This document shows positions 1-64,000 of a DNA stretch of 64,000 nt, piece by piece; within the stretch, counting starts at the first letter, position 1; the number at the start of each line of letters is the position of its first letter. This DNA comes from Pseudomonas fulva (GTDB lineage: Bacteria; Pseudomonadota; Gammaproteobacteria; Pseudomonadales; Pseudomonadaceae). The stretch spans positions 3,844,001-3,908,000 of the forward strand of contig NZ_CP082928.1 in NCBI RefSeq assembly GCF_023517795.1, in the 5' to 3' direction. Made by a program: the position numbers and the translations under genes. Below the pieces are notes generated by a model, which ran no database searches, had not been told where the DNA came from, and saw nothing but the letters and a program-made list of their open reading frames with translations.

Positions 1-196
1 TCGCTGACGTCGCTGCGGAACCTGGCCAGATCACCGCTTGCGCCACGATCACGTCCTTGCCGTTGAAGGTGAGGGCCGGGGCGCCGTGAAGTTGGTAGCC
101 CATCTCCAGGGCGGCACTGACCCGCCGGCAGAAGTTGGCGTCATCGGGGCCGGTCAGTACGCGGTAGATGGGCAGGTCGTCTGGTGGGCGATTCAT
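1..196 (-). CDS. DUF1737 domain protein, 3' part cut by window edge
   Basis: Reading leftward from an ATG at 196, 65 codons stay open to the window edge. The start is supported by AAGGAA about 8 nt upstream. The product begins MNRPPDDLPIYRVLTGPDD and continues with an FCRRVSAAL block and an FNGKD block. This order of motifs is typical of the short DUF1737 proteins, whose function is unknown. The C-terminus is outside the window, so length cannot be judged; known members are usually under about 100 residues, so little is likely missing. It runs in the same direction as the AraC gene to its right, with a 96-bp gap. Confidence 0.7.
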   Translation of the reverse strand, partial: MNRPPDDLPIYRVLTGPDDANFCRRVSAALEMGYQLHGAPALTFNGKDVIVAQAVIWPGSAATSA

Positions 197-292
197 GGGG
201 GCGGTTCCTTCAAGCGGTCGGGCGTGCGTTTATGAACAGCGCGCACGGCGACGTCAAGCGCGCTTCTTTCTTGTCACCGGGCACACCCGTGA

Positions 293-1243
293 TCACGGCG
301 GGTTTCGATAGTGGCTCGGCGTTACGCCCACTTCACGGCGAAAGATCTGCGAGAAATGGCTGGCGCTCGAATAACCCACCTCCAGGCCGATGGCGATTAC
401 GCTGAGGTCGGTTTCCAGCAGCAGTTGCCGCGCCCGGGCGATGCGCAGGCGGATGAAGTAGCGTGATGGCGCCAGGCCGGTGGCGCGCCTGAACAGCCGG
501 CTGAAGTGGTACTCGCTCAGTTGAGCGGCCTTTGCCAGCGCCGCCAGGGAGAAGTCCTCGGCCAGTTGCCCGTTCATCAGCGCGATCACCCGGTGCAGCT
601 TGTAGGCCTGCAGGGCGTTGCCGCGTCGGCCGGTTGCTTGCTCATCCCGGTAACTGCGCAGCAGGTGCACGGCCAGTGCCTGGGCCAGGCCCTGGACGAA
701 CAGCGCGCTGGGTTCGCGGCGCTCGGCGAGTTCCTGGCGCAGTTCTTCGAGCAGGGTGCGCACGCGCTCGTCACGGCCGCCGGAGACGTCGATGAAACCG
801 GGGGTGGCGGCCTGCTTGCCGAGCAGCTCGGTGGCCACTCGCTCGATCAACGCCGGCGAGAGGTACAGGTGCATGACTTCGAAGGTGTCGTCACCGCGGG
901 TCTGCCAGCGCATTTCATAGGGCTGTGCGGTGCTGGTCAGGAAGAAGTCACCGGCCTGTACCTCGGCGGGCTGCCAGGCACCGCCGGGTACCCGTTCCTC
1001 GACCAGGGCCGAGCCCGCCAGCACCATCACCAGCAGCGGTTCGGCCACCGCCGGCACCAGCACCGGCTCGGCAGTGCTGCGGTGGCTGAACAACTGCACG
1101 CTGACGTCGCTGATGGCGGGCAGCCGGGGCAGGGCGATGCAGTCGCCGGGCAGGTACCGCGACAAGGCCTCGGCGGCAATGCGTGGGGCGCTGTGTTGGG
1201 CTGGGTCGGTATCGAAGGGGGTCACGAAAGCCTCTGCTGCCAA
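293..1243 (-). CDS. AraC-family transcriptional regulator
   Basis: 316 residues. The first ~200 form a cupin-like effector-binding half and residues ~215-312 carry the two helix-turn-helix units of the AraC family, including the GYSSASHFSQIFRREVGVTP signature near the end. The start shown is TTG with no strong ribosome site, so the true start may lie slightly downstream. The gene is divergent from the SDR dehydrogenase at 1464 across about 220 bp, so that dehydrogenase is the obvious candidate target. The ligand cannot be deduced. The family assignment is firm; the target is inference from position. Confidence 0.88.
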   Translation of the reverse strand: MAAEAFVTPFDTDPAQHSAPRIAAEALSRYLPGDCIALPRLPAISDVSVQLFSHRSTAEPVLVPAVAEPLLVMVLAGSALVEERVPGGAWQPAEVQAGDFFLTSTAQPYEMRWQTRGDDTFEVMHLYLSPALIERVATELLGKQAATPGFIDVSGGRDERVRTLLEELRQELAERREPSALFVQGLAQALAVHLLRSYRDEQATGRRGNALQAYKLHRVIALMNGQLAEDFSLAALAKAAQLSEYHFSRLFRRATGLAPSRYFIRLRIARARQLLLETDLSVIAIGLEVGYSSASHFSQIFRREVGVTPSHYRNPP

Positions 1244-1463
1244 GGGTCGCCGATGGCGATGATGGCTTGCAGATTAGCGCAGGTTGCAGGTCTGGACAGC
1301 CCGTTCGGCTGCCGACAATGAGGCGGATCGAAATCTTCGCGCAAGATCCCGACAGCCTCGGCAAGGCCGCGAAAGCCGGTGCCTCATCGGTGGGCGACAG
1401 TGGAGCCGTCATCTACCGAGGCCGGCGAATACCTCGTTCGGCCTGCATTGCGGAGGAACCACC

Positions 1464-2228
1464 ATGACGACCATCAACCATCCTGAAGTACACGAAGTCG
1501 CGGGCAAGGTGGCCCTGGTCACCGGCGCCGCCAGCGGTATCGGCAAGGCCATCGCCCGGTTGCTGCATGGGCGCGGCGCCAAGGTCATCGCCGAGGATAT
1601 CGACCCCGCCGTCGAGGCGCTGGCTGCGCCGGGGCTGCTGCCCCTGGTCGCCGACATCGGCGAGGACGGCGCCGCCGAGCGGGCCGTGGCCCTGGCGGTG
1701 GCGCGCTTCGGCCGCCTGGATATCCTGGTCAACAACGCCGGGATCATCATCAACAAACCGGTGGTGGACATGAGTCGCGCGGACTGGGAGCGCATCCAGG
1801 CGGTCAACGCCACGGCGGCCTTCCTGCATTGCCGCGAAGCCATGAAGGCGATGATCCCGAACAGGGCCGGGGCCATCGTCAACATCGCCTCCTATGCCTC
1901 CTACTTCGCCTTTCCCACCATCGCCGCCTATGCCGCCTCGAAGGGCGCGCTGGCGCAACTGACCCGCACGCTGGCGCTGGAGGCCATCGAGCATGGCATT
2001 CGCGTCAACGCCGTGGGCTCCGGCGATGTGGTGACCAACATCCTCAACGAGGTGATGGACGACGGCCCGGCCTTTCTGGCCCGGCACGGCGAGGCGGCGC
2101 CCATCGGCCGCGCGGCGCAGCCGGAGGAGATCGCCGAAGTGGTCGCCTTCCTGGCCTCGGAGCGGGCGAGCTTCATGGTCGGGGCGGTGGTCATGGCCGA
2201 TGGCGGCATGACGGTGACGGCCGGCTGA
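1464..2228 (+). CDS. SDR-family NAD(P)-dependent oxidoreductase
   Basis: 254 residues, normal for a classical short-chain dehydrogenase. The dinucleotide-binding motif TGAASGIG is at residues 20-27 and the structural NNAG at 91-94. The catalytic residues are Ser144, Tyr157 and Lys161, seen in the YAASK motif. An acidic residue after the second strand (the EDID stretch) suggests a preference for NAD over NADP. The ATG at 1464 is preceded by GGAGGAACC; an open stretch further upstream lacks such a site. The gene is divergent from an AraC regulator and convergent with the flavodoxin-type gene. The substrate is unknown; alcohol or ketone interconversion is the family default. Confidence 0.9.
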   Translation: MTTINHPEVHEVAGKVALVTGAASGIGKAIARLLHGRGAKVIAEDIDPAVEALAAPGLLPLVADIGEDGAAERAVALAVARFGRLDILVNNAGIIINKPVVDMSRADWERIQAVNATAAFLHCREAMKAMIPNRAGAIVNIASYASYFAFPTIAAYAASKGALAQLTRTLALEAIEHGIRVNAVGSGDVVTNILNEVMDDGPAFLARHGEAAPIGRAAQPEEIAEVVAFLASERASFMVGAVVMADGGMTVTAG

Positions 2229-2248
2229 ACCCGGCCGCCCCCTGTGGG

Positions 2249-2824
2249 CTAGGGCTTGAGCCGGCGCGCCAGTTCGACCACCCGTTGGCCCAGCAGCTCG
2301 GCGGTCTTCAGATCGCCGGCGCGGGGCGCCTCTTCGGCACTGGCATCGGACGGCGAGATGGCCAGGGCGCCGGCGAAACCGCCTGACCAGTTGATGTCGG
2401 CCGGGCCACTGTCTTTCTTGTTCGCGGGCATCAGCCCGGTTCCCACCCACACCTGGCCGTGTTGCTGCGACAGGGTCCAGAAGTACTGGATGGTCGAGAA
2501 CTTGTCGCCGTTGACGGTCGCCGAGTTGGTGAAGCCGGCGGCCACCTTGTCCTTCAGGGCCTGCTTGATCCACAGCTTGGAGCTGGCGTCGGCGAACTTC
2601 TTGAACTGCCAGGCCGGGCCGCCCATATAGGTCGGCGAGCCATAGATGATCGCGTCCTGCGCGGCCAGCACCTCGAGCGCGCCCTCGGGCAGATTGCCGT
2701 CCTGGTCGATACGCAGCAGGCTGACCTCGGTGTCTTCCTGGGCGGCGGCACCGCGCTGCACGGCCTCGGCCTGCTTGGCGGTGTGGCCATAACCACTGAA
2801 ATAGACGATGGCGACTTTGATCAT
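2249..2824 (-). CDS. Flavodoxin-fold NAD(P)H:quinone oxidoreductase (WrbA-like)
   Basis: 191 residues of flavodoxin fold. The N-terminal IVYFSGYGHTAKQAEAV is the FMN phosphate-binding loop and a GSPTYMGGPAWQFKKF segment forms part of the flavin-contact region. Proteins of this type bind FMN and reduce quinones by two electrons, protecting against redox cycling. It is a soluble cytoplasmic enzyme. The start at 2824 has AAGGAAA upstream. It lies about 60 bp downstream of the DsbA-like gene on the same strand and may be co-transcribed with it as a redox-stress pair. It is shorter and more divergent than true WrbA, so the gene symbol is withheld. Confidence 0.8.
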   Translation of the reverse strand: MIKVAIVYFSGYGHTAKQAEAVQRGAAAQEDTEVSLLRIDQDGNLPEGALEVLAAQDAIIYGSPTYMGGPAWQFKKFADASSKLWIKQALKDKVAAGFTNSATVNGDKFSTIQYFWTLSQQHGQVWVGTGLMPANKKDSGPADINWSGGFAGALAISPSDASAEEAPRAGDLKTAELLGQRVVELARRLKP

Positions 2825-2886
2825 GACGGGTTTCCTTCGGGGGCTTGAGGGTTCGCTAAAGCCGGGCCAGGCGGCCCGGGGTGTAT

Positions 2887-3546
2887 TCAGGCTAGCAGGG
2901 CATCGAGCCGCTGGTTCAGGGCATCGAGGGAGGTGCCGGTGGCGGGCAGTGGCTGAACACCGTGCTCATCGATGAACAGCAGGCTCGGGTAGGAGGTGAC
3001 GCCCAGCTGGCGCGCCAGGGCGAAATCCGCCTGGGCGCGGGCCAGGGTCGAGGGCGCGGCCAGCTCGTTCAACGCGGCGTCCTCGTCCAGACCGTTCGCC
3101 CGGGCGATGCTGGCCAGCGTGGCCGGCTCCGCCAGGCTGCGGCCGGCCAGGTAGAACGCCGCCTGCAGTTCGTGGGCCCAGTGTACGGCGCGTTCGGGAG
3201 CCTGAGCCCGCAACACCGCGAGCGCCTTGGCAGCGTCCAGCGAGTCCATGACCGCCGTGCCCTCGCGTAGCAGCGCCTGGTAACCCTCACCGAATACCGC
3301 GCCGGTCAGGCTGGCGATGCGCGCGTTGGCCTCCGGGATATGCGGGTAATGGGCGATCGCGCTGGCGCGGCTGCCGAGAAACAGGCCGCCGCTGATCGCG
3401 GTGAACGCGACCCGCTGGCGGTTGGCCGCTTCGAACTCACCCATGCGCTGTGAAAAGCCCCAGCACCAGCCGCAGTACGCATCCATGACGTACAGCACCG
3501 CGGGTTCGGAAAGGTTCGGTGCCTGACCATTGGCTTGCATCACCAT
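2887..3546 (-). CDS. DsbA-family (FrnE-like) thioredoxin-fold protein
   Basis: 219 residues. A thioredoxin-fold core carries the redox motif CGWC at residues 25-28 and a cis-proline loop (VTSYPSLLF) near residue 190, with the DsbA-type helical insertion between them. There is no signal peptide, so unlike periplasmic DsbA it should act in the cytoplasm, as FrnE/2-hydroxychromene-isomerase-like members do. The ATG at 3546 has AGGAG 8 nt upstream; an in-frame ATG two codons later is possible. It is divergent from the LysR regulator at 3780, which probably controls it, and the quinone reductase follows it. The substrate is unknown. Confidence 0.82.
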   Translation of the reverse strand: MVMQANGQAPNLSEPAVLYVMDAYCGWCWGFSQRMGEFEAANRQRVAFTAISGGLFLGSRASAIAHYPHIPEANARIASLTGAVFGEGYQALLREGTAVMDSLDAAKALAVLRAQAPERAVHWAHELQAAFYLAGRSLAEPATLASIARANGLDEDAALNELAAPSTLARAQADFALARQLGVTSYPSLLFIDEHGVQPLPATGTSLDALNQRLDALLA

Positions 3547-3779
3547 TTGCCTGCTCCTGCGCCGATCCTGGCATCGGCATCGAGGTAGGTGGCCTGCATC
3601 GAGGTGGCGCCGGGCATCAGGGGGCGGGCGGCAACCAGGCGGATATCGGACTGGACGGTGGGCATGCTGAGTTCTCGTGACGGCAGCGGCAGGCTGCGAA
3701 TGACGCCACTGTATGGTTTCGCCATTCGTGGATAAACTTCACGATGATTAAATGATTGTTAACCAGATCGGTGAAATGA

Positions 3780-4691
3780 ATGGATCGCCTCACGGCCATG
3801 CGGGTGTTCATCGACATTGCCGAGCGTGGCAGCATGAGCGCCACCGCCGACGCCCTGGATATGTCCCGGCCGATGGTCAGCCGTTACCTGGAAAGCCTGG
3901 AGGCCTGGCTGGGCGTCAGGCTGCTGCATCGCACCACCCGGCGCCTGGCGCTCACCGCGCCCGGTGAAGCGGCCCTCAAGGCCTGCCGGGACATGGTGGC
4001 GCTCGCCGATGACATGCGCGCCCAGGCCGGTGAGGCGGGCGAGGTACAGGGCCGCCTGCGGCTGACCTCGTCGCCGTCCTTCGCCGAGGCGCAGCTCACC
4101 GCCGCGGTGGTGGATTTCCAGGCGCTGTACCCCCGGGTGGAAATCGACCTGGTGATGCTCGACCGCACCGTCGATCTGGTGCAGGACCGCATCGACCTGG
4201 CCATTCGCCTCACCAACCGCATCGACGAGGGACTGGTATCGCGCCAACTGGCGATCTGCCGTTCGGTGCTGTGCGCCTCGCCCGGCTACCTGGCGCGGGC
4301 CGGTTCGCCCCAGGTGCCGGCAGACCTGGCCGCGCACCGTTGCATCACCCACAGCAATGGGCTGGCGCCTTCGTACAACCTGGCCAATGGCGGCAAGGTC
4401 ACCCCCGTGGCTGCGCGGGGCACGCTCTCGGCCAACGAGACCTCCATCCTCAAGGCGGCCGCGCTGGCCGGTGCGGGAATCGCCATGCTGCCGGCCTACT
4501 ATGTGGGCGAGGAACTGGCACGGGGGACGCTCGAGACGGTACTGGCGGACTACGCCCTCGACACCATCGCCATCCAGGCCGTGTACCTATCGCGTCGCCA
4601 CCAGCCGTTGCCGCTGCGCCTGCTGATCGACTTCTTCGCCGACCGCTTCGGTGGCGAACTGGCGCCCTGGGACAGGCCGCCGACGGCTTAG
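3780..4691 (+). CDS. LysR-family transcriptional regulator
   Basis: 303 residues. The N-terminal winged helix (about 1-60, beginning MDRLTAMRVFIDIAERGSM) is followed by a periplasmic-binding-protein-like effector domain. The RLLHRTTRRLALT stretch after the recognition helix is typical of the large AaeR/DmlR-like group. It is divergent from the DsbA-like gene at 3546 across about 230 bp, which suggests it controls that gene and perhaps the quinone reductase beyond. LysR proteins commonly bind T-N11-A sites in such a gap; I saw no clear one. The effector is unknown. Confidence 0.9.
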   Translation: MDRLTAMRVFIDIAERGSMSATADALDMSRPMVSRYLESLEAWLGVRLLHRTTRRLALTAPGEAALKACRDMVALADDMRAQAGEAGEVQGRLRLTSSPSFAEAQLTAAVVDFQALYPRVEIDLVMLDRTVDLVQDRIDLAIRLTNRIDEGLVSRQLAICRSVLCASPGYLARAGSPQVPADLAAHRCITHSNGLAPSYNLANGGKVTPVAARGTLSANETSILKAAALAGAGIAMLPAYYVGEELARGTLETVLADYALDTIAIQAVYLSRRHQPLPLRLLIDFFADRFGGELAPWDRPPTA

Positions 4692-4733
4692 ACCGCGATG
4701 AGCCGGGCCGAGCGTGGATGCACCGGCGACCTT

Positions 4734-5636
4734 TCAGCCGCACTCGCCACCGGTGGCCACACCGTCGAGCAGCCATTGGCGGAACACCCCCAGCGCCGGC
4801 AGTACGGCGTTGCGCTTGGGGTAGGCGAGAAAGTAGGTGCGGCCGCTCGCAACCGGCGTTCCGGTGGTGCGTAGCTGGCCCTGGCGCAATTCTTCCTCGA
4901 CCAGCACCTGGGGCACCAGGCCCACGCCGATGCCGGCGCGCACGGCCTGGATCAGGTGCGAGGTCAGCTCGAAGCTGGGGCCGGCCTGCAGCTGCGTGCT
5001 GCTCACGCCATGCCGGGCGAACCAGGTGGTCCACATTGGCGGGTGGCTGGCGACCTGCAGCAGCAGTTGCCCGGCCACCCGCTCCGGCGTCAGCGGCTCG
5101 CCGACATCGCACATCGCCGGGCTGGCGATCAGCACCATGGATTCCTCGAGCAGCGGGTGGGCCACCAGCTCCGGCCAGGCGCCGTCGCCCACGCAGATCG
5201 CCGCGTCGAGCTGGCCGTCGCTGAAATCGGCCTGGATGCGCGAATGGATGTGCACCTGTACGCCCGGATTGGCGGCATAGAACTCGTGCAGCCGGGGCAG
5301 CAGCCATTTCGAGCCGAAGGTGGGCAGCAGCGCCAGGCGCAGGGTGCCGCCGCCGGAGCCGTAGTCGATGGCCTGCAGGGTCGCGTTGCGAATGCGCCCC
5401 AGGGCGTCGGACAGGGTGTCGGCATACAGCCGGCCCACGTCGGTGAGTACCACGTTACGGCCCTCGCGCTGGAACAGGGTGATGCCCAGGAAGGCTTCCA
5501 GCGCCTGCACCTGGCGGCTCACCGCGCTCTGGGTCAACGCCAGTTCGGCGGCTGCACGGGTATAGCTCTGGTGGCGCGCCGCCGACTCGAAGGCCAGCAG
5601 CAGGGACATCGAGGGCGTCAGTCTGCGCAGATTCAT
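4734..5636 (-). CDS. LysR-family regulator divergent from ydiJ
   Basis: 300 residues. The N-terminal HTH contains the AAAELALTQSAVSRQVQALE signature and the rest is an effector-binding domain; the GcvA-like subgroup is suggested by FERGLRR-type spacing and the FGSKWLLPRL block. It is divergent from the FAD/FeS dehydrogenase ydiJ across 131 bp, so it most likely regulates ydiJ, plausibly in response to D-2-hydroxyglutarate or a related hydroxy acid. That is inference from layout. The gene converges on the preceding LysR gene with a 42-bp gap. It resembles the third LysR protein at 12216 in the same head-to-tail block signatures. Confidence 0.9.
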   Translation of the reverse strand: MNLRRLTPSMSLLLAFESAARHQSYTRAAAELALTQSAVSRQVQALEAFLGITLFQREGRNVVLTDVGRLYADTLSDALGRIRNATLQAIDYGSGGGTLRLALLPTFGSKWLLPRLHEFYAANPGVQVHIHSRIQADFSDGQLDAAICVGDGAWPELVAHPLLEESMVLIASPAMCDVGEPLTPERVAGQLLLQVASHPPMWTTWFARHGVSSTQLQAGPSFELTSHLIQAVRAGIGVGLVPQVLVEEELRQGQLRTTGTPVASGRTYFLAYPKRNAVLPALGVFRQWLLDGVATGGECG

Positions 5637-5767
5637 TCATAAAACTCATGGGTTGCCACGGCAAATACCCTTGTAGCACAGGCATGCACTCTCGAAAATG
5701 CTCGCTATTAACCGCCTGATGTAATCGCCCGTTAGAGGCGTGCAACCGCCCACAGGGAGATAAACCG

Positions 5768-8700
5768 ATGATCGCCAGCCTGAGCGCTCCGCAACCGACC
5801 CAGGCCCGTTACCTGGCCTTTCTCGACGCGCTCGGCGCCGCCGGCTTTCGTGGCGAGATCGCCCGTGACCACGCCAGCCGCACGGTGCTGGCCACCGACA
5901 ACTCCATCTACCAGCGCCAGCCCCAGGCGGCGGTGTTCCCCCTCGATGAAGACGACGTGCAAGTGCTGGCACGGGTGGTCAGCGAGCCCGCGCACCGCAG
6001 CGTCAAGCTGACGCCGCGCGGCGGCGGCACCGGCACCAATGGCCAGTCGCTCACCGACGGCGTGGTGGTCGACCTGTCGCGGCACATGAACCGCATCCTG
6101 GAGATCAATGCCGAGGAGCGCTGGGTGCGGGTGCAGGCCGGGGTGGTCAAGGACCAGCTCAACGCCGCGCTCAAGCCCCACGGCCTGTTCTTCGCCCCGG
6201 AGCTGTCGACCTCCAACCGGGCCACCATCGGCGGTATGATCAATACCGACGCCAGCGGCCAGGGCAGCTGCACCTATGGCAAGACCCGCGACCACGTGCT
6301 GCAGCTGACCACCATCCTGCTCGGCGGCGAGCGCCTGCACAGCCACCCGGTGGATGAGTCGACCCTCGGCGAGCAACTGGCCCGCAGCGACCGCACCGGC
6401 CAGGTGTACCAGTGCGCCGAGCAGATCCAGCGCGAGAAGGCGGCGTTGATCGAGGCGACCTTTCCGAAGCTCAACCGCTGCCTGACCGGCTACGACCTGG
6501 CGCACCTGCGCGAGGCGGACGGGCGCTTCAACCTCAACAGCGTGCTGTGCGGCTCCGAGGGCTCCCTGGGCTTTATCGTCGAGGCGCGCCTCAACGTGCT
6601 GCCGATTCCCCAGTACTCGGTGCTGGTCAACGTGCGCTACGCCGGCTTCATGGATGCGCTGCGCGATGCCCGCAACCTGATCACCCTGCAGCCGCTGTCC
6701 ATCGAGACCGTGGATTCCAAGGTGCTGCTGCTGGCGATGAACGACATCGTCTGGCACGGCGTCGCCGAGTATTTCCCCGAAGACCCCCAGCGGCCGACCC
6801 TGGGCATCAACCTGGTGGAATTCAGCGGCGACGACCCCGACGAGGTCGACGGCCGCGTCGAGCGCTTTATCCAACACATCCAGCAGGACGCCAGCGTGGT
6901 GCGCCTCGGTCACACCCTGGCCAGCGGGCGGGCGGCGGTGTCGCGGGTCTACGCGATGCGCAAGCGCGCCGTGGGCCTGCTCGGCAACGTCGACGGCGAG
7001 GTGCGCCCCCAGCCATTCGTCGAGGACACGGCGGTGCCGCCGGAAAACCTTGCCGACTTCATCGCCGAATTCCGTGCGCTGCTCGACGGCCACGGCCTGA
7101 CCTACGGCATGTTCGGCCACGTCGATGCCGGCGTGCTGCACGTGCGCCCGGCGCTGGACATGAAGGACCCGAAGCAGGCCGCGGCCATCCGCCCGATCTC
7201 CGATGCGGTGGCAGCCCTGACCCGGCGCTATGGCGGCCTGCTGTGGGGCGAGCACGGCAAGGGCGTGCGCTCGGAATACGCGCCGGCGTTCTTCGGTGAG
7301 CTGTATGCCTCGCTGCAGGCGCTCAAGGCCGCGTTCGACCCCTACAACCAGCTCAACCCCGGCAAGATCGCCACGCCCCTGGGCAGTGACGAGGCGCTGC
7401 TGAAGATCGACGAAGTGACCCTGCGCGGCGACCTCGACCGGCAGATCGACGAGCGTGTGTGGCAGAGCTACGGCACGGCGGTGCACTGCAACGGCAACGG
7501 CGCCTGCTACAACTTCGACCCCGACGACGCCATGTGTCCGTCCTGGAAGGCCACCCGCCAGCGTGTGCATTCGCCCAAGGGCCGCGCCTCCCTGGTACGC
7601 GAATGGCTGCGCCTGCAGGGTCAGGCCGGCGTGGACGTGCTGGCGCCGATCGCCAGCGGCCCGCTGGATTTCTTGCGCAGCCTGCCGAGCCGCTGGCGCC
7701 ATTCGCGCGTAGGCGATGACGACTTCTCCCACGAGGTCTACGAGGCGATGGCCGGTTGCCTGGCGTGCAAATCCTGCGCGGGGCAGTGCCCGGTGAAGGT
7801 CAACGTGCCGGAGTTTCGTTCGCGTTTTCTGGAACGCTACCACCAGCGTTACCTGCGCCCGCTGCGCGATTACCTGATCGGCTCGCTGGAATTCAGCCTG
7901 CCGTTGTTCGCCCGCGTGCCGCGGCTGTACAACGCGGTGATGGGCTCGCCCCTGGTAACGCGCCTGCTGGCCGAGCGCATCGGCATGGTCGACAGCCCGC
8001 TGCTCAGCGATTTCGACTTCAAGGGCCTGGCGGCGCGCCATCGCCTGGCGACCGCCACGCCGGCCGAGCTGGGGCGCCTGAGCGCGGCGGAGCGGGGCAA
8101 GAGCCTGATCCTGGTGCAGGACGCCTTTACCCGTTATTTCGAAACGCCGGTATTCGCCGCCTTTATCGAACTGGCCAGCCGCCTGGGCTATCGCGTGTGG
8201 CTGGCGCCGTTCATGGCCAACGGCAAGCCGCTGCACGTGCAGGGCTTTCTGCCGGCCTTCGAGCGCACCGCACGGCGCACCGCGAAAGGCCTGCAGGCGC
8301 TGGCCGGCTTCGACATCCCGCTGGTGGGACTGGACCCGGCCATGACCCTGGTCTATCGCCAGGAGTACCGCAAGATCGCCGGCCTCCAGTGCCCGGACGT
8401 GCTGCTGCCCCAGGAATGGCTGCTCAAGGCCCTCGACGGTCAGCCCAGGCTGCCGGCCAAGGGCGTGGCGTTCCGGCTGCTCGGCCACTGCACCGAGAAG
8501 ACCAACGCGGCGCCCAGTGCGGCGATGTGGGTGAAGGTGTTCGAGCAGGCCGGGCTGCAGGTGGCGGCCGAGGCCACCGGTTGCTGTGGCATGTCCGGCA
8601 CCTACGGGCACGAGGCGCGCAACCTGGAAACCTCACGGACGATCTTCGCCCAGTCCTGGGCACGGGCGCTGGATTCCGACGCCACCGCCGAGCCCCTGGC

Positions 8701-8791
8701 GACCGGCTATTCGTGCCGCAGCCAGGTGGTGCGGCTGAAGAACGCCACGCTGCGCCATCCGATCCAGGCGTTGCTGGAGCATCTGCAATAA
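5768..8791 (+). CDS. ydiJ: D-2-hydroxyglutarate dehydrogenase, FAD/Fe-S (YdiJ family)
   Basis: 1007 residues, close to the ~1018 of E. coli YdiJ, which it resembles along its length. The N-terminal VAO-type FAD domain carries PRGGGTGTNGQ and FAPELSTSNRATIGGMINTD. A C-terminal FAD-oxidase domain follows. A ferredoxin-type cluster motif CLACKSCAGQCP sits near residue 665, and a cysteine-rich CCG domain (GCCGMSGTYGHEA) is near the end. The family oxidises D-2-hydroxyglutarate to 2-oxoglutarate, passing electrons to the respiratory chain. The start has AGGGAG upstream. Its place beside amaA-amaB and hglS fits the last step of lysine degradation via 2-oxoadipate. Regulation is probably by the divergent LysR protein. 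Confidence 0.9.
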   Translation: MIASLSAPQPTQARYLAFLDALGAAGFRGEIARDHASRTVLATDNSIYQRQPQAAVFPLDEDDVQVLARVVSEPAHRSVKLTPRGGGTGTNGQSLTDGVVVDLSRHMNRILEINAEERWVRVQAGVVKDQLNAALKPHGLFFAPELSTSNRATIGGMINTDASGQGSCTYGKTRDHVLQLTTILLGGERLHSHPVDESTLGEQLARSDRTGQVYQCAEQIQREKAALIEATFPKLNRCLTGYDLAHLREADGRFNLNSVLCGSEGSLGFIVEARLNVLPIPQYSVLVNVRYAGFMDALRDARNLITLQPLSIETVDSKVLLLAMNDIVWHGVAEYFPEDPQRPTLGINLVEFSGDDPDEVDGRVERFIQHIQQDASVVRLGHTLASGRAAVSRVYAMRKRAVGLLGNVDGEVRPQPFVEDTAVPPENLADFIAEFRALLDGHGLTYGMFGHVDAGVLHVRPALDMKDPKQAAAIRPISDAVAALTRRYGGLLWGEHGKGVRSEYAPAFFGELYASLQALKAAFDPYNQLNPGKIATPLGSDEALLKIDEVTLRGDLDRQIDERVWQSYGTAVHCNGNGACYNFDPDDAMCPSWKATRQRVHSPKGRASLVREWLRLQGQAGVDVLAPIASGPLDFLRSLPSRWRHSRVGDDDFSHEVYEAMAGCLACKSCAGQCPVKVNVPEFRSRFLERYHQRYLRPLRDYLIGSLEFSLPLFARVPRLYNAVMGSPLVTRLLAERIGMVDSPLLSDFDFKGLAARHRLATATPAELGRLSAAERGKSLILVQDAFTRYFETPVFAAFIELASRLGYRVWLAPFMANGKPLHVQGFLPAFERTARRTAKGLQALAGFDIPLVGLDPAMTLVYRQEYRKIAGLQCPDVLLPQEWLLKALDGQPRLPAKGVAFRLLGHCTEKTNAAPSAAMWVKVFEQAGLQVAAEATGCCGMSGTYGHEARNLETSRTIFAQSWARALDSDATAEPLATGYSCRSQVVRLKNATLRHPIQALLEHLQ

Positions 8792-8829
8792 CGGGATGGT
8801 TGGTGATGCTTCCTGCCGCAAGGTAGGGC

Positions 8830-8895
8830 AGGGAGCATCGCGGCGGGACTGGGATTTTCGCGGGCACGGACTGGGCGTCCCCGCCCGCTCCCACG
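8830..8895. repeat. REPIN-like palindrome, copy 1 (degenerate left arm)
   Basis: The segment contains TTTTCGCGGGCACGGACTGG followed by GCGTCCCCGCCCGCTCCCAC. It aligns closely with the right two thirds of the element at 10510-10573. The left arm (GGGAGCATCGCGGCG) is only partly conserved. REP sequences of this kind are dispersed between genes in Pseudomonas and are mobilised by RAYT transposases; none is present in this window. Confidence 0.65.
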
Positions 8896-8926
8896 GGGGA
8901 GGGCGAGCCTGCGATTACGTTTAATC

Positions 8927-9097
8927 GTAGGATGGGTCGGGCCGCGTAGGTGAAAGCCATCGGCTATTCATGGGTTCCACTCATCCTACAGTCTTGGCGC
9001 CTAGGCGTAGGGTGGACGACGCTTCACCTACGCGGCCCGACCCGTCCACCGCTTTGCGATCGCAATGGTGGATGAAAAGAGCGTCATCCACCCTACG
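8927..9097. repeat. Compound inverted-repeat element (21-bp perfect arms plus hairpin)
   Basis: A perfect 21-bp inverted repeat pairs 8934-8954 with 9023-9043; the arm contains TCGGGCCGCGTAGGTGAA. GTAGGATG at 8927 is matched by CATCCTAC near 8982, and a second hairpin pairs GGTGGATGA (9067-9075) with TCATCCACC (9084-9092). The element lies between convergent genes. The second hairpin has relatives at 22433-22458, so this is probably a dispersed, MITE- or REP-like Pseudomonas repeat rather than a simple terminator. Confidence 0.75.
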
Positions 9098-9157
9098 TAG
9101 CTGCTTCTGCCTTGTAGTAGCTTCATCAGTGCCGCCTAAAAAGACCGTGAACAGGTT

Positions 9158-10444
9158 CTAAAGGATCACCCGCAGGCACTGGCCGGCGTGGTAGAGGGAG
9201 AAGCCCGCCTCGTAGTAGCAGCTGCGCAGCCCGGCGCTGCGCAGCGTTTTCATCCGCGACAGGGGAATGGGCAGCACGCTGCTGTCGCTTTTGAGCAGGT
9301 AGTCGGCCAGGGCGCGGCCGACCACGGTGCCGGTGGTGTTGCCGCGGCCGTTGTAGCCGGTCACCGCGACCACCCCGGGCGCCGGCTCGAACAGCTTCAT
9401 CAGGTGGTCCGGGGTGAAGTCGATGCAGCCGGTCCAGTGCATTTCCCAGTCGACCCTGCCGAGGTGCGGGAAGTAGTGCCCCTGGATGCGATCGGCCCAG
9501 CTGCGCACGAACCAGTCCGGCTTGTTGTTCGACTTGCCCATGCTGCCCAGCAGCAGGCGGCCCTGATCGTCACGGCGGATGCTGCTCAGTACCGTGCGGG
9601 TGTCCCAAGAGCCTTGGCCGTGGGGCAGCACGGCGTCAGCCGCCGCGCCGCTCAGCGGCCCCGAGGCGACCTGGTAGTAATAGCCGCGAAAGAAGCTGCG
9701 CTGCACCTCGGTCCAGTCGCCCTCGGTGTAGGCGCCGGTGGAAATCACCACCTTCTCGGCCATGACCGAGCCCTGGGCGGTGCGCACCCGCCAGCCATCG
9801 GCCTGCCTGTGCAGTTCGCTCACCGGCGATTGCTGGTGCAGCACGCCGCCCAGGCGCAGCACGGCCGTGGCGAGGCCCTTGGTATAGCCCATGGGGTTGA
9901 GGGTGCCGGCGCGGCGATCGAGCAATGCGCCGGTGATCTTGTCGGTGCCGCAATACGCCACGCAGGTGGCGCCGGTCAGCAGCTCGACATCCGCGCCACG
10001 GCGGCGCCACTGTGACTCTCGGGCCTTGAGGTCTTCCAGGCCGGCGGCGTTGTGGGCCATGTGCAGGGTGCCCTGGTGGCGCGCCTGGCAGTCGATCCGG
10101 TAGCGCGCGATGACGTCGAACACCTCTGCCGGCGCCTCGCCCAGTACCCTGTTGAGGCGGCCGCCGACCTGTTCGCCCAGCGTGGCTTCGACATCGTCAG
10201 GCTTGATCCAGGTGCCGGCATTGACGAGGCCCACGTTGCGCCCGGAACCGCCATGGCCGACCTCGAAGGCTTCCAGTACGCACACGCGCTGGCCCGCCTC
10301 GAGTAGCTGCAGCGCCGCCGACAGCCCGGTGATGCCGCCGCCGATCACGCACACATCGACCTTTACCTCGCCAACCAGGGCAGCGGCGCTGATCGGCGCC
10401 GGCGTCGCCACTTCCCAGAGACATTTTTGCTGGAAGCCACTCAT
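9158..10444 (-). CDS. amaA: L-pipecolate oxidase AmaA (FAD-dependent)
   Basis: 428 residues of the DAO/glycine-oxidase fold. The Rossmann motif GGGITG is at residues 35-40, followed by GHGGSGRNVGLVNAGTW; the C-terminus has GYNGRGNTTGTVVG, the second flavin-contact motif. It matches P. putida AmaA in order and detail as I recall it. AmaA oxidises L-pipecolate to piperideine-6-carboxylate. The start at 10444 has GGAGAGGAA upstream; a longer open frame to 10525 would run into the REPIN repeat and is rejected. AmaB, the next enzyme, lies 141 bp upstream on the same strand. The two act in D-lysine and pipecolate breakdown. Confidence 0.87.
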   Translation of the reverse strand: MSGFQQKCLWEVATPAPISAAALVGEVKVDVCVIGGGITGLSAALQLLEAGQRVCVLEAFEVGHGGSGRNVGLVNAGTWIKPDDVEATLGEQVGGRLNRVLGEAPAEVFDVIARYRIDCQARHQGTLHMAHNAAGLEDLKARESQWRRRGADVELLTGATCVAYCGTDKITGALLDRRAGTLNPMGYTKGLATAVLRLGGVLHQQSPVSELHRQADGWRVRTAQGSVMAEKVVISTGAYTEGDWTEVQRSFFRGYYYQVASGPLSGAAADAVLPHGQGSWDTRTVLSSIRRDDQGRLLLGSMGKSNNKPDWFVRSWADRIQGHYFPHLGRVDWEMHWTGCIDFTPDHLMKLFEPAPGVVAVTGYNGRGNTTGTVVGRALADYLLKSDSSVLPIPLSRMKTLRSAGLRSCYYEAGFSLYHAGQCLRVIL

Positions 10445-10509
10445 CACGCGTTCCTCTCCAGATACCGCTGGCGGTTGGGTCACCGGCTTGCAGCAGGGCT
10501 CACGCACTG

Positions 10510-10573
10510 TGTGGGAGCGCGCCATGCGCGCGAAATCGCGGGCATGGACTAGGCGTCCCCGCGTGCTCCCACA
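10510..10573. repeat. REPIN-like palindrome, copy 2
   Basis: A 64-bp element bounded by TGTGGGAGC and its inverse GCTCCCACA, with inner GCGCCATGCGCGC and GCGGGCATGGACTAGGCG. It lies between amaB and amaA on the shared strand. A close copy in opposite orientation is at 35515-35582 and a degenerate one at 8830-8895. It could attenuate transcription from amaB into amaA. Confidence 0.8.
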
Positions 10574-10585
10574 GGTTGCTCAAAG

Positions 10586-12079
<1,494 letters not shown>

Positions 12080-12110
12080 GGCGATCTCCTGAGCTGAAGT
12101 TGAAATCCGT

Positions 12111-12130
12111 GATTAGGATCAGTATTAATC
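12111..12130. promoter_or_regulatory. Dyad in amaB/lysR divergent promoter region
   Basis: GATTAGGATCAGTATTAATC is an imperfect dyad (GATTA-N10-TAATC) in the 136-bp gap between amaB and the divergent LysR gene. It lies 32-51 bp upstream of the amaB start. LysR proteins often bind dyads of this size that contain T-N11-A. The assignment is inference from position and symmetry only. Confidence 0.35.
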
Positions 12131-12215
12131 CCGAACCTGCCCTCAACAAACGACCTTTAGGCACCATGTCATTCCGCCATGGAATCAAGTTGCCCGGCCT
12201 TAACCCGAGACACCC

Positions 12216-13145
12216 ATGTCCAAACGCCTGCTGCCGACCATGACCGCCCTGCAATGTTTCGAGGCCGCGGCCAGGCACCTGAGCTTCACCCGCGCCGCCC
12301 AGGAACTGCACCTGACGCAGAGTGCGGTGAGCAAGCAGGTGGCCCAGCTCGAGGCCATGCTCCAGCACCCGCTGTTCCATCGCGTGCGTCGGCGGTTGCA
12401 GCTGGCGCCGGCAGGCGAGCTGTACCTGGCCGAGGTGAACAGGATCCTCACCCAGGTGGACATCTCCAGCCGCTACATCCTCTCCTACGGCGGCGAGACC
12501 GAGGTGCTCAAGGTGGCCACCCAGCCGACCTTCGGGGCGCGCTGGCTGGTGCCGAACCTCAAGGGTTTCTCCAAGCGCCACCCCAGTATCCACCTGGACA
12601 TCACGAACGCGCTCGAGCCCTTCGACCTGGTGCAGGCCAAGGCCGACGTGGCGTTCTTCTACGGCACCGGCTCCTGGCCGGGCGCCACCTGCATCGAGCT
12701 GTTCGGCGAAGAGGTGATTCCGGTGTGCGCGCCGGACCTGCTGCCCGAGGAGCCGCTGCTCGATGCCGGCGACCTCACCAGCCTGGTGCTGCTGCAGTGC
12801 ACCTCGCGCCCCGGCGCCTGGCACGAGTGGTTCGAGGAGCAGGGCATCAGCACCGAGAACAGCTACCACGGGCCGCGTTTCGATACCTTCTACCTGTGCA
12901 TCCGCGCCGCCGAGTCCGGCTGCGGCGTGGCCCTGGTGCCGCGTTTTCTGGTCCTGGAGGAGCTGCAGGAAGGCAAGCTGGTGATCCCCTGGCAGCACTA
13001 CAAGCCCAGCCAGGGCGCCCACTTCATCGCCTTCGCCGAGCAATCCGCCGAGGTGCCGAAGGTCAGGGCGCTGATCGACTGGATTCTGGAAAAGGCCCGG
13101 GCCGGTACGGGCGGCGTTCAGCCAGTTCCTGAATTCAAGGAATGA
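12216..13145 (+). CDS. LysR-family regulator of the ama/hglS locus
   Basis: 309 residues. The N-terminal HTH shows AAQELHLTQSAVSKQVAQLE and is followed by an effector-binding domain with FGARWLVPNL. It lies between divergent amaB and downstream hglS, the same place as the LysR gene in the P. putida amaA-amaB-lysR-hglS cluster, so it is the likely activator of these genes with 2-aminoadipate or a related compound as effector; the effector is inference. The ATG at 12216 has only a weak ribosome site. It resembles the LysR protein divergent from ydiJ in several block motifs, which may reflect a shared ligand class. Confidence 0.88.
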   Translation: MSKRLLPTMTALQCFEAAARHLSFTRAAQELHLTQSAVSKQVAQLEAMLQHPLFHRVRRRLQLAPAGELYLAEVNRILTQVDISSRYILSYGGETEVLKVATQPTFGARWLVPNLKGFSKRHPSIHLDITNALEPFDLVQAKADVAFFYGTGSWPGATCIELFGEEVIPVCAPDLLPEEPLLDAGDLTSLVLLQCTSRPGAWHEWFEEQGISTENSYHGPRFDTFYLCIRAAESGCGVALVPRFLVLEELQEGKLVIPWQHYKPSQGAHFIAFAEQSAEVPKVRALIDWILEKARAGTGGVQPVPEFKE

Positions 13146-13283
13146 TGGCAGCACTTTATTTCGCTTGTGGAACGGCCCTGCAACTCGCTTTGATAGGCGT
13201 ATGCTGCTCCGCCACCCGACAGCGGAGGGCTGCGCCCGGAGGCGTGAGGGGCACCCTAAAAGCGACAGGAGGCTTTCGCCATC

Positions 13284-14681
13284 ATGAGCACCCGAGGATT
13301 TGTCGATCCGTCTGCCATTCGCGCGCAGTTTTCCAGCGCCATGTCCGCGATGTACCGCGCCGAAGTGCCGCTGTATGGCGACCTGCTCGACCTGGTGGCG
13401 CAGACCAACGCCGGGGTGCTGGCAGGCTGCGCGTCGCTCAGGCAGCAGCTCGAGTGGACCGGCGAGATCGAGCGCCTGTCCATGGAGCGCCACGGCGCGA
13501 TCCGCGTCGGCACGGCCGAGGAGCTGTCGACCATTCGCCGCCTGTTCGCGGTCATGGGCATGCAGCCGGTCGGCTACTACGACCTTGGCTCGGCCGGGGT
13601 GCCGGTGCATTCCACCGCCTTTCGCGCGGTGCACGAGGCCGAGCTGCAGGTCAGCCCGTTTCGGGTGTTCACCTCGCTGCTGCGCCTGGAACTGATCGAG
13701 GACGAAGAACTGCGCGCCCTGGCCGCGGCGATTCTTGCCAAGCGCGACATCTTCACCCCGCGGGCACGGGCATTGATCGCGCAGCGCGAGGCCGAGGGCG
13801 GCCTGAATGCCGCGGACGCCGAGGCGTTCGTCAGCGAAGCCCTGGAAACCTTCCGTTGGCACACCGAAGCCACGGTGACTGCCGCCGAGTACGACCTATT
13901 GCATGGCCAGCACCGCCTGATCGCCGACGTGGTGGCCTTCAAGGGCCCGCATATCAACCACCTGACGCCGCGTACGCTGGATATCGACGCGGTCCAGGTG
14001 GCCATGCCCGGGCGCGGCATCACGCCCAAGGCGGTGGTGGAGGGGCCGCCCCGGCGCCAGTGCCCGATCCTGCTGCGCCAGACCAGCTTCAAGGCGCTAC
14101 AGGAGCCGGTGGCGTTCGTCGGTCAGAGCGGCGCGACCGGCAGCCATACCGCGCGGTTCGGCGAGATCGAACAGCGCGGTGCGGCGCTGACCGCCGCCGG
14201 TCGCGCGCTGTACGACAGGCTGCTCAACCAGGCTCGCGAGGATCTGGGCGAATCACCCAGCGAGGCCAATGCCCAGCGCTATGCCGACTTGCTGGAACAA
14301 CGCTTCGAGGCCTTCCCGGACAGCTATCCGGCGATGCGCCGTGAAGGATTGGCGTATTTCCGTTACTTCGTCACCGACGCGGGCAAGGCCGCACGCCATG
14401 ACGAGGCGCGGCCACGCAGCCTGGAGGCGCTGATCGAGACCGCCCAGGTGCATTTCCAGCCGCTGGTGTACGAGGACTTTCTGCCGGTAAGCGCCGCGGG
14501 GATCTTCCAGTCCAACCTCGGTGACGACGCCCAGGTCAGCTACGCCGCCACCGCCAACCAGCAGGCTTTTCAGGCCGCCCTCGGCGCCACGGTGCACGAC
14601 GAGCTGGCGCTGTACGCCGAGACCCAGCGCCGCTCCCTGGCCGAGTGTGCGCGTGAGCTGGGGCTGGAGGCGCTGGTCTGA
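13284..14681 (+). CDS. hglS: 2-oxoadipate dioxygenase/decarboxylase HglS (YdcJ, DUF1338)
   Basis: 465 residues of the DUF1338/YdcJ family. P. putida HglS is an Fe(II) enzyme that converts 2-oxoadipate to D-2-hydroxyglutarate with loss of CO2. Its metal ligands are, as I recall, His70, His226 and Glu294 with Arg74 holding substrate. Counting this sequence gives His70 in SMERHGAIR, Arg74 in the same block, His226 in GPHINHLTPR and Glu294 in ARFGEIEQRG, all matching. AGGAGG lies before the ATG. It follows the LysR gene by 138 bp and supplies the substrate of YdiJ, encoded 4.5 kb away. Confidence 0.92.
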   Translation: MSTRGFVDPSAIRAQFSSAMSAMYRAEVPLYGDLLDLVAQTNAGVLAGCASLRQQLEWTGEIERLSMERHGAIRVGTAEELSTIRRLFAVMGMQPVGYYDLGSAGVPVHSTAFRAVHEAELQVSPFRVFTSLLRLELIEDEELRALAAAILAKRDIFTPRARALIAQREAEGGLNAADAEAFVSEALETFRWHTEATVTAAEYDLLHGQHRLIADVVAFKGPHINHLTPRTLDIDAVQVAMPGRGITPKAVVEGPPRRQCPILLRQTSFKALQEPVAFVGQSGATGSHTARFGEIEQRGAALTAAGRALYDRLLNQAREDLGESPSEANAQRYADLLEQRFEAFPDSYPAMRREGLAYFRYFVTDAGKAARHDEARPRSLEALIETAQVHFQPLVYEDFLPVSAAGIFQSNLGDDAQVSYAATANQQAFQAALGATVHDELALYAETQRRSLAECARELGLEALV

Positions 14682-14699
14682 TTCGCAGCGGGCATCGCG

Positions 14700-15101
14700 T
14701 TAACGACCCTGGCCAGGCCCCTTGCGCGGATCCTGGTCAGCGGTTGCCAGCCCCAGCTCGCTATCCACGCTGACGGACTGCTCGCTGACCACCGCCAGCA
14801 CGGTGGTGGTCAGGGTGTAATACATCTCGCGGCTGGTCACCTGGCGGCCATCGGCATAGGTCACGCTGAAGCTGATGCCGCCCTCGCCAGGCACCTTGAA
14901 GGCCACCGTCTGCCCCGGCCGGATCGAGCCCAGGTCGCGGCTTTGGTCACGCCACTGGGCCACCACCTGCACCGCCGCGGCCGACTCGTTGCGCACCTGG
15001 GCGGTCGGCACCGCCCAGTACAGCACGCCAGCGAACAGCGCACTCAACGCCGCCAGAATCACTGCCAGGGCGATCGCCAGCTGTTTGAGTCTGTGCTTCA
15101 T
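14700..15101 (-). CDS. Hypothetical single-pass membrane protein
   Basis: 133 residues starting at MKHRLKQ. A strongly hydrophobic stretch at about residues 8-32 makes an uncleaved signal anchor, and the remaining ~100 polar residues should lie in the periplasm. I recognise no family. A longer reading frame starts at 15161 but its extra 20 residues (rich in Pro, Glu and Asn) look like untranslated leader and would place charged sequence before the anchor. The gene converges tightly on hglS (18-bp gap) and is not evidently part of its pathway. Confidence 0.65.
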   Translation of the reverse strand: MKHRLKQLAIALAVILAALSALFAGVLYWAVPTAQVRNESAAAVQVVAQWRDQSRDLGSIRPGQTVAFKVPGEGGISFSVTYADGRQVTSREMYYTLTTTVLAVVSEQSVSVDSELGLATADQDPRKGPGQGR

Positions 15102-15248
15102 GGTGTTTTCCCGGTGCCCGTTGGTGTCTTCTGCTGGTAGCGCTGGCCACCCGTACGGCATTGTAGGTCTGCCGGGCGTTGCCTGATGTGAAGCGCCTGG
15201 CTAATCGGTGCGCCCGGCGCATTTCAATCAGGAGCAATCAGGAATCTC

Positions 15249-15728
15249 ATGGATATCCGCACCACACGAAAGGATGACTGGACACTGCTGAAACGGATCC
15301 GCCTCGCTGCACTTCGGGACACGCCGACCGCCTTTGGCGTGAGTTACCAGGCGGCAGCGGCCGACAGCGACGCGCAGTGGCAGGTTCGGGCGGCGGGCGA
15401 GAGGACGCAATTTTGGTTGGCGCTCGACGACGGCAGGCCGGTTGGCCTGGTGGGCGCCGGGTTTCGGGATGCCAGCCGCTATGAGCTGATCGCCATGTGG
15501 GTCGAGCCGGCGGCGCGGGGCAAAGGCGTGGCGGACGAATTGGTGGGAGCGGTGAAGGCGCGTGCGGTGGCGCTGGGCCTGGAGGCGCTGTTTCTCGAAG
15601 TCGCTCCCGGGAACACCCGCGCCGTGCAGTTCTACCAGCGGCACGGTTTCGTGTTTCTGGACGAATGGGAGCCCATCGACAGCCACCCGCATATTCTGGC
15701 GCAGAGCATGCGCTGGAGCTGCAAATAG
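15249..15728 (+). CDS. GNAT-family N-acetyltransferase
   Basis: 159 residues, the usual size for a single GNAT domain. It starts MDIRTTRKDDWTLLKRIR. The acetyl-CoA pyrophosphate loop is seen as VEPAARGKGVADELVGA (about residues 84-100), and the C-terminal strand FYQRHGFVF is typical. Such proteins acetylate amines of small molecules or protein N-termini; the acceptor is not predictable. It stands alone on the plus strand and converges with pit, with a hairpin between them. Confidence 0.88.
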   Translation: MDIRTTRKDDWTLLKRIRLAALRDTPTAFGVSYQAAAADSDAQWQVRAAGERTQFWLALDDGRPVGLVGAGFRDASRYELIAMWVEPAARGKGVADELVGAVKARAVALGLEALFLEVAPGNTRAVQFYQRHGFVFLDEWEPIDSHPHILAQSMRWSCK

Positions 15729-15742
15729 CGGTTGGAGAAGAG

Positions 15743-15769
15743 ACGAGGCACCTGGGGCAGGTGCCTCGT
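15743..15769. terminator. Hairpin terminator between GNAT gene and pit
   Basis: ACGAGGCACCTG and its exact inverse CAGGTGCCTCGT pair around a 3-nt loop. The stem sits between two convergent genes and could stop both transcripts. Neither side has a long T run, so termination strength is uncertain. Confidence 0.6.
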
Positions 15770-15776
15770 GGTTCGA

Positions 15777-17249
15777 TCAGCCGAAGATCAGCGTCGAGAC
15801 ATAGAACAGGCCGGCGGCCAGGGCCATGGAGGTGGGCAGGGTGAGCACCCAGGCCAGCAGGATATTGCTGATGGTGCTGCCCTGCAGGCCGCTGCGGTTG
15901 GCGACCATGGTGCCGGCCACGCCCGAGGACAACACGTGGGTGGTCGACACCGGCAGGCTGTAGACGTTGGCCAGGCCGATGGCGCAGGCCGCGGTGATCT
16001 GCGCGCTCATGCCCTGGGCGTAGGTCATGCCCTGCTTGCCGATCTTCTCGCCGACGGTCTTCACCACGCGTTTCCAGCCGACCATGGTGCCGATGCCCAG
16101 GGCCAGGGCCACGGCAAGGATCACCCAGAAGGGCGCGTACTCGGTGGTGGCGGTGAGGTCCTTGCGCAGCTTGTCGAGGTCGGCCTTGTCGCGGGCCGAC
16201 AGCTCGGGCAGCTTGCCGACCTTCTTGGCCGAATCGTCGAGGCACAACAGGTAGCGACGGATATCGATACGCGCTTCTTCGCTGAGGGTGCGGTAGTCGG
16301 TCACGCCGTCGAGGGTGCGCAACAGGGCGCTGATGGTGGGTTCGGTGAGCTTGGGGTCGCAACGGAACTGCCTGGGCAGCTCGGTGTTGGCGGGTTTACC
16401 CAGGGCCAGGAACTCGTTCAGGGTCGGCGCGTTGCGCTGGTAGAACTCGCCCAGGTGAATGGCCGCATCACGGGTGCGTTCGATCTGGTAGGTGGTGGTA
16501 TTGAGGTCGAGCACGAACTTGGCCGGCACGATGCCGATCAGCACCAGCATGATCAGGCCGATGCCTTTCTGGCCGTCGTTGGAGCCGTGCACGAAGCTCA
16601 CCGCCATGGCCGAGACGATCAGCACCAGGCGGTTCCAGAACGGTGGTTTGTTCTTGCCCTTGGTTTCCTTGCGCAGCACCGGCGTGCTGTGCACCTTGGG
16701 GGTCGGCATCCAGTATTTGAGCGCCAGGAACAGCAGGGCGGCGACCACGAAACCGGCGATTGGCGAGAAGATCAATGACAGGCCGATGTCCATCGCCTTC
16801 TGCCAGTTCACGCCATCGCCCAGGGGGATGTCGGTGAGCAGCGCGTTGGCCAGGCCGACACCGAGGATCGAGCCGATCAGGGTGTGCGAGCTGGAGGCCG
16901 GAATGCCGAAGTACCAGGTGCCCAGGTTCCAGGTGATCGCCGCCGCCAGCAGCGAGAACACCATGATCAGGCCGCGGCTGGTGTTGACGTTGATCAACAG
17001 CTCCACCGGCAGCAGGTGGACGATGGCATAGGCCACGCCGACGCCGCCAAGCAGCACGCCGAGGAAGTTGAAGATGCCGGACATGACCACCGCCAGGTTT
17101 GGCGGCATGGCCTTGGTGTAGATGACCGTGGCCACGGCGTTGGCCGTGTCATGGAAACCGTTGATGAATTCGAAGGTGAGGACGAAGAGCAGGGCGAGTG
17201 CGAGGCTCAGCGCCAACCAGGCATCAAGCCCGCTGAATAGTTCGAACAT
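15777..17249 (-). CDS. pit: Inorganic phosphate transporter, Pit family
   Basis: 490 residues with about ten hydrophobic segments. The N-terminal family repeat FEFINGFHDTANAVATVIYT and the matching C-terminal repeat (GLANVYSLPVSTTHVLSSG) are the paired motifs of Pit/PiT transporters, which move metal-phosphate complexes into the cell with protons. A hydrophilic loop of about 130 residues (from EFYQRNAPTLNEF) separates the halves, as in proteobacterial PitA. No DUF47/PhoU-like accessory gene lies next to it, although many pit genes have one. The leader upstream contains a long hairpin at 17288-17327. Confidence 0.9.
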   Translation of the reverse strand: MFELFSGLDAWLALSLALALLFVLTFEFINGFHDTANAVATVIYTKAMPPNLAVVMSGIFNFLGVLLGGVGVAYAIVHLLPVELLINVNTSRGLIMVFSLLAAAITWNLGTWYFGIPASSSHTLIGSILGVGLANALLTDIPLGDGVNWQKAMDIGLSLIFSPIAGFVVAALLFLALKYWMPTPKVHSTPVLRKETKGKNKPPFWNRLVLIVSAMAVSFVHGSNDGQKGIGLIMLVLIGIVPAKFVLDLNTTTYQIERTRDAAIHLGEFYQRNAPTLNEFLALGKPANTELPRQFRCDPKLTEPTISALLRTLDGVTDYRTLSEEARIDIRRYLLCLDDSAKKVGKLPELSARDKADLDKLRKDLTATTEYAPFWVILAVALALGIGTMVGWKRVVKTVGEKIGKQGMTYAQGMSAQITAACAIGLANVYSLPVSTTHVLSSGVAGTMVANRSGLQGSTISNILLAWVLTLPTSMALAAGLFYVSTLIFG

Positions 17250-18024
17250 GGAGGGTTACGTCTGGCTCGTGAGAGAGGTGGGTTGTTCCAGGCAACGCGT
17301 GGTTTTGTTGATCGATGCGTTGCCTGGCAGCCGCCGGCCCTGATGAGGGACCGGACAGCCTGCGTTGCGCTCGGCAGTCGTTGGGTGAGCGCTGAAGCGA
17401 TTTGCCATGCCTGCGATGCTCTCTACCCGTGGAATGCCAAGGCACGCCGCCAGGCAATGCCCGGCAGCGTGTAGTTGGTTTGCGGGCGGCGTCTGCGAGG
17501 GCTGGAACGTGCCAGGGGCGGGCTGAATCTGCCCGTGACCAACGGTTTTTCCACTGCAGCCCAGGCTCGAATCATGCCACCTGAAATATCTGGACGCGAT
17601 TTACCTCGAAAATCGTTCCGGACACAACTAGTGGCGCATAAAGAATCCATATTTTTTGATCTGTGCCGGGGTGCGTCAAGCGGCCCCTCAGGCCTTGAAT
17701 AGCAGATTGGGTAAAGCGTCGCATCGCTGAGTGCGATGTCACAGTGCGGCCGCGATACTTTGGGATAATAGGTGTAGAACGCGCGCTGGCGACGCAGCGG
17801 GGTGTGTTCATCGAGAGCAACCTGCGACGCAGCATCGTCATGTTGTCTGGGGGAGCGAGTCTTCTCGCCGGCCTGCCGATGGACCACAAACCGTTTGTCG
17901 GGCGGCGCAGTCTGCAGGGTAAACCGCTGGAATCCTTGGCCTGAAACAGGCGCTAAACAAGCCACCTGCGGGGGCTCACGGGGATCTGTATCCTTGTGGT
18001 TTTGTCCACTTAGGGAGCGTGCAG
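17250..18024. other. 775-bp stretch with no convincing gene
   Basis: Between divergent pit and the CDF transporter lies an unusually long gap. Open frames exist (for example 66 codons ending at 17944 on the plus strand and 180 codons at 17423-17965 on the minus strand) but none shows a ribosome site, a family motif or natural-looking composition. The part from about 17580 to 17760 is more AT-rich and may hold the promoters. The section just before the CDF gene contains several small GC-rich stems. Confidence 0.6.
17288..17327 (-). promoter_or_regulatory. Long hairpin in the pit leader
   Basis: CCAGGCAACGC at 17288-17298 pairs perfectly with GCGTTGCCTGG at 17317-17327 around an 18-nt loop. 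It lies 39-78 nt upstream of the pit start, within the probable 5' leader. No T run follows on the minus strand, so it is unlikely to be a simple terminator. A role in mRNA stability or translational control is possible. Confidence 0.4.
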
Positions 18025-18954
18025 ATGGCGAACACGGAACAGGGCATCCTGCGTGGCTCGATTGCCATGGCCCTGCTGGTGGCGGTCTTCGGGGTGGTCA
18101 TCGGCCTGGCGTCCGGGTCGTTCTCCATCGTCTTCGACGGCGTCTACTCCCTGGCCGATGCCAGCATGAGCGGCCTGGCCCTGATGGTGTCCACGCTGAT
18201 TCGCCGGCACACCTCGGAGAGCGAAGCCAGCCGCCGGCTGGCTGAGCGGTTCAACATGGGTTTCTGGCACCTGGAACCCATGGTGCTGGCGCTCAACGGC
18301 ACCTTGCTGTGCGGCGTGGCGGCCTATGCGCTGATCAACGCCGTCGGCAACCTGCTGTCCGGCGGCACGCCGCTGGAGTTCGGCCTGGCGTCGCTGTATG
18401 CCGGCATCGCCACGCTGATCTGCTTTGCGTTCGCCTGTTACGAGTTTCGCGCCAACCGGCGCATCCGCTCGGATTTTCTCGCCCTGGATGCCAAGGCCTG
18501 GGTGATGTCCGGGTGCATTTCCCTGGCCCTGCTGGTCGCCTTCGTCATCGGTCATCTGACCGAACAGACCCGCTACGCCTGGCTCGGTCCCTACATCGAT
18601 CCGGCGGTGCTGGCGGTGATCTGCCTGGTGATTCTGCCGCTGCCGCTGGCCACCATCCGCCAGGCGCTGGCGGATATCCTGCTGGTCACCCCGCCAGCGC
18701 TCAAGCAGCACGTGGACAGCGTGGCCCAGGCCATCGTCGAGCGGTACGGCTTCATCAGCTACCAGGCCTACGTCGCCCGGGTCGGCCGCGCCCGGCAGAT
18801 CGAGCTGTACTTCATCGTGCCGGCGGACTGGCCGGCGCAAACCCTCGACGAATGGGACGCCCTGCGCGACGTCATCGGCCAGGCCCTTGGCGAAGAGGGC
18901 CCCAACCGCTGGCTGACCATCGCCTTCACCACGGATCCGCAGTGGTCGCGGTGA
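18025..18954 (+). CDS. Cation diffusion facilitator (CDF) family transporter
   Basis: 309 residues with about six hydrophobic segments in the first 210 and a cytoplasmic C-terminal domain after. The SIVFDGVYSLADASMSG stretch in the second segment carries the DxxxS/D metal-site pattern of CDF proteins, which export divalent metals such as Zn, Fe or Mn in exchange for protons. The classical paired histidines are not obvious, so the metal is open. The ATG at 18025 has AGGGAG 7 nt upstream; a GTG two codons earlier is less well placed. It stands alone, 230 bp before hsdM. Confidence 0.8.
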   Translation: MANTEQGILRGSIAMALLVAVFGVVIGLASGSFSIVFDGVYSLADASMSGLALMVSTLIRRHTSESEASRRLAERFNMGFWHLEPMVLALNGTLLCGVAAYALINAVGNLLSGGTPLEFGLASLYAGIATLICFAFACYEFRANRRIRSDFLALDAKAWVMSGCISLALLVAFVIGHLTEQTRYAWLGPYIDPAVLAVICLVILPLPLATIRQALADILLVTPPALKQHVDSVAQAIVERYGFISYQAYVARVGRARQIELYFIVPADWPAQTLDEWDALRDVIGQALGEEGPNRWLTIAFTTDPQWSR

Positions 18955-19183
18955 GGGCTTGCCGTCGAGTACGCCAGTAATTATGAATTAGGCAAGCGCC
19001 TGCCCGCGCGCTCGGGTTTCTGTCAGTACGCTTTCATTGGGCGCCGCTGTGCGTTTACCCATTGCTGAGTTACCTAAAAACTGGCTCGTCGTCTGCCTAG
19101 CGGTTAAGGTTCGCCATCTTCAGAAATACCCGGCCCGGAGGCGTGTGCAACGCTCTCTGGCATCTGCTCAAGGAATACCTCGC

Positions 19184-21106
19184 GTGAACCAGCAAAACCT
19201 CGCCGATTTCATCTGGAACGTGGCCGATGTGCTGCGCGGCGATTTCAGGCAATCCATCTACGGTCGCATCATCCTGCCCTTCGCGTTGCTACGCCGCCTT
19301 GAGTGCGTGCTTGAGCCGACCCGTGACGAGGTTCGTGCCCAGTATCAGGCGATGAAATCCAGCAGCGTCGATCTGGATCTGATCCTGCCCGCTACGGCCA
19401 AGGCCAAGTTCTATAACGTTTCGCAGTATGACCTGGCTACGCTGGGTGCTACCGATACCCGCGCTAACATTGAAGACTACATCGCCAAGTTTTCCGCCAA
19501 CGCGCGGCAGGTGTTCGAGCACTTCTCCTTTTCCGACTGGCTGGTGCAGCTCGACAAGGCCAAATTGTTGTACCTGGTCACGCAGAAATTCGCCGCCATC
19601 GACCTGCGCCCCGAGGTGCTGAGCAACCACGAAATGGGCCTGGTGTTCGAGCACCTGATCCGCAAGTTCGCCGAATCCGCCAACGACACCGCCGGAGAGT
19701 TTTTTACCCCGCGTGATGTGGTACGCCTGACCACCACCCTGGTATTCGCCCCCGATCACCGCGCCCTCAACCAGGAGGGCGCAGTACGCACCGTGTATGA
19801 CTGCGCCGCCGGTACGGGCGGTTTTCTGTCTTCGGCCATCGAACTGGTCAAGGATGAATGGAAGGCCCCGGCGCGCATCGTGCCCTACGCCCAGGAGCTG
19901 AACCCGGAAACCTATGCCATCTCCGTGGCGGACAAACTCATCCAGGGTTTCGAGACCAAGAACATCAAGCTCGGCAACACCCTGTCCAACGACCTTCTGC
20001 CCTCCGAGCGCTTCGACTACTGCCTGGCCAACCCGCCGTTCGGCGTGAAGTGGGAGAAGGTGCAGCCGCAGGTGCAGGTCGAGCACAGCCAGCATGGCTT
20101 CTACGGGCGCTTCGGCCCTGGCCTGCCGCGTGTGGGCGATGGCTCATTGCTGTTTCTCATGCACCTGCTGTCCAAGCGCAAACCGCCGGAAGAGGGCGGC
20201 ACGCGCATCGGCATCGTGCTGTCCGGCTCGCCGCTGTTCAACGGCGGCGCAGGCTCGGGCGAGTCGGAGATTCGCCGCTGGATACTGGAGAACGACTGGG
20301 TGGAGGCGATCATCGCTCTACCCAATGACCTGTTCTACAACACTGGCATCGGCACCTATGTCTGGGTGCTTTTCAACCACAAGGACGAACTGCGTAAAGG
20401 CAAGGTGCAGTTGATCGACGCCACCGCCATGCACGCGCCCATGCGCAAGAGCCTGGGCAACAAGCGCAAGTACCTGTCCGAGGCGCAGATCGCCGAGATC
20501 GCCAAGCTGCACGAAGCCTGTGAAGACGGTTCGAATACCAAGATATTCGCCACTACCGACTTCGGCTACCGCCGCATCACCGTCGAGCGCCCGCTGCGCC
20601 TGCGCTTTGCCGTGACGCCGCAAAATCTCGCCGCCTACCGCGAGGCCAAGGGCGCTGATCAGATCGACGCCTTCGCCAGCGTGAGCGGCGAGTTCGACAA
20701 CCTGCCGGCCTTCCTCAAGGCCGCTGGTATCAAGAAGCTCGGCAAGGCCGCGCTGAAAGCCGCACTGGCCTGCTTCGGCGAACGTGACCCCAACGCCCAG
20801 CCGATGCTCGATGACAAGGGCAAGCAGCAGCCCGACCCCGAGCTGCGCGAGTTCGAGAACGTGCCGCTGAGCCAAAACGTCGACGACTACTTCGCCCGCG
20901 AAGTGCTGCCCCATGTGCCCGATGCCTGGATCGACACCGGCAAGCTCGACCCCAAGGACGGCCAGGTAGGCATCGTTGGCTACGAAATCAACTTCAATCG
21001 CTATTTCTACGTCTACCAGCCGCCACGCCCGCTGGCCGAGATCGACGCTGACCTCAAGGCCGTGGAAGCCGAGATCGCCGCGCTGCTGGGTGAGGTGACG
21101 GCGTGA
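19184..21106 (+). CDS. hsdM: Type I restriction-modification methyltransferase subunit HsdM
   Basis: 640 residues. The N-terminal helical domain starts VNQQNLADFIWNVADVLRG. The N6-adenine methyltransferase domain has the SAM motif DCAAGTGGF near residue 206 and the catalytic NPPFG near residue 282. The GTG start at 19184 has AAGGAA upstream and fits the family N-terminus; 49 further open codons upstream are rejected. With HsdS it forms the M2S methylase that marks self DNA, and with HsdR the restriction complex. It overlaps hsdS by 4 nt (GTGA), showing translational coupling. Its promoter must lie in the 229 bp after the CDF gene. Confidence 0.93.
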   Translation: MNQQNLADFIWNVADVLRGDFRQSIYGRIILPFALLRRLECVLEPTRDEVRAQYQAMKSSSVDLDLILPATAKAKFYNVSQYDLATLGATDTRANIEDYIAKFSANARQVFEHFSFSDWLVQLDKAKLLYLVTQKFAAIDLRPEVLSNHEMGLVFEHLIRKFAESANDTAGEFFTPRDVVRLTTTLVFAPDHRALNQEGAVRTVYDCAAGTGGFLSSAIELVKDEWKAPARIVPYAQELNPETYAISVADKLIQGFETKNIKLGNTLSNDLLPSERFDYCLANPPFGVKWEKVQPQVQVEHSQHGFYGRFGPGLPRVGDGSLLFLMHLLSKRKPPEEGGTRIGIVLSGSPLFNGGAGSGESEIRRWILENDWVEAIIALPNDLFYNTGIGTYVWVLFNHKDELRKGKVQLIDATAMHAPMRKSLGNKRKYLSEAQIAEIAKLHEACEDGSNTKIFATTDFGYRRITVERPLRLRFAVTPQNLAAYREAKGADQIDAFASVSGEFDNLPAFLKAAGIKKLGKAALKAALACFGERDPNAQPMLDDKGKQQPDPELREFENVPLSQNVDDYFAREVLPHVPDAWIDTGKLDPKDGQVGIVGYEINFNRYFYVYQPPRPLAEIDADLKAVEAEIAALLGEVTA

Positions 21107-22425
21107 GTCAGTACAAGCCGTATCCGGCCTATAAGAATTCCGGGGTGGAGTGGTTGGGGCGGGTGCCGGAGCATTGGCAGGTAGCTCCCCTCAAACGCGA
21201 CCTTTCTTTTCTGACAAGCGGATCGCGAGGGTGGGCTGAGCACTATTCCGAAATTGGTGCTTTGTTCTTGCGAATTGGAAATCTCCGGCGAGATAGCCTT
21301 GAGCTGGACTTGTCTGACATTCAGTTTGTGGAGGTGCCGGCCGGGGCAGAAGGCGAACGAACCAAAGTTCTCGCCGGTGATGTGTTGTTCTCGATTACTG
21401 CTTATCTAGGATCTGTCGCTGTAGTGCCTGAGGGGTTTGTCGCAGCTTACGTCAGTCAGCACGTAGCGCTAGCTCGAATAGCAGGGAATTTTCTTTCGCC
21501 ACATTGGGTTGGCTATGTTGCACTTTCCTGGGTGGGCAAAACTTACCTTGAGTCTCAGGGATACGGCGGAACCAAAATTCAGCTAAGCCTTGATGACATT
21601 GCCAATATGGTTATGACAGTGCCTAGCTCAAAGGAGCAGGAGACTGCTGTTCATTATCTCGACCGCGAGACCGCTCGCATCGACGCACTCATTGAAAAGA
21701 AGACCCGCTTTATCGAACTGCTGCGCGAAAAGCGCCAGGCGCTGATCACCCATGCCGTCACCAAGGGGCTTGACCCGAACGTGAAGATGAAAGACTCCGG
21801 CGTGGAGTGGTTGGGGGAAGTGCCGGGGCATTGGTGTGTGCTCAATTTCCAGCGATGTGTGTTCATTGCAGAGGGGCAAGTCGATCCAGAGGTATCCCCA
21901 TATCGGGAAATGACATTGCTTGCGCCGAATCACATCGAGTCTGGCTCAGGATTGATTCTTTACACTGAAACAGCAGCAGAGCAGAGCGCTGAGAGTGGCA
22001 AATATCTTTGCCAGAAGGGGGATGTTGTCTACAGCAAAATTCGCCCAGCACTGAGAAAGGTTTGCATAGCACCTGATGTGAGCCTCTGTAGTGCTGACAT
22101 GTACCCGATGCGTGGTCATTCGGGAATGAGCAATCAATATCTTTTCTGGTTCCTGCTTTCTGAACCTTTTTCGGCATTCGCTGTGCTAGAAGCTGATCGT
22201 GTGGCTATGCCTAAAATCAATCGTGAGTCATTGAACAGTGCTCAGCTTCCTATGCCTCCTGCCGAGGAGCAAAAAGAGATCGTTGCATCTTTAGCCCAGG
22301 CCACTGCAAGGCTGGATGACTTGAGAGTCAAAACCGAACACAGCATCACCCTCCTAAAAGAACGCCGCTCCGCTCTGATCACCGCTGCCGTAACCGGCCA
22401 GATCGACCTGAGGGAGGTGGTGTGA
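21103..22425 (+). CDS. hsdS: Type I restriction-modification specificity subunit HsdS
   Basis: 440 residues, containing two target-recognition domains. Each is introduced by a near-repeat, NSGVEWLGRVPEHW at about residue 12 and DSGVEWLGEVPGHW at about residue 228, and each ends in a helical spacer (ETARIDALIEKK..., ATARLDDLRVKT...). The two recognition domains read two half-sites of a bipartite target. The stretches coding for them (about 21200-21650 and 21850-22280) are visibly more AT-rich than the spacers and neighbours, as expected if recognition domains have been exchanged between strains. It is coupled to hsdM. The target sequence cannot be predicted. Confidence 0.93.
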   Translation: MSQYKPYPAYKNSGVEWLGRVPEHWQVAPLKRDLSFLTSGSRGWAEHYSEIGALFLRIGNLRRDSLELDLSDIQFVEVPAGAEGERTKVLAGDVLFSITAYLGSVAVVPEGFVAAYVSQHVALARIAGNFLSPHWVGYVALSWVGKTYLESQGYGGTKIQLSLDDIANMVMTVPSSKEQETAVHYLDRETARIDALIEKKTRFIELLREKRQALITHAVTKGLDPNVKMKDSGVEWLGEVPGHWCVLNFQRCVFIAEGQVDPEVSPYREMTLLAPNHIESGSGLILYTETAAEQSAESGKYLCQKGDVVYSKIRPALRKVCIAPDVSLCSADMYPMRGHSGMSNQYLFWFLLSEPFSAFAVLEADRVAMPKINRESLNSAQLPMPPAEEQKEIVASLAQATARLDDLRVKTEHSITLLKERRSALITAAVTGQIDLREVV

Positions 22426-22432
22426 GCCGTAT

Positions 22433-22458
22433 GGTGGATCACGCTTTATCGATCCACC
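22433..22458. repeat. GGTGGATC hairpin of the dispersed repeat family
   Basis: GGTGGATC and GATCCACC pair around a 10-nt spacer just after the hsdS stop codon. It resembles the hairpin at 9067-9092 in arms and spacer, and a weaker inverted relative (GTGGATGAACAGAGCGCGAT) follows at about 22502. It may be a repeat insertion that also weakens transcription within the operon. Confidence 0.55.
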
Positions 22459-22581
22459 GCGCGGTCTTGCAGGCGGCTGCCTGCCGCCGTGCCTTACATC
22501 TGTGGATGAACAGAGCGCGATCCGCCCCGCGTGATATGGTCCGCTTCACTCTTCCTCGCTAACACCTGACAAGGATGTGCC

Positions 22582-23517
22582 ATGACCCAAGGCCGCAGCA
22601 TTCGACTCTTTCTGGTGGACGGCACGCCCAATGGCCTGCTCACCGCCGAGATCATGAACTGGACGGGCCACGTGCTGACTGGCCCGCGCAGCAAACTTGC
22701 GGAGTTAGTGCAGCGCCCGGAGTGCGCGCGTACCGGTGTGTACTTTCTGGTCGGCCCCGACCCGGACGACAGCCTGCGCACCCGCGTGTACATCGGCGAG
22801 TCCGATGATGTGGCACAACGCCTGAAAAGCCATAACCGACCGGAAGAGGCGGGCGGCAAGGACTTCTGGGAGCGCGTATGTCTGGTCACCAGCAAGGATC
22901 AGAACCTGACCAAGGCCCATGTGAAGTACCTGGAAAGCAAGTTGATCGGTATTGCCACAGCCGCCGGCCGCTGCGTGCTGAGTAACGGTACGGCACATGA
23001 ATACATTGGGCTGCCAGAGTCCGACCGTGCCGATATGGCGTTTTTTCTCGAGCAGATCCGCACGGTGCTGCCGGTGCTGGGCTTCGAGTTTCTGCGTGAA
23101 CTCAGCAAGCCCTCGGCGACATTGCTGGCCTCTACGGCGGCACCAGTCAATCGCTCACCGCGCTTCATGCTGGAGGTTCCGCGCTATCGCATCGCTGCGC
23201 AGGGTCAGGAAGTCGATGGTGAGTTCTTCGTGTTCAAAGGTTCCAAGGCCCGCCCAGACTGGGTGGGGACAGAGCGTGGCTATCAGAGCCTGTTCAAGCA
23301 ACTGGTCGCCGAGGGGATGCTGGTCGCTGATGGCAGCGAACACCTGACGTTCAGTGACGACTGTGCTTTCAGCAGCCCCAGTGCTGCGGCTGCCGTCGTG
23401 TGTGGCCGCTCTGCCAACGGGCGTACCTCTTGGCTGGTCGAGGGGACCGGCCAGACTTATGCAGCCTGGCAAGACCAACAGTTGAGTTCGCTTCAGCCGT
23501 CAGTGGAGGACGCATGA
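22582..23517 (+). CDS. GIY-YIG nuclease-family protein with DUF4357 domain
   Basis: 311 residues. The GIY-YIG core is seen around residues 50-75 as TGVYFLVG followed by RVYIGESDDVAQRL, with catalytic tyrosines and arginine in the usual order. The C-terminal ~60 residues (CAFSSPSAAAAVVCGRSANG and an ending like TYAAWQ) match the DUF4357 domain often attached to restriction-linked nucleases. It sits between hsdS and hsdR, after a 156-bp gap, and overlaps the next gene by 4 nt. Its role in the system is unknown; a nick or cleavage activity on invading or modified DNA is inference. Confidence 0.82.
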   Translation: MTQGRSIRLFLVDGTPNGLLTAEIMNWTGHVLTGPRSKLAELVQRPECARTGVYFLVGPDPDDSLRTRVYIGESDDVAQRLKSHNRPEEAGGKDFWERVCLVTSKDQNLTKAHVKYLESKLIGIATAAGRCVLSNGTAHEYIGLPESDRADMAFFLEQIRTVLPVLGFEFLRELSKPSATLLASTAAPVNRSPRFMLEVPRYRIAAQGQEVDGEFFVFKGSKARPDWVGTERGYQSLFKQLVAEGMLVADGSEHLTFSDDCAFSSPSAAAAVVCGRSANGRTSWLVEGTGQTYAAWQDQQLSSLQPSVEDA

Positions 23518-24563
23518 GCGCGTCCAACCCAGATACCACGCTGCAACCTTTGCTCACCGAACTGGCCGAGCTGATCCGGCAGGCGCGACAGCAGGTCCTG
23601 CGTGCGGTGGATGCGATTCAGGTGCAAACCTGCTGGGAAGTGGGGCGGCATATCATCGAATTCGAGCAGGGTGGGCAGGCACGAGCCGCCTACGGCAAGA
23701 AGCTGCTGGCAACACTGGCCAATGGGCTGACGGCCGAGTTCGGCAAGGGCTTCGATGAGCGCAACTTGCGGCATATGCGCGCCTTCTACCAGGCATTCCC
23801 GATTTGGAACGCACTGCGTTCCGAATTGAGCTGGACGCACTATCGCACCCTGCTCAAGGTGGAAAACGACAGCGCCCGGCAGTGGTACATGAACGAGGCC
23901 GCCACGCAGAACTGGAGCACCCGTGCGCTGGAACGGCAGATCGGCACGCTGTACTACGAGCGGCTGCTGGCCAGCCAGGATCGCGCAGCTGTCGAGCAGG
24001 AGGCCGCGAGCAACCTGCAGGCGCTGGGCAAGAGCCCACGTGAGTTCGTGCGTGACCCGGTGCTGCTGGAGTTTCTCGGCCTGCCCAATGCCGGCACCTT
24101 GCTGGAAAGCGAGCTGGAGCAGGCGTTGATCGGTCAGTTACAGCAGTTTCTGCTGGAGCTGGGCAAAGGCTTCGCCTTCGTCGGTCGGCAGCAGCGCATC
24201 AGCACCGAGAGCAAGGATTTCTATATCGACCTGGTGTTCTACAACTACCTGCTCAAGTGCTTCGTGATCTTCGATCTCAAACGCGGCGAGCTGACCCACC
24301 AGGACATCGGCCAGATGGACATGTACGTGCGCATGTTCGATGACCTTAAACGCGGCCCGGAGGATGGCCCGACCGTGGGCATCATCCTCTGCGCGCAAAA
24401 AGATGCGTCCCTTGTGCGCTACTCGGTATTGCAGGGCAGCGAGCAATTGTTCGCCAGCAAGTACAAGCTGGTGCTGCCCAGCGAAGAAGAGCTGCGCGCC
24501 GAACTGGATCGGGAGCGGGCGCGCTTGGCCGAGCAGCGCGGGCTGTATGACACGCGGGCGTGA
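23514..24563 (+). CDS. PDDEXK nuclease domain protein (DUF1016/YhcG family)
   Basis: 349 residues. The N-terminal DUF1016 helical domain contains TCWEVGRHIIEFEQGG and FGKGFDERNLRHMRAFYQ. The C-terminal YhcG-type PD-(D/E)XK nuclease shows DFYIDLVFYNYLLKCFVIFD followed by LKRGEL, which supplies the acidic and lysine residues of the active site. Its ATG overlaps the stop of the GIY-YIG gene (ATGA), so the two are coupled, and hsdR starts 39 bp downstream. Genes of this family recur inside type I restriction operons and toxin-like loci; their role is not settled. An accessory defence nuclease is the best guess. Confidence 0.85.
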   Translation: MSASNPDTTLQPLLTELAELIRQARQQVLRAVDAIQVQTCWEVGRHIIEFEQGGQARAAYGKKLLATLANGLTAEFGKGFDERNLRHMRAFYQAFPIWNALRSELSWTHYRTLLKVENDSARQWYMNEAATQNWSTRALERQIGTLYYERLLASQDRAAVEQEAASNLQALGKSPREFVRDPVLLEFLGLPNAGTLLESELEQALIGQLQQFLLELGKGFAFVGRQQRISTESKDFYIDLVFYNYLLKCFVIFDLKRGELTHQDIGQMDMYVRMFDDLKRGPEDGPTVGIILCAQKDASLVRYSVLQGSEQLFASKYKLVLPSEEELRAELDRERARLAEQRGLYDTRA

Positions 24564-24602
24564 GCCCATTGAGTTGATGGTTGCTGGATTGCGAGGGATG
24601 GC

Positions 24603-27600
24603 ATGAGCCACGTGCACCACGAATTTGAACTGGAGCGACATATCGTCGAACAACTGGCTGCAGCCGGTTGGCTGGTCGGTAGCTCCGCGAACTACGACGC
24701 AGTGCGTGCGCTGTACAGCGAAGATGTGCTGGCCTGGCTGGAGGCCAGCCAGGCTGAGGCAATCGCCAAGCTGCGTGCGCTCAATGGGGCTGGCACCGAA
24801 GCCGCGTTGCTCGATCGCCTGGTCAAGCAACTGGAGAACAAGACCGACGGTGGCACATTGAATGTGTTGCGCAGCGGTTTCTCTATCGCTGGCGCCGGCA
24901 CCCTGGCCATGAGCCAGGCGCTACCCGAGGATGCTCGCAACGAAACGGTGGCCATGCGTTACGCCGCCAATCGCCTGCGGGTGGTGCCGCAACTGCGTTA
25001 TTCGCAGGATAAGGCCGATGAACTCGACCTGGCGTTGTTCATCAATGGCATTCCCGTGGCTACGGTGGAGCTGAAGACCGATTTCACCCAGTCGGTGGAG
25101 GCGGCCATGGCGCAGTACCGCCAGGATCGTCGTCCGGAGCGCAAGAGCGGTGGCAGCGAACCGCTGCTGACCTTCAAGCGTGGCTCGGTGGTGCACTTCG
25201 CCATGAGCGACAGCGATATCCGCATGAGCACGCAACTGGCAGGGGGCGAGACGGTGTTTCTGCCGTTTAACCGGGGCAATGATGGCGCCGCCGGCAACAA
25301 GGCCGAGGGCGATGATTACCCGGTGAGCTATCTGTGGAAGACCGTGCTGCAGAAGGATAACTGGCTGCATATCTTCCACCGTTTCGTGCTGTTGGAGCGC
25401 AAGGCCCAGCAGGACGTCAACGGCAATACCCGGTTCAAGGAGCGACTGGTTTTCCCGCGCTTTCATCAATGGGACGGGGTGACGCGGATGATCGATGCGG
25501 TGCGTCGTGAAGGCGTTGGCCAACCCTATCTGATTCAGCACAGCGCTGGTTCCGGCAAGACCAACACCATCGCCTGGACAGCGCATTCGCTGATCCGTGT
25601 GCGTCGCCCTGATGGCGAGCCGTATTTTCATAGCGTCATCGTGGTGACTGACCGCCAGGTGCTGGATCAGCAGTTGCAGGAGGCGATTCGCCAGATCGAC
25701 CACCAGGCCGGCGTGGTGCGCGCCATCGACCGGGAGCAGTCAAGCCTGCCCAAGAGCAAGCAACTGGCCGAGGCGATGCTGGCGGGCGTGCCGATCATCG
25801 TCTGCACTTTGCAAACGTTTCCCCATGCACAGAAGGCCATTCTCGAAGAGCGCAACCTGCGTGATCGCCGCTTCGCCATCATTATCGACGAGGCGCACAG
25901 CTCCATGGGCGGCAGCACGGCGGACGATCTGCGCTACGTGCTCACCGGGCAGAGCGAGGATGAGTGGAAAAAGCTCTCGCGTGATGAGCGTTTGTCGGTT
26001 TGGCAGTCGTCGCGCAGCCGGCCGAATAACGCCAGCTACTTCGCTTTTACCGCCACGCCCAAGCACTCGACGCTGAGCCTGTTCGGTCGCCCGCGTCAGC
26101 CCGAGTTGCCAGTCAGCGAAGGCAACCCGCCTGTGCCGTTTCACCTGTACACCATGCAGCAGGCCATCGAGGAGGGGTTCATCCTCGATGTGCTGCGCAA
26201 CTACACCAGTTACGACGTGGCGCTGCGCATTGGCAGCGAGCTGGTGGGCGACAAGCGTGTGGACGAGAAGAGCGCGCGGCGCAAGCTGGCCAAGTGGCTG
26301 TCGCTGAACCCGGTGAACGTCGGGCAGAAGGTGGAGCTGATCGTCGAGCACTTTCGCAAGAACGTCGCTCACCTGCTCGGTGGCCAGGCCAAGGCCATGG
26401 TGGTGACCAGTTCGCGCGCAGCCGCGGTGAAGTATCACCTCGCGCTGGAGGATTATTGCAACCGGCGCGGCTACGCCAATGTACGGGCGATGGTGGCGTT
26501 CTCCGGTGATGTGCCCAACCTTGATGTGGATCTGAAAGCACCGCTGGCCGCCAGCCTGCCGGACGAGCATGCCTTCAACGAGCAGAACCTCAACCCCAGG
26601 CTGGGCAAACAGGACATGCGCACGCTGTTCGATACGCCGCATTACCAGGTGATGATCGTCGCCAACAAGTACCAGACCGGTTTCGACCAGCCCAAGCTGG
26701 TGGCCATGTACCTGGACAAGAAGATTTCCGGCGTGGAGGCGGTGCAGACGCTGTCACGGCTGAACCGTACTTATCCAGGCAAGGATAAGACCTACGTCAT
26801 CGACTTCGCCAACGAGGCCAAGGAGATACTCGAAGCCTTCCAGACCTTCTACCGCGATGCGCGGATGGCCGATATTCAAGACCCCAACATCGTCTTCGAC
26901 ATCCGCCAACGCCTGGATGGCATGCACCTGTACGAGCGCGCCGAAGTAGAGGTATTCGGTGATGCCATCATCGATCCCAAGGTCACCCACCAGAAACTCT
27001 ATGCGCTGACCCAGCCTGCCACCGACCGCTTCAATGGCAAGCTCAAGACCCTCACCGATGCCATCGAACAGTGGGAGCGGGCTTTGCTCAAGGCCGAAGA
27101 AGTTGGCGACGAAGCAGGCGCAGCCTATGCCGACGCGCAGCGCGCGGAGTACTGCAAGCAACGCGACGCGTTGTTGATCTTCAGCGAGAGCCTGTCCAAG
27201 TTCGTGCGTTGCTATGAATACATCGCGCAACTGGTGGACTTGGGCGACCCGAGCCTGGAAGCCTTCGCCAGTTTCGCCCGCCTGCTGCGCAAGCGCCTCA
27301 AGGGCATTGGCGCCGAGCAGGTGGATTTGGGCGACCTCAAGCTCAGCCATTACCGAGTCAAACCAGGCGAGCGGCTCGATGGGGTGGTGCAGCAGGGCGA
27401 GAGCCCTGGTCTTTATGGAATTACCGACAACGGTCTACGTGAAGCGCGTGACCGCGAGAAGAAGTACCTGACAGAGCTGATCGAGCGCCTTAATGCTGCG
27501 TTTGGCAAAGACGTTTCCGATACTGATCAAGTCATGTTGGCGCTGCAGGTTTCCGAGAAGCTGCGTGGCGATCAACTGGTCATGGCGCAGATTAATAACA

Positions 27601-27797
27601 ACAGCCGCGAGCAGGCGATGAGGGCTGATTTGCCGGTTCGGGCCATCGAGGCCATCGTCGGGGCCATGAGCAGCCACACCAGTATGGCGACCAGGCTGCT
27701 GAGCGATGAGTCGACACGCGAGTTGTTCATCACTGTGGTGTACGAGCTGCTTAAACGTGATGTAGGGCCGCAGTTACTTGGTTCCGCGCGGCTGTAG
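24603..27797 (+). CDS. hsdR: Type I restriction endonuclease subunit HsdR
   Basis: 1064 residues. The N-terminal nuclease domain has ELDLALFINGIPVATVELKT, giving the PD-(D/E)XK residues Asp, Glu and Lys near residues 142-157. The translocase has Walker A HSAGSGKTNT near residue 313 and DEAH near residue 428, with later helicase motifs (FAFTATP, ANKYQTGFDQP, LSRLNRTYPGKD). The C-terminal helical region binds the methylase core. It moves DNA with ATP and cuts far from the unmethylated site. It is the last gene of the operon. No frameshift is seen, so the system looks intact. Confidence 0.93.
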   Translation: MSHVHHEFELERHIVEQLAAAGWLVGSSANYDAVRALYSEDVLAWLEASQAEAIAKLRALNGAGTEAALLDRLVKQLENKTDGGTLNVLRSGFSIAGAGTLAMSQALPEDARNETVAMRYAANRLRVVPQLRYSQDKADELDLALFINGIPVATVELKTDFTQSVEAAMAQYRQDRRPERKSGGSEPLLTFKRGSVVHFAMSDSDIRMSTQLAGGETVFLPFNRGNDGAAGNKAEGDDYPVSYLWKTVLQKDNWLHIFHRFVLLERKAQQDVNGNTRFKERLVFPRFHQWDGVTRMIDAVRREGVGQPYLIQHSAGSGKTNTIAWTAHSLIRVRRPDGEPYFHSVIVVTDRQVLDQQLQEAIRQIDHQAGVVRAIDREQSSLPKSKQLAEAMLAGVPIIVCTLQTFPHAQKAILEERNLRDRRFAIIIDEAHSSMGGSTADDLRYVLTGQSEDEWKKLSRDERLSVWQSSRSRPNNASYFAFTATPKHSTLSLFGRPRQPELPVSEGNPPVPFHLYTMQQAIEEGFILDVLRNYTSYDVALRIGSELVGDKRVDEKSARRKLAKWLSLNPVNVGQKVELIVEHFRKNVAHLLGGQAKAMVVTSSRAAAVKYHLALEDYCNRRGYANVRAMVAFSGDVPNLDVDLKAPLAASLPDEHAFNEQNLNPRLGKQDMRTLFDTPHYQVMIVANKYQTGFDQPKLVAMYLDKKISGVEAVQTLSRLNRTYPGKDKTYVIDFANEAKEILEAFQTFYRDARMADIQDPNIVFDIRQRLDGMHLYERAEVEVFGDAIIDPKVTHQKLYALTQPATDRFNGKLKTLTDAIEQWERALLKAEEVGDEAGAAYADAQRAEYCKQRDALLIFSESLSKFVRCYEYIAQLVDLGDPSLEAFASFARLLRKRLKGIGAEQVDLGDLKLSHYRVKPGERLDGVVQQGESPGLYGITDNGLREARDREKKYLTELIERLNAAFGKDVSDTDQVMLALQVSEKLRGDQLVMAQINNNSREQAMRADLPVRAIEAIVGAMSSHTSMATRLLSDESTRELFITVVYELLKRDVGPQLLGSARL

Positions 27798-27817
27798 GCA
27801 ATGAGAAAAAACGGCCC

Positions 27818-27893
27818 TGACCTCACGTGATTGCTGACGCGAGAGCCTTGTGACCAGTAGGTGCTGAAGCGTCCGCCTGGTGAGGTCAATTTT
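27818..27893 (+). terminator. Possible terminator after hsdR
   Basis: TGACCTCAC (27818-27826) and GTGAGGTCA (27880-27888) form a 9-bp inverted repeat with a 53-nt loop, followed by ATTTTT. It may end the hsd transcript before the AraC gene. The wide loop makes this weak. Confidence 0.35.
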
Positions 27894-27911
27894 TGAATGG
27901 GGCTGTAGAGA

Positions 27912-28736
27912 ATGGGCATACCTACCAACGACCGAGACTGGTTGCTGCGCAGCCCTGATCAGGGGCGGGTGGAACGCATCGAGGCGTATTTCAGCGGCCA
28001 TGGCTACGACCCTCATCGCCACGACTCCTACGCCATCGGCCGCACCTTGTCCGGTGTGCAGAGCTTTCGCTATCGGCGCGCCATGCGCCACAGCCTGCCC
28101 GGCGGCACCCTGGTGCTGCACCCGGACGAGCTGCACGACGGCATGGCCGGCACCGACGCCGGCTTTCATTACCGCATGCTGTATATCGACCCGGTGCTGA
28201 TCCAGCAGGTGCTTGGCGGCAAGCCGCTGCCCTTCGTGGTTGGCGGCTTGAGCGATGACCCGCGCCTGCGCAGCGCTACCGAATCGTTCATGCAGGCGAT
28301 GGACAACCCGCTGGAGTCGCTGGAAGAAGACGACGCGATCTACGACCTGGCCCGCGCCCTCGAAGCCGTCGCCGGCAAGCCCCGCGGTCGCCGCGCCTTC
28401 GATTACCCCGCCACGCAGCGGGCGCGCGAGTACATCCATAGCCGCAACGGCGCGAGCGTTACCCTGGATGAGCTGGAGCACGTCAGCGGGCGCGATCGCT
28501 GGAGCCTGTCGCGGGACTTTCGCGCGCTGTTCGGCACCAGCCCCTACCGTTACGTGACCATGCGCCGCCTGGAGCGCTGCCGTGAGTTGGCCTTGGCGGG
28601 CATCGGCCTGGCCGATGCGGCGCTGATCGCCGGGTTCTTCGACCAGAGCCATATGACCCGGCATTTCGTGGCCTGCTTCGGCCTGTCTCCGGCGCGCTGG
28701 CTGAGCATGGTGAAGTTGCAGGATCGTACAAGATAG
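27912..28736 (+). CDS. AraC-family transcriptional regulator
   Basis: 274 residues. An N-terminal cupin-type sensor (AraC-binding) domain begins with the YDPHRHDSYAIGRTLSGVQS block and ends in a VLHPDELHDG strand. A C-terminal DNA-binding domain follows, with the second helix-turn-helix seen as AALIAGFFDQSHMTRHF. The cupin gene starts 50 bp downstream on the same strand, so the two probably form an operon. The first is likely a regulator responding to a small molecule, but its targets are unknown. The ribosome site at 27912 is weak. It follows the hsd operon directly and is probably chromosomal backbone. Confidence 0.88.
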   Translation: MGIPTNDRDWLLRSPDQGRVERIEAYFSGHGYDPHRHDSYAIGRTLSGVQSFRYRRAMRHSLPGGTLVLHPDELHDGMAGTDAGFHYRMLYIDPVLIQQVLGGKPLPFVVGGLSDDPRLRSATESFMQAMDNPLESLEEDDAIYDLARALEAVAGKPRGRRAFDYPATQRAREYIHSRNGASVTLDELEHVSGRDRWSLSRDFRALFGTSPYRYVTMRRLERCRELALAGIGLADAALIAGFFDQSHMTRHFVACFGLSPARWLSMVKLQDRTR

Positions 28737-28785
28737 CGCCCGGGGTGCCTCGCTAGAGTGGTGAAAACCAACCGAGGAACCACCT

Positions 28786-29169
28786 GTGAGCCAGCCCAAT
28801 CCCTCCACCAAGCACCCCATCAACCTGATCCGCAAGCTCGACCTGATCGCCGAGCAATGGTCACCTCGCGTGGTCGCGGAAATGAACGACTACCAATTCA
28901 AGGTGGCGCGCCTGCAGGGCGATTTCATCTGGCATGCCCATGCCGAAACCGACGAAGCCTTTCTGGTGCTCGACGGCCAGTTGCGCCTGGATTTTCGTGA
29001 CGGCTCGGTAACCCTGGGCAGCGGCGAGCTGTACGTGGTGCCCAGGGGCGTGGAGCACAAGCCCTATGCCGAGGATGAGGTGAAGTTGCTGCTGATCGAG
29101 CCGCGCGGCGTGCTTAACACCGGGGCAGAAGGCGGGGAGCGTACGGCGATCAATGATCTGTGGATCTGA
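28786..29169 (+). CDS. Cupin-domain protein
   Basis: 127 residues forming one cupin barrel. Motif 1 is HAHAETDEAFLVLDGQLRL (His-x-His and Glu as metal ligands) and motif 2 is YVVPRGVEHKP (the remaining His). The start is GTG at 28786 with GAGGAA 8 nt upstream. Small stand-alone cupins of this type are often metal-dependent but mostly uncharacterised. It lies 50 bp after the AraC gene and probably shares its transcript. Confidence 0.82.
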   Translation: MSQPNPSTKHPINLIRKLDLIAEQWSPRVVAEMNDYQFKVARLQGDFIWHAHAETDEAFLVLDGQLRLDFRDGSVTLGSGELYVVPRGVEHKPYAEDEVKLLLIEPRGVLNTGAEGGERTAINDLWI

Positions 29170-29211
29170 CCGCCGGGCTGGCGCCCAGGGGCGCCAGCCT
29201 TCGTAACGGTA

Positions 29212-30288
29212 TCAAGTGCCGCTTTTCACCTTGGTCCAGATCCGCGTGCGGATGCGGTCGATGTTCAGCGGCATGGCTTCCAGGGCGTAGAGTTTTTCCA
29301 TCACGTCATCGGGCGGGTAGACGGTGGTATCGGCCTTGAGTGTCGGGTCGACCAGCCCGTCTGCCTGGCTGTTGCCATTGGCGTAATGCACATGGTCGCT
29401 GATGGCGGCGATCACCTCTGGCTCGAGTAGGTAGTTCATCAAGGCGTAGGCAGCCTTTTCATTGGGCGCATCCTTGGGCATGGCGACCATGTCGAACCAC
29501 ATCGGCGCGCCTTCCTTGGGAATCACGTAGGCGATGTCGACGCCGTTGCCGGCCTCCCTGGCGCGGGCGCTGGCCTGCATGATGTCGCCGGAGAAGCCGA
29601 CCGCCATGCACACGTCGCCATTGGCCAGCTCACCGACGTACTTGGAGGAATGGAAGTAGGCGACGTTCTTGCGCATCTCCATCAGCAGCGCTTCGGCCTT
29701 CTTGTAGTCCTCGGGCTTCTGGCTGTGGTGCGGCAGGCCCAGGTAGTGCAGGGCGATGGGCAGCATTTCCGGGCCATTGTCGAGAATCGCCACGCCGCAT
29801 TTGCTCAGCTTGGCCATCAGCTCGGGCTTGAAGATCAGGTCCCAGGAATCCAGGGGCACGTCGCTTCCCAGCACCGCCTTGACCTTCTCGACGTTGTAGC
29901 CGATGCCGGTGCTGCCCCACAAATAGGGGAAGCCGTGCTGGTTGCCCGGGTCGTTTCCTTCCAGGGCCTTGAGCAGCGTGGGGTTGAGGTTCTTCCAGTT
30001 GGGCAGCTGGCTCTTGTCCAGCTCCTTGAGTGCGCCACCCTGAATCTGCCGGGCCATAAAGTGGTTGGAGGGGAACACCACGTCATAGCCGGAGCGCCCG
30101 GCCATCAGTTTGGCGTCGAGGGTTTCGTTGCTGTCGTAGACGTCGTAGTGGGGCGTTACGCCGCTGGCCTGCTGGAAGTTCTTCAGCGTGTCGGGGGCGA
30201 TGTAGTCGGTCCAGTTGTAGATGCGCACATCTTGCGCCGCCTGGCTGACCGAGGCGACGAGCATCAGCGGGATAAGCGTTTTCAGCAT
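29212..30288 (-). CDS. Periplasmic polyamine-type binding protein (PotF-like)
   Basis: 358 residues. A signal peptide (MLKTLIPLMLVASVSQA) precedes a mature protein beginning AQDVRIYNWTDYIAPDTLKN, the hallmark of PotD/PotF/SpuD-type ABC binding proteins for putrescine or spermidine. The YPPDDVMEKLYALE ending is also typical. The ATG at 30288 has GAGGT upstream. No permease or ATPase genes are adjacent, so it must work with a transporter encoded elsewhere or as an orphan sensor. It clusters with a cupin, an FAD amine-oxidase-like protein and an AraC regulator, which together suggest uptake and oxidation of an amine. Confidence 0.85.
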   Translation of the reverse strand: MLKTLIPLMLVASVSQAAQDVRIYNWTDYIAPDTLKNFQQASGVTPHYDVYDSNETLDAKLMAGRSGYDVVFPSNHFMARQIQGGALKELDKSQLPNWKNLNPTLLKALEGNDPGNQHGFPYLWGSTGIGYNVEKVKAVLGSDVPLDSWDLIFKPELMAKLSKCGVAILDNGPEMLPIALHYLGLPHHSQKPEDYKKAEALLMEMRKNVAYFHSSKYVGELANGDVCMAVGFSGDIMQASARAREAGNGVDIAYVIPKEGAPMWFDMVAMPKDAPNEKAAYALMNYLLEPEVIAAISDHVHYANGNSQADGLVDPTLKADTTVYPPDDVMEKLYALEAMPLNIDRIRTRIWTKVKSGT

Positions 30289-30330
30289 GGGAGACCTCAA
30301 CCGTTGTTGTCGATGTTGTGGAGGCAGCAG

Positions 30331-30672
30331 TCAGAAAATCAGTACATAGGTCTTGCGCAACGTTTCTTGTATGTCCCACACGCCAGTGGTGTTGGCCGGC
30401 AACATCAGTGCGTCGCCAGCCTTGATTTCGATCGGTTCGCCCACGTCGGGGATAAAGGTGCAGCGCCCGGCGATGAAGTGGCAGAACTCCTGCTGCACGA
30501 TCTGCCGGCGCCAGCGGCCGGGCGTGCATTCCCAGATGCCGGTTTCCACGCCATCGTCGCGCTCCACGCAGGTCACCGAGGTGACGGCCGCGGGTTCGCT
30601 GAGCGGCACGGCGACCGGGTTGTGTTCGTCGAGTGCAACGCGTGCGGTGTCACGGAAATGGGTGATGGTCAT
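30331..30672 (-). CDS. Cupin_3 (EutQ-like/DUF861) protein
   Basis: 113 residues starting MTITHFRDTA. The cupin_3 pattern is clear: a GIWECTPGRW turn, then EFCHFIAGRCTFIPDVGEP and a final GVWDIQETLRKTYV. Such proteins usually accompany amine or amino-acid catabolic oxidases and transporters. The gene is 31 bp downstream of the FAD oxidoreductase and 42 bp before the PotF-like gene on the same strand, so the three probably form one transcript. No enzymatic activity can be named. Confidence 0.82.
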   Translation of the reverse strand: MTITHFRDTARVALDEHNPVAVPLSEPAAVTSVTCVERDDGVETGIWECTPGRWRRQIVQQEFCHFIAGRCTFIPDVGEPIEIKAGDALMLPANTTGVWDIQETLRKTYVLIF

Positions 30673-30703
30673 TGCTTGCAACCTTACATTGAGAAGAGAG
30701 CGT

Positions 30704-32110
30704 TCACTTCATGAAGCCTTCCATCAGGCTGGCGATACGCTGCGCCATGTAGCGCTGCCAGGGCCGGCTGGATGGGTCGGCCAGCAATTTGTCTTCGCGC
30801 ACGAAGCTGCGGATGATCGCGTTGTACCCCAGCCAGCGGCAGGGCTCCGGCTCCCAGCGTGGCAGGTCCTGAACACGGGTATCGTGGCGCACCCAGGGTT
30901 GGCGGGTGAGCAGGGTGCTGTGGCCGAGAATCAGGTCGGCCAGGGTGCGGCCACCGAGGTTGCTGGCGCCCACACCTTCGCCGCCATAACCGCCGGACAG
31001 GGCGATGCCGGCGCTGCGGTCGCAGAGCATGTGCGGGTGGAAGCGCCGCGCCATGCCCAGGTTGCCGCCCCAGGCGTGGGTGATGCGCACGCTGCGCAGC
31101 TGCGGGAACAGTTCGCTGAACAGGTAGCGGCGCAGGCCACGCTCTTCGTCGCTGAGGTTGAAGTCGCTGCGCAGGCGGCTGCCGAAGCGATAGCCGCCGC
31201 GGGCGCCGAAGATCAGCCGGTCGTCGCGGCTGCGCTGGCCGTAGGTGACCTGGCGGCTGGCTTCGCTGAACGCCTGGCCGCGCTCCAGGCCGATTTCCGC
31301 CCAGGTCGAGGCCGGCAGCGGTTCGGTGGCGACGATCAGGCTCTGCACCGGAATCTGGTGGCGCCCCAGCGGCGGCAGCCTGGGCGAGTAACCCTCGACG
31401 GCCGGTACCACCCAGTCGGCGCGCACCTCACCGGCCTCGCAGCGCACGCTGCCGGCCTGCCAGCCCAGGGCCGGGGTGCCTTCATAGATGCTCACGCCCA
31501 TGGCCTCGACACAGCGCGCCAGGCCGCGCACCAGGCGCGCCGGCTGGATGGTCGCGCAATGCGGCGTGTGAATCGCTCCGTAGGCGCCCGGGATGCGCAG
31601 GTGCTGGGCCAGTTCTTCGGCGGGCAGCCAGCGATAGTCGTCCTCGTTCAAGCCTTCTTCGCGGTAGCCGCGCAGGTATTCGCGCAGGCGCAGCTCCTGC
31701 TCCGGGTAGCGGGCCGCGCAATACAGCACACCGCCCTTGCGGTAGTCGCAGTCGATGCCTTCGCGCTCCAGCACCTGACCGACCTCGTCAGGAATGCCGT
31801 GCAGCAGGTCGTAGGATTCGCGCCGTGCCTGTGGGCTGAGGCCGGCGAGCAGGCGATCCTCGCCGAGCAGGTTGCCCATCAGCCAGCCGCCGTTGCGCCC
31901 GGAGGCGCCGAAGCCGGCGATCTTTGCCTCGAGGATGACGATACGCAGGTCGGGCGCCTGGCGCTTGAGGTAGTAGGCCGTCCACAGCCCGGTATACCCG
32001 GCGCCGATGATGGCCACATCGGCCTGCAGGTCGCCGGGCAGCGACGGGCGCGGGGTCAGCGGCTCATCCAGTTGATCCATCCACAGGCTGATGTTGCGCC
32101 AGTCGTTCAT
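30704..32110 (-). CDS. FAD-dependent amine oxidase-like protein (DAO/PuuB family)
   Basis: 468 residues. The N-terminal Rossmann motif GAGYTG is at about residues 36-41, followed by FGASGRNGGW, the DAO-family flavin loop; a C-terminal SGGYGGEGVGASNLGGRTLA closes the FAD site. The family includes gamma-glutamylputrescine oxidase PuuB and related enzymes that oxidise secondary amines. With a polyamine-type binding protein and a cupin in the same transcript, an amine substrate is likely, though it is not identified. The start at 32110 is preceded by GGAAGC; a longer frame to 32125 is less likely. Confidence 0.83.
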   Translation of the reverse strand: MNDWRNISLWMDQLDEPLTPRPSLPGDLQADVAIIGAGYTGLWTAYYLKRQAPDLRIVILEAKIAGFGASGRNGGWLMGNLLGEDRLLAGLSPQARRESYDLLHGIPDEVGQVLEREGIDCDYRKGGVLYCAARYPEQELRLREYLRGYREEGLNEDDYRWLPAEELAQHLRIPGAYGAIHTPHCATIQPARLVRGLARCVEAMGVSIYEGTPALGWQAGSVRCEAGEVRADWVVPAVEGYSPRLPPLGRHQIPVQSLIVATEPLPASTWAEIGLERGQAFSEASRQVTYGQRSRDDRLIFGARGGYRFGSRLRSDFNLSDEERGLRRYLFSELFPQLRSVRITHAWGGNLGMARRFHPHMLCDRSAGIALSGGYGGEGVGASNLGGRTLADLILGHSTLLTRQPWVRHDTRVQDLPRWEPEPCRWLGYNAIIRSFVREDKLLADPSSRPWQRYMAQRIASLMEGFMK

Positions 32111-32155
32111 GCACCGCTTCCACACGAGATGTATGGGGCAAGCCTAGTGGCCGAC

Positions 32156-32971
32156 TCAGCAGTTGTCTTGCGTGCGTGTCCGCGCGTAAAGGTCTTTCAG
32201 ATAGGCCTTTGGCGTCATTCCGGTATGCCGGCGGAAGGTGCTGTAGAAGGCGGTCAGGGAGTTGAAGCCGGCTTCGAAGGCCAGTTCGTCCATGCGCCGC
32301 AGGTCGTTGCCGGCCTGCAGGCGCTCGAGCAGGTGCTGCAGGCGCGCCTGGTTGACGTAACGGTAGAAGCTCTGGCCGAGCACCTGATTGAGCAGGTAGG
32401 ACATCTGGTTGCGGCTGTAGCCGGTAGCGCTGGCCACCTGCTGCAGGCTCAGGGCCGGGTCGAGAAACGGCTGACGACGCTGGAAGTAATCCTGCAGGTC
32501 CTGGGCCATGAAGCCCAACTGGCGGGTCGACAGGCCCAGCTTGCTGATCGCCGCGCTGCTCTGGATCGGCGCTCGCGCATCGGGGCCTTCGTGCACCAGC
32601 GAGGCATATTCGTTGACTCGCCAGATCAGCCCGTCGCGCACGGTGATGGCTTCGGCGGTGCGAAACGACACCAGCCCCTCGCCGCCATGCAGCGTGGTGC
32701 GGTACTGGATAAATGCGGTGTGGCCGTCGATACGGATGCGGTCGGTATGCTCCAGCGCTTCTTCCGGGTGGCGCGGCATGGTGCTGAGCACGTAGTCGCG
32801 CAGCTCGGCCAGGCCCATGCTGCGGTTGAGAAAGAAGTCGCGGTACTCGACCTCGGGATGATAGAGCGCCATCACCGCGTCAAGGTCGCGGTATTTCCAG
32901 CTGTAGTGGTAGCGCAGCACGGTTTCGCGGGTGCGTTCGGTCTGGGCGGGGTCGTCGGGAAGCTCGGGCAT
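32156..32971 (-). CDS. NTF2/SnoaL-like domain fused to AraC DNA-binding domain
   Basis: 271 residues if started at MPELPDDP. The first ~125 residues have the SnoaL/NTF2-like fold pattern (YHYSWKYRDLDAVMALYHPE, later an IRIDGHTAFIQYRTTLHGG strand pair), and the last ~100 are an AraC helix-turn-helix pair ending in FRRHTGMTPKAYLKDL. An NTF2-like pocket in place of the usual cupin is uncommon for this family. An upstream ATG at 33046 would add 25 residues of poor composition; neither start has a strong ribosome site. It probably controls the adjacent amine genes downstream on its strand, and is divergent from metE. Confidence 0.8.
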   Translation of the reverse strand: MPELPDDPAQTERTRETVLRYHYSWKYRDLDAVMALYHPEVEYRDFFLNRSMGLAELRDYVLSTMPRHPEEALEHTDRIRIDGHTAFIQYRTTLHGGEGLVSFRTAEAITVRDGLIWRVNEYASLVHEGPDARAPIQSSAAISKLGLSTRQLGFMAQDLQDYFQRRQPFLDPALSLQQVASATGYSRNQMSYLLNQVLGQSFYRYVNQARLQHLLERLQAGNDLRRMDELAFEAGFNSLTAFYSTFRRHTGMTPKAYLKDLYARTRTQDNC

Positions 32972-33096
32972 GCCGGTTGGGTCCAGAGGTCTGCGGCCAG
33001 CTTGCCCGACTGCACCGGCCATCTCAAGTGGGGCAGGCGGGCACATGAGGTGGATCTTTCGTACATGAGTAAAACTTGTTTTTAACGTTAGTACGT

Positions 33097-33109
33097 TGAG
33101 TTTGTTTCA
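33097..33109 (+). promoter_or_regulatory. Putative MetR box upstream of metE
   Basis: TGAGTTTGTTTCA differs at one position from the MetR consensus TGAANNNNNTTCA. It lies 55 bp before the metE start, a sensible activator position. MetR with homocysteine activates metE in enteric bacteria. No metR gene is in this window, so the assignment is inference. No cobalamin riboswitch is evident in the short leader. Confidence 0.4.
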
Positions 33110-33163
33110 TCTGCCTTGACTCCCGACAATGCACGCCATCGTTTATGCATTGGAGATATCGCC

Positions 33164-35461
33164 ATGGCCCTGGCACACAGCCTCGGATTCCCCCGGATCG
33201 GACGTGACCGCGAACTTAAGAAAGCCCAGGAGGCGTTCTGGAAAGGTGAACTGGACGAAGCCGGCCTGCGCGCCGTGGGCCGCGAGCTGCGCGCCCGCCA
33301 CTGGCAGGTGCAGAAGGATGCCGGCATCGACCTGCTGCCGGTGGGCGACTTCGCCTGGTACGACGGGGTGCTGGCCCACTCGCTGACCTTCGGGGTGATT
33401 CCCGAGCGCTTTCGCCCGGCGGATGGTAAGCCAACCCTGGACACCTTGTTCGCCATGGCCCGTGGCGTCAGCGGTGAAGGTTGCTGTGGTGGCGCTCACG
33501 CCCAAGAGATGACCAAATGGTTCGATACCAACTACCACTACCTGGTGCCCGAGTTCACCGCCGACCAGCAGTTCGCCCTGAGCTGGGAGCAGCTGTTCGA
33601 GGAAGTCGCCGAAGCCCATGCCCTCGGCCACAGCGTCAAACCGGTGGTGATCGGCCCGCTGACCTACCTGTGGCTGGGCAAGCTCAAGGGCGAGGCCCAG
33701 GGCTTCGACAAACTGGAGTTGCTCGAACGCCTGCTGCCGCTCTACGGGCAGATCTTCCAGCGCCTCGCCGAGCAGGGGGTGGAGTGGGTGCAGATCGACG
33801 AGCCGATTCTGGTGCTCGATTTGCCCCAGGACTGGAAGAACGCCTTCGAGCGCGCCTACAACATCTTGCAGCGCGAGCCGCTGAAAAAGCTGATCGCCAC
33901 CTACTTCGGTGGCCTGGAAGACAACCTCGGCCTGGCCGCCAACCTGCCGGTGGACGGCCTGCACATCGACCTGGTGCGCGCGCCAGAACAGTACCCGACC
34001 ATTCTCGACCGCCTGCCGGCCTACAAGGTGCTGTCCCTGGGCGTGGTCAATGGCCGCAACGTATGGCGCTGCGATCTGGAGAAGGCCCTGGCGGTGATCG
34101 GCCACGCCCACAGCCGCCTCGGCGAACGCCTGTGGATCGCGCCGTCCTGCTCGCTGTTGCACAGCCCCGTCGACCTGGCCCGTGAAGAAGGCCTGGATGC
34201 GGAACTGAAAAGCTGGCTGGCCTTCGCCACCCAGAAGTGTGCAGAAGTCGCGCTGCTGACGCGGGCCGTCAACCAGCCCGATGCCCCCGGGGTACACAAG
34301 GCGCTGGCCGAAAGCCGCGCCGTGCAGGCCAGCCGGGCGGCGTCGCCGCGCATCCACAAACCCCAGGTGCAGGCGCGTCTCGCCGCGGTGAAAGCGGGCG
34401 ACAGCCAGCGCCGTTCGCCTTTCGCCCAGCGTATCGCCAAGCAGCGCATTGGTTTGGCCCTGCCGCCATTCCCCACCACCACCATCGGCTCCTTCCCGCA
34501 GACCTCGGCGATTCGCCTGGCCCGCCAGGCGTTCAAGCAGGGCAAGCTGTCGCTGGGCGATTACACCGATGCGATGCACAGCGAGATTCGCCATGCGGTG
34601 GAGATTCAGGAACGCCTGGGCCTGGACGTACTGGTGCACGGCGAGGCCGAGCGCAACGATATGGTCGAGTACTTCGCCGAGCAGCTCGACGGCTACCTGT
34701 TCACCCGCTTCGGCTGGGTGCAGAGCTACGGCTCGCGCTGCGTCAAACCGGCGATCATCTACGGCGACCTGAGCCGCCCGAAAGCCATGACCGTGGAGTG
34801 GATCCGCTATGCCCAGAGCCTGACGGGCAAGGTGATGAAGGGCATGCTCACCGGCCCGGTGACCATGCTGATGTGGTCGTTCCCCCGCGAGGACGTCAGC
34901 CGCGAGGTGCAGGCTCGCCAGCTGGCCCTGGCACTGCGCGACGAGGTGGTAGACCTGGAAGCGGCCGGCATCAAGATCATCCAGATCGACGAGGCGGCGT
35001 TCCGCGAGGGCCTGCCGCTGCGCACGGCCGAGTGGCAACGCTACCTGGACTGGGCGACCGAGTCGTTCCGCCTGTGCGCCAGCGGCGTGGGCGACGAAAC
35101 CCAGATCCACACCCACATGTGCTACAGCGAATTCAACGACGTGATCGAGTCCATTGCCGCCATGGATGCCGACGTGATCACCATCGAGACCTCGCGCTCG
35201 GACATGGAGTTGCTGGACGCCTTCGAGGCCTTCGAGTACCCCAACGAAATCGGCCCGGGCGTGTACGACATCCATTCGCCGCGGGTGCCGGACACCGCCG
35301 AGATGGTCAAGCTGATGCGCAAGGCGGTGCAGCGCATCCCGGCCGAGCGCCTGTGGGTCAACCCGGACTGCGGTCTGAAAACCCGCGGCTGGCCGGAGAC
35401 CGAGGCGGCGCTGGTCAATATGGTGGCGGCGGCGCGACAGCTGCGCAGAGAGCTGGCGTGA
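33164..35461 (+). CDS. metE: Cobalamin-independent methionine synthase MetE
   Basis: 765 residues, the usual length. MetE transfers a methyl group from 5-methyltetrahydropteroyltri-glutamate to homocysteine in the last step of methionine synthesis. The N-terminal ([20 protein letters not shown]) and C-terminal ([12 protein letters not shown]) barrels are both present. The zinc site is visible as HTHMCYSEF (His and Cys) and [13 protein letters not shown] (Cys). GGAGA precedes the ATG at 33164. It is transcribed alone, divergent from the NTF2-AraC gene. A near-consensus MetR box lies upstream. Confidence 0.95.
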
Positions 35462-35514
35462 GATTTCGGGTCGTCACCAGTTAAACCCTGCGGTGTCGCC
35501 AACGACCCGTTCTC

Positions 35515-35582
35515 ATGTGGGAACGGGCGAGGGTGCCTGATCCATGCCCGTGATATCGCGCGCATGGCGCGATCCCACACAT
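35515..35582. repeat. REPIN-like palindrome, copy 3 (inverted orientation)
   Basis: The element is bounded by ATGTGGGA and TCCCACACAT. Read on the minus strand it gives GATCGCGCCATGCGCGCGAT and then GGGCATGGATCAGGC, aligning with copy 2 at 10510-10573. It lies between convergent metE and the isochorismatase-like gene and may also help stop transcription. Confidence 0.75.
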
Positions 35583-35629
35583 GCAGGCGCTGCCTGATGC
35601 TGGCATCGCGGGCTTTGGCCGATAGCTGT

Positions 35630-36178
35630 TCAGCCCGCCAGATACTGCTCGGTCGACACCACCGTCGCATAGGCAAATGCCAGGGCCGCCATATAGGCCG
35701 CCTGCACCTGCGCGGCCGGCACCTGCTGGCCTGCGAATTCCTGATCACGGGTCGCGCAGGCATCGTGGATCACCGTGGTGGCGTAACCGAAATCGGCGCT
35801 GGCGCGGGCCGCGGCGTCGATGCACATATGGCTCATGGCGCCGACCAGGGTGACCTCCTGCACGCCGGCCTTGTCCAGCTGCGCTTTCAGATCCGTACCG
35901 AGAAACGCATTGACCTTGTGCTTGAGCACAACCGGCTCGCCGGCCAACGGCTTCACGTCGCTGTGGATCTGCGCACCGCTGGAGCCGGGCGCGAAGAAGG
36001 GTGCATCGGCGCTTTCGAACTCATGGCGTACATGCACCACCGTATCACCGGCAGCGCGGGCAGCGGCGAGCACGCGGGCGGCGTTGGTGGCGGCGGCGTC
36101 CATGCCGTGCAGGGTCCACTTGCCGCCTGTGAAGTAGTCGTTCTGGATGTCGATGAGGATCAGGGCGCGTTTGCTCAT
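35630..36178 (-). CDS. Isochorismatase-family cysteine hydrolase
   Basis: 182 residues, one isochorismatase-like domain. The catalytic triad is visible as Asp10 ([11 protein letters not shown]), Lys88 (VLKHKVNAF) and Cys119 ([12 protein letters not shown]); the cis-peptide before the lysine loop fits too. Members hydrolyse isochorismate, nicotinamide, N-carbamoyl compounds and others; the present substrate is unknown. It is a cytosolic enzyme. The gene is followed in the same direction by none, and preceded 117 bp upstream by the DUF1028 gene on the same strand, which may share its transcript. Confidence 0.87.
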
Positions 36179-36295
36179 GTTGGTTTCCGTGATGGGGGTG
36201 GTCTCCCCACATTAACCCGCCCGCTGCCAAAGCGGGAGGTGCAGGAGGCGGGGCGGGTGCTGCGGCACTCATCCCGATTCACGAATGGCACCATC

Positions 36296-36970
36296 TCACA
36301 CCGAGTCTTCTGCCGCCTTGCCCGCCGGATTGTCGCGGGTGGGCATGGCGAGGATTTCCGGTAGCACGTCGCGGGCGAACACGGCGTGCAGGCGCCATAG
36401 CTCGGCGACCGGGTCGCGATGGTGGTCGACGCGAATGTCCCACAGCGGATAGTCCTCGCGGTCGACGATATAGATCACCGCCGAGGACTCGCCTTCGCGA
36501 TCGCCGCCACGGTCATCGCCCGCTTCCAGGGCGTCGATCAGGCGCTCTACCAGCGGGCGCTCCTCACCCAGGCGAAAGGCATCGGCGACGGCATCGAGCA
36601 CCTGCGGGCCGGCCAGGCGGTTGCCCTGCACCGAGAACTGCTCGCCGGACAGCGAGCCGGCCCAGGGAATGCACTCGCTGCCCGTCCAGCACACGCTGTC
36701 GCCGTTACGGTCGATCAGCGCCAACTGGCGCAGCTGCATGCAGGGGTCGGTGTCCATCAGCTGCTTCAAGGCGGCAGGCGCCGAATGGCCCGCGCGCAGC
36801 AGCGCCAGGCCGTCTAGCCCCAGGTACGGGTTGACCTGGGCCTGGGTCGCCACGGCACCTGCGCCAGCGGCGGCATGGCTGAGCAATTTGCCCACGGCGG
36901 GCATGGCGGTGGCGGCGGCAACGCCGAACTGGCCGGTTCTCGGGCAGCGGGCAACGATGGAAAAGGTCAT
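36296..36970 (-). CDS. DUF1028 protein (Ntn-hydrolase-like fold)
   Basis: 224 residues starting MTFSIVARCPRTGQFGVAAAT, the standard DUF1028 start, in which Thr2 or Ser4 would be the N-terminal nucleophile after Met removal. The central ALIDRNGDSVCWTGSEC and GNRLAGPQVLDA stretches are also family landmarks. The function of the family is not established; peptide or amide hydrolysis is suggested by fold. AGAGGAG lies before the ATG. It is divergent from the iron-starvation sigma factor gene and probably co-transcribed with the isochorismatase-like gene. Confidence 0.88.
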   Translation of the reverse strand: MTFSIVARCPRTGQFGVAAATAMPAVGKLLSHAAAGAGAVATQAQVNPYLGLDGLALLRAGHSAPAALKQLMDTDPCMQLRQLALIDRNGDSVCWTGSECIPWAGSLSGEQFSVQGNRLAGPQVLDAVADAFRLGEERPLVERLIDALEAGDDRGGDREGESSAVIYIVDREDYPLWDIRVDHHRDPVAELWRLHAVFARDVLPEILAMPTRDNPAGKAAEDSV

Positions 36971-37049
36971 GGCGGCTCCTCTGTGCGCGTGTGGCTTAGG
37001 CCCCGTCCCGCGAGTGATCGTTCCGCGTGTCGTGCTATCGGTATTTGTT

Positions 37050-37065
37050 GATAAGCATTATCATT
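37050..37065 (+). promoter_or_regulatory. Fur-box-like site before the ECF sigma gene
   Basis: GATAAGCATTATCATT resembles the consensus GATAATGATAATCATTATC. It lies 52-67 bp upstream of the sigma-factor start, where Fur would block transcription under iron sufficiency. This matches the usual control of FecI-type loci. Confidence 0.65.
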
Positions 37066-37116
37066 CGCCGTCTTGCCGCTTCGCTTCTGTCCGCATCGCC
37101 ACGAGCAGCCGTTTAC

Positions 37117-37704
37117 ATGGTCGATTTCCCGTCCTCGCCCGAACCTCGCCAGCCCGATCCGTCCGTGACGGAACCGGTGCAACCTGACGCGTTTCTGCGC
37201 ACCTTTCTCGCCCGTCGTGAACAGATGGAGGCGGTATTGCGCCGGCGCGTCGGCTGCAGGGCGACTGCGGCGGATCTGCTGCAGGAGCTGTTTCTGCGCT
37301 TCTGGCGGCGGCCCGGTGCACCGCTCGAAGACCTGGGCAGCTACCTGATCCGCAGTGCCCACAACCTGGCCATCGACCACCTGCGCAGCGAGGGAGCACG
37401 TACCCGTAGCGAGGCCGGCCTGCTGCCCGAGCAGCGCGGCGACTTCAGCCTTTCACCGGATGCGGCCCTGGAGGCGGGCAGTGATCTGCGCCGCGTCGAC
37501 GCGGCCTTGCGGGCGTTGCCGGCGCGCACCCGGCATATCTTTCTGCTCAACCGCATCCATGGCCAGACCTACGGGCAGATCGCCCGCAGCATGGCGCTTT
37601 CCCAGAGCGCGGTGGAAAAACATATGATGCGCGCCCTGCAAGCCTGCAAGGCCAGCGTCGTCGATACGCCGGCCGTCCCTTCACACGGAAGCGTCGCGCC
37701 ATGA
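37117..37704 (+). CDS. Iron-starvation ECF sigma factor (FecI-like)
   Basis: 195 residues. Sigma region 2 lies at about residues 25-95 (DLLQELFLRFWRRPG, then AHNLAIDHLRSE). Region 4 is at about 125-180 (RALPARTRHIFLLNRIHGQT followed by the DNA-recognition helix SQSAVEKHMMRALQAC). The chosen ATG at 37117 gives the natural length; 30 further open codons upstream overlap the Fur-like site and are rejected. The 4-nt overlap with the FecR gene shows coupling. It should direct transcription of the TonB receptor that follows. Confidence 0.9.
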   Translation: MVDFPSSPEPRQPDPSVTEPVQPDAFLRTFLARREQMEAVLRRRVGCRATAADLLQELFLRFWRRPGAPLEDLGSYLIRSAHNLAIDHLRSEGARTRSEAGLLPEQRGDFSLSPDAALEAGSDLRRVDAALRALPARTRHIFLLNRIHGQTYGQIARSMALSQSAVEKHMMRALQACKASVVDTPAVPSHGSVAP

Positions 37705-38681
37705 GTCAGCCAACCTATCGGCAGCAAGAGCCGCTATCGAGCATCGAACAGGACGCCTGGCTGTGGCTCGGCCGCCTGCAAGGGCAGCCCGGCGATGCCG
37801 TGCAGATGGCTTTCGAGCGCTGGCTGGCCGCCGCCCCCGAGCATGTCGACACCTTCGTGCGCATGCAGCGGCTCTGGCACCTGAGCCGCCCGGCCGCCCA
37901 GCGCCTGGCTGATGAGGAGCACGCCGCCCTGCAGCAGTACCTGCGTGCACCGAAGCCTCAGCGCCGGTACTGGGCGCCAGCCCTGGCGATGGCTGCCTGC
38001 CTGCTGCTGGTGGTGTGGGCCGGCGGCTGGCAGCCGCTGCGCTGGGCCGATGACCTGGGCGCGGACTGGGTGTCGGCGCCGGGCGAGGTGCGCAGCGTAA
38101 CCTTGGCCGATGGCTCGAGCGTGGTGCTGGACGCCGACAGTGCCATCGCCGTGCGCTACAGCGCGGGCGAACGCCATGTGGAGCTGCGCCGCGGCGCGGC
38201 GTACTTCAGCGTGGTGCCGGGGGAGATTCCCTTTACCGTCGCCGCGGCCGGTGGCGAGGCGCGGGTGCTCGGCACCCGTTTCGAGGTGCGCCGCCTGGGC
38301 GAGGGCGCCCGGGTGTCGGTGCTGCAGGGGCGGGTGGCGGTGCGCGGCGGGCCGTTGGAGGCGCCGCGGGTGCTGACGGCCAACCAGCAGCTGAGTTTTG
38401 CCGATGGCGTCAGCGGCAATCCCCTGGCCGTCAATACCAGTGCCCTGACCGCCTGGCGCGATGGTCGCCTGAGTTTCTACCGCGCGCCCCTGGGCGAGGT
38501 GCTCGATGAACTAGGTCGTTACTACCCAGGGCGCATCGTGCTGCTCAACGACGGGCTGCGCGGCAAACGGGTCAGCGGCAGCTTCGCCAGCCAGGATCCC
38601 GGGGCGATTCTCGATGCCTTGCAGGGCGTGGTCGGCTTCGAGCAGCACAGGGTGCTGGGGCGGCTGATCATCCTGCGCTGA
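37701..38681 (+). CDS. FecR-family anti-sigma/signal transducer
   Basis: 326 residues. The N-terminal cytoplasmic DUF4880 domain (about 1-75, with DAWLWLGRLQG and FERWLAAAPEHVDTFVRMQ) binds the sigma factor. One transmembrane helix follows at about residues 93-110. The periplasmic part contains the FecR domain (VTLADGSSVVLDADSAIAVR) and an STN-like C-terminal stretch that contacts the receptor's signalling domain. It passes the ligand-occupancy signal from the TonB receptor to the sigma factor. Order and overlaps are those of standard fec-type loci. Confidence 0.9.
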   Translation: MSQPTYRQQEPLSSIEQDAWLWLGRLQGQPGDAVQMAFERWLAAAPEHVDTFVRMQRLWHLSRPAAQRLADEEHAALQQYLRAPKPQRRYWAPALAMAACLLLVVWAGGWQPLRWADDLGADWVSAPGEVRSVTLADGSSVVLDADSAIAVRYSAGERHVELRRGAAYFSVVPGEIPFTVAAAGGEARVLGTRFEVRRLGEGARVSVLQGRVAVRGGPLEAPRVLTANQQLSFADGVSGNPLAVNTSALTAWRDGRLSFYRAPLGEVLDELGRYYPGRIVLLNDGLRGKRVSGSFASQDPGAILDALQGVVGFEQHRVLGRLIILR

Positions 38682-38770
38682 AAATATTTTCCGGCAGGGG
38701 TGAGGTACGTGCAGGTGGCGTCCGTGTAGTGCTGTGAATGCGACTTTTTCGCACTGAGCCAGCCCCCGAG

Positions 38771-41206
38771 ATGAAGAACATCATGAATCACCGCATCAAG
38801 TGCCGACAGGATGTCGCCCTGAAACACGTCAGTCTGGCCGCCTGGCTGCTGGGCACTTCGCTGCTGCCCCTGGCACCGGGCGTGCTGGCCCAGGCCGCTG
38901 ACGAGCAGGCCGCGACCTACGCCTTCGCCATCGCCGCCCAGCCGCTGCCCCAGGCGCTGGACGCCTTCAGCCGCACCACTGGCCTCAACGTGGTGTACAC
39001 CGATGACGCGCCTTACAGCGTGCAGGCACCGGCCGTGCAGGGCCGCCTGAGCGCCGAGCAGGCGCTGGCCCGGTTGCTGGCCGGCTCCGGCTTCACCTTC
39101 GCCCGGGCTGGCGCCACCACCGTGACCCTGCAGGCGCTGCCCGCCGACGGCGTGGTGAACCTCGGTGCGGTGAACATCCAGTCGCAACGCACGCCGAGCA
39201 CCAGCTACCAGCCGCCGGAAACCACCTCGCTGACCCGCAGCGACACGCCGCTGCTGGAGATCCCCCAGGCGGTGGCCGTGGTGCCGACCCAGGTGCTGCA
39301 GGACCAACAGCCGCAGACCCTCGACGAGGCGCTGGTCAACGTCAGCGGCATCACCCAGTCCAACACCCTGGGCAGCACGCTGGATGCGGTGATGAAGCGC
39401 GGCTTTGGCGACAACCGCGATGGCTCCATCCTGCGTGACGGCATGCGCACCATCCAGGGCCGCAACTTCACCGCCACCGCCGAGCGCGTCGAAGTGCTCA
39501 AGGGGCCGTCGTCGATGCTCTACGGCATTCTCGATCCAGGCGGCGTGATCAACGTGGTGAGCAAGAAGCCGCAGCTGGAGAGCTACCGCGCCATCACCGG
39601 CCGTGCCTCGACCTACGGCCACGGCAAGAACGGCAGCGGCGGCACCCTGGATATCACCGGCCCGCTGGGCGAAACCGGCCTGGCCTACCGCCTGGTCGCC
39701 GATTATGACGACGCCGACTACTGGCGCAGCTTCGGCACCAACCGCGACAAGACCTTCGCGCCCTCGCTGGCCTGGTACGGCGAAGACACCACGGTGACCC
39801 TCAGCCACGAGTACCGCGAGTATTCGGTGCCGTTCGATCGCGGCACGGTTTTCCGTAACGGCAAGCCGCTGGACATTCCCGCCGAGCGCCGACTGGACGA
39901 GGCCTACAACATCACCGATGGCCGCTCGCACCTGACCCTCTTCGACCTGTCGCACCAGCTCAACGACGACTGGAAGGCGCACTTCGCCTACAGCTACAAC
40001 CGCGACCGCTACGACGATTACCAGGCGCGGATCTTCCGCGAGCCCACCTCGCAAACCAGCAACGCTTACACACGCCGGCTGGACGGCACCCGGGGCGCGG
40101 TCAGCACCTCGCACTTCGCTACCTTCGACCTGGATGGCAAGGTGCAGCTTGGCGGCATGCAGCACGACCTGTTGATGGGCGTGGACCACGAATACCGCAA
40201 GTTCTACCGTGAGGACCTGCTGCGCCAGAACACCGCCGTCCGTTTCGACCCGTTCATCCCGGTCTACGGCAACGTGCCGGTGCCGACAACGGTGGTTGCC
40301 AGCGACAGCGACCAGACCGATCGCGTGGTCACCCAGTCCGCGTTCTTCCAGGATTCGGTGCACCTCAACGAGCAGTGGATCTTCGTCGCCGGCGCCCGCT
40401 ATCAGCTCTATGACCAGATGTCCGGGCGCGGCCGGCCGTTCAACAGGAACACCGATATCGATGGCCAGGTCTGGGTGCCGCGCGTCGGCCTGGTGTACAA
40501 GCTCAACGACGAGCTGTCGCTGTATGGCGGCTACACCGAGTCGTTCAAGCCCAACTCGACCATCGCACCGCTGACCAATGGCGCCTCCATCAACGGCGTG
40601 CCGCCGGAGGAGGGCAAGAGCTGGGAAGTCGGCGCCAAGCTGGATAGGCCCGGACGCATCACCGGCACCCTGGCGCTGTTCGATATCGTCAAGGAGAACG
40701 TGCTGGTGACCCAGACCGTGGGCGGTGAAACCTTTGCCACCGGTGCGGGCGAAGTGCGCTCCCGCGGTGTCGAGCTGGACGTGACCGGGCAACTGACCGA
40801 TGACCTCAGCCTGATCGGCACCTACGCCGTTACCGATGCTGAAGTGACAAAGGACCCGGAACTCAAGGGCAATGGCCTGCAGAACGTCGCCCGACACACC
40901 GCGTCGCTGTATGGCGTCTACGACTTCGGTCAGCTGTTCGGTGCGGATCGTGTGCGCGCCGGTGTGGGGGCTCGCTACGTGGGTGACCGGGAAGGCGATG
41001 CGGCCAACAATTTCACCCTGCCGTCCTATACCGTGGCCGATGCCTTCACCAGCTACGACACCCGCCTGGGCGACAACAAGCTCAAGCTGCAGCTCAACGT
41101 GAAGAACCTGTTCGACAAGACCTACTACAGCTCTTCGGTGAACAACCTCGCTGTCTCCGTCGGCGAGCCGCGCCAGCTGCAGCTCTCCAGCACCCTGGAG
41201 TTCTGA
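38771..41206 (+). CDS. TonB-dependent siderophore receptor with signalling domain
   Basis: 811 residues from MKNIMNHRIK; ATG codons at 38738 and 38783 are alternatives and none has a clear ribosome site. A signal peptide ends near LAPGVLAQA. An N-terminal secretin/TonB short domain (STN, about residues 45-95, FAIAAQPLPQALDAFSRTTG) makes it a transducer for the FecR/FecI pair. The plug domain follows (PQAVAVVPTQVLQDQQP, GPSSMLYGILDPGGVINVVS) and then the 22-strand barrel ending in aromatic Phe. It resembles receptors for ferric hydroxamate or pyoverdine-type siderophores, but no siderophore biosynthesis is near, so xenosiderophore uptake is likely. Confidence 0.92.
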   Translation: MKNIMNHRIKCRQDVALKHVSLAAWLLGTSLLPLAPGVLAQAADEQAATYAFAIAAQPLPQALDAFSRTTGLNVVYTDDAPYSVQAPAVQGRLSAEQALARLLAGSGFTFARAGATTVTLQALPADGVVNLGAVNIQSQRTPSTSYQPPETTSLTRSDTPLLEIPQAVAVVPTQVLQDQQPQTLDEALVNVSGITQSNTLGSTLDAVMKRGFGDNRDGSILRDGMRTIQGRNFTATAERVEVLKGPSSMLYGILDPGGVINVVSKKPQLESYRAITGRASTYGHGKNGSGGTLDITGPLGETGLAYRLVADYDDADYWRSFGTNRDKTFAPSLAWYGEDTTVTLSHEYREYSVPFDRGTVFRNGKPLDIPAERRLDEAYNITDGRSHLTLFDLSHQLNDDWKAHFAYSYNRDRYDDYQARIFREPTSQTSNAYTRRLDGTRGAVSTSHFATFDLDGKVQLGGMQHDLLMGVDHEYRKFYREDLLRQNTAVRFDPFIPVYGNVPVPTTVVASDSDQTDRVVTQSAFFQDSVHLNEQWIFVAGARYQLYDQMSGRGRPFNRNTDIDGQVWVPRVGLVYKLNDELSLYGGYTESFKPNSTIAPLTNGASINGVPPEEGKSWEVGAKLDRPGRITGTLALFDIVKENVLVTQTVGGETFATGAGEVRSRGVELDVTGQLTDDLSLIGTYAVTDAEVTKDPELKGNGLQNVARHTASLYGVYDFGQLFGADRVRAGVGARYVGDREGDAANNFTLPSYTVADAFTSYDTRLGDNKLKLQLNVKNLFDKTYYSSSVNNLAVSVGEPRQLQLSSTLEF

Positions 41207-41225
41207 CGAGGCGGCATGAACGCAA

Positions 41226-41248
41226 AAGCCCGGCACTAGGCCGGGCTC
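41226..41248. terminator. Bidirectional terminator between receptor and fumarase genes
   Basis: AGCCCGGC and GCCGGGCT pair around ACTAG, flanked by AAA on one side and CTTGT on the other. On the minus strand the stem is followed by TTTTG. It sits between convergent genes and should stop both. Confidence 0.75.
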
Positions 41249-41269
41249 TTGTCTACCGCAGGGCGATGC

Positions 41270-42793
41270 TTACTGCACTTCCACCGCCAGGCTTTCGGCG
41301 ATCTTCTTGTTCCAGATCGCGGGGCCGGTGATGTGCACCGACTCGCCATTGCTGTCGACGGCGACGGTAACCGGCATGTCCTTGACCTCGAACTCGTAGA
41401 TCGCTTCCATGCCCAGCTCGGCGAACGCCAGCACCTTGGACTTCTTGATCGCCTGGGCGACCAGGTAGGCCGCGCCGCCGACGGCCATCAGGTACACGGC
41501 CTTGTTGTCCTTGATGGCATCGATGGCGGTCGGGCCGCGCTCGGATTTGCCGATCATGCCCAACAGGCCGGTCTGTTCGAGGATCTGCCGGGTGAACTTG
41601 TCCATCCGCGTGGCGGTGGTCGGGCCGGCCGGGCCCACCACTTCGTCGCCGATCGGGTCGACCGGGCCCACGTAATAGATGAAGCGGCCTTTCAGGTCGA
41701 CCGGCAGCTGTTCACCCTTGTTGAGCATCTCGACCATGCGCTTGTGCGCGGCGTCGCGGCCGGTGAGCATCTTGCCGTTGAGCAGGATGGTCTCGCCCGG
41801 CTTCCAGCTCTGCACGTCTTCCGGGGTCAGGGTGTCGAGGTCGACGCGGCGCGCCGACGGGCCGGCTTCCCAGACGATTTCCGGGTAGGCGTCCAGAGGT
41901 GGTGCCTCCAGCTCCGCCGGGCCGCTGCCATCGAGCACGAAGTGGGCGTGGCGGGTGGCGGCGCAGTTGGGGATCATGCACACCGGCAAGGAGGCGGCGT
42001 GGGTCGGGTAATCCATGATCTTCACGTCAAGCACGGTGGTCAGGCCGCCCAGGCCCTGGGCGCCGATGCCCAGCTGGTTGACCTTCTCGAACAGCTCCAG
42101 GCGCAGTTCTTCGATCTTGTTCTGCGGGCCGCGAGCCTGCAGTTCATGGATGTCGATGTGCTCCATGAGCACTTCCTTGGCCATCACCGCGGCCTTTTCG
42201 GCGGTACCGCCGATGCCGATGCCGAGCATGCCCGGCGGGCACCAGCCAGCGCCCATGGTCGGCACGGTCTTGAGTACCCAGTCGACGATCGAGTCGGACG
42301 GGTTGAGCATGGCCATCTTCGACTTGTTCTCGGAGCCGCCGCCCTTGGCCGCGACGTCCACTTCCACCTTGTCACCGGGGACGATGGAGTAGTGGATCAC
42401 CGCCGGGGTGTTGTCCTTGGTGTTCTTGCGGGCACCTGCCGGGTCGGCCAGGATCGAGGCGCGCAGGACGTTTTCCGGCAGGTTGTAGGCGCGGCGTACG
42501 CCTTCGTTGATCATGTCGTCCAGGCTCATGGTGGCGCCGTCCCAGCGCACGTCCATACCCACTTTGACGAATACGGTGACGATGCCGGTGTCCTGGCAGA
42601 TCGGGCGGTGGCCGGTGGCACACATGCGCGAGTTGATGAGGATCTGCGCCATGGAGTCGCGGGCGGCCGGCGACTCTTCACGCAGGTAGGCCTCGTGCAT
42701 CGCCTGGATGAAGTCGACGGGGTGGTAGTAGGAGATGAACTGCAGGGCGTCGGCGACGCTCTGGATCAGGTCGTCTTGCTTGATCACGGTCAT
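41270..42793 (-). CDS. Class I fumarate hydratase (4Fe-4S)
   Basis: 507 residues, typical for the single-chain class I enzyme. It interconverts fumarate and malate in the citric-acid cycle with an oxygen-sensitive 4Fe-4S cluster. Likely cluster cysteines lie in the ATGHRPICQDTGIVTVF, GAGWCPPGMLGIGIGG and CMIPNCAATRHAHF regions. The C-terminal beta domain carries VGPAGPTTATRMD. AAGGGAG precedes the ATG at 42793. It is divergent from the GGDEF gene, as is fumarase from the sadC region in P. aeruginosa by my recollection. Confidence 0.93.
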   Translation of the reverse strand: MTVIKQDDLIQSVADALQFISYYHPVDFIQAMHEAYLREESPAARDSMAQILINSRMCATGHRPICQDTGIVTVFVKVGMDVRWDGATMSLDDMINEGVRRAYNLPENVLRASILADPAGARKNTKDNTPAVIHYSIVPGDKVEVDVAAKGGGSENKSKMAMLNPSDSIVDWVLKTVPTMGAGWCPPGMLGIGIGGTAEKAAVMAKEVLMEHIDIHELQARGPQNKIEELRLELFEKVNQLGIGAQGLGGLTTVLDVKIMDYPTHAASLPVCMIPNCAATRHAHFVLDGSGPAELEAPPLDAYPEIVWEAGPSARRVDLDTLTPEDVQSWKPGETILLNGKMLTGRDAAHKRMVEMLNKGEQLPVDLKGRFIYYVGPVDPIGDEVVGPAGPTTATRMDKFTRQILEQTGLLGMIGKSERGPTAIDAIKDNKAVYLMAVGGAAYLVAQAIKKSKVLAFAELGMEAIYEFEVKDMPVTVAVDSNGESVHITGPAIWNKKIAESLAVEVQ

Positions 42794-42988
42794 GTGGGGC
42801 GCTCCCTTGTAGGGCAGGAACTTCAAATGCCGGAACGTTGCCGGCGCGTTCTAAAAGGCGCGGCAGTATACCGCGGGGGCGGCGCCCGGGACACCCGTTG
42901 GGCACCAGCGATAACGCTACACGGCCGCTAGGCTTTTTCATGGCGCACGGTTAGAGTGGAGGCCAGTTGCCAGTATGGGAGGGAGCCC

Positions 42989-44116
42989 ATGACCTCCAGC
43001 AACCAGCCATTCAATAAAAATACCCTGCAGTGCCTGCTGCTCAAGCGCTTCGGTATGGCCGTGGCCACCTACCTGTCGATCACCGCCATCGTGCTGGTCG
43101 CCTATTCCTGCGATCTGTTCAGCGTACCCGGCAGTGCGGTCATCCTGCTGGTGGCCGCCACCGTCATCAGCCAGGCGGCGTTTCTCGGGGTGTTCGTCAG
43201 CGGTCGCAACCTGGGTTTCGGCGACCCGAGCCTGACCGAGGTACAGGTGCTGGTCGCCCTGGGGCTGACCACGGCGTTGGTCGCCATGCTCGACCACGGG
43301 CGCGGCACGTTGCTGGTGGTGTATCCCATGTCCATGCTGTTCGGCCTGTTCCAGCTGCGCACCTGGGCGTTCTTTCGTTGTGCCTGCCTAGCCTTTTTCG
43401 GTTTCCTGGCCATCAATCTCCACGAGATCCACGCAGGTACCACCCGCGACCTCGGCCTGGCGGTGTTGCAGGTCTGCGTGCTGGGCCTGGTGCTGGCGTG
43501 GCTGAACCTGTTCGCCTGGTACATGCAGCAGATGCGTCAGCGCATGCGCAAACGTCGCTTCGCCCTGCAGGCGCACCAGGAAACCCTGCGCGGCATGATG
43601 CGCCAGCTCGAGCACATGGTGGCCACCGACGAGCTCACCGGCCTGTACAACCGGCGGCATTTCCTGCGCATGGCGGCCCAGGCGCTGGAGGGCCTGACGC
43701 CCCTGCGCCAGCATGGCCTGGCGTTGATCGACCTGGATCACTTCAAGAGCATCAACGACCGTTTCGGCCATGCCGCCGGCGACCGCGTGTTGCAGGCCTT
43801 CGCCAGCGTGGCCAGCGCCTGCCTGCGCGACGGCGACATGATCGCCCGCTACGGCGGCGAGGAGTTCGTGCTGCTGATACCCGATACCGATGCCGAGTCC
43901 TTCCTGGCGTGCTGCGAGCGCCTGCGCGTGGCGTTCAGTGAATGCGAGCCGGTTAATGTTAAGGTGCCCAATCTCAGCCTGTCCGTGGGAATGACCCTGG
44001 TGACCATGCACGATGATCTCGATGAGGCCCTGCACCGGGCCGACCAGGCGCTCTACCAGGCCAAGCGCAGCGGCCGCAATTGCAGCGCCGCGACCTGGGA
44101 TCTGGTCGATGCCTGA
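42989..44116 (+). CDS. Membrane-bound diguanylate cyclase (SadC-like position)
   Basis: 375 residues. The first ~180 hold about six transmembrane helices without a known sensory domain. A short coiled linker (RRFALQAHQETLRGMMRQLE) leads to a GGDEF domain with the active motif GGEEF near residue 290 and the preceding DELTGLYNRRHF. It should make cyclic di-GMP; no RxxD inhibitory site is evident just before the motif. GGGAGGG lies before the ATG. Position between fumarase and a ferredoxin reductase matches P. aeruginosa sadC, but this protein is shorter, so orthology is tentative. The next gene overlaps it by 8 nt. Confidence 0.88.
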   Translation: MTSSNQPFNKNTLQCLLLKRFGMAVATYLSITAIVLVAYSCDLFSVPGSAVILLVAATVISQAAFLGVFVSGRNLGFGDPSLTEVQVLVALGLTTALVAMLDHGRGTLLVVYPMSMLFGLFQLRTWAFFRCACLAFFGFLAINLHEIHAGTTRDLGLAVLQVCVLGLVLAWLNLFAWYMQQMRQRMRKRRFALQAHQETLRGMMRQLEHMVATDELTGLYNRRHFLRMAAQALEGLTPLRQHGLALIDLDHFKSINDRFGHAAGDRVLQAFASVASACLRDGDMIARYGGEEFVLLIPDTDAESFLACCERLRVAFSECEPVNVKVPNLSLSVGMTLVTMHDDLDEALHRADQALYQAKRSGRNCSAATWDLVDA

Positions 44117-45047
44117 AGTGCGCGTGGGCGGGCGGCGCTGGGATGTGGCCGCTGCCAGCAACCTGCTCGATGCGCTGCTCGGCGCCGGCGTTGCGGTGCC
44201 GTACAGCTGCCGCGCCGGCAGTTGCCAGGCCTGCCTGGTGCGCTGCGTGGCAGGCGAGCCGCACGATGCCAAGCCCGAGGCCCTCGATGCGCAGCGCCGT
44301 GAGCAGGGCTGGCGGCTGGCCTGCCAATGCAGCGTGGTGGAGCCCCTGCAGGTGGAGGTGTTCGACCCGACCCGCGACGCCATGCCGGCGCAGGTGCAGG
44401 CCGTGCAGTGGCTCAGCGAGCGGGTATTGCACCTGCGCCTGCAGCCGCAGCAACCCCTGCGTTACCGGGCCGGCCAGCATCTGCTGCTATGCACGGCCGA
44501 TGGCATCGCACGACCGTATTCGCTCGCCTGCCTGCCAGGCGAGGATGCCGACCTGGGGTTTCATATCGATTGCGGCCGGCCCGGCGCCTTCTGCGATGCC
44601 GCCCGCCAGCTGCAGGTCGGCGACAGCCTGCACCTGGGCGCGTTGAGCGGCGCTGCCTTGCATTATGACCCGGACTGGCAGGAGCGCCCGCTGTGGCTAC
44701 TGGGTGCCGGAACCGGCCTGGCCCCCTTGTGGGCGTTGCTGCGTGAGGCGCTGCGTCAGGAGCATCAGGGGCCGATCCGCGTCGTGCACCTGGCCAGCAC
44801 GGGTGCCGAGCATTACCTGGCGGACCCATTGCTGGCGCTTGCCGAGCGCCATTCGCAGCTACAGGTCGAGTTGATCGAGGCGGCCGCCATGCCGGCATTC
44901 CTGGCCGCCTTGCGCCCCCCTTCACGGCAAACGGTGGCCTTGCTCTGCGGTGGCCCCGAGACCGTAGAGGCCCTTTCGCGGCGCCTGTACCTGGCCGGCC
45001 TGCCGCGCAGCCAGCTACTGAGCGACCTGTTCCTGCCCCACGCCTGA
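44109..45047 (+). CDS. 2Fe-2S ferredoxin / FAD-NAD reductase fusion
   Basis: 312 residues. The N-terminal plant-type ferredoxin domain has cluster cysteines in YSCRAGSCQACLVRC and the fourth in ACQCSV (about residues 35-75). A ferredoxin-NADP-reductase-like part follows: FAD-binding RPYSLACLPG and NAD-binding GAGTGLAPLWAL, with the C-terminal CGGPETVE. This order (ferredoxin first) is that of oxygenase reductases such as CDP-6-deoxy-glucose reductase or phenol hydroxylase reductase. No oxygenase gene is adjacent. The ATG lies 8 nt inside the diguanylate cyclase gene, so translation is coupled. Confidence 0.87.
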   Translation: MPEVRVGGRRWDVAAASNLLDALLGAGVAVPYSCRAGSCQACLVRCVAGEPHDAKPEALDAQRREQGWRLACQCSVVEPLQVEVFDPTRDAMPAQVQAVQWLSERVLHLRLQPQQPLRYRAGQHLLLCTADGIARPYSLACLPGEDADLGFHIDCGRPGAFCDAARQLQVGDSLHLGALSGAALHYDPDWQERPLWLLGAGTGLAPLWALLREALRQEHQGPIRVVHLASTGAEHYLADPLLALAERHSQLQVELIEAAAMPAFLAALRPPSRQTVALLCGGPETVEALSRRLYLAGLPRSQLLSDLFLPHA

Positions 45048-45051
45048 TCCC

Positions 45052-45083
45052 GAAAAGAAAAGGCCCGCGTCAAGCGCGGGCCT
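45052..45083 (-). terminator. Terminator of pykA (also serves the reductase gene)
   Basis: AGGCCCGCG and CGCGGGCCT pair around TCAAG. On the minus strand the stem is followed by TTTTCTTTT, a strong intrinsic terminator for pykA. It lies between convergent genes. Confidence 0.85.
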
Positions 45084-45104
45084 CTATCCTTGCGGTACCA
45101 GTCC

Positions 45105-46556
45105 TCAGACCAGTGCATCACCGACGTGCAGGATCTTCATGCCGTTGGTGCCACCGATGGTGTGGTAGCTGTCACCCTTGGTCAGGATGACCCAGTCGCC
45201 CTGCTCGACGAGGCCGCGCTTGAGCAGCTCGTCCACCGCTGCCTGGCTGACTTCGCCTGGGGGCAGGGCTGCCGGGTCGAACGGAATGGTGTACACGCCG
45301 CGGAACATGGCCGAGCGCGCCTGGGTGTCGCGGTGCGGGGAGAACGAGTAGATCGGCACCGAGGAGCGGATGCGCGACATGATCAGCGGCGTGTAGCCGC
45401 TCTCGGTCAGGGCGATGATCGCCTTCACGCCGGGGAAGTGGTTGGCCGTGTACATGGCCGCCAGGGCGATGCTCTCGTCGCAACGCTCGAAGGTCTTGCC
45501 GATGCGGTGGCTGGAGCTCTTGCCGGTGGGGTGACGCTCGGCGCCCAGGCAGATGCGCGCCATGGCCTGCACGGCTTCCAGCGGGTAGGCGCCGGCGGCG
45601 CTCTCGGCCGACAGCATGACGGCGTCGGTGTAGTCGAGCACGGCGTTGGCTACGTCGGACACTTCGGCACGGGTCGGCATCGGGTTCTGGATCATCGACT
45701 CCATCATCTGGGTCGCCACGATCACCGCCTTGTTGTGACGACGTGCGTGGAGAATGATCTTCTTCTGGATGCCTACCAGCTCGGCATCACCGATTTCCAC
45801 ACCCAGGTCGCCACGGGCGACCATCACCACGTCGCTGGCCTTGATCAGGCCGTCGAGGGTTTCGTCATTGGCTACCGCTTCGGCGCGCTCGATCTTGGCG
45901 ACCAGCCAGGCTTTGCCACCGGCTTCGTCACGCAGCTGGCGGGCGTATTCCATGTCCGCCGCATCACGGGGGAAGGACACGGCCAGGTAATCCAGGTCCA
46001 TTTCCGCCGCCAGCTTGATGTCGGCCTTGTCCTTTTCGGTCAGGGCCGGGGCGGTCAGGCCGCCACCGCGACGGTTGATGCCTTTATGGTCGGACAGCGG
46101 GCCGCCGATCAGCACCACGCATTCCAGGGTATCGGGAGTGGTGCTTTCCACACGCATGACCACGCGACCGTCGTCGAGCAGCAGCTCGTCGCCCACGCCG
46201 CAATCCTTGACTAGATCCGGGTAGTCGATGCCGACCACCTGCTGGTTGCCCTCGGTCAGCGGATGGCTGGTGGAGAAGGTGAAACGGTCACCGACCTGCA
46301 GCTCGATACGCTTGTTGGCGAACTTGGCGATGCGGATCTTCGGGCCTTGCAGGTCGCCCAGCAGGGCCACGTGGCGGCCATGCTTGGCGGCGATGTCGCG
46401 TACCAGCTGGGCGCGTGCCTTGTGTTCTTCCGGCGTGCCATGGGAGAAGTTCAGACGGGCGACATCCAGCCCAGCCAGGATCAACTTTTCCAGCATCTGC
46501 GGCGAGTTGCTGGCTGGGCCGAGGGTGGCGACGATTTTGGTGCGGCGAACGGTCAT
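45105..46556 (-). CDS. pykA: Pyruvate kinase (PykA type)
   Basis: 483 residues, full length. It makes pyruvate and ATP from phosphoenolpyruvate and ADP. The N-terminal RRTKIVATLGPAS, the signature IERAEAVANDETLDGLIKAS with catalytic Lys, the MVARGDLGVEIG magnesium-site block and the VATQMMESMIQNPMPTRAEV loop are all present. A C-terminal allosteric domain follows. AGGAG precedes the ATG. In P. aeruginosa pykA stands in the same block, between a Usp gene and the ferredoxin reductase/SadC/fumarase genes, by my recollection. Confidence 0.94.
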   Translation of the reverse strand: MTVRRTKIVATLGPASNSPQMLEKLILAGLDVARLNFSHGTPEEHKARAQLVRDIAAKHGRHVALLGDLQGPKIRIAKFANKRIELQVGDRFTFSTSHPLTEGNQQVVGIDYPDLVKDCGVGDELLLDDGRVVMRVESTTPDTLECVVLIGGPLSDHKGINRRGGGLTAPALTEKDKADIKLAAEMDLDYLAVSFPRDAADMEYARQLRDEAGGKAWLVAKIERAEAVANDETLDGLIKASDVVMVARGDLGVEIGDAELVGIQKKIILHARRHNKAVIVATQMMESMIQNPMPTRAEVSDVANAVLDYTDAVMLSAESAAGAYPLEAVQAMARICLGAERHPTGKSSSHRIGKTFERCDESIALAAMYTANHFPGVKAIIALTESGYTPLIMSRIRSSVPIYSFSPHRDTQARSAMFRGVYTIPFDPAALPPGEVSQAAVDELLKRGLVEQGDWVILTKGDSYHTIGGTNGMKILHVGDALV

Positions 46557-46611
46557 GCGCGGACTCCTAGATTGAAGCAGACCGCGAGGCTACTACGCCG
46601 CCGCGCTGTAG

Positions 46612-47535
46612 TCATTGTTCCGCTGCACTACTTTTCGCCGGCAACTTGACCACCAGCAGGTCGCAGTCCACCGATTCGAGCAGGCGTTCGGCGGTGTGGC
46701 CGATAAGGATGGTGTCCAGCCGGCCGCGGGCAATGGCGCCCATCACCAGCAGGTCGATTTCGTGCTTGCGCACGAAGCGCGGCAGCATGTTTTCCGGGGC
46801 ACCCTCGAGCAGGTGAGCGGCATCCGGTTCGATGCGATGCTGGCGAACCAGGTCATCGAAGGCCTTGTGATGCTGCTGCGCATCGTCGTTGACGTACTGC
46901 TGGTAGGTGGCCAGCAGCTCGGTGTTGTTGAGCAGGGTGCGCGGCAGCGGCGCGTGACAATGCACGATATCGGCGTGCATGCCGAGGGCCGTGGCGAGCG
47001 CCTGGCTGGTGTCTATCAGGTGGTGGTCCAGGGCTGCCGGCTTGTCGTCCTTGTGCAGGGGATCGACGGCGGTGCACAGGTTGTGCCCGCGCCATTCGGC
47101 GTGGTGCACCAGCCACAGCGGGAACGGGCAATGGCGCATCAGTTGCCAGCAGCTGTCGGTCAGCAGCAGGCGCCGTAGCAGGTTGTTGTGGGCAGCGGAC
47201 TTGAGCACCAGATCCGGCTGCAGTTGTTCGGCGGTTTCCAGCACCGTCTCGTGCAGGCGCTTGCCCCAGCGAACCTCCTGCTCAAGGGCCAACCCTTCGC
47301 GCCGCAGCGGTGCCAGCAGCTCCTGCAGCCAGGTGCCGCGCTGTTCGAGCAGGGCTTGCCGGGCCCTGTTCTGCAGGCTGTTTTCCAGCAGGCTGCCATC
47401 CAGGGCGGCGCTATACTCCACCAGCAGCACATGCAGGCGCGCCTGGGACCGGCGGGCCAGCCAGGCGGCTCGTTCCAGGGCCGGGTGGCTGGGTTGGCTG
47501 GCGTCGATCACGACCAGTAGCTTTTCGAGTTTCAT
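46612..47535 (-). CDS. Tandem universal stress protein (UspE-like)
   Basis: 307 residues with two Usp domains. The first begins KLEKLLVVIDASQPSHPALE; the second ends with LLVMGAIARGRLDTILIGHT and AERLLESVDCDLLVVK, where the G-x2-G-x9-G-S/T nucleotide pattern is partly kept. Such proteins help survival in stationary phase or oxygen limitation. The start at 47535 has GAGGT upstream; 11 more open codons upstream are rejected. It lies 55 bp upstream of pykA on the same strand and may be co-transcribed with it. Confidence 0.88.
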   Translation of the reverse strand: MKLEKLLVVIDASQPSHPALERAAWLARRSQARLHVLLVEYSAALDGSLLENSLQNRARQALLEQRGTWLQELLAPLRREGLALEQEVRWGKRLHETVLETAEQLQPDLVLKSAAHNNLLRRLLLTDSCWQLMRHCPFPLWLVHHAEWRGHNLCTAVDPLHKDDKPAALDHHLIDTSQALATALGMHADIVHCHAPLPRTLLNNTELLATYQQYVNDDAQQHHKAFDDLVRQHRIEPDAAHLLEGAPENMLPRFVRKHEIDLLVMGAIARGRLDTILIGHTAERLLESVDCDLLVVKLPAKSSAAEQ

Positions 47536-47715
47536 GGGGGGCGACCTCGCGAAGTGATTGTCTGGCATTGCAGCCCATCCTCAGGGGGCATGCGTTGACC
47601 TGCATCAGCCTAGAAGACCGCCGCCGATTGTTCGCCCTCCAACGCAATGCAGCATGTTGCGACCGTTCAGTTTTTCCGGGGGGCGCCGATACGCTGCTCA
47701 TTGGAGGAGAAACCC

Positions 47716-48093
47716 ATGCGTATTCTGTTACTGCTGTGCTGTGTGCTGGTCGTTGGCGGGTGCACCCGCATGTCGCTCGACCATCATCTGAACAAGGCCT
47801 ATCAGGCCTATGACCGGGGCGATTGCGAAGACGCCTTGCTGTATCTGTCCCAGGCCGAGCGCTCGAGCCGTTCGCGCAGCTACGTACAGCCGGAGATTTC
47901 CCTGCTGCGCGGGCAGTGCCTGGAGCGGCAGAACCTGTACCTGGATGCGGCGCAGACCTACCAGTTCATCATCGGCCGCTACCCGGCCAGCGAATACGCG
48001 TTTCGTGCCCGTGCACGGCTGGAAACCCTGCGTCAGCTCGGCCATCATGGCGTGCCGGAGCCCGCCAAGGTATCGCCTGCCGGAGCGCTCTGA
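47716..48093 (+). CDS. Small TPR-like lipoprotein
   Basis: 125 residues. A lipoprotein signal peptide ends in the lipobox LVVGGC, giving an acylated Cys16. The mature part holds two tetratricopeptide-like helical pairs (LNKAYQAYDRGDCEDALLYL, then YLDAAQTYQFIIGRYPASEY). Such proteins serve as envelope scaffolds. The ATG at 47716 has GGAGGAG upstream. It is first of three small plus-strand genes (lipoprotein, DUF4124, PilZ) facing away from the Usp gene. The function is unknown. Confidence 0.8.
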   Translation: MRILLLLCCVLVVGGCTRMSLDHHLNKAYQAYDRGDCEDALLYLSQAERSSRSRSYVQPEISLLRGQCLERQNLYLDAAQTYQFIIGRYPASEYAFRARARLETLRQLGHHGVPEPAKVSPAGAL

Positions 48094-48126
48094 CGGCTAA
48101 GGACTGCTTGCCTGAGGAAGGCCGCA

Positions 48127-48549
48127 ATGCGTGCGTTGATAGGTCTGTTGTTGTTGCCCTGCCTGGCCTATGGGCAGGTCTATCGCTGGGTCGATGAAAA
48201 CGGTCGGGTGCATTTCGGCCAGCAGCCTCAGGGCGCCACTGCCCAGGTCATCGAGGTGCGCCCCCAGGCCGTCGAGCGCGACCCCGCCGCTCGGGAGCGC
48301 GAGCAACGTGCCGAGCGTTATTTTCAGGCGCGTCGCGACGAGCAGGCCCAGGCGGCGCAAGAGCGCCGCGAGCAGCAGGCGCAGCTGGCCAGGGAGTGCG
48401 CCCGGTTGCGTGCCGCGCTTGCCTCGATGCCCGAGGGGCGTCGCTATTACCAGCCGGGCGCCAATGGCGAACGTCACTACTACAGCGATCAGGAACTGGA
48501 CGCGGCGAGAGCGCAACTGGGCAGCCAGTTGTCAGGCCGTTGTCAATGA
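48127..48549 (+). CDS. DUF4124 domain protein, secreted
   Basis: 140 residues. A signal peptide (MRALIGLLLLPCLAYG) is followed by QVYRWVDENGRVHFGQQP, the DUF4124 core, and then a long charged helix rich in Arg, Glu and Gln (about residues 50-95), probably a coiled coil. The protein should be periplasmic. GAGGAAGG precedes the ATG. DUF4124 has no established role. Two distant relatives lie at the right edge of this window in the prophage. Confidence 0.82.
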   Translation: MRALIGLLLLPCLAYGQVYRWVDENGRVHFGQQPQGATAQVIEVRPQAVERDPAAREREQRAERYFQARRDEQAQAAQERREQQAQLARECARLRAALASMPEGRRYYQPGANGERHYYSDQELDAARAQLGSQLSGRCQ

Positions 48550-48610
48550 GCGCTGGTCAGCTGGCCGGGTAGGCGGCATACTCGACCGATACTCATAGCC
48601 TTCTGCCATC

Positions 48611-48967
48611 ATGAACGCCAATCGCCATATCGAGCGGCATCAGTTGCCGTACTACCTGAACGTCTTCAATGCCTTTACCGACAAACCGATCGGTCACCTG
48701 GGCAACGTGTCGGCGGACGGCCTGATGCTGATCAGCCAGTTGCCGGTACTGGTGGGCGGCTGCTTCGACCTGCGCTTGAAGATTCCCGGTTGCGACGGCT
48801 TTCGCTATATCGACTTCACCGCCACCTGCCTGTGGTGCCAGGAAGATGTCACGCCCGGCAGCTTCGATTCCGGCTTCGCCCTGGAAACGCCACCCGAGGA
48901 TTATCTCGAGATGGTCGAAGCGCTGCGCTATTACTTCAGTTTCCACCCGCTTGCCGCTTCGGTATGA
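48611..48967 (+). CDS. PilZ-domain protein
   Basis: 118 residues with a single PilZ-like domain: FNAFTDKPIGHLGNVSADGL matches the second PilZ motif (D/NxSxxG variant) and the strands LPVLVGGCFDLRLKIPG follow. An RxxxR motif for cyclic di-GMP is weak: the N-terminal RHIERHQLPYYL has candidate arginines. Binding of cyclic di-GMP is therefore plausible but unproven. It lies a few kb from a diguanylate cyclase. The ribosome site is poor. It ends about 60 bp before the GacA box of rsmZ. Confidence 0.8.
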   Translation: MNANRHIERHQLPYYLNVFNAFTDKPIGHLGNVSADGLMLISQLPVLVGGCFDLRLKIPGCDGFRYIDFTATCLWCQEDVTPGSFDSGFALETPPEDYLEMVEALRYYFSFHPLAASV

Positions 48968-49027
48968 CGGCCTGCCAGGCGTGATCCCGCGCCGCCGCGC
49001 GGGTTCCGCATGTTTTCTCCCTGTCCG

Positions 49028-49045
49028 TGTAAGTCATTACTTACA
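49028..49045 (+). promoter_or_regulatory. GacA box (upstream activating sequence) of rsmZ
   Basis: TGTAAGTCATTACTTACA matches the GacA-binding consensus TGTAAG-N6-CTTACA exactly. Its centre lies about 180 bp before the inferred sRNA start, the spacing known for rsmY/rsmZ genes in Pseudomonas. This shows control by the GacS/GacA two-component system. Confidence 0.92.
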
Positions 49046-49216
49046 AGCGCTGTAAGCCGAGGTGTCGGTTTGGCGCTGGAAAGCCGACGCTTGTGATTTT
49101 ATGAGATTCAACCTGTTGAAATTAAAGGATTATTTATTTTGCGCGCCGAGCGGATGCGCCATCCTTATCGGCTGGCAGGGCGTTGTGATAAATCCATGGG
49201 GCGTTAATATCTGAAC

Positions 49217-49352
49217 CGTGCTTAGGGACAAGCGCAGGTCGTCAGGGACAATGACCAGGACATCGCGGGACGCGATTCATCAGGATGATGAGTTGGGAGT
49301 TTCAGGGAATAGGGACAAAAGAGTGGGCGGGTAAAACCGCCCCTTTTTTTTG
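49217..49352 (+). ncRNA. rsmZ: Regulatory sRNA RsmZ
   Basis: About 136 nt from an inferred start near 49217 (a TAATAT -10 element is at 49205-49210) to the terminator T run. Eight GGA motifs are spread along it, several in loops bounded by short stems, such as TCATCAGGATGATGA and ATCGCGGGACGCGAT. GGA in a loop is the binding site for RsmA/CsrA proteins, which the RNA sequesters, relieving repression of secondary metabolism and biofilm genes. A perfect GacA box and location next to fdxA identify it as RsmZ rather than RsmY. The usual rpoS neighbour is not here; a PilZ gene takes its place. Confidence 0.92.
49325..49352 (+). terminator. Intrinsic terminator of rsmZ
   Basis: GGGCGGG and CCGCCC pair around TAAAA and are followed by nine T residues, a textbook rho-independent terminator. 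Confidence 0.93.
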
Positions 49353-49479
49353 CCCGCAGAAAAGTTTCGGCGGCGCTGCCTGGTGATCGCACGCCCTAGC
49401 CACTTCAATCAGGCGCCCATGAAAAATGCCGCTCCCTCTCGGGTAGCGGCATCTTCGCTCGCGGCCGGTGCCGCCTCGC

Positions 49480-49803
49480 TCAGCGCTCGAGGTGCTGCAG
49501 CTTGTCTTTCACACCATCCCACTCTTCGGCATCGGGCAGGGCGTCTTTGCGCTCGGTGATGTTCGGCCAGACTTCCGCCAGTTCGGCGTTGAGCTCGATG
49601 TACTCCTGCATGCCATCGGGTATCTCGTCTTCGGAGAAGATGGCCTGCGCCGGGCACTCGGGCTCGCAGAGCGCGCAGTCGATGCATTCATCCGGGTGGA
49701 TCACCAGGAAGTTCGGGCCCTCGTAGAAGCAGTCCACCGGACAGACTTCCACGCAGTCGGTGTACTTGCACTTGATGCAGTTGTCGGTGACGACGAAGGT
49801 CAT
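49480..49803 (-). CDS. fdxA: Ferredoxin FdxA (3Fe-4S/4Fe-4S)
   Basis: 107 residues, starting [20 protein letters not shown], typical of the 7Fe ferredoxins of Azotobacter and Pseudomonas. Cluster cysteines lie in the N-terminal [18 protein letters not shown] block and in [13 protein letters not shown]. It carries electrons at low potential in the cytoplasm and in Azotobacter is tied to oxidative-stress control. It lies 141 bp downstream of mutS on the same strand, as in other Pseudomonas, and converges on rsmZ. Confidence 0.94.
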
Positions 49804-49944
49804 TTCTAGTTTTCTCCTCGGGCTACGGCAGCGAGCGGTTTCTCAATAGGCCGCTCTCAGGCTCTGGAATGGGCTTGCGGGCCAGGCTAAAGGCCGCAGC
49901 GCTCCCGGAGCGCGCGGGATTCTATCAGCTAGTTGGCGCTGGCG

Positions 49945-52545
49945 TTAGACCCGCGCCTTCCATGCATATAACAGTTCGAGTGCCTTGCGCGGGCTAAGGT
50001 CATCCGGATCGACCAGCTGCAGCTCCTCCAATACCGGGTGCGGCAGGCTGGCGAACAGATCGCTCTGCATCGGTGCGGCGGATTTCCCGGCGCCCTGGGG
50101 CGGCAGGTCATGGGGCAGGCTGGTGGTTTCCAGGCGCGCCAGATGCTCGCGGGCACGCAGGATCACCGGGGCCGGCACGCCGGCCAGTTGCGCCACTGCC
50201 AGACCGTAGCTCTGGCTCGCCGGGCCGGGCAGCACGTGGTGCAGGAAGACGATGCGCTCGTTGTGCTCGGTGGCGTTGAGGTGCACGTTGGCCACCGCCG
50301 GCTGGCTTTCCGGCAGTACGGTCAGCTCGAAGTAATGGGTGGCGAACAGCGTGTAGGCACGCAGGCTGGCCAGCTGTTCGGCAGCGGCCCAGGCCAGGGA
50401 CAGGCCGTCGAAGGTACTGGTACCACGGCCCACTTCGTCCATCAGCACCAGGCTGCGGTCGCTGGCGTTGTGCAGGATGTTGGCGGTCTCGCTCATCTCC
50501 ACCATGAAGGTCGAGCGGCCACCGGCCAGGTCGTCGCTGGAGCCGATACGGGTGAAGATGCGATCGACCATCGACAGCTCGCAGCGCGCCGCCGGCACGA
50601 AGCTGCCGATATGGGCGAGCAGCACGATCAAGGCGGTCTGGCGCATGTAGGTCGACTTACCGCCCATGTTCGGGCCGGTGATGATCAGCATCCGCGTGGC
50701 ATCGTCGAGCTTCAGATCGTTGGCGACGAACGGCGTGGTCAGCACCTGCTCGACCACCGGATGGCGGCCTTGCTCGATCAGCATGCACGGCTCGTCGACG
50801 AAACGCGGGCGGTTGAGGTCCAGGTTCAGGGCGCGTTCGGCCAGGTTGCTCAGCACGTCCAGTTCGGCCAGCGCCGCGGCGCTGTCCTGCAGCGGGCCGA
50901 GGTGGCCGATCAGCTGCTCCAGCAACGCTTCGTAGAGCTGCTTTTCCCGGGCCAGCGCGCGGCTCTTGGCCGACAGCGCCTTGTCTTCGAACTCCTTGAG
51001 CTCGGGGGTGATGAAGCGCTCGGCGCCCTTGAGGGTCTGCCGACGGATGTAGTCGGCCGGCGCCGACTCGGCCTGCTTGCTCGGCAGCTCGATGAAGTAA
51101 CCGTGCACGCGGTTGTAGCCGACCTTGAGGTTGGCCAGGCCGGTGCGGGCCTTCTCGCGGGCTTCCAGGTCCATCAGGTACTGGCCGGCGTTCTCGCTCA
51201 GCGACTGCAGCTCGTCGAGTTCGGCGTCGTAACCGGTCTTCAGCACGCCGCCATCGCGAATCACCGCCGGCGGGTTGTCGATGATCGCCCGCGACAGCAG
51301 TTCGGCCAGCTCCGGGTAGGTGCTGATCGTCGTGGCCAGTGACACCAGGTGCGTGCATTCGAGCTGTGCCATGGCCTGCTGCAGCTCCGGCAGGGCGCCG
51401 AGTGCGTCACGCAGGCGGGCCAGATCCCGTGGGCGCGCATTGCGCAGGCCGATACGGGCGAGGATGCGCTCCAGGTCGCCGATTTCCTTGAGTTGCGGCT
51501 GCAGGGTCTCGAACCGGTAGCGGTCCAGCAGGCAGGCGATCGACTCCTGGCGCGCTTCGAGCACCGCACGGTCGCGCAGCGGGCGGTTCAGCCAGCGGCC
51601 GAGCAGGCGGCTGCCCATGGCGGTCTGGCAGCGGTCGACCACCGATTGCAGGGTGTTGTCGCGACCACCGGCGAGGTTGACGTCCAGCTCCAGGTTGCGG
51701 CGGCTGGCGCCATCGAGGATCACCGTGTCGTCGATGCGTTCATGGCGCAGGCTGCGCAGGTGGGGCAGGGCGGTGCGCTGGGTTTCCTTGGCATAGGCCA
51801 GCAGGCAGCCGGCGGCGCCGATGGCCAGGGTCAGGGTTTCGCAGCCAAAGCCCTTGAGGTCCTGGGTGCCGAATTGCTGGCACAGGCTCTTCTGCGCGGT
51901 ATCGCGCTCGAAGTCCCAGGGCGCGCGACGACGCGAGCCGCGGCGCTTCTCGGCCGGCAGCCCCTGGGGCCAGTCATCGGGAATCAGCAGTTCGGCCGGG
52001 TTGAGCCGCTCGAGCTCGGCCAGCAGGTTTTCCCAGCCTTTTATTTCCAGCACGCTGAAGCGGCCGCTGGTGATGTCCAGCACGGCGAGGCCGAACAGGC
52101 GTTCGTCACCCAGCACGGCGGCCAGCAGGTTGTCGCGGTGCTCGTCGAGCAGGGCTTCGTCGCTGATGGTGCCGGGGGTGATGATGCGCACCACCTGGCG
52201 CTCCACCGGGCCCTTGCTGGTGGCCGGGTCGCCGATCTGCTCGCAGATCACCACCGATTCGCCGAGCTTGACCAGCTTGGCCAGGTAGCCTTCGACGGAG
52301 TGAAACGGAATGCCGCACATCGGAATCGACTGGCCTGCCGACTGTCCGCGGGCGGTCAGGGTGATGTCCAGCAGCTTGGCGGCCTTCTTGGCGTCCTCGT
52401 AGAAGATCTCGTAGAAGTCGCCCATGCGATAGAACATCAGCTGATCCGGGTGCTGATTCTTCAGTCTCCAGTACTGCTGCATCATCGGGGTGTGGCTGGA
52501 AATCTCGCTATTGCTGGGCTTTGCGGCGGTCTGTCTATTGGACAT
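49945..52545 (-). CDS. mutS: DNA mismatch repair protein MutS
   Basis: 866 residues, slightly longer than the ~855 usual in Pseudomonas. The mismatch-wedge motif is GDFYEIFYE (Phe44-x-Glu46). The ATPase has Walker [10 protein letters not shown] near residue 622, then [18 protein letters not shown]. The C-terminus carries the tetramer/beta-clamp region. In the repair pathway it recognises mispairs and recruits MutL. The first ~16 residues ([16 protein letters not shown]) look unlike the short start of other Pseudomonas MutS proteins. There is no good ribosome site (AAAAAG only), and the phage integrase stop codon lies 11 nt upstream, so the native promoter is probably displaced by the prophage. 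Confidence 0.95.
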
Positions 52546-52556
52546 GGGCTTTTTGT

Positions 52557-53540
52557 CTAAAACTCGTCTGAATTCTTTGGCATGTTCGGGGCGTGCGCGA
52601 CGGCGTGTTTCCGGCCCCGGATATAGCGCTGGGTCATGCGACGGTCGGTGTGGCCACCCAGCTTCTGGGCGTCCTTTCCTTCACCATCCGCGTCGGTGAG
52701 CGATTTGGCACGCAGATCGTGGATGGTCACGTTGGCGATATTGGCCTGCTCCCGAGCCCTGGCGAATGCGTCTTTAACGGTGGCATATGATACCGGCTTG
52801 CCGCCACCGCGGGTGCAGAACAGGGTGAGTCCTCGAACCTTGCGAGGCAGGGCCTTTGCTCGGTCTATTACCGCCTGGATGTCTGGCGTCATCATGACGA
52901 TCAGCTTGGCGCCGGTCTTCTTCTGCGTGAATTCGATGCCCTCGGCGGAAATGTCTGCCAGGCGGATGGCGAGCACGTCGCTGATGCGCTGGCCGGTTAG
53001 GTAGGCGAGCTCGAAGATTATCCGCATGTACTCTGAGCACTGGGCCATCAGGGCGTGGAACTCTTCATCGGTGACATAGCGGTCGCGCTTCTTCTCGGCG
53101 TGCCGCCGGATCCCGGCGCACGGGTTGCTGTCGACCAGCTGCCACTCCAGCGCGTACTGGAACACGATGCGCAGAAACGAAAGGATGCGGTTGCACATGT
53201 TCGGCGTGCTGGCCAGGTTCACCTTGATGGCCGCGACGTGCTTGGGCATCACGTCGCGCGGCTCGAATTCGGCCAGGATGTCTTTGAGCCTTGCGCCCGC
53301 GATCTCGTACTGAGCCACACTGTTGGCTGCCAGGTTCCGGCAGTGATGCTCGAGCACATCGTCGATCAGCTTGGCCATGCCGCCCTGAGCTGGCGCCATC
53401 ATGTGCTTGGCGTAGGCCAGCAGGGCCGCCTGGTAGTCGGTGTCCAGGCGGATCCACTTGCCCTTCTTCACCAGGTAGTAGGCACCGTGCTTCTGGTACA
53501 TGCAGGCCGGCAGGTGCCGATCCTTCTTTCGCGGCCGCAT
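52557..53540 (-). CDS. int: Phage tyrosine recombinase (integrase)
   Basis: 327 residues. The SAM-like core-binding domain covers about residues 52-135, and the catalytic domain 155-310 has all expected residues: Arg185 in [10 protein letters not shown], Lys near 208, His274 and Arg277 in IHDLR, His297 in GGHTDR and nucleophile Tyr306 in QRYIRG. It inserts and excises the prophage. GGGAGGG lies before the ATG. The upstream DUF4224 gene is 16 bp away and probably acts with it. Its 3' end, rather than its 5' end, faces the host gene mutS, only 11 nt away. Confidence 0.93.
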
Positions 53541-53556
53541 GGCTGCTCCCTCCCTT

Positions 53557-53760
53557 CTAGCCCGTCAACCGCAGGCGCGGCTCTCTCTTCTGTTTGTTGC
53601 CCGATACGCTGAGGCGCGATAGTACGACCTCGCGCAGCACCTTGGGCACACCATCCCCGCCGACGACGTAACCGAACCCCTGTTCCTTCAGCCATTTTAT
53701 CTGGGCGGAAGGGCGGGCGTAGCCGGTCAGCTCGGCCACTTCATCTTGCGATAGAAACAT
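53557..53760 (-). CDS. DUF4224 protein, possible excision/recombination accessory
   Basis: 67 residues starting MFLSQDEVAELTGYARPSAQ, a short winged-helix-like DUF4224 domain. The start has GAGGT upstream; a longer open frame to 53856 has poor low-complexity sequence (Gly, Ser, Asn) and is rejected. Genes of this family sit directly before integrases in many Pseudomonas and Burkholderia prophages, where an excisionase or directionality role has been suggested. That role is inference. It ends 16 bp before the integrase start. Confidence 0.8.
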   Translation of the reverse strand: MFLSQDEVAELTGYARPSAQIKWLKEQGFGYVVGGDGVPKVLREVVLSRLSVSGNKQKREPRLRLTG

Positions 53761-53794
53761 AGCGACCTCGATCCCGGCCGTGGCCGGAGTGGGG

Positions 53795-54508
53795 TTATTG
53801 TTCGATGCGTTTGAACTCGACGAGCCAGACCCAGGGGTTGGCGTGCCACGAGTCATCGCCGTTGATGGACGCCCATAGCCCGGCGAAACCGTGGATTACG
53901 GCCTCCTTGCATTCGTGCCGGCTGGGCGATGTTTCGAGGAACTGCCTGCACATGGCCGAATCACCGCCCTCGGCTTCGGCCTGGTCGCCGGTTATGTCCT
54001 GTAGGCGCTCGACGCGCACGTCGGTAACTTCGAGAAGGATGCGGCATGCGGCGCGAGGCATGTGGATGCTCGGCCTCCATTCGCCACGTTGGGAGTCGTA
54101 CAGATTGATCCATGGGTCTGGCTCGCCCGCCGCCACGCTGATCTCACGCTCGCTGTCATCAGCCCGATAGCGCAACTCGTACTCGCTGCTGTAGCCGCCC
54201 TCTTCGGAATACCCCGCCAGCATCTCGACAGACCAAGTCTCACGCACCCACAGCCGGTCGCCTGGTTGACCATACGGGCAGGTCAAGCTGCATTCGCCGT
54301 CACTCCACCAGGCACCGAATACTTCCGGGCCGGCGTCCTGATTGCCTTGGCGGTCAGTGACCGTTGTGTTGAACCGCTCGACGGTAACGCTGGCGCCGTC
54401 GTGCGGCTGCACCTTCATCGCACGGCGCTTCACCGTCTTCCGGCCGTCGAGGATGGCGCGGACCATGGGGCCGCTGAACAGGATGGGTCTTTCCTTGATT
54501 GCTGACAT
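53795..54508 (-). CDS. ASCH-like phage protein
   Basis: 237 residues. The N-terminus (IKERPILFSGPMVRAILDGR followed by KTVKRR) and a middle GDRLWVRETW are landmarks of a phage family with an ASCH/PUA-like fold, expected to bind RNA or modified nucleotides. The C-terminal WASINGDDSWHANPWVWLVE ends the domain. GAGGAG precedes the ATG. It is widespread in temperate phages next to DUF4406 genes, as here (9-bp gap). The function is unproven. Confidence 0.75.
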   Translation of the reverse strand: MSAIKERPILFSGPMVRAILDGRKTVKRRAMKVQPHDGASVTVERFNTTVTDRQGNQDAGPEVFGAWWSDGECSLTCPYGQPGDRLWVRETWSVEMLAGYSEEGGYSSEYELRYRADDSEREISVAAGEPDPWINLYDSQRGEWRPSIHMPRAACRILLEVTDVRVERLQDITGDQAEAEGGDSAMCRQFLETSPSRHECKEAVIHGFAGLWASINGDDSWHANPWVWLVEFKRIEQ

Positions 54509-54517
54509 AGCGACTCC

Positions 54518-54913
54518 TCAGGCTTGGGCAGCCAGGGCGGGCTGGGTGGTGTGGGTGGCTGGCCCGCGAAACTCGCCGGCTTCGGGCAGGAATTTGTGGT
54601 TTGTGAAGACGGGGATGCCGAGCTGTTTGGCGCGGGCGACTTCGGCGAGGGTGCCGGTGCTGTTCTGCCAGCCGGGCACCAGGACGACGGCGGCGCATTT
54701 CTCCATCAGCAGCATGGTGCCGGTCAGCCAGAAATCGTCGGGGTGGTCGAGCTGTTCTTCCATGTGGGCGGTGTTGAGGTGCGGGCACACGGGGAACCAG
54801 CCTTGTGCGGCGGCCTGGACGGCGACGGCCCGGGCGTTGGCGATGTTGCTGGTAATGGCTACCCGGTCCGGCCCGCGGTACGGGCCGGCGATGTAGATCA
54901 GGTGCTTGGTCAT
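54518..54913 (-). CDS. DUF4406 protein, nucleoside deoxyribosyltransferase-like
   Basis: 131 residues. IYIAGPYRGP at the start and PHLNTAHMEEQ and VPGWQNSTGTLAEVARAK later match DUF4406, a Rossmann-like fold related to nucleoside 2-deoxyribosyltransferases. Activity on nucleotides or base exchange is inference from the fold. GAGGA lies before the ATG. The gene is part of the leftward phage operon. Confidence 0.8.
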   Translation of the reverse strand: MTKHLIYIAGPYRGPDRVAITSNIANARAVAVQAAAQGWFPVCPHLNTAHMEEQLDHPDDFWLTGTMLLMEKCAAVVLVPGWQNSTGTLAEVARAKQLGIPVFTNHKFLPEAGEFRGPATHTTQPALAAQA

Positions 54914-54963
54914 GACGAATCCTCACCGCCGGCGCGGCCGGCATTCTGGTTGTTGGCGTTGGG

Positions 54964-55050
54964 TCAGGGCTTGGCTGGTGGGGTGCAGCGCAGGCAGGGG
55001 CACTCGGCCACTTTGAGGCCGGTGCCTCGGCAGTAGGTGGGGCGGGTCAT
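54964..55050 (-). CDS. Very small Cys-rich phage protein (28 aa)
   Basis: 28 codons starting MTRPTYCRGTGLKVAECPCL and ending after RCTPPAKP. Four cysteines (one, then C-x-C-x2-C) resemble a mini zinc ribbon. The start has GAGG 7 nt upstream. It fills the gap between the DUF4406 gene and the 119-residue gene, on the same strand, which supports it as real. The function is unknown. Confidence 0.55.
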   Translation of the reverse strand: MTRPTYCRGTGLKVAECPCLRCTPPAKP

Positions 55051-55059
55051 CCAGGAACC

Positions 55060-55419
55060 TCAGGAATAGCTGTACTTCAGGTACTTGCCTTTCGGCAGAG
55101 GTATCCAGATCTCGCCGCAGTAATCGTCGCCGGAAGGGCTGCCGCCGCTGCGCTGGTCGATGTAGATGTAGCGGAAGGCGGTGCCAGGCTCATCCTGCCG
55201 TTCACCGGCGTGCGTGTCTGTCAGCTCGAAGTCATAAACGGGACCGCCGTCGTAGTCGATGAACTGATTTATGCTGGCCAGCTTTCTTGGGCTCACCAGC
55301 ATCGCGACTTCAGCCATGATCTTGCGGCGCTGATCGTCATGCATCTTGTAATGGTCCGCCATCGATGCTGCATAGCCCGCGTCGAGATGGCACATGCGGG
55401 CAATCATGGCTTCGGTCAC
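55060..55419 (-). CDS. Phage hypothetical protein
   Basis: 119 residues from a GTG at 55419 that overlaps the preceding stop (GTGA) and has GGAGAG upstream. No recognisable family. The N-terminal half is helical (MADHYKMHDDQRRKIMAEVA), and the C-terminal half is rich in Gly, Asp and aromatic residues (RYIYIDQRSGGSPSGDDYCG). It is translationally coupled to the 160-residue gene upstream. Confidence 0.65.
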   Translation of the reverse strand: MTEAMIARMCHLDAGYAASMADHYKMHDDQRRKIMAEVAMLVSPRKLASINQFIDYDGGPVYDFELTDTHAGERQDEPGTAFRYIYIDQRSGGSPSGDDYCGEIWIPLPKGKYLKYSYS

Positions 55420-55898
55420 GGCTGCTCTCCGTGCTGGCGGCGGTGGGCAGACTCAGGAACGCCGGCGTTATGCGCCTTGATCAGATCATGCGCCTGACTT
55501 TCAGGGATGCCGCTGGCAATGTGGCCTGATCGCTCGCCATGGATCGCTATCAGCGTATCCCTGTGATCACCGCAAGCGGCGAACCATCGTTCAGGATTCT
55601 GCTCACCGCTTACAGGGTGCGGGGCGGCGGCGAGCAGGTAACGCCAGAAAGCGTCCGAGTCATTGAAGGCACTGTGATCATCACATAGAAGATCAATTGC
55701 ATTGAGAATTGCAGGTGCAGGCTCAACCGGCACCAGCTTCCACCCATCCGGCACCGCCACGCCCGCAGGCTGCTCGTGCTGGATCGAGACAATCTCCTTC
55801 AGCAGTGCCGAGCGATACTGCCCCAAGCTCTGGAAGGTGGCGGCGTGGCTGTCGTTACCGATAAGCTGGGCTAGTTGGTTCAGGTGTGGTGCGGGCAT
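55416..55898 (-). CDS. Phage hypothetical protein
   Basis: 160 residues. A short N-terminal helical segment is followed by AVPDGWKLVPVEPAPAI, a phrase that recurs in many small phage proteins of Pseudomonas and enterobacteria. The function is unknown. GAGGT precedes the ATG. It is the first gene of this leftward group, with a 181-bp promoter-bearing gap upstream shared with a plus-strand gene. Confidence 0.7.
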   Translation of the reverse strand: MPAPHLNQLAQLIGNDSHAATFQSLGQYRSALLKEIVSIQHEQPAGVAVPDGWKLVPVEPAPAILNAIDLLCDDHSAFNDSDAFWRYLLAAAPHPVSGEQNPERWFAACGDHRDTLIAIHGERSGHIASGIPESQAHDLIKAHNAGVPESAHRRQHGEQP

Positions 55899-56079
55899 AG
55901 GTTCACCTCGCCGCGCTGGCGGCCATGGTTGGTGTGGGATACTGGGTGGGCTGCAGGCCTGCTGGCGCGTCTGGCAGGGTGGGCCGGTGGGTCTGTAGCA
56001 ATTTGGTAAAACTTCGGGCGGCAGCCGGCGGGGAGCTGGCTACGCTTGGGGCAGGACCACTCACGAGAAGGAACTCGCT

Positions 56080-56313
56080 ATGGCTAGCGCCGCTTCTGCA
56101 TTCGCTGTTATCAACGAACCCATCACTTTCCAGAAAATCGCCCGCGATACGAGCGTCGCCCTCGACGTGATCGAGGCGTGGGTGACGCATGCCCGGTCCT
56201 ATGAGGACGGGAGCGGTTATCTGGTGTTTTTCAAGGCCGACACCCCGGGCGAGGTGCGGCAGCTGATCCCGCGGCTGACGCCGACCAACCTGCTGATTGT
56301 GCTGGCGGCCTGA
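56080..56313 (+). CDS. Small hypothetical protein, against the operon direction
   Basis: 77 residues on the plus strand within a leftward phage arm. AGAAGGAA lies before the ATG. The sequence (ITFQKIARDTSVALDVIEAW and then FKADTPGEVRQLIPRL) is regular and helix-rich. I recognise no family. It is divergent from the 160-residue gene and converges on the 116-residue gene with a 10-bp gap. It could be a moron gene or a small regulator; both are guesses. Confidence 0.55.
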   Translation: MASAASAFAVINEPITFQKIARDTSVALDVIEAWVTHARSYEDGSGYLVFFKADTPGEVRQLIPRLTPTNLLIVLAA

Positions 56314-56323
56314 CGGGCGCCGG

Positions 56324-56674
56324 TTACAGCAGCTCGTCCAGCGGGCCGCGGGGGCAGAGGCTCCACGGCACCTGGATCTTGTGTTCCGGCAGGCGGCAGT
56401 GCCAGGCCTGCTGGTACATCTGGCCATCTACGAACTCGACGCCCTCGATGGTGAAGGCGAGCACGGCGATGCTGTCGACGTGGGCGTCGTAGAGCTCTGG
56501 CAGTTCGGATACGCCTGGCCCGGTGTAGGCGTGGGCGACGGTGGCCTGGCGGCCCAGGGGCGTTTGCAGCGATTTGTTCATCTGCACGCACGCGCTGATG
56601 CGCGGTGCGCTGCTGAACGCCTTCTTGGGTTTGCGCTTGCCGCGCTCGAAGAGGGGGATCACTTCGTATTGCAT
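56324..56674 (-). CDS. Phage hypothetical protein behind a LexA-type box
   Basis: 116 residues starting MQYEVIPLFERGKRKPKKAF, with a basic N-terminus and a C-terminal EHKIQVPWSLCPRGPLDELL. No family recognised. The ribosome site is weak. A CTG-N10-CAG box lies 18 bp upstream of the ATG, so the gene may be switched on by DNA damage. It converges on the small plus-strand gene. Many Pseudomonas prophages carry a short gene of this kind under LexA control, but its role is unknown to me. Confidence 0.65.
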   Translation of the reverse strand: MQYEVIPLFERGKRKPKKAFSSAPRISACVQMNKSLQTPLGRQATVAHAYTGPGVSELPELYDAHVDSIAVLAFTIEGVEFVDGQMYQQAWHCRLPEHKIQVPWSLCPRGPLDELL

Positions 56675-56691
56675 GGCCGAACCGTGAATAA

Positions 56692-56707
56692 CTGTATGGA
56701 TGAACAG
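56692..56707 (-). promoter_or_regulatory. LexA (SOS) box
   Basis: CTGTATGGATGAACAG fits the LexA pattern CTG-N10-CAG with the usual TAT after CTG. It lies 18-33 bp before the start at 56674, across the expected promoter. LexA control is inference from the motif. Confidence 0.6.
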
Positions 56708-56756
56708 TATTCTAGGTTCGGCTCTGGCGGGGCGTCGAGGGCTGTTCGTCTGGAGC

Positions 56757-57041
56757 TCAGCGGGTGCCGGTCTTGAGGCCGTCTAGGTAGTTGACCTCGG
56801 CCTGCTGCCGTGGCTGCTCGCGCGCAGGCGGCTTGCCGGCGTTCACCTGGGCCTGCAGGGCGTCGAGCAGCAGCGACTGGCGGGCCTGGCCTTCGAGGTG
56901 GGCCTCGATGGCGCGGATGATTTCGGTGTTCATGCTGCTGTGGTTGTCGCCGGCCAGGTCTTCGATGGCTTTGCGCATGCCGTCGGGCAGGCGGACGACG
57001 AATTTGTCGGCGGTGCGTGAGTTGAATCCGGGGTTCGACAT
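56757..57041 (-). CDS. Arc-family DNA-binding protein
   Basis: 94 residues. The ribbon-helix-helix core is plain: DKFVVRLPDGMRKAIEDLAG forms the strand and first helix, NHSSMNTEIIRAIEAHLEGQ the second. Arc-type proteins bind operators as dimers and act as phage repressors. The C-terminal tail (about 35 residues) is polar. AAGGAAA precedes the ATG. It probably controls a promoter in this early region; the palindromes at 63394-63429 are one possible target but that is speculation. Confidence 0.85.
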   Translation of the reverse strand: MSNPGFNSRTADKFVVRLPDGMRKAIEDLAGDNHSSMNTEIIRAIEAHLEGQARQSLLLDALQAQVNAGKPPAREQPRQQAEVNYLDGLKTGTR

Positions 57042-57126
57042 GGTGGCTTTCCTTAGGGTGATAGCTTACTGACACATTCTGTGGCATTCGTTCAGGCCAG
57101 GCGCTGAGCGGTATCACAGTTCGCGG

Positions 57127-57579
57127 TTACGCCGCCGCCTGCTGGCGCCAGGCGCCCACGGCCTGGTAGATGCGGTGGGCCTGTTCTTCGTCGAGGGACA
57201 CGCTGTCGGGAATGGCTATCCAGGCGTGGCCGATTACGTGCTTGGGGTTGCAGCCGGCGATGAGGTCGGCGATGGGCTGTTCGAACAGGTCGGGCAGCCG
57301 GGTGATGATGTGGATGCCGTCGAGCTCGTACTCGACCGACTTGGCCCACTGCCGGCCGCCGTCCTGACAGATTGCGGACATGTACACCGTCCAGTGGTGG
57401 GCGATGTCGCAGAGGGCATCGGCCACGGGCTGCGTAGTGATCTTGCGGCAGGTCTTGTAGTGCAGCATGAGCTGCACCTCGGGCACGCTGGCGTCGACGA
57501 TGCAGGCCCGGTGCACGCGCAGCAGGCTGCGCATGGCGCGCTCGACCCGGGCGCGGGGGTTGTTCGGCTTGCGTTTCAT
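57127..57579 (-). CDS. Phage hypothetical protein
   Basis: 150 residues. A basic N-terminus (MKRKPNNPRARVERAMRSLL) precedes a mostly alpha-helical body; LDGIHIITRLPDLFEQPIAD and GAWRQQAAA near the end show regular helices. No family recognised. ATGGAG lies before the ATG. It follows the 41-residue gene in the same direction after 18 bp. Its length and basic start would suit a nucleic-acid-binding protein, but there is no firm support. Confidence 0.65.
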   Translation of the reverse strand: MKRKPNNPRARVERAMRSLLRVHRACIVDASVPEVQLMLHYKTCRKITTQPVADALCDIAHHWTVYMSAICQDGGRQWAKSVEYELDGIHIITRLPDLFEQPIADLIAGCNPKHVIGHAWIAIPDSVSLDEEQAHRIYQAVGAWRQQAAA

Positions 57580-57597
57580 GGTGACTCCATCGGGCGG

Positions 57598-57723
57598 CTA
57601 CTCCACCCAGCAGTGGGGCCAGATGCCTAGGGCGTAGGCCAGCGCTTCGTCGTGGTCGCATTTGGAGCCGACCATGGGGAAGCGCTTGCCGCAGGGCAGG
57701 CATACGAACCAGCAGGCTTTCAT
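57598..57723 (-). CDS. Small Cys-containing phage protein (41 aa)
   Basis: 41 residues, MKACWFVCLPCGKRFPMVGS followed by KCDHDEALAYALGIWPHCWV. Paired cysteines (C-x3-C-x2-C, later C) and a His suggest a small zinc-binding fold. Its ATG overlaps the stop of the gene upstream (ATGA), so translation is coupled. The function is unknown. Confidence 0.6.
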   Translation of the reverse strand: MKACWFVCLPCGKRFPMVGSKCDHDEALAYALGIWPHCWVE

Positions 57724-58049
57724 GGGGTGGTCACGCGGTGCGTGATCCATTCTGTTTCGTGCGGCGTCATCATCAGCGCCGAGTGCTGATGCGTGCCGTC
57801 GAGCAGCAGGTGCATGAGCTGGCGCGCACGTGCGGTTATCGCCTCGGGTTGGCTTGGGAAGCGCGGGTAGTTGATCAGGCCGACCACATAGCCGAGCTCT
57901 TCGCCGCCGGTGTAAATGAAGTTGGTTGCCTCGATGGTGACGCATAGACCTTCGCGCAGGCATTCCTGGCGGATGATCTGCTTGGCGACTTCGATTGGGC
58001 CGGAAAGGTAGATGCGCACCCAGTGCGTATCAGCGACAGTCGTATTCAT
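57720..58049 (-). CDS. Phage hypothetical protein
   Basis: 109 residues starting MNTTVADTHWVRIYLSGPIE, with GAGGT upstream. The beginning YLSGPIEVAKQIIRQECLRE has the look of a small Rossmann-like domain, and ELGYVVGLINYPRFPSQPEA follows. No named family. Its start overlaps the PAPS-reductase-like stop codon by one base (TGATG) and its stop overlaps the next start, so it is part of a three-gene coupled run. Confidence 0.65.
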   Translation of the reverse strand: MNTTVADTHWVRIYLSGPIEVAKQIIRQECLREGLCVTIEATNFIYTGGEELGYVVGLINYPRFPSQPEAITARARQLMHLLLDGTHQHSALMMTPHETEWITHRVTTP

Positions 58050-58825
58050 CAGTGGTTTACCTCGTGGAGCTTGATGTCCGCCTCGGCGATCTCGCAGAAA
58101 AACGAGCACGACATCGACGGCTCGTCCTGCAGGCGTCCACCGTCTGGTGGGATTTCGGTCAGGGCGATTCGCTCACCGGTAGCCCGGTCTCGGAAGATGT
58201 AGGCAGAAGGGCCGATGTCCGCCTCGATCGACGCGCACTCGTTGAAATCTTCAGGCAGAACCTTGCGCATGTGATTCCAGTACCCCAGGCCGCCTTTGCA
58301 GCAGCCCTTGCAGTTCGCGTTTGGGAAGCCCAAGGCGTACATGCGCGGCAGTTCGATCCCGGCGCGCTGAACGATGGCGAAGCAGTCGTCCTTGGTCAGG
58401 CCAGCGTCAACCAATGGCGCTATGAGGTCGATGTTGTTGCGGTCTATGAAGTTGTCGTACCGGTCACGTTCGTCCGCCGTGTAACCAAGCACGATCACGT
58501 CGTCAGGCCGGCGCCATGCGTCAAGCACATCACGCTTCAGCGCCTTGCTGCACGGCGCGCCGCGCATGCCTTTTATGTAGCGCTTCCTGCGCCAGACCTC
58601 GCGAACCGATGCGCCGTACTTCTCGTCGCGAAGCACGATTACCTTCTGCCCGAACCACGTCTCGCAGTCCTCGAGAAAGCGGCGATTGTCTTCGTCCTCT
58701 TCAACGATGAAGCTGTTGATGATCACCACTTCATGGGTGGCCGAATACTGAGCCAGGGCGAGTTTGGTCGCGACCGCCGAGGCGGCGCCACATGAGAACT
58801 GGCAGACGATCCTGGGTTTGTTCAT
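58049..58825 (-). CDS. PAPS-reductase-like (PP-loop ATPase) phage protein
   Basis: 258 residues. The PP-loop FSCGAASAVATKLAL at about residues 10-24 marks the adenine nucleotide alpha-hydrolase fold of PAPS reductases, related to DndC and tRNA-thiolation enzymes. Later cysteines, NCKGCCKGG near residue 180 and SCSFFC near 245, could hold an iron-sulphur cluster or zinc. True PAPS reductases have an ECG-x2-C ending not seen here, so sulphate assimilation is unlikely; a sulphur-transfer or nucleotide-modification role is inference. TAGGAA precedes the ATG. It heads a tightly coupled run with two small genes. Confidence 0.82.
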   Translation of the reverse strand: MNKPRIVCQFSCGAASAVATKLALAQYSATHEVVIINSFIVEEDEDNRRFLEDCETWFGQKVIVLRDEKYGASVREVWRRKRYIKGMRGAPCSKALKRDVLDAWRRPDDVIVLGYTADERDRYDNFIDRNNIDLIAPLVDAGLTKDDCFAIVQRAGIELPRMYALGFPNANCKGCCKGGLGYWNHMRKVLPEDFNECASIEADIGPSAYIFRDRATGERIALTEIPPDGGRLQDEPSMSCSFFCEIAEADIKLHEVNH

Positions 58826-58938
58826 GGCGATTTCCTAGCAGGCGCCGGCCTCCATGGCTGGATGCGGCGTACTGGCGAAGTGGTGTTGGGTGGGCTATTA
58901 CAGGTGACCGGCATGGTGCCGGATCACGGAGAGATGAG

Positions 58939-59127
58939 ATGGCAACTACCAAGGCTAACGATGAGTACAAGCCCAAGTGCCCGAAGTGTGGAGGCATTAA
59001 CTTCGCGGCAGTTCACGACCGCTATCTGCACAACGCGGACAAATCCATCGCGCTGATTGTTTGCGCAGATGAAAGTTGTGAGGTTGTAGTGGCAGCGCTC
59101 CCAAATGAGGCCGTGTGGGATAGCTGA
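58939..59127 (+). CDS. Small zinc-ribbon protein on the opposite strand
   Basis: 62 residues on the plus strand starting MATTKANDEYKPKCPKCGG. Two cysteine pairs, CPKC and later VCADESC, form a plausible zinc ribbon. GGAG precedes the ATG. It is divergent from the PAPS-reductase-like gene and its stop abuts the end of the interrupted gene at 59128. The function is unknown; it may be a moron gene. Confidence 0.6.
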   Translation: MATTKANDEYKPKCPKCGGINFAAVHDRYLHNADKSIALIVCADESCEVVVAALPNEAVWDS

Positions 59128-59439
59128 TCAGCCATCCCCCGGATCCCGCCGCAGCTCCCGCTCGCTCTCTTCGATAAAACGCCTCGCCACGTTTTCCGAT
59201 ATCTGGATTTCGTGGCGCGGCAGGGCGAGCGCGGCGGACGAACCTTCAGGGCCTAGGGCGTGGGCGTTGAGGATGAGGCGTTGCACGGCGTCGGCCTGTT
59301 CGGTGATGCCGTGCCAGGCCATCAGCTCGGCGAGTTTGGCGTGGATGCCGGGTCGCACTCGGTGGCGCAGCTATTTCTCGTCCCACTCTTTGCGCTTTTG
59401 GGCGGCCTTGGCGCTTCGGGCTTTTTGGGGTTGGGGCAT
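59128..59439 (-). pseudogene. Phage gene interrupted by an in-frame amber codon
   Basis: The ATG at 59439 overlaps the stop of the gene upstream (TAATG) and has AGGAGG before it, so it is certainly the native start. Reading gives MPQPQKARSAKAAQKRKEWD, then Glu-Lys, then TAG at 59373-59371 (codon 23), then in the same frame 81 more codons (LRHRVRPGIHAKLAELMAWH and onward) to a stop at 59128. A single G-to-T change of a GAG codon explains it. A GTG at 59358 could restart a 76-residue product. It may be a dead gene or a suppressed stop. The product is unknown. Confidence 0.8.
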
Positions 59440-60047
59440 TAGGCCTCCTGCTGCGCTTCGGCCTGGGCCTGCTGCAGCGAGCTGAGCTGTTCAGCGGAAA
59501 GCTCGACCGCTCGCTTGGCCGGGCTCCAGGAGAGCGGCGCCGATTTCTTGATCGCCTGGTTGAGCACCTCGAATGCAGCGATCAGCTCATCCGGCACCTC
59601 GCCATCTTCGGGAAGGTCATCAACGAAGTAATCGTTAGGGTCGAGCTGGCTGGGGTAATTCGGCTCGCAGTGCTGTAGGCGTAGCACGTCGATGCTGTAT
59701 TCGCCGTCGCTCACCGCATCTAGAAGCTCATCCAGATCGCGGAAATAGCGGTCGCCATCGAAGTCGGTCACGTAACTGTTACCGTCCCATGCTTCACGCG
59801 GTAGTGCCGCCCATCGCTCGTCGTGCTTTTTCTTCTCGCAAGGCTGGCACCAACTGTTGCGCTTCATGATGGTGCCGCAGGTCTTGCAGGGCATGTGAGT
59901 GCAGCCGCAGTAGCGTGCCATGTGCTCGGCGTCGGCGCGGGATAATGGCCAGAAGGTTCCATCGGCTGACAGCCAGCCTTCGACGCTGGTCAGCTTGGCG
60001 GCTTGCGGGGAGTCGTAGTCGATGCGTGCAGGCTCTTGAGTGGTCAT
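59439..60047 (-). CDS. Phage hypothetical protein with Cys-rich centre
   Basis: 202 residues. The segment YCGCTHMPCKTCGTIMKRNS followed by WCQPCEKKK supplies six or seven cysteines in pairs, a likely zinc site (about residues 47-73). The flanks are acidic (DELLDAVSDGEYSIDVLRL). No family recognised. GAGGT lies before the ATG; it starts 3 nt after the 131-residue gene ends and couples to the interrupted gene. A DNA- or RNA-binding role is suggested only by the cysteines. Confidence 0.7.
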   Translation of the reverse strand: MTTQEPARIDYDSPQAAKLTSVEGWLSADGTFWPLSRADAEHMARYCGCTHMPCKTCGTIMKRNSWCQPCEKKKHDERWAALPREAWDGNSYVTDFDGDRYFRDLDELLDAVSDGEYSIDVLRLQHCEPNYPSQLDPNDYFVDDLPEDGEVPDELIAAFEVLNQAIKKSAPLSWSPAKRAVELSAEQLSSLQQAQAEAQQEA

Positions 60048-60050
60048 GGT

Positions 60051-60446
60051 TCACACCTCGTTGAGATTCATCTTCGGCCCGCGCCGGATGCGGTGGTCGC
60101 GCAGGCGGTCCATCACGGTTTTGGCGCTGAGGCCGGTGGCTTCGCACATCTCTTTGATGCTGGCGCCGTTGGGTGCCATGCGCTGGAGGGTGGCCAGGCG
60201 CTCGGCGGCTTTGCGCTTTTTGGCGGTGTCGGCCGTGTGGCGCTTGTGGTCGAGCTGGCGCAGGGCGCGGCTGGGTTTGGCCTTGGGCTTGCCGGGGCTG
60301 GTGATGACGAAGGGCAGCTGTTTGTTGCCGGCGGTGACGATGGGCAGGGTTGGCACGGGGCCGTGCTGGCGCTCGTATTCGGCCATGAGGGCAGCGAGCT
60401 CGGCGCTTTTGTCGGTGCGGGGCTGGAGGCTGGGTGCGTCGATCAT
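60051..60446 (-). CDS. Phage HTH-containing protein
   Basis: 131 residues. The C-terminal part has a helix-turn-helix: GASIKEMCEATGLSAKTVMD followed by RLRDHRIRRGPKMNLNEV. The middle is basic (DHKRHTADTAKKRKAAERLA). It could be a regulator or replication accessory. The coupled neighbours on both sides are 2-3 nt apart, so all belong to one operon. No named family. Confidence 0.72.
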   Translation of the reverse strand: MIDAPSLQPRTDKSAELAALMAEYERQHGPVPTLPIVTAGNKQLPFVITSPGKPKAKPSRALRQLDHKRHTADTAKKRKAAERLATLQRMAPNGASIKEMCEATGLSAKTVMDRLRDHRIRRGPKMNLNEV

Positions 60447-60448
60447 GG

Positions 60449-60700
60449 TCAGGCCTCCAGGGGGTGGCCGCTTTCGAGGTGCTTGGCCAGTTGCTCGGCT
60501 TCAAGGTAGCTCTGGCGGAAGCCGAGGCAGCGGCCGGTGTCGGCGTCGAGGATTTGCACCATGGCACCCTTGATGAACAGTTGGGTGGCGCGCGGTTTGA
60601 TGGCGACGCGCTGCTGGGTTTGCTTGCGGGCCTCGGCGCTGCGGCGCAGGAGGGCGGGGATGGCGTCGAGGCTGGCGCGGGCGCGCTGGAGTGCGTTCAT
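60449..60700 (-). CDS. Phage hypothetical protein
   Basis: 83 residues starting MNALQRARASLDAIPALLRR. The basic helical N-terminus is followed by a small domain containing VQILDADTGRCLGFRQSYLE. No family recognised. The ATG overlaps the exonuclease stop (ATGA) and has AGGAG upstream. Confidence 0.65.
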   Translation of the reverse strand: MNALQRARASLDAIPALLRRSAEARKQTQQRVAIKPRATQLFIKGAMVQILDADTGRCLGFRQSYLEAEQLAKHLESGHPLEA

Positions 60701-61302
60701 GCTGGGCTCCTGGCGATGTGCAGGTTGAGTGCGGCGATGAGGATGCGGGCTTCGTGCATGGCGTCGTCGAGGGCGTGGTGTTTGAGGCCCACGAACTGGA
60801 CGCTATGCGCGGCCTCGGGGTATAGGTCGGTGATGGTGCGCAGGTCGCGGTCGGTCTTGTCCGGCCAGGGGCGCGGGATGTGGGCGCGCTGGTAGGCGGT
60901 GCTGGCGATGACGTTGTCGAAGGTGGCGCCGTTGCCCCACACGTAGCGTTTGCCGTAGATCGCGTCGGGCCTGTCGATGAATTCCGACAGGCGTAGCAGT
61001 GCGCTGCTGATGACCAGGCGGTCGCCTTCGTGGTAGATCTCGCGCCGCGCTTCTTCGCTCTGCTTCAGCCACCACTCGATGGTGCCGGCGTCGGTTTCGC
61101 CGCCGAAGGCGATGGCGCTGTCTACGTCGACGCGGATGTAGAGGCCGTCACCGATGACGCCGTTCTCGATGCGCACGCAGCCGATGGTGGCGATAGCGGC
61201 ATTGGGGCCTTTGCCGAGGGTTTCGAGGTCGAGCACGTAGTGGGTTGCGCGCAGGAGGGGGTGGAGGGATTCGATGGCTTGGGCGATGGGGGTTAGGGTC
61301 AT
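60697..61302 (-). CDS. DnaQ-like 3'-5' exonuclease (Rv2179c-like)
   Basis: 201 residues of the RNase-H-fold exonuclease family. The DEDDh acidic residues are visible: Asp25 and Glu27 in VLDLETLGKG, Asp129 in GNGATFDNV, and His176 with Asp180 in KHHALDDAMHEA. The spacing and the IEWWLKQSEEARREI segment match the Rv2179c-like phage exoribonuclease group. It probably trims RNA or single-stranded DNA in phage replication or recombination. GGGAG precedes the ATG; overlaps of 4 nt exist at both ends. Confidence 0.88.
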   Translation of the reverse strand: MTLTPIAQAIESLHPLLRATHYVLDLETLGKGPNAAIATIGCVRIENGVIGDGLYIRVDVDSAIAFGGETDAGTIEWWLKQSEEARREIYHEGDRLVISSALLRLSEFIDRPDAIYGKRYVWGNGATFDNVIASTAYQRAHIPRPWPDKTDRDLRTITDLYPEAAHSVQFVGLKHHALDDAMHEARILIAALNLHIARSPA

Positions 61303-61796
61303 GATTGTTCTCCCTGCTGTGCGCTCAGAGCAGCTTCTACTGAGTCAAAAACTGCCTGCAAATCGCTCAGATTGGTCAGCCCTGAAGGCTTAAACACTTT
61401 CTCGAATGTCAGTTCCCCGATCAGGTATTTATCAGCAGCGGCTGCGAGCAGCGCATTACACTCGCGCCACTTCGGAGATAGCTGACCGCATACGGAGCAT
61501 GACGATCTTGGATATGGCTTGCCTTCAGCTGCCAGCCGCTGACGGCACCCTTCCGGAGCGGCCGCCCCCGCAGGCTGTACAGATGCGCGTTCATTCCACT
61601 CACGAACAGCAACGGCATAGCCTGGCTGTTCCTCGCCGTCATCTTCCTGGATGCCAACCGGGCCGCGCGCCATGCATGCCGAATGCTCGTCCACCATGCC
61701 CTGGCAAATGACCACCGACGAACTGTTATCAAGGCGCTCAACGAGAGCATCGCTTTTGCCGCAGAACGGGCACGGCAGGATTTGTTGATCACTCAT
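61299..61796 (-). CDS. Lar-family restriction alleviation-like protein
   Basis: 165 residues. The N-terminal QQILPCPFCGKSDALVERLD carries the CPFCG start of Lar-type proteins, with further cysteines (VICQG, HSACMA) completing a zinc ribbon and the family's VREWNERA. Rac-prophage Lar in E. coli reduces type I restriction by promoting modification. The extra C-terminal half has a second CSVCG-type cysteine group and no known domain. Its presence is notable as the same chromosome carries a type I system at 19-28 kb. AAGGAG lies before the ATG. Confidence 0.75.
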   Translation of the reverse strand: MSDQQILPCPFCGKSDALVERLDNSSSVVICQGMVDEHSACMARGPVGIQEDDGEEQPGYAVAVREWNERASVQPAGAAAPEGCRQRLAAEGKPYPRSSCSVCGQLSPKWRECNALLAAAADKYLIGELTFEKVFKPSGLTNLSDLQAVFDSVEAALSAQQGEQS

Positions 61797-61811
61797 GACG
61801 ATCTCCTTGCT

Positions 61812-62186
61812 TCACGCCGCGAACGGCAGGTCTTCGGCCTTGCGGGCGATGCGCACCTGGTAGACGGTGCGCGGCGCGGTGGGGCGGCGGACGATTGGGG
61901 GTTGGGGGAGGTGGCCGGTGCCCAGCAGCAGGGCGAGGGCGAGCGGGGCGATGATTCCGCGCTTCCAGGCCTCGAGCACGGCGCCGTGGGCGGTGCGCTG
62001 GTTGCCGAGCTTGAGGCGGGCGTCGTCGAGGCGCTTGCTGACGGCGCATTCGCTGATGCCCATATCGCGGGCAATCTGCTTGAAGGGCTTGTCCTGCGCG
62101 ACGCCGAGCAGCGCCTGCAGCTGGCGCAGCGGCAGCCCCGCATTCAGCCGGCCACGCCAGCCGGGTACGGTGATGGTGTTTTCCAT
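61812..62186 (-). CDS. Phage HTH regulator (LuxR-like helix-turn-helix)
   Basis: 124 residues. The DNA-binding region is LLGVAQDKPFKQIARDMGIS followed by ECAVSKRLDDARLKLG, a GerE/sigma-4-like helix-turn-helix. The C-terminal part has a hydrophobic stretch (APLALALLLGTG, about residues 80-92). AAGGAA lies before the ATG. Such a gene at the start of the early region could regulate the operon downstream. Its target is unknown. Confidence 0.75.
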   Translation of the reverse strand: MENTITVPGWRGRLNAGLPLRQLQALLGVAQDKPFKQIARDMGISECAVSKRLDDARLKLGNQRTAHGAVLEAWKRGIIAPLALALLLGTGHLPQPPIVRRPTAPRTVYQVRIARKAEDLPFAA

Positions 62187-62330
62187 GGTTCTTCCTTGGG
62201 TAACCGCATTGGCCCAGCCACCAGGCGCGGGTGACCAAACCCTGCGTGAATAGCGCAGGCCTGGGGGCTGGCCGATGCGGTTGCGGTGTGGATAGCGCGG
62301 CCATTTGGGCCGCGCGTTTCGCGGGTTGGA

Positions 62331-63077
62331 TCAGTCGTAGATGCCGTAGCTGAAATCGTCATCGTCGCAGTCGACGACGATCTTGCTGGCGCCGTAGTAG
62401 AGGGCTGCAACGAGCTTGTCGAACTTCGAGCGGAACTTGATGACCTGGCCGATCTTGTCGCCATCAAGCCGAGCTGCGTAAACAGAGCCGATCTTGTTGC
62501 CGCGCTCGTCGCGCTCTGGTTCCCGGCGGTCGAAGGAGATGTGTATGGCGTTATCCAGGCTGTACTCGCTACGGCCACGGAAGCTGCCTTCATCTGGCTG
62601 CTTGTCGAAGTAAATGTGAAGGCCGCCGTAGTCCGAATTTTGGAAGCGGATATCCGGCGCTTCCCAGTGATTCTCAGCAGCGCTCTCTTTGTGCTCTTCG
62701 ATAAACGCTTCCATCAGGTCGTTGAGGCTGATGAATTCAGGCATCTGATCCTTCTTCAGCACCTCGTCGATCGATTCCTGAGCGCGGCGCACCATGTCCG
62801 CTTCAACGCCGCTGTTTTCCCAGCGATCCTGCAGCGCCTTGGCGATCATGGCGTTGTAGCGGGTCAGTTCAAACACCGAACCCAGGTTGGCCGGCAGTGC
62901 GGCCTTGATGGCCTCCTCGACCTGCTTGCCCATATCGCCGTAACGACCAAAGCAGTTATCGATGACCTTGGTGAACATCACCTGAACGTGCTCGTCGATG
63001 ATTTCTGCCGGTTTGCCGCTCTCTGCGAAGGCCGTTACGCGCTCGACCAGTAGCTGTTCCAGTGTCTGCTTGCTCAT
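62331..63077 (-). CDS. Phage hypothetical protein
   Basis: 248 residues. Mainly helical N-terminal half (VEEAIKAALPANLGSVFELT), then an acidic C-terminal half rich in Asp and Tyr (SKIVVDCDDDDFSYGIYD). No family is recognised. AAGGAG lies before the ATG. It is the rightmost leftward gene seen here, so its promoter in the 411-bp region upstream may drive the arm that leads towards int and mutS. Confidence 0.7.
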   Translation of the reverse strand: MSKQTLEQLLVERVTAFAESGKPAEIIDEHVQVMFTKVIDNCFGRYGDMGKQVEEAIKAALPANLGSVFELTRYNAMIAKALQDRWENSGVEADMVRRAQESIDEVLKKDQMPEFISLNDLMEAFIEEHKESAAENHWEAPDIRFQNSDYGGLHIYFDKQPDEGSFRGRSEYSLDNAIHISFDRREPERDERGNKIGSVYAARLDGDKIGQVIKFRSKFDKLVAALYYGASKIVVDCDDDDFSYGIYD

Positions 63078-63488
63078 GTCCCGCTCCTTGCTGTTCGGTT
63101 GATTTCCCAGATGCCCCTGTCGCCAAGGGCATCGAGTGAAATCTGTCTTGCGCCGCTGCGCGCCCAGGTCATTCGCACGGTTGGGTCAGCACCTCGTTTG
63201 CAGCTCGGCCCCTCTGTTGGCTCTGCTGCAGTACGCCGGTCGCTGGTGCGCGCTGCGGTGTGTTGCTCACCTGACTTTCTGTCGCCCCACAGGTGATGGC
63301 CGGGGCTGCCTCGCCGGTTGCCCGGCTAGCTGTTCATGGCGCTGGTTGTTAAAGAGCGGTTCGAGGCGGTGTGCTGCTTCGATGGCTCAAATATCAACTA
63401 CAGGTTGAGATATGTCAACTATCAGTTGATGTTTTTGATTGTGACGGTGCAGCCCTATAGCCTTGTGCCTTCACAAGGAGGGCTCCCA
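63078..63488. other. Regulatory region of the prophage, no gene seen
   Basis: This 411-bp gap separates the leftward early genes from the rightward DUF4124 pair. Part of it (63100-63340) is GC-rich without a convincing reading frame; the last 110 bp are AT-richer and carry the two palindromes at 63394-63429 and probable promoters. Confidence 0.65.
63394..63429. promoter_or_regulatory. Pair of 15-bp operator-like palindromes
   Basis: TCAACTACAGGTTGA (63394-63408) and TCAACTATCAGTTGA (63415-63429) are two near-perfect palindromes with the same TCAACT half-site and centres 21 bp apart, that is two helical turns, so dimers would bind the same DNA face. This arrangement is typical of cooperative phage repressor operators. 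The repressor gene is not identified in the window. Confidence 0.6.
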
Positions 63489-63902
63489 ATGAAATGGATG
63501 TTCGTGCTGCTGGCGCTGCCTGCGGCTTCTGCGTTCGGTGATGTTTACAAGTGCCCCGATTCCAGTGGCCGTGTGACGTTTACGGATCAGCCTTGCGCCG
63601 GATCTAGCGGGCAGAGGATCGAAATTGCGCCGCTGGCGCCTGCCGCTTCTTCCCGCGCAGTGGAGCCCGCCAATGACGATGAAGCCCGCAAGTTCATTTA
63701 CGTCGAACTGCCGGAAATAGAGCGCGAGGCGCGGGAGCTCATGCGCTCGAACGACCCAGCGCAGCAGGAGTTGGGCCGGCGCATGGCGTGGCAAGCGCAG
63801 CGCGCCCGCGAAGCACACGAGGAAGTTGAGGCGGCAAAAGCCGCGAGAGCCGAGACCAAAAGGAGGTACGAGGATGCGTATCGCAAGTTTGGCGGCTATT
63901 AG
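63489..63902 (+). CDS. DUF4124 protein, secreted, first of a tandem pair
   Basis: 137 residues. A short signal peptide (MKWMFVLLALPAASAFG) precedes DVYKCPDSSGRVTFTDQPCA, the DUF4124 core, and a long charged helix follows (LPEIEREARELMRSND and AREAHEEVEAAKAARAETKR), likely a coiled coil. It should be periplasmic. AAGGAGG precedes the ATG at 63489. It overlaps the next DUF4124 gene by 29 nt. In a prophage it may be a moron gene affecting the host envelope; this is inference. A third relative is at 48127. Confidence 0.8.
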   Translation: MKWMFVLLALPAASAFGDVYKCPDSSGRVTFTDQPCAGSSGQRIEIAPLAPAASSRAVEPANDDEARKFIYVELPEIEREARELMRSNDPAQQELGRRMAWQAQRAREAHEEVEAAKAARAETKRRYEDAYRKFGGY

Positions 63903-64000
63903 CCTGGCACTGCTTTGCTCAGGCGCTGAGGCGGACGTTTACAAATGCACCGATGCAGCGGGCCGCGTGTCTTTCTCGAAGGTGCCGTGTGGCGGCACGC
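63874..64000 (+). CDS. Second DUF4124 protein, cut by window edge
   Basis: 42 codons to the edge. A signal peptide (MRIASLAAISLALLCSGAEA) is followed by DVYKCTDAAGRVSFSKVPCG, closely like the preceding protein's core. AAGGAGG lies 7 nt before the ATG, inside the end of the preceding gene. A tandem duplication is likely. The rest lies beyond the window. Confidence 0.75.
   Translation, partial: MRIASLAAISLALLCSGAEADVYKCTDAAGRVSFSKVPCGGT

Follow-up and report, generated by a model that had tools for sequence, protein, structure and literature searches.

A Pseudomonas fulva prophage in the HTPMMQQ codons of mutS and the start codons it donates to the gene

Described elements at mismatch-repair genes

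In hundreds of Beta- and Gammaproteobacteria, Vibrio splendidus 12B01 among them, mobile elements have been described that sit within the HTPMMQQ motif of MutS (Chu et al. 2017, PMC5296598). According to Chu et al. the motif helps to bind mismatched DNA. Excision has been shown in P. putida F1, E. coli 536 and B. multivorans CF2, and the reading frame is kept on excision outside 12B01. According to their proposal, mutS passes from one regulatory region to another when the element leaves; whether non-scarring elements change MutS levels is left open there (PMC5296598).

The prophage that we analyse here lies in a stretch of 64,000 nucleotides of P. fulva (contig NZ_CP082928.1, positions 3,844,001 to 3,908,000; hereafter the window) and shares this layout. 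It is inserted in the HTPMMQQ codons, with the core at 52475-52500 duplicated at its far end, it provides an in-frame start of mutS (ATG at 52545), and the native start is orphaned on the far side (attR). The integrase gene is next to mutS, at a distance of 11 nt here compared to the 300 bp that Chu et al. used as their cut-off. By their account, the elements of Chu et al. supply a promoter too (PMC5296598). Host and element differ from the earlier cases, and here an in-frame excision product is predicted from the joined flanks. The scar of 12B01, a 2-bp deletion that leads to hypermutation (PMC5296598), is not expected in the P. fulva element. A sequence-only reading of the window had called the arrangement undescribed in Pseudomonas. 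This is wrong, because Chu et al. cover the same MutS motif and the excision in P. putida F1 (PMC5296598). A full-text literature search, judged by titles and abstracts, brought up no later Pseudomonas study of mutS-inserted elements that we recognised.

The same reading likened the locus to the SpyCIM islands. In Streptococcus pyogenes, SpyCI and SpyCIM1 are found at mutL, which shares its mRNA with mutS; they cut mutL off from its promoter, and their excision depends on the growth phase (PMC3430984). The likeness holds in that a phage-like element occupies the 5' end of a gene for mismatch repair and the native layout returns on excision. The analogy is looser in that their target is mutL within a mutS-mutL mRNA, so that the islands lie between mutS and mutL, and expression is lost unless it is rescued (PMC3430984). 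The target in P. fulva is the start of mutS, with a gene for a CinA domain and recA on the other side, and the element carries virion genes.

Prophages in this interval have been noted by Mavrodi et al. 2009 (PMC2647930). Prophages and tail-like pyocins lie between mutS and cinA in P. fluorescens (prophage 01 of Pf-5), whereas P. putida F1 and P. syringae DC3000 have unrelated prophages upstream of cinA (PMC2647930). The P. fulva prophage occupies the same interval from mutS to cinA-recA. The tail-like pyocins of P. fluorescens are described as lying between the genes, and not at an att site inside mutS (PMC2647930). The Pseudomonas phage phiAH14a (KU708004) was induced with mitomycin C and its particles had no visible tails; a term search of the paper's text found no mention of mutS (PMC4936722). 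Its integrase is 63% identical to that of the P. fulva prophage, and an att core with a mutS start cassette stands at the end of the phiAH14a genome. However, this cassette has the short form of the start (MTDLSS). Another element that replaces the 5' end of its host gene is SXT in Vibrio cholerae prfC, which supplies a new N-terminus and a promoter. The gene is a different one, and SXT is a conjugative integrating element. We also considered a natural mutS mutator, P. fluorescens ATCC948, and set it aside: its cause is a 41-bp duplication and not a prophage (PMC4316635).

The insertion habit has been known since 2017. The P. fulva element is a further case, dissected and compared across dozens of related viruses. 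The comparison finds a split between a long start directly behind the integrase gene (int), mostly without a Shine-Dalgarno, and a short one that leaves room for genes in between. Through MutS, a cell sets its mutation rate and restricts recombination between diverged DNA. With a phage family in the 5' codons of mutS, a mobile element governs how this repair gene begins.

The prophage within mutS

Two copies of an att core and an empty relative place the prophage inside mutS, in codons of the conserved HTPMMQQ motif (Table 1). The copies are 46,631 bp apart and are the only two in the 124 kb read (blastn of the junction); a pattern search of the window's genome (G000) also finds the core at two places. 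At attR the displaced native beginning of mutS, ATG AGC CAA AGC GAC CTC (MSQSDL), runs into the core and ends at a phage TAG, an orphaned stub of 15 codons. On the host side of attR follow a gene with a CinA-type amidohydrolase domain (cinA-like) and then recA. The sequence-only reading was right that mutS has lost its native upstream region, which lies displaced at attR together with the native start.

Table 1. Features around the mutS junction of the prophage, in window coordinates unless a record is named
Feature	Position	Strand	Description
mutS	49945-52545	-	866 aa, full-length; Pfam MutS domains I-V, NCBIfam mutS1
attL core	52475-52500	-	26 bp, encodes SSHTPMMQQ inside mutS
prophage-supplied mutS start	52501-52545	-	ATG + 14 codons, in frame with the host part
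arm-type repeat 2 (TCCAATAGAC)	52533-52542	-	read as MutS codons S-N-R; putative function
int-mutS gap	52546-52556	-	11 nt; without a Shine-Dalgarno of at least 4 nt
arm-type repeat 1 (AGTTTTAGACA)	52554-52564	-	contains the int stop codon; putative arm function
tyrosine integrase (int)	52557-53540	-	327 aa; Pfam PF00589 6.5e-21, PHROG integrase 2.4e-51
excisionase (xis)	53557-53760	-	PHROG excisionase 6.4e-20; longer ORF to 53856 = DUF4224 3.6e-14
early region, leftward, towards xis-int-mutS	53795-63077	-	exonuclease gene 60697-61302
attR core	G000:C1:3943106-3943131 = L022:15106-15131		exact second copy of the attL core

The sequence-only reading had proposed a comparison with a prophage-free relative to find attB. 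In the relative G001 the site is empty. Host DNA preceding the attR core matches G001 without a difference over 124 nt (92.6% over 1,521 nt), and the MutS of G001 shows 98% identity starting at residue 9. When the host flanks are joined in silico, MutS starts exactly as in G001. The prophage donates 15 mutS codons that replace the native six, which makes MutS nine residues longer. If excision is precise, mutS would recover its own start together with the host region upstream of it; that host sequence returns to mutS on excision, as the earlier reading expected, is what the joined flanks predict, with a native in-frame start.

Both cores in G000 read TCCAGCCAC. The closest empty relative, G001, has AGTTCTCAT, preceded by the 124 identical nt. 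We considered that the core might be a conversion scar of earlier integration cycles. We rejected this idea because a similar allele, including the rare TGGAGACTG, is native in G382 (L091), a genome with a single copy of the site; ordinary allelic variation suffices.

By the ORF positions, int ends with a TAG stop codon 11 nt upstream of the mutS ATG (52543-52545). This spacing had been noted before and is borne out, with Pfam identifying both genes and NCBIfam naming mutS as well. Because the recombination site lies within the mutS coding sequence, the 11-nt gap is inside the prophage and is not its junction. The best Shine-Dalgarno match before the ATG is 3 nt, which agrees with the earlier remark that there is no good ribosome site. 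Further upstream, int and xis are 16 nt apart. The early genes had been described as running leftward in coupled units. In one chosen ORF list most of them do run leftward, and several abut or overlap (several overlaps are 4 nt long), but others are separated by gaps of 80-302 nt.

The donated mutS codons overlap repeats that resemble integrase arm sites. The motif AGTATTAGAC, with at most one mismatch, has three copies in 124 kb, all about 130 bp or less from the two cores; 0.6 copies are expected by chance, and the maximum in 20 simulations was also three. With two mismatches allowed there is no enrichment, with 1 match in the window versus 2.3 expected. Related elements keep such a repeat pair at the same place: a loose expression for it fits 63 of the 81 sites, and the spacer is 13 nt long in 51 of these. 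The sequences were also compared by eye. The placement of these candidate arm sites is telling, their number alone is not decisive.

The element is 46,631 bp long, and all main phage modules were found when 30 proteins were searched against PHROG. The matches comprise the integrase, excisionase, exonuclease, a CI-like repressor, a replication initiator, a helicase loader and a second tyrosine recombinase, as well as large terminase, portal, head protease, major capsid, tail protein, tape measure, anti-repressor, endolysin and spanin. The full-length integrase aligns with six relatives from one end to the other. From its gene content, the prophage looks intact. The gene for the second tyrosine recombinase (L021:4226-5257, that is G000:C1:3912226-3913257; 343 aa, PHROG integrase 1.4e-42) belongs to the rightward early region. 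A PAPS-reductase-like gene is found at 58049-58825 in the early region (PHROG 1.5e-46). A search of 52000-64000 with Rfam gave nothing at the gathering threshold.

Related elements and two forms of the mutS start

Among 149 genomes of the genus, all seven integrases with E <1e-100, including that of the window, are encoded upstream of mutS, within about 1.2 kb. An exact pattern search found the motif DNA in 395 of 398 genus genomes, with at least two copies in 23. These 23 were picked by eye from the pattern table and searched again, 22 of them sorted together and G000 separately. True attL/attR pairs are present in 14 of them, the window's genome included, so at least 14 of 398 genomes (at least 3.5%) are occupied. 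Since the pattern is exact, this number is a lower bound. In eight other multi-copy genomes the second copy is an ectopic fragment. The last one, G201, carries three complete mutS starts, each on a contig of its own (C10, C34 and C35). These three starts are near-identical and probably reflect an assembly duplication.

Copies of the mutS start also occur away from mutS. At L159:2012-2098 (G027:C1:449011-449097), more than 300 kb from the mutS of G027, a frame-shifted int relic is accompanied by a mutS start cassette of the long form and a few mutS codons. Short copies lie near position 1500 in L134, L149, L145, L146, L123 and L153, and some share flanks between genomes. Perhaps these short copies are traces of secondary integration. 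In G359 the mutS site holds an element of about 140 kb across the record ends (G359:C1:7325013-93603), if the record is circular. The 1.5 kb beside mutS contain no related integrase, and no arm motif was seen there; another kind of element may use the mutS site in G359.

We pooled 125 loci from reference-species matches, IMG/VR matches (best 80 of 120) and family-level matches. The set contains the window's own integrase a second time, as L244. A core follows int in 95 loci, and the removal of 14 duplicate att sequences leaves 81 unique sites, 71 joined to mutS and 10 not joined (free-phage-like or at contig ends). The 30 loci without a core include 12 with distant integrases (27-44% identity) and 8 whose DNA runs out inside int or no more than 100 nt beyond it. 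When the remaining 10 were re-examined, five had a variant core (HTPVMQQ or HTPMLQQ, then a stop) and five had none in the DNA examined. The core-less L241 comes from G165, where int and the mutS core are about 2.2 kb apart, beyond the stretch examined.

Each of the 81 unique sites offers an in-frame start from which the core is reached with no stop codon in between. An in-frame ATG without a stop is present in the mutS frame in 77 of 81 sites, compared to 2 and 4 in the other frames. In the other occupied sites the mutS reading frame stays open throughout the stretch read, roughly 500 codons.

The start comes in two forms. In 26 of the 81 sites it is long (17 codons before HTPMM, with no nearer ATG), in 49 it is short, and 6 sites have both. 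The mutS of the window has the long start; native starts in the genus lie 6 to 11 codons before the motif. Long-start sites join mutS in 18 cases, and the other 8 are free-phage-like or cut off. In all 26, the window included, the start follows the int stop codon after 11-20 nt, and only 2 have a Shine-Dalgarno of at least 4 nt, compared to 26 of the 55 other sites. The distance from int to HTPMM is at most 71 nt in every long-start site and exceeds 150 nt in 26 of the 55 others. Intervening DNA is thus found in 0/26 versus 26/55 sites (Fisher p=5e-6, raw and with kinship ignored).

Ancestry changes this picture. When it is counted, the same association comes down to 5 independent pairs with a median p of 0.5; it is not significant, and so few pairs cannot reach 0.05. 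Where the paired lineages differ, they differ in the direction that coupling predicts. On the integrase tree, which used 80 of the 81 rows, the long form requires at least 6 changes, 5 of them forced by well-supported branches, and the closest integrase relative of the window, L161, has the short start. The spacing and the scarcity of ribosome sites suggest that int and mutS are translationally coupled in the long-start subgroup. Because significance is lost on the integrase tree, we keep this coupling as a hypothesis only. If it holds, the start form predicts which members couple mutS to the phage state and which do not.

Expression of mutS and the genes between int and mutS

We are confident that, taken as a whole, the locus is best explained by a prophage inside the HTPMMQQ codons that supplies the start to a full-length MutS and can be excised, with a coupling to int as the weaker part. 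Integration has moved the host upstream region and the first six mutS codons to attR, and the phage gives a start and 14 in-frame codons in exchange. The lysogen therefore encodes a full-length MutS with a different N-terminus, nine residues longer. The prophage can probably excise, and the fused MutS is probably functional, as native starts in the genus already place 6 to 11 codons before the motif, compared to 17 here. In the long-start subgroup, ribosomes that finish int might go on to translate mutS, so that the MutS level would follow the int mRNA. On induction, mutS expression would in that case go up for a short time, until excision hands the gene back to its native promoter.

A constitutive promoter of its own, located near the end of int or within the att region, would leave the mutS level in the lysogen little changed and provide no switch; we give this reading slightly less than an even chance. 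Such an arrangement exists in SpyCIM5 of strain Manfredo, where a promoter inside int drives mutL (PMC3430984). Related elements with DNA between int and mutS point the same way: in 14 of 26 such sites the longest intervening ORF is directed away from mutS, which makes readthrough from int unlikely there, so these members may bring their own mutS promoter. The 14 were counted by eye on mechanically chosen longest ORFs and include two near copies, L234 and L236. The window itself argues against an own promoter, as it has neither intervening DNA nor a Shine-Dalgarno of 4 nt. Neither does a weak test on 20 elements favour one, for no match near mutS is clearly above shuffles.

The sequence-only reading saw no promoter between int and mutS. 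The consensus scan indeed finds no sigma-70-like site in 52400-56500, but it is uninformative, since it comes up just as empty at the native start of mutS, a place that should have a promoter. A promoter shared among the elements was also sought: the best sigma-70-like matches in the 220 nt before the core of 20 elements were not clearly above shuffles and allow no conclusion. The best case, L059, was equalled in 10 of 200 shuffles and the window in 93 of 200, with a scan that misses the native start as well.

The sequence-only reading went further and put mutS on the leftward transcripts of the phage, so that the repressor state would set the mutation rate. We consider this possible but doubtful. 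It is consistent with xis and int lying directly upstream on the same strand, with a start 11 nt after int that lacks a Shine-Dalgarno, and with the absence of a terminator-like site on the minus strand of the int-mutS gap. The dependence on phage transcripts also gains from the tight spacing behind int in every long-start site. It loses from three minus-strand sites upstream of xis that resemble terminators (53780, 56089 and 56155) and could cut early transcripts before int, and from the relatives with intervening DNA, which argue for an own promoter at least there. Furthermore, a repressed int would presumably mean little MutS and a cost, yet mutS is intact. A switch of mutS by the phage state is plausible but unproven.

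It is improbable that the lysogen is a partial mutator because its fused MutS is poorly translated or less active. The start without a Shine-Dalgarno would fit, as would an altered N-terminus beside the mismatch-binding motif (Chu et al. 2017, PMC5296598). However, native starts in the genus already vary between 6 and 11 codons before the motif, in the solved structures 1e3m and 1ewq the chain has 6 and 13 residues, respectively, ahead of the matched stretch (tags may count in some chains), and mutS stays open in the other occupied sites. Still less probable, and in our view very unlikely, is a dead and fixed prophage that leaves the arrangement as a relic. Decayed relatives do exist, for example the frame-shifted integrase in G027. 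Yet the P. fulva prophage has a full-length int, identical att cores and genes for lysis, packaging and tail. An ancient, degenerate prophage, which the sequence-only reading had named as counter-evidence to its own proposal, is not what we find, as all main modules are present.

For the prophage-supplied start with coupling to int, a stronger version can be formulated for the long-start subgroup. The DNA bound by the integrase arms would double as the first MutS codons, and mutS would be translated solely by ribosomes that have just finished int. The MutS dose would then be a read-out of int expression: low in a quiet lysogen, high at prophage exit and native afterwards. We regard this version as rather unlikely. 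If it were true, the cell's mismatch-repair dose would report integrase expression.

The stretch between int and mutS carries a range of genes in related elements. L062 has a zeta-toxin-like gene there (L062:11176-12054), and L066 has an ORF at the same place, both of them examples of longest ORFs directed away from mutS; further accessory genes are L197:2113-3099, L234:4008-4919 and L189:3997-5061. A scan of 10 cargo proteins for defence systems (PADLOC) returned one weak match (JetC, 1.2e-4) and none for the other nine. Pfam matches were obtained for 4 of 10 proteins searched, and the slot genes comprise a zeta-toxin-like kinase, an SDH-type (ClpP-like) serine protease, a HATPase/STAS protein and unknowns. 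The int-mutS slot is possibly an accessory or defence slot in these related prophages.
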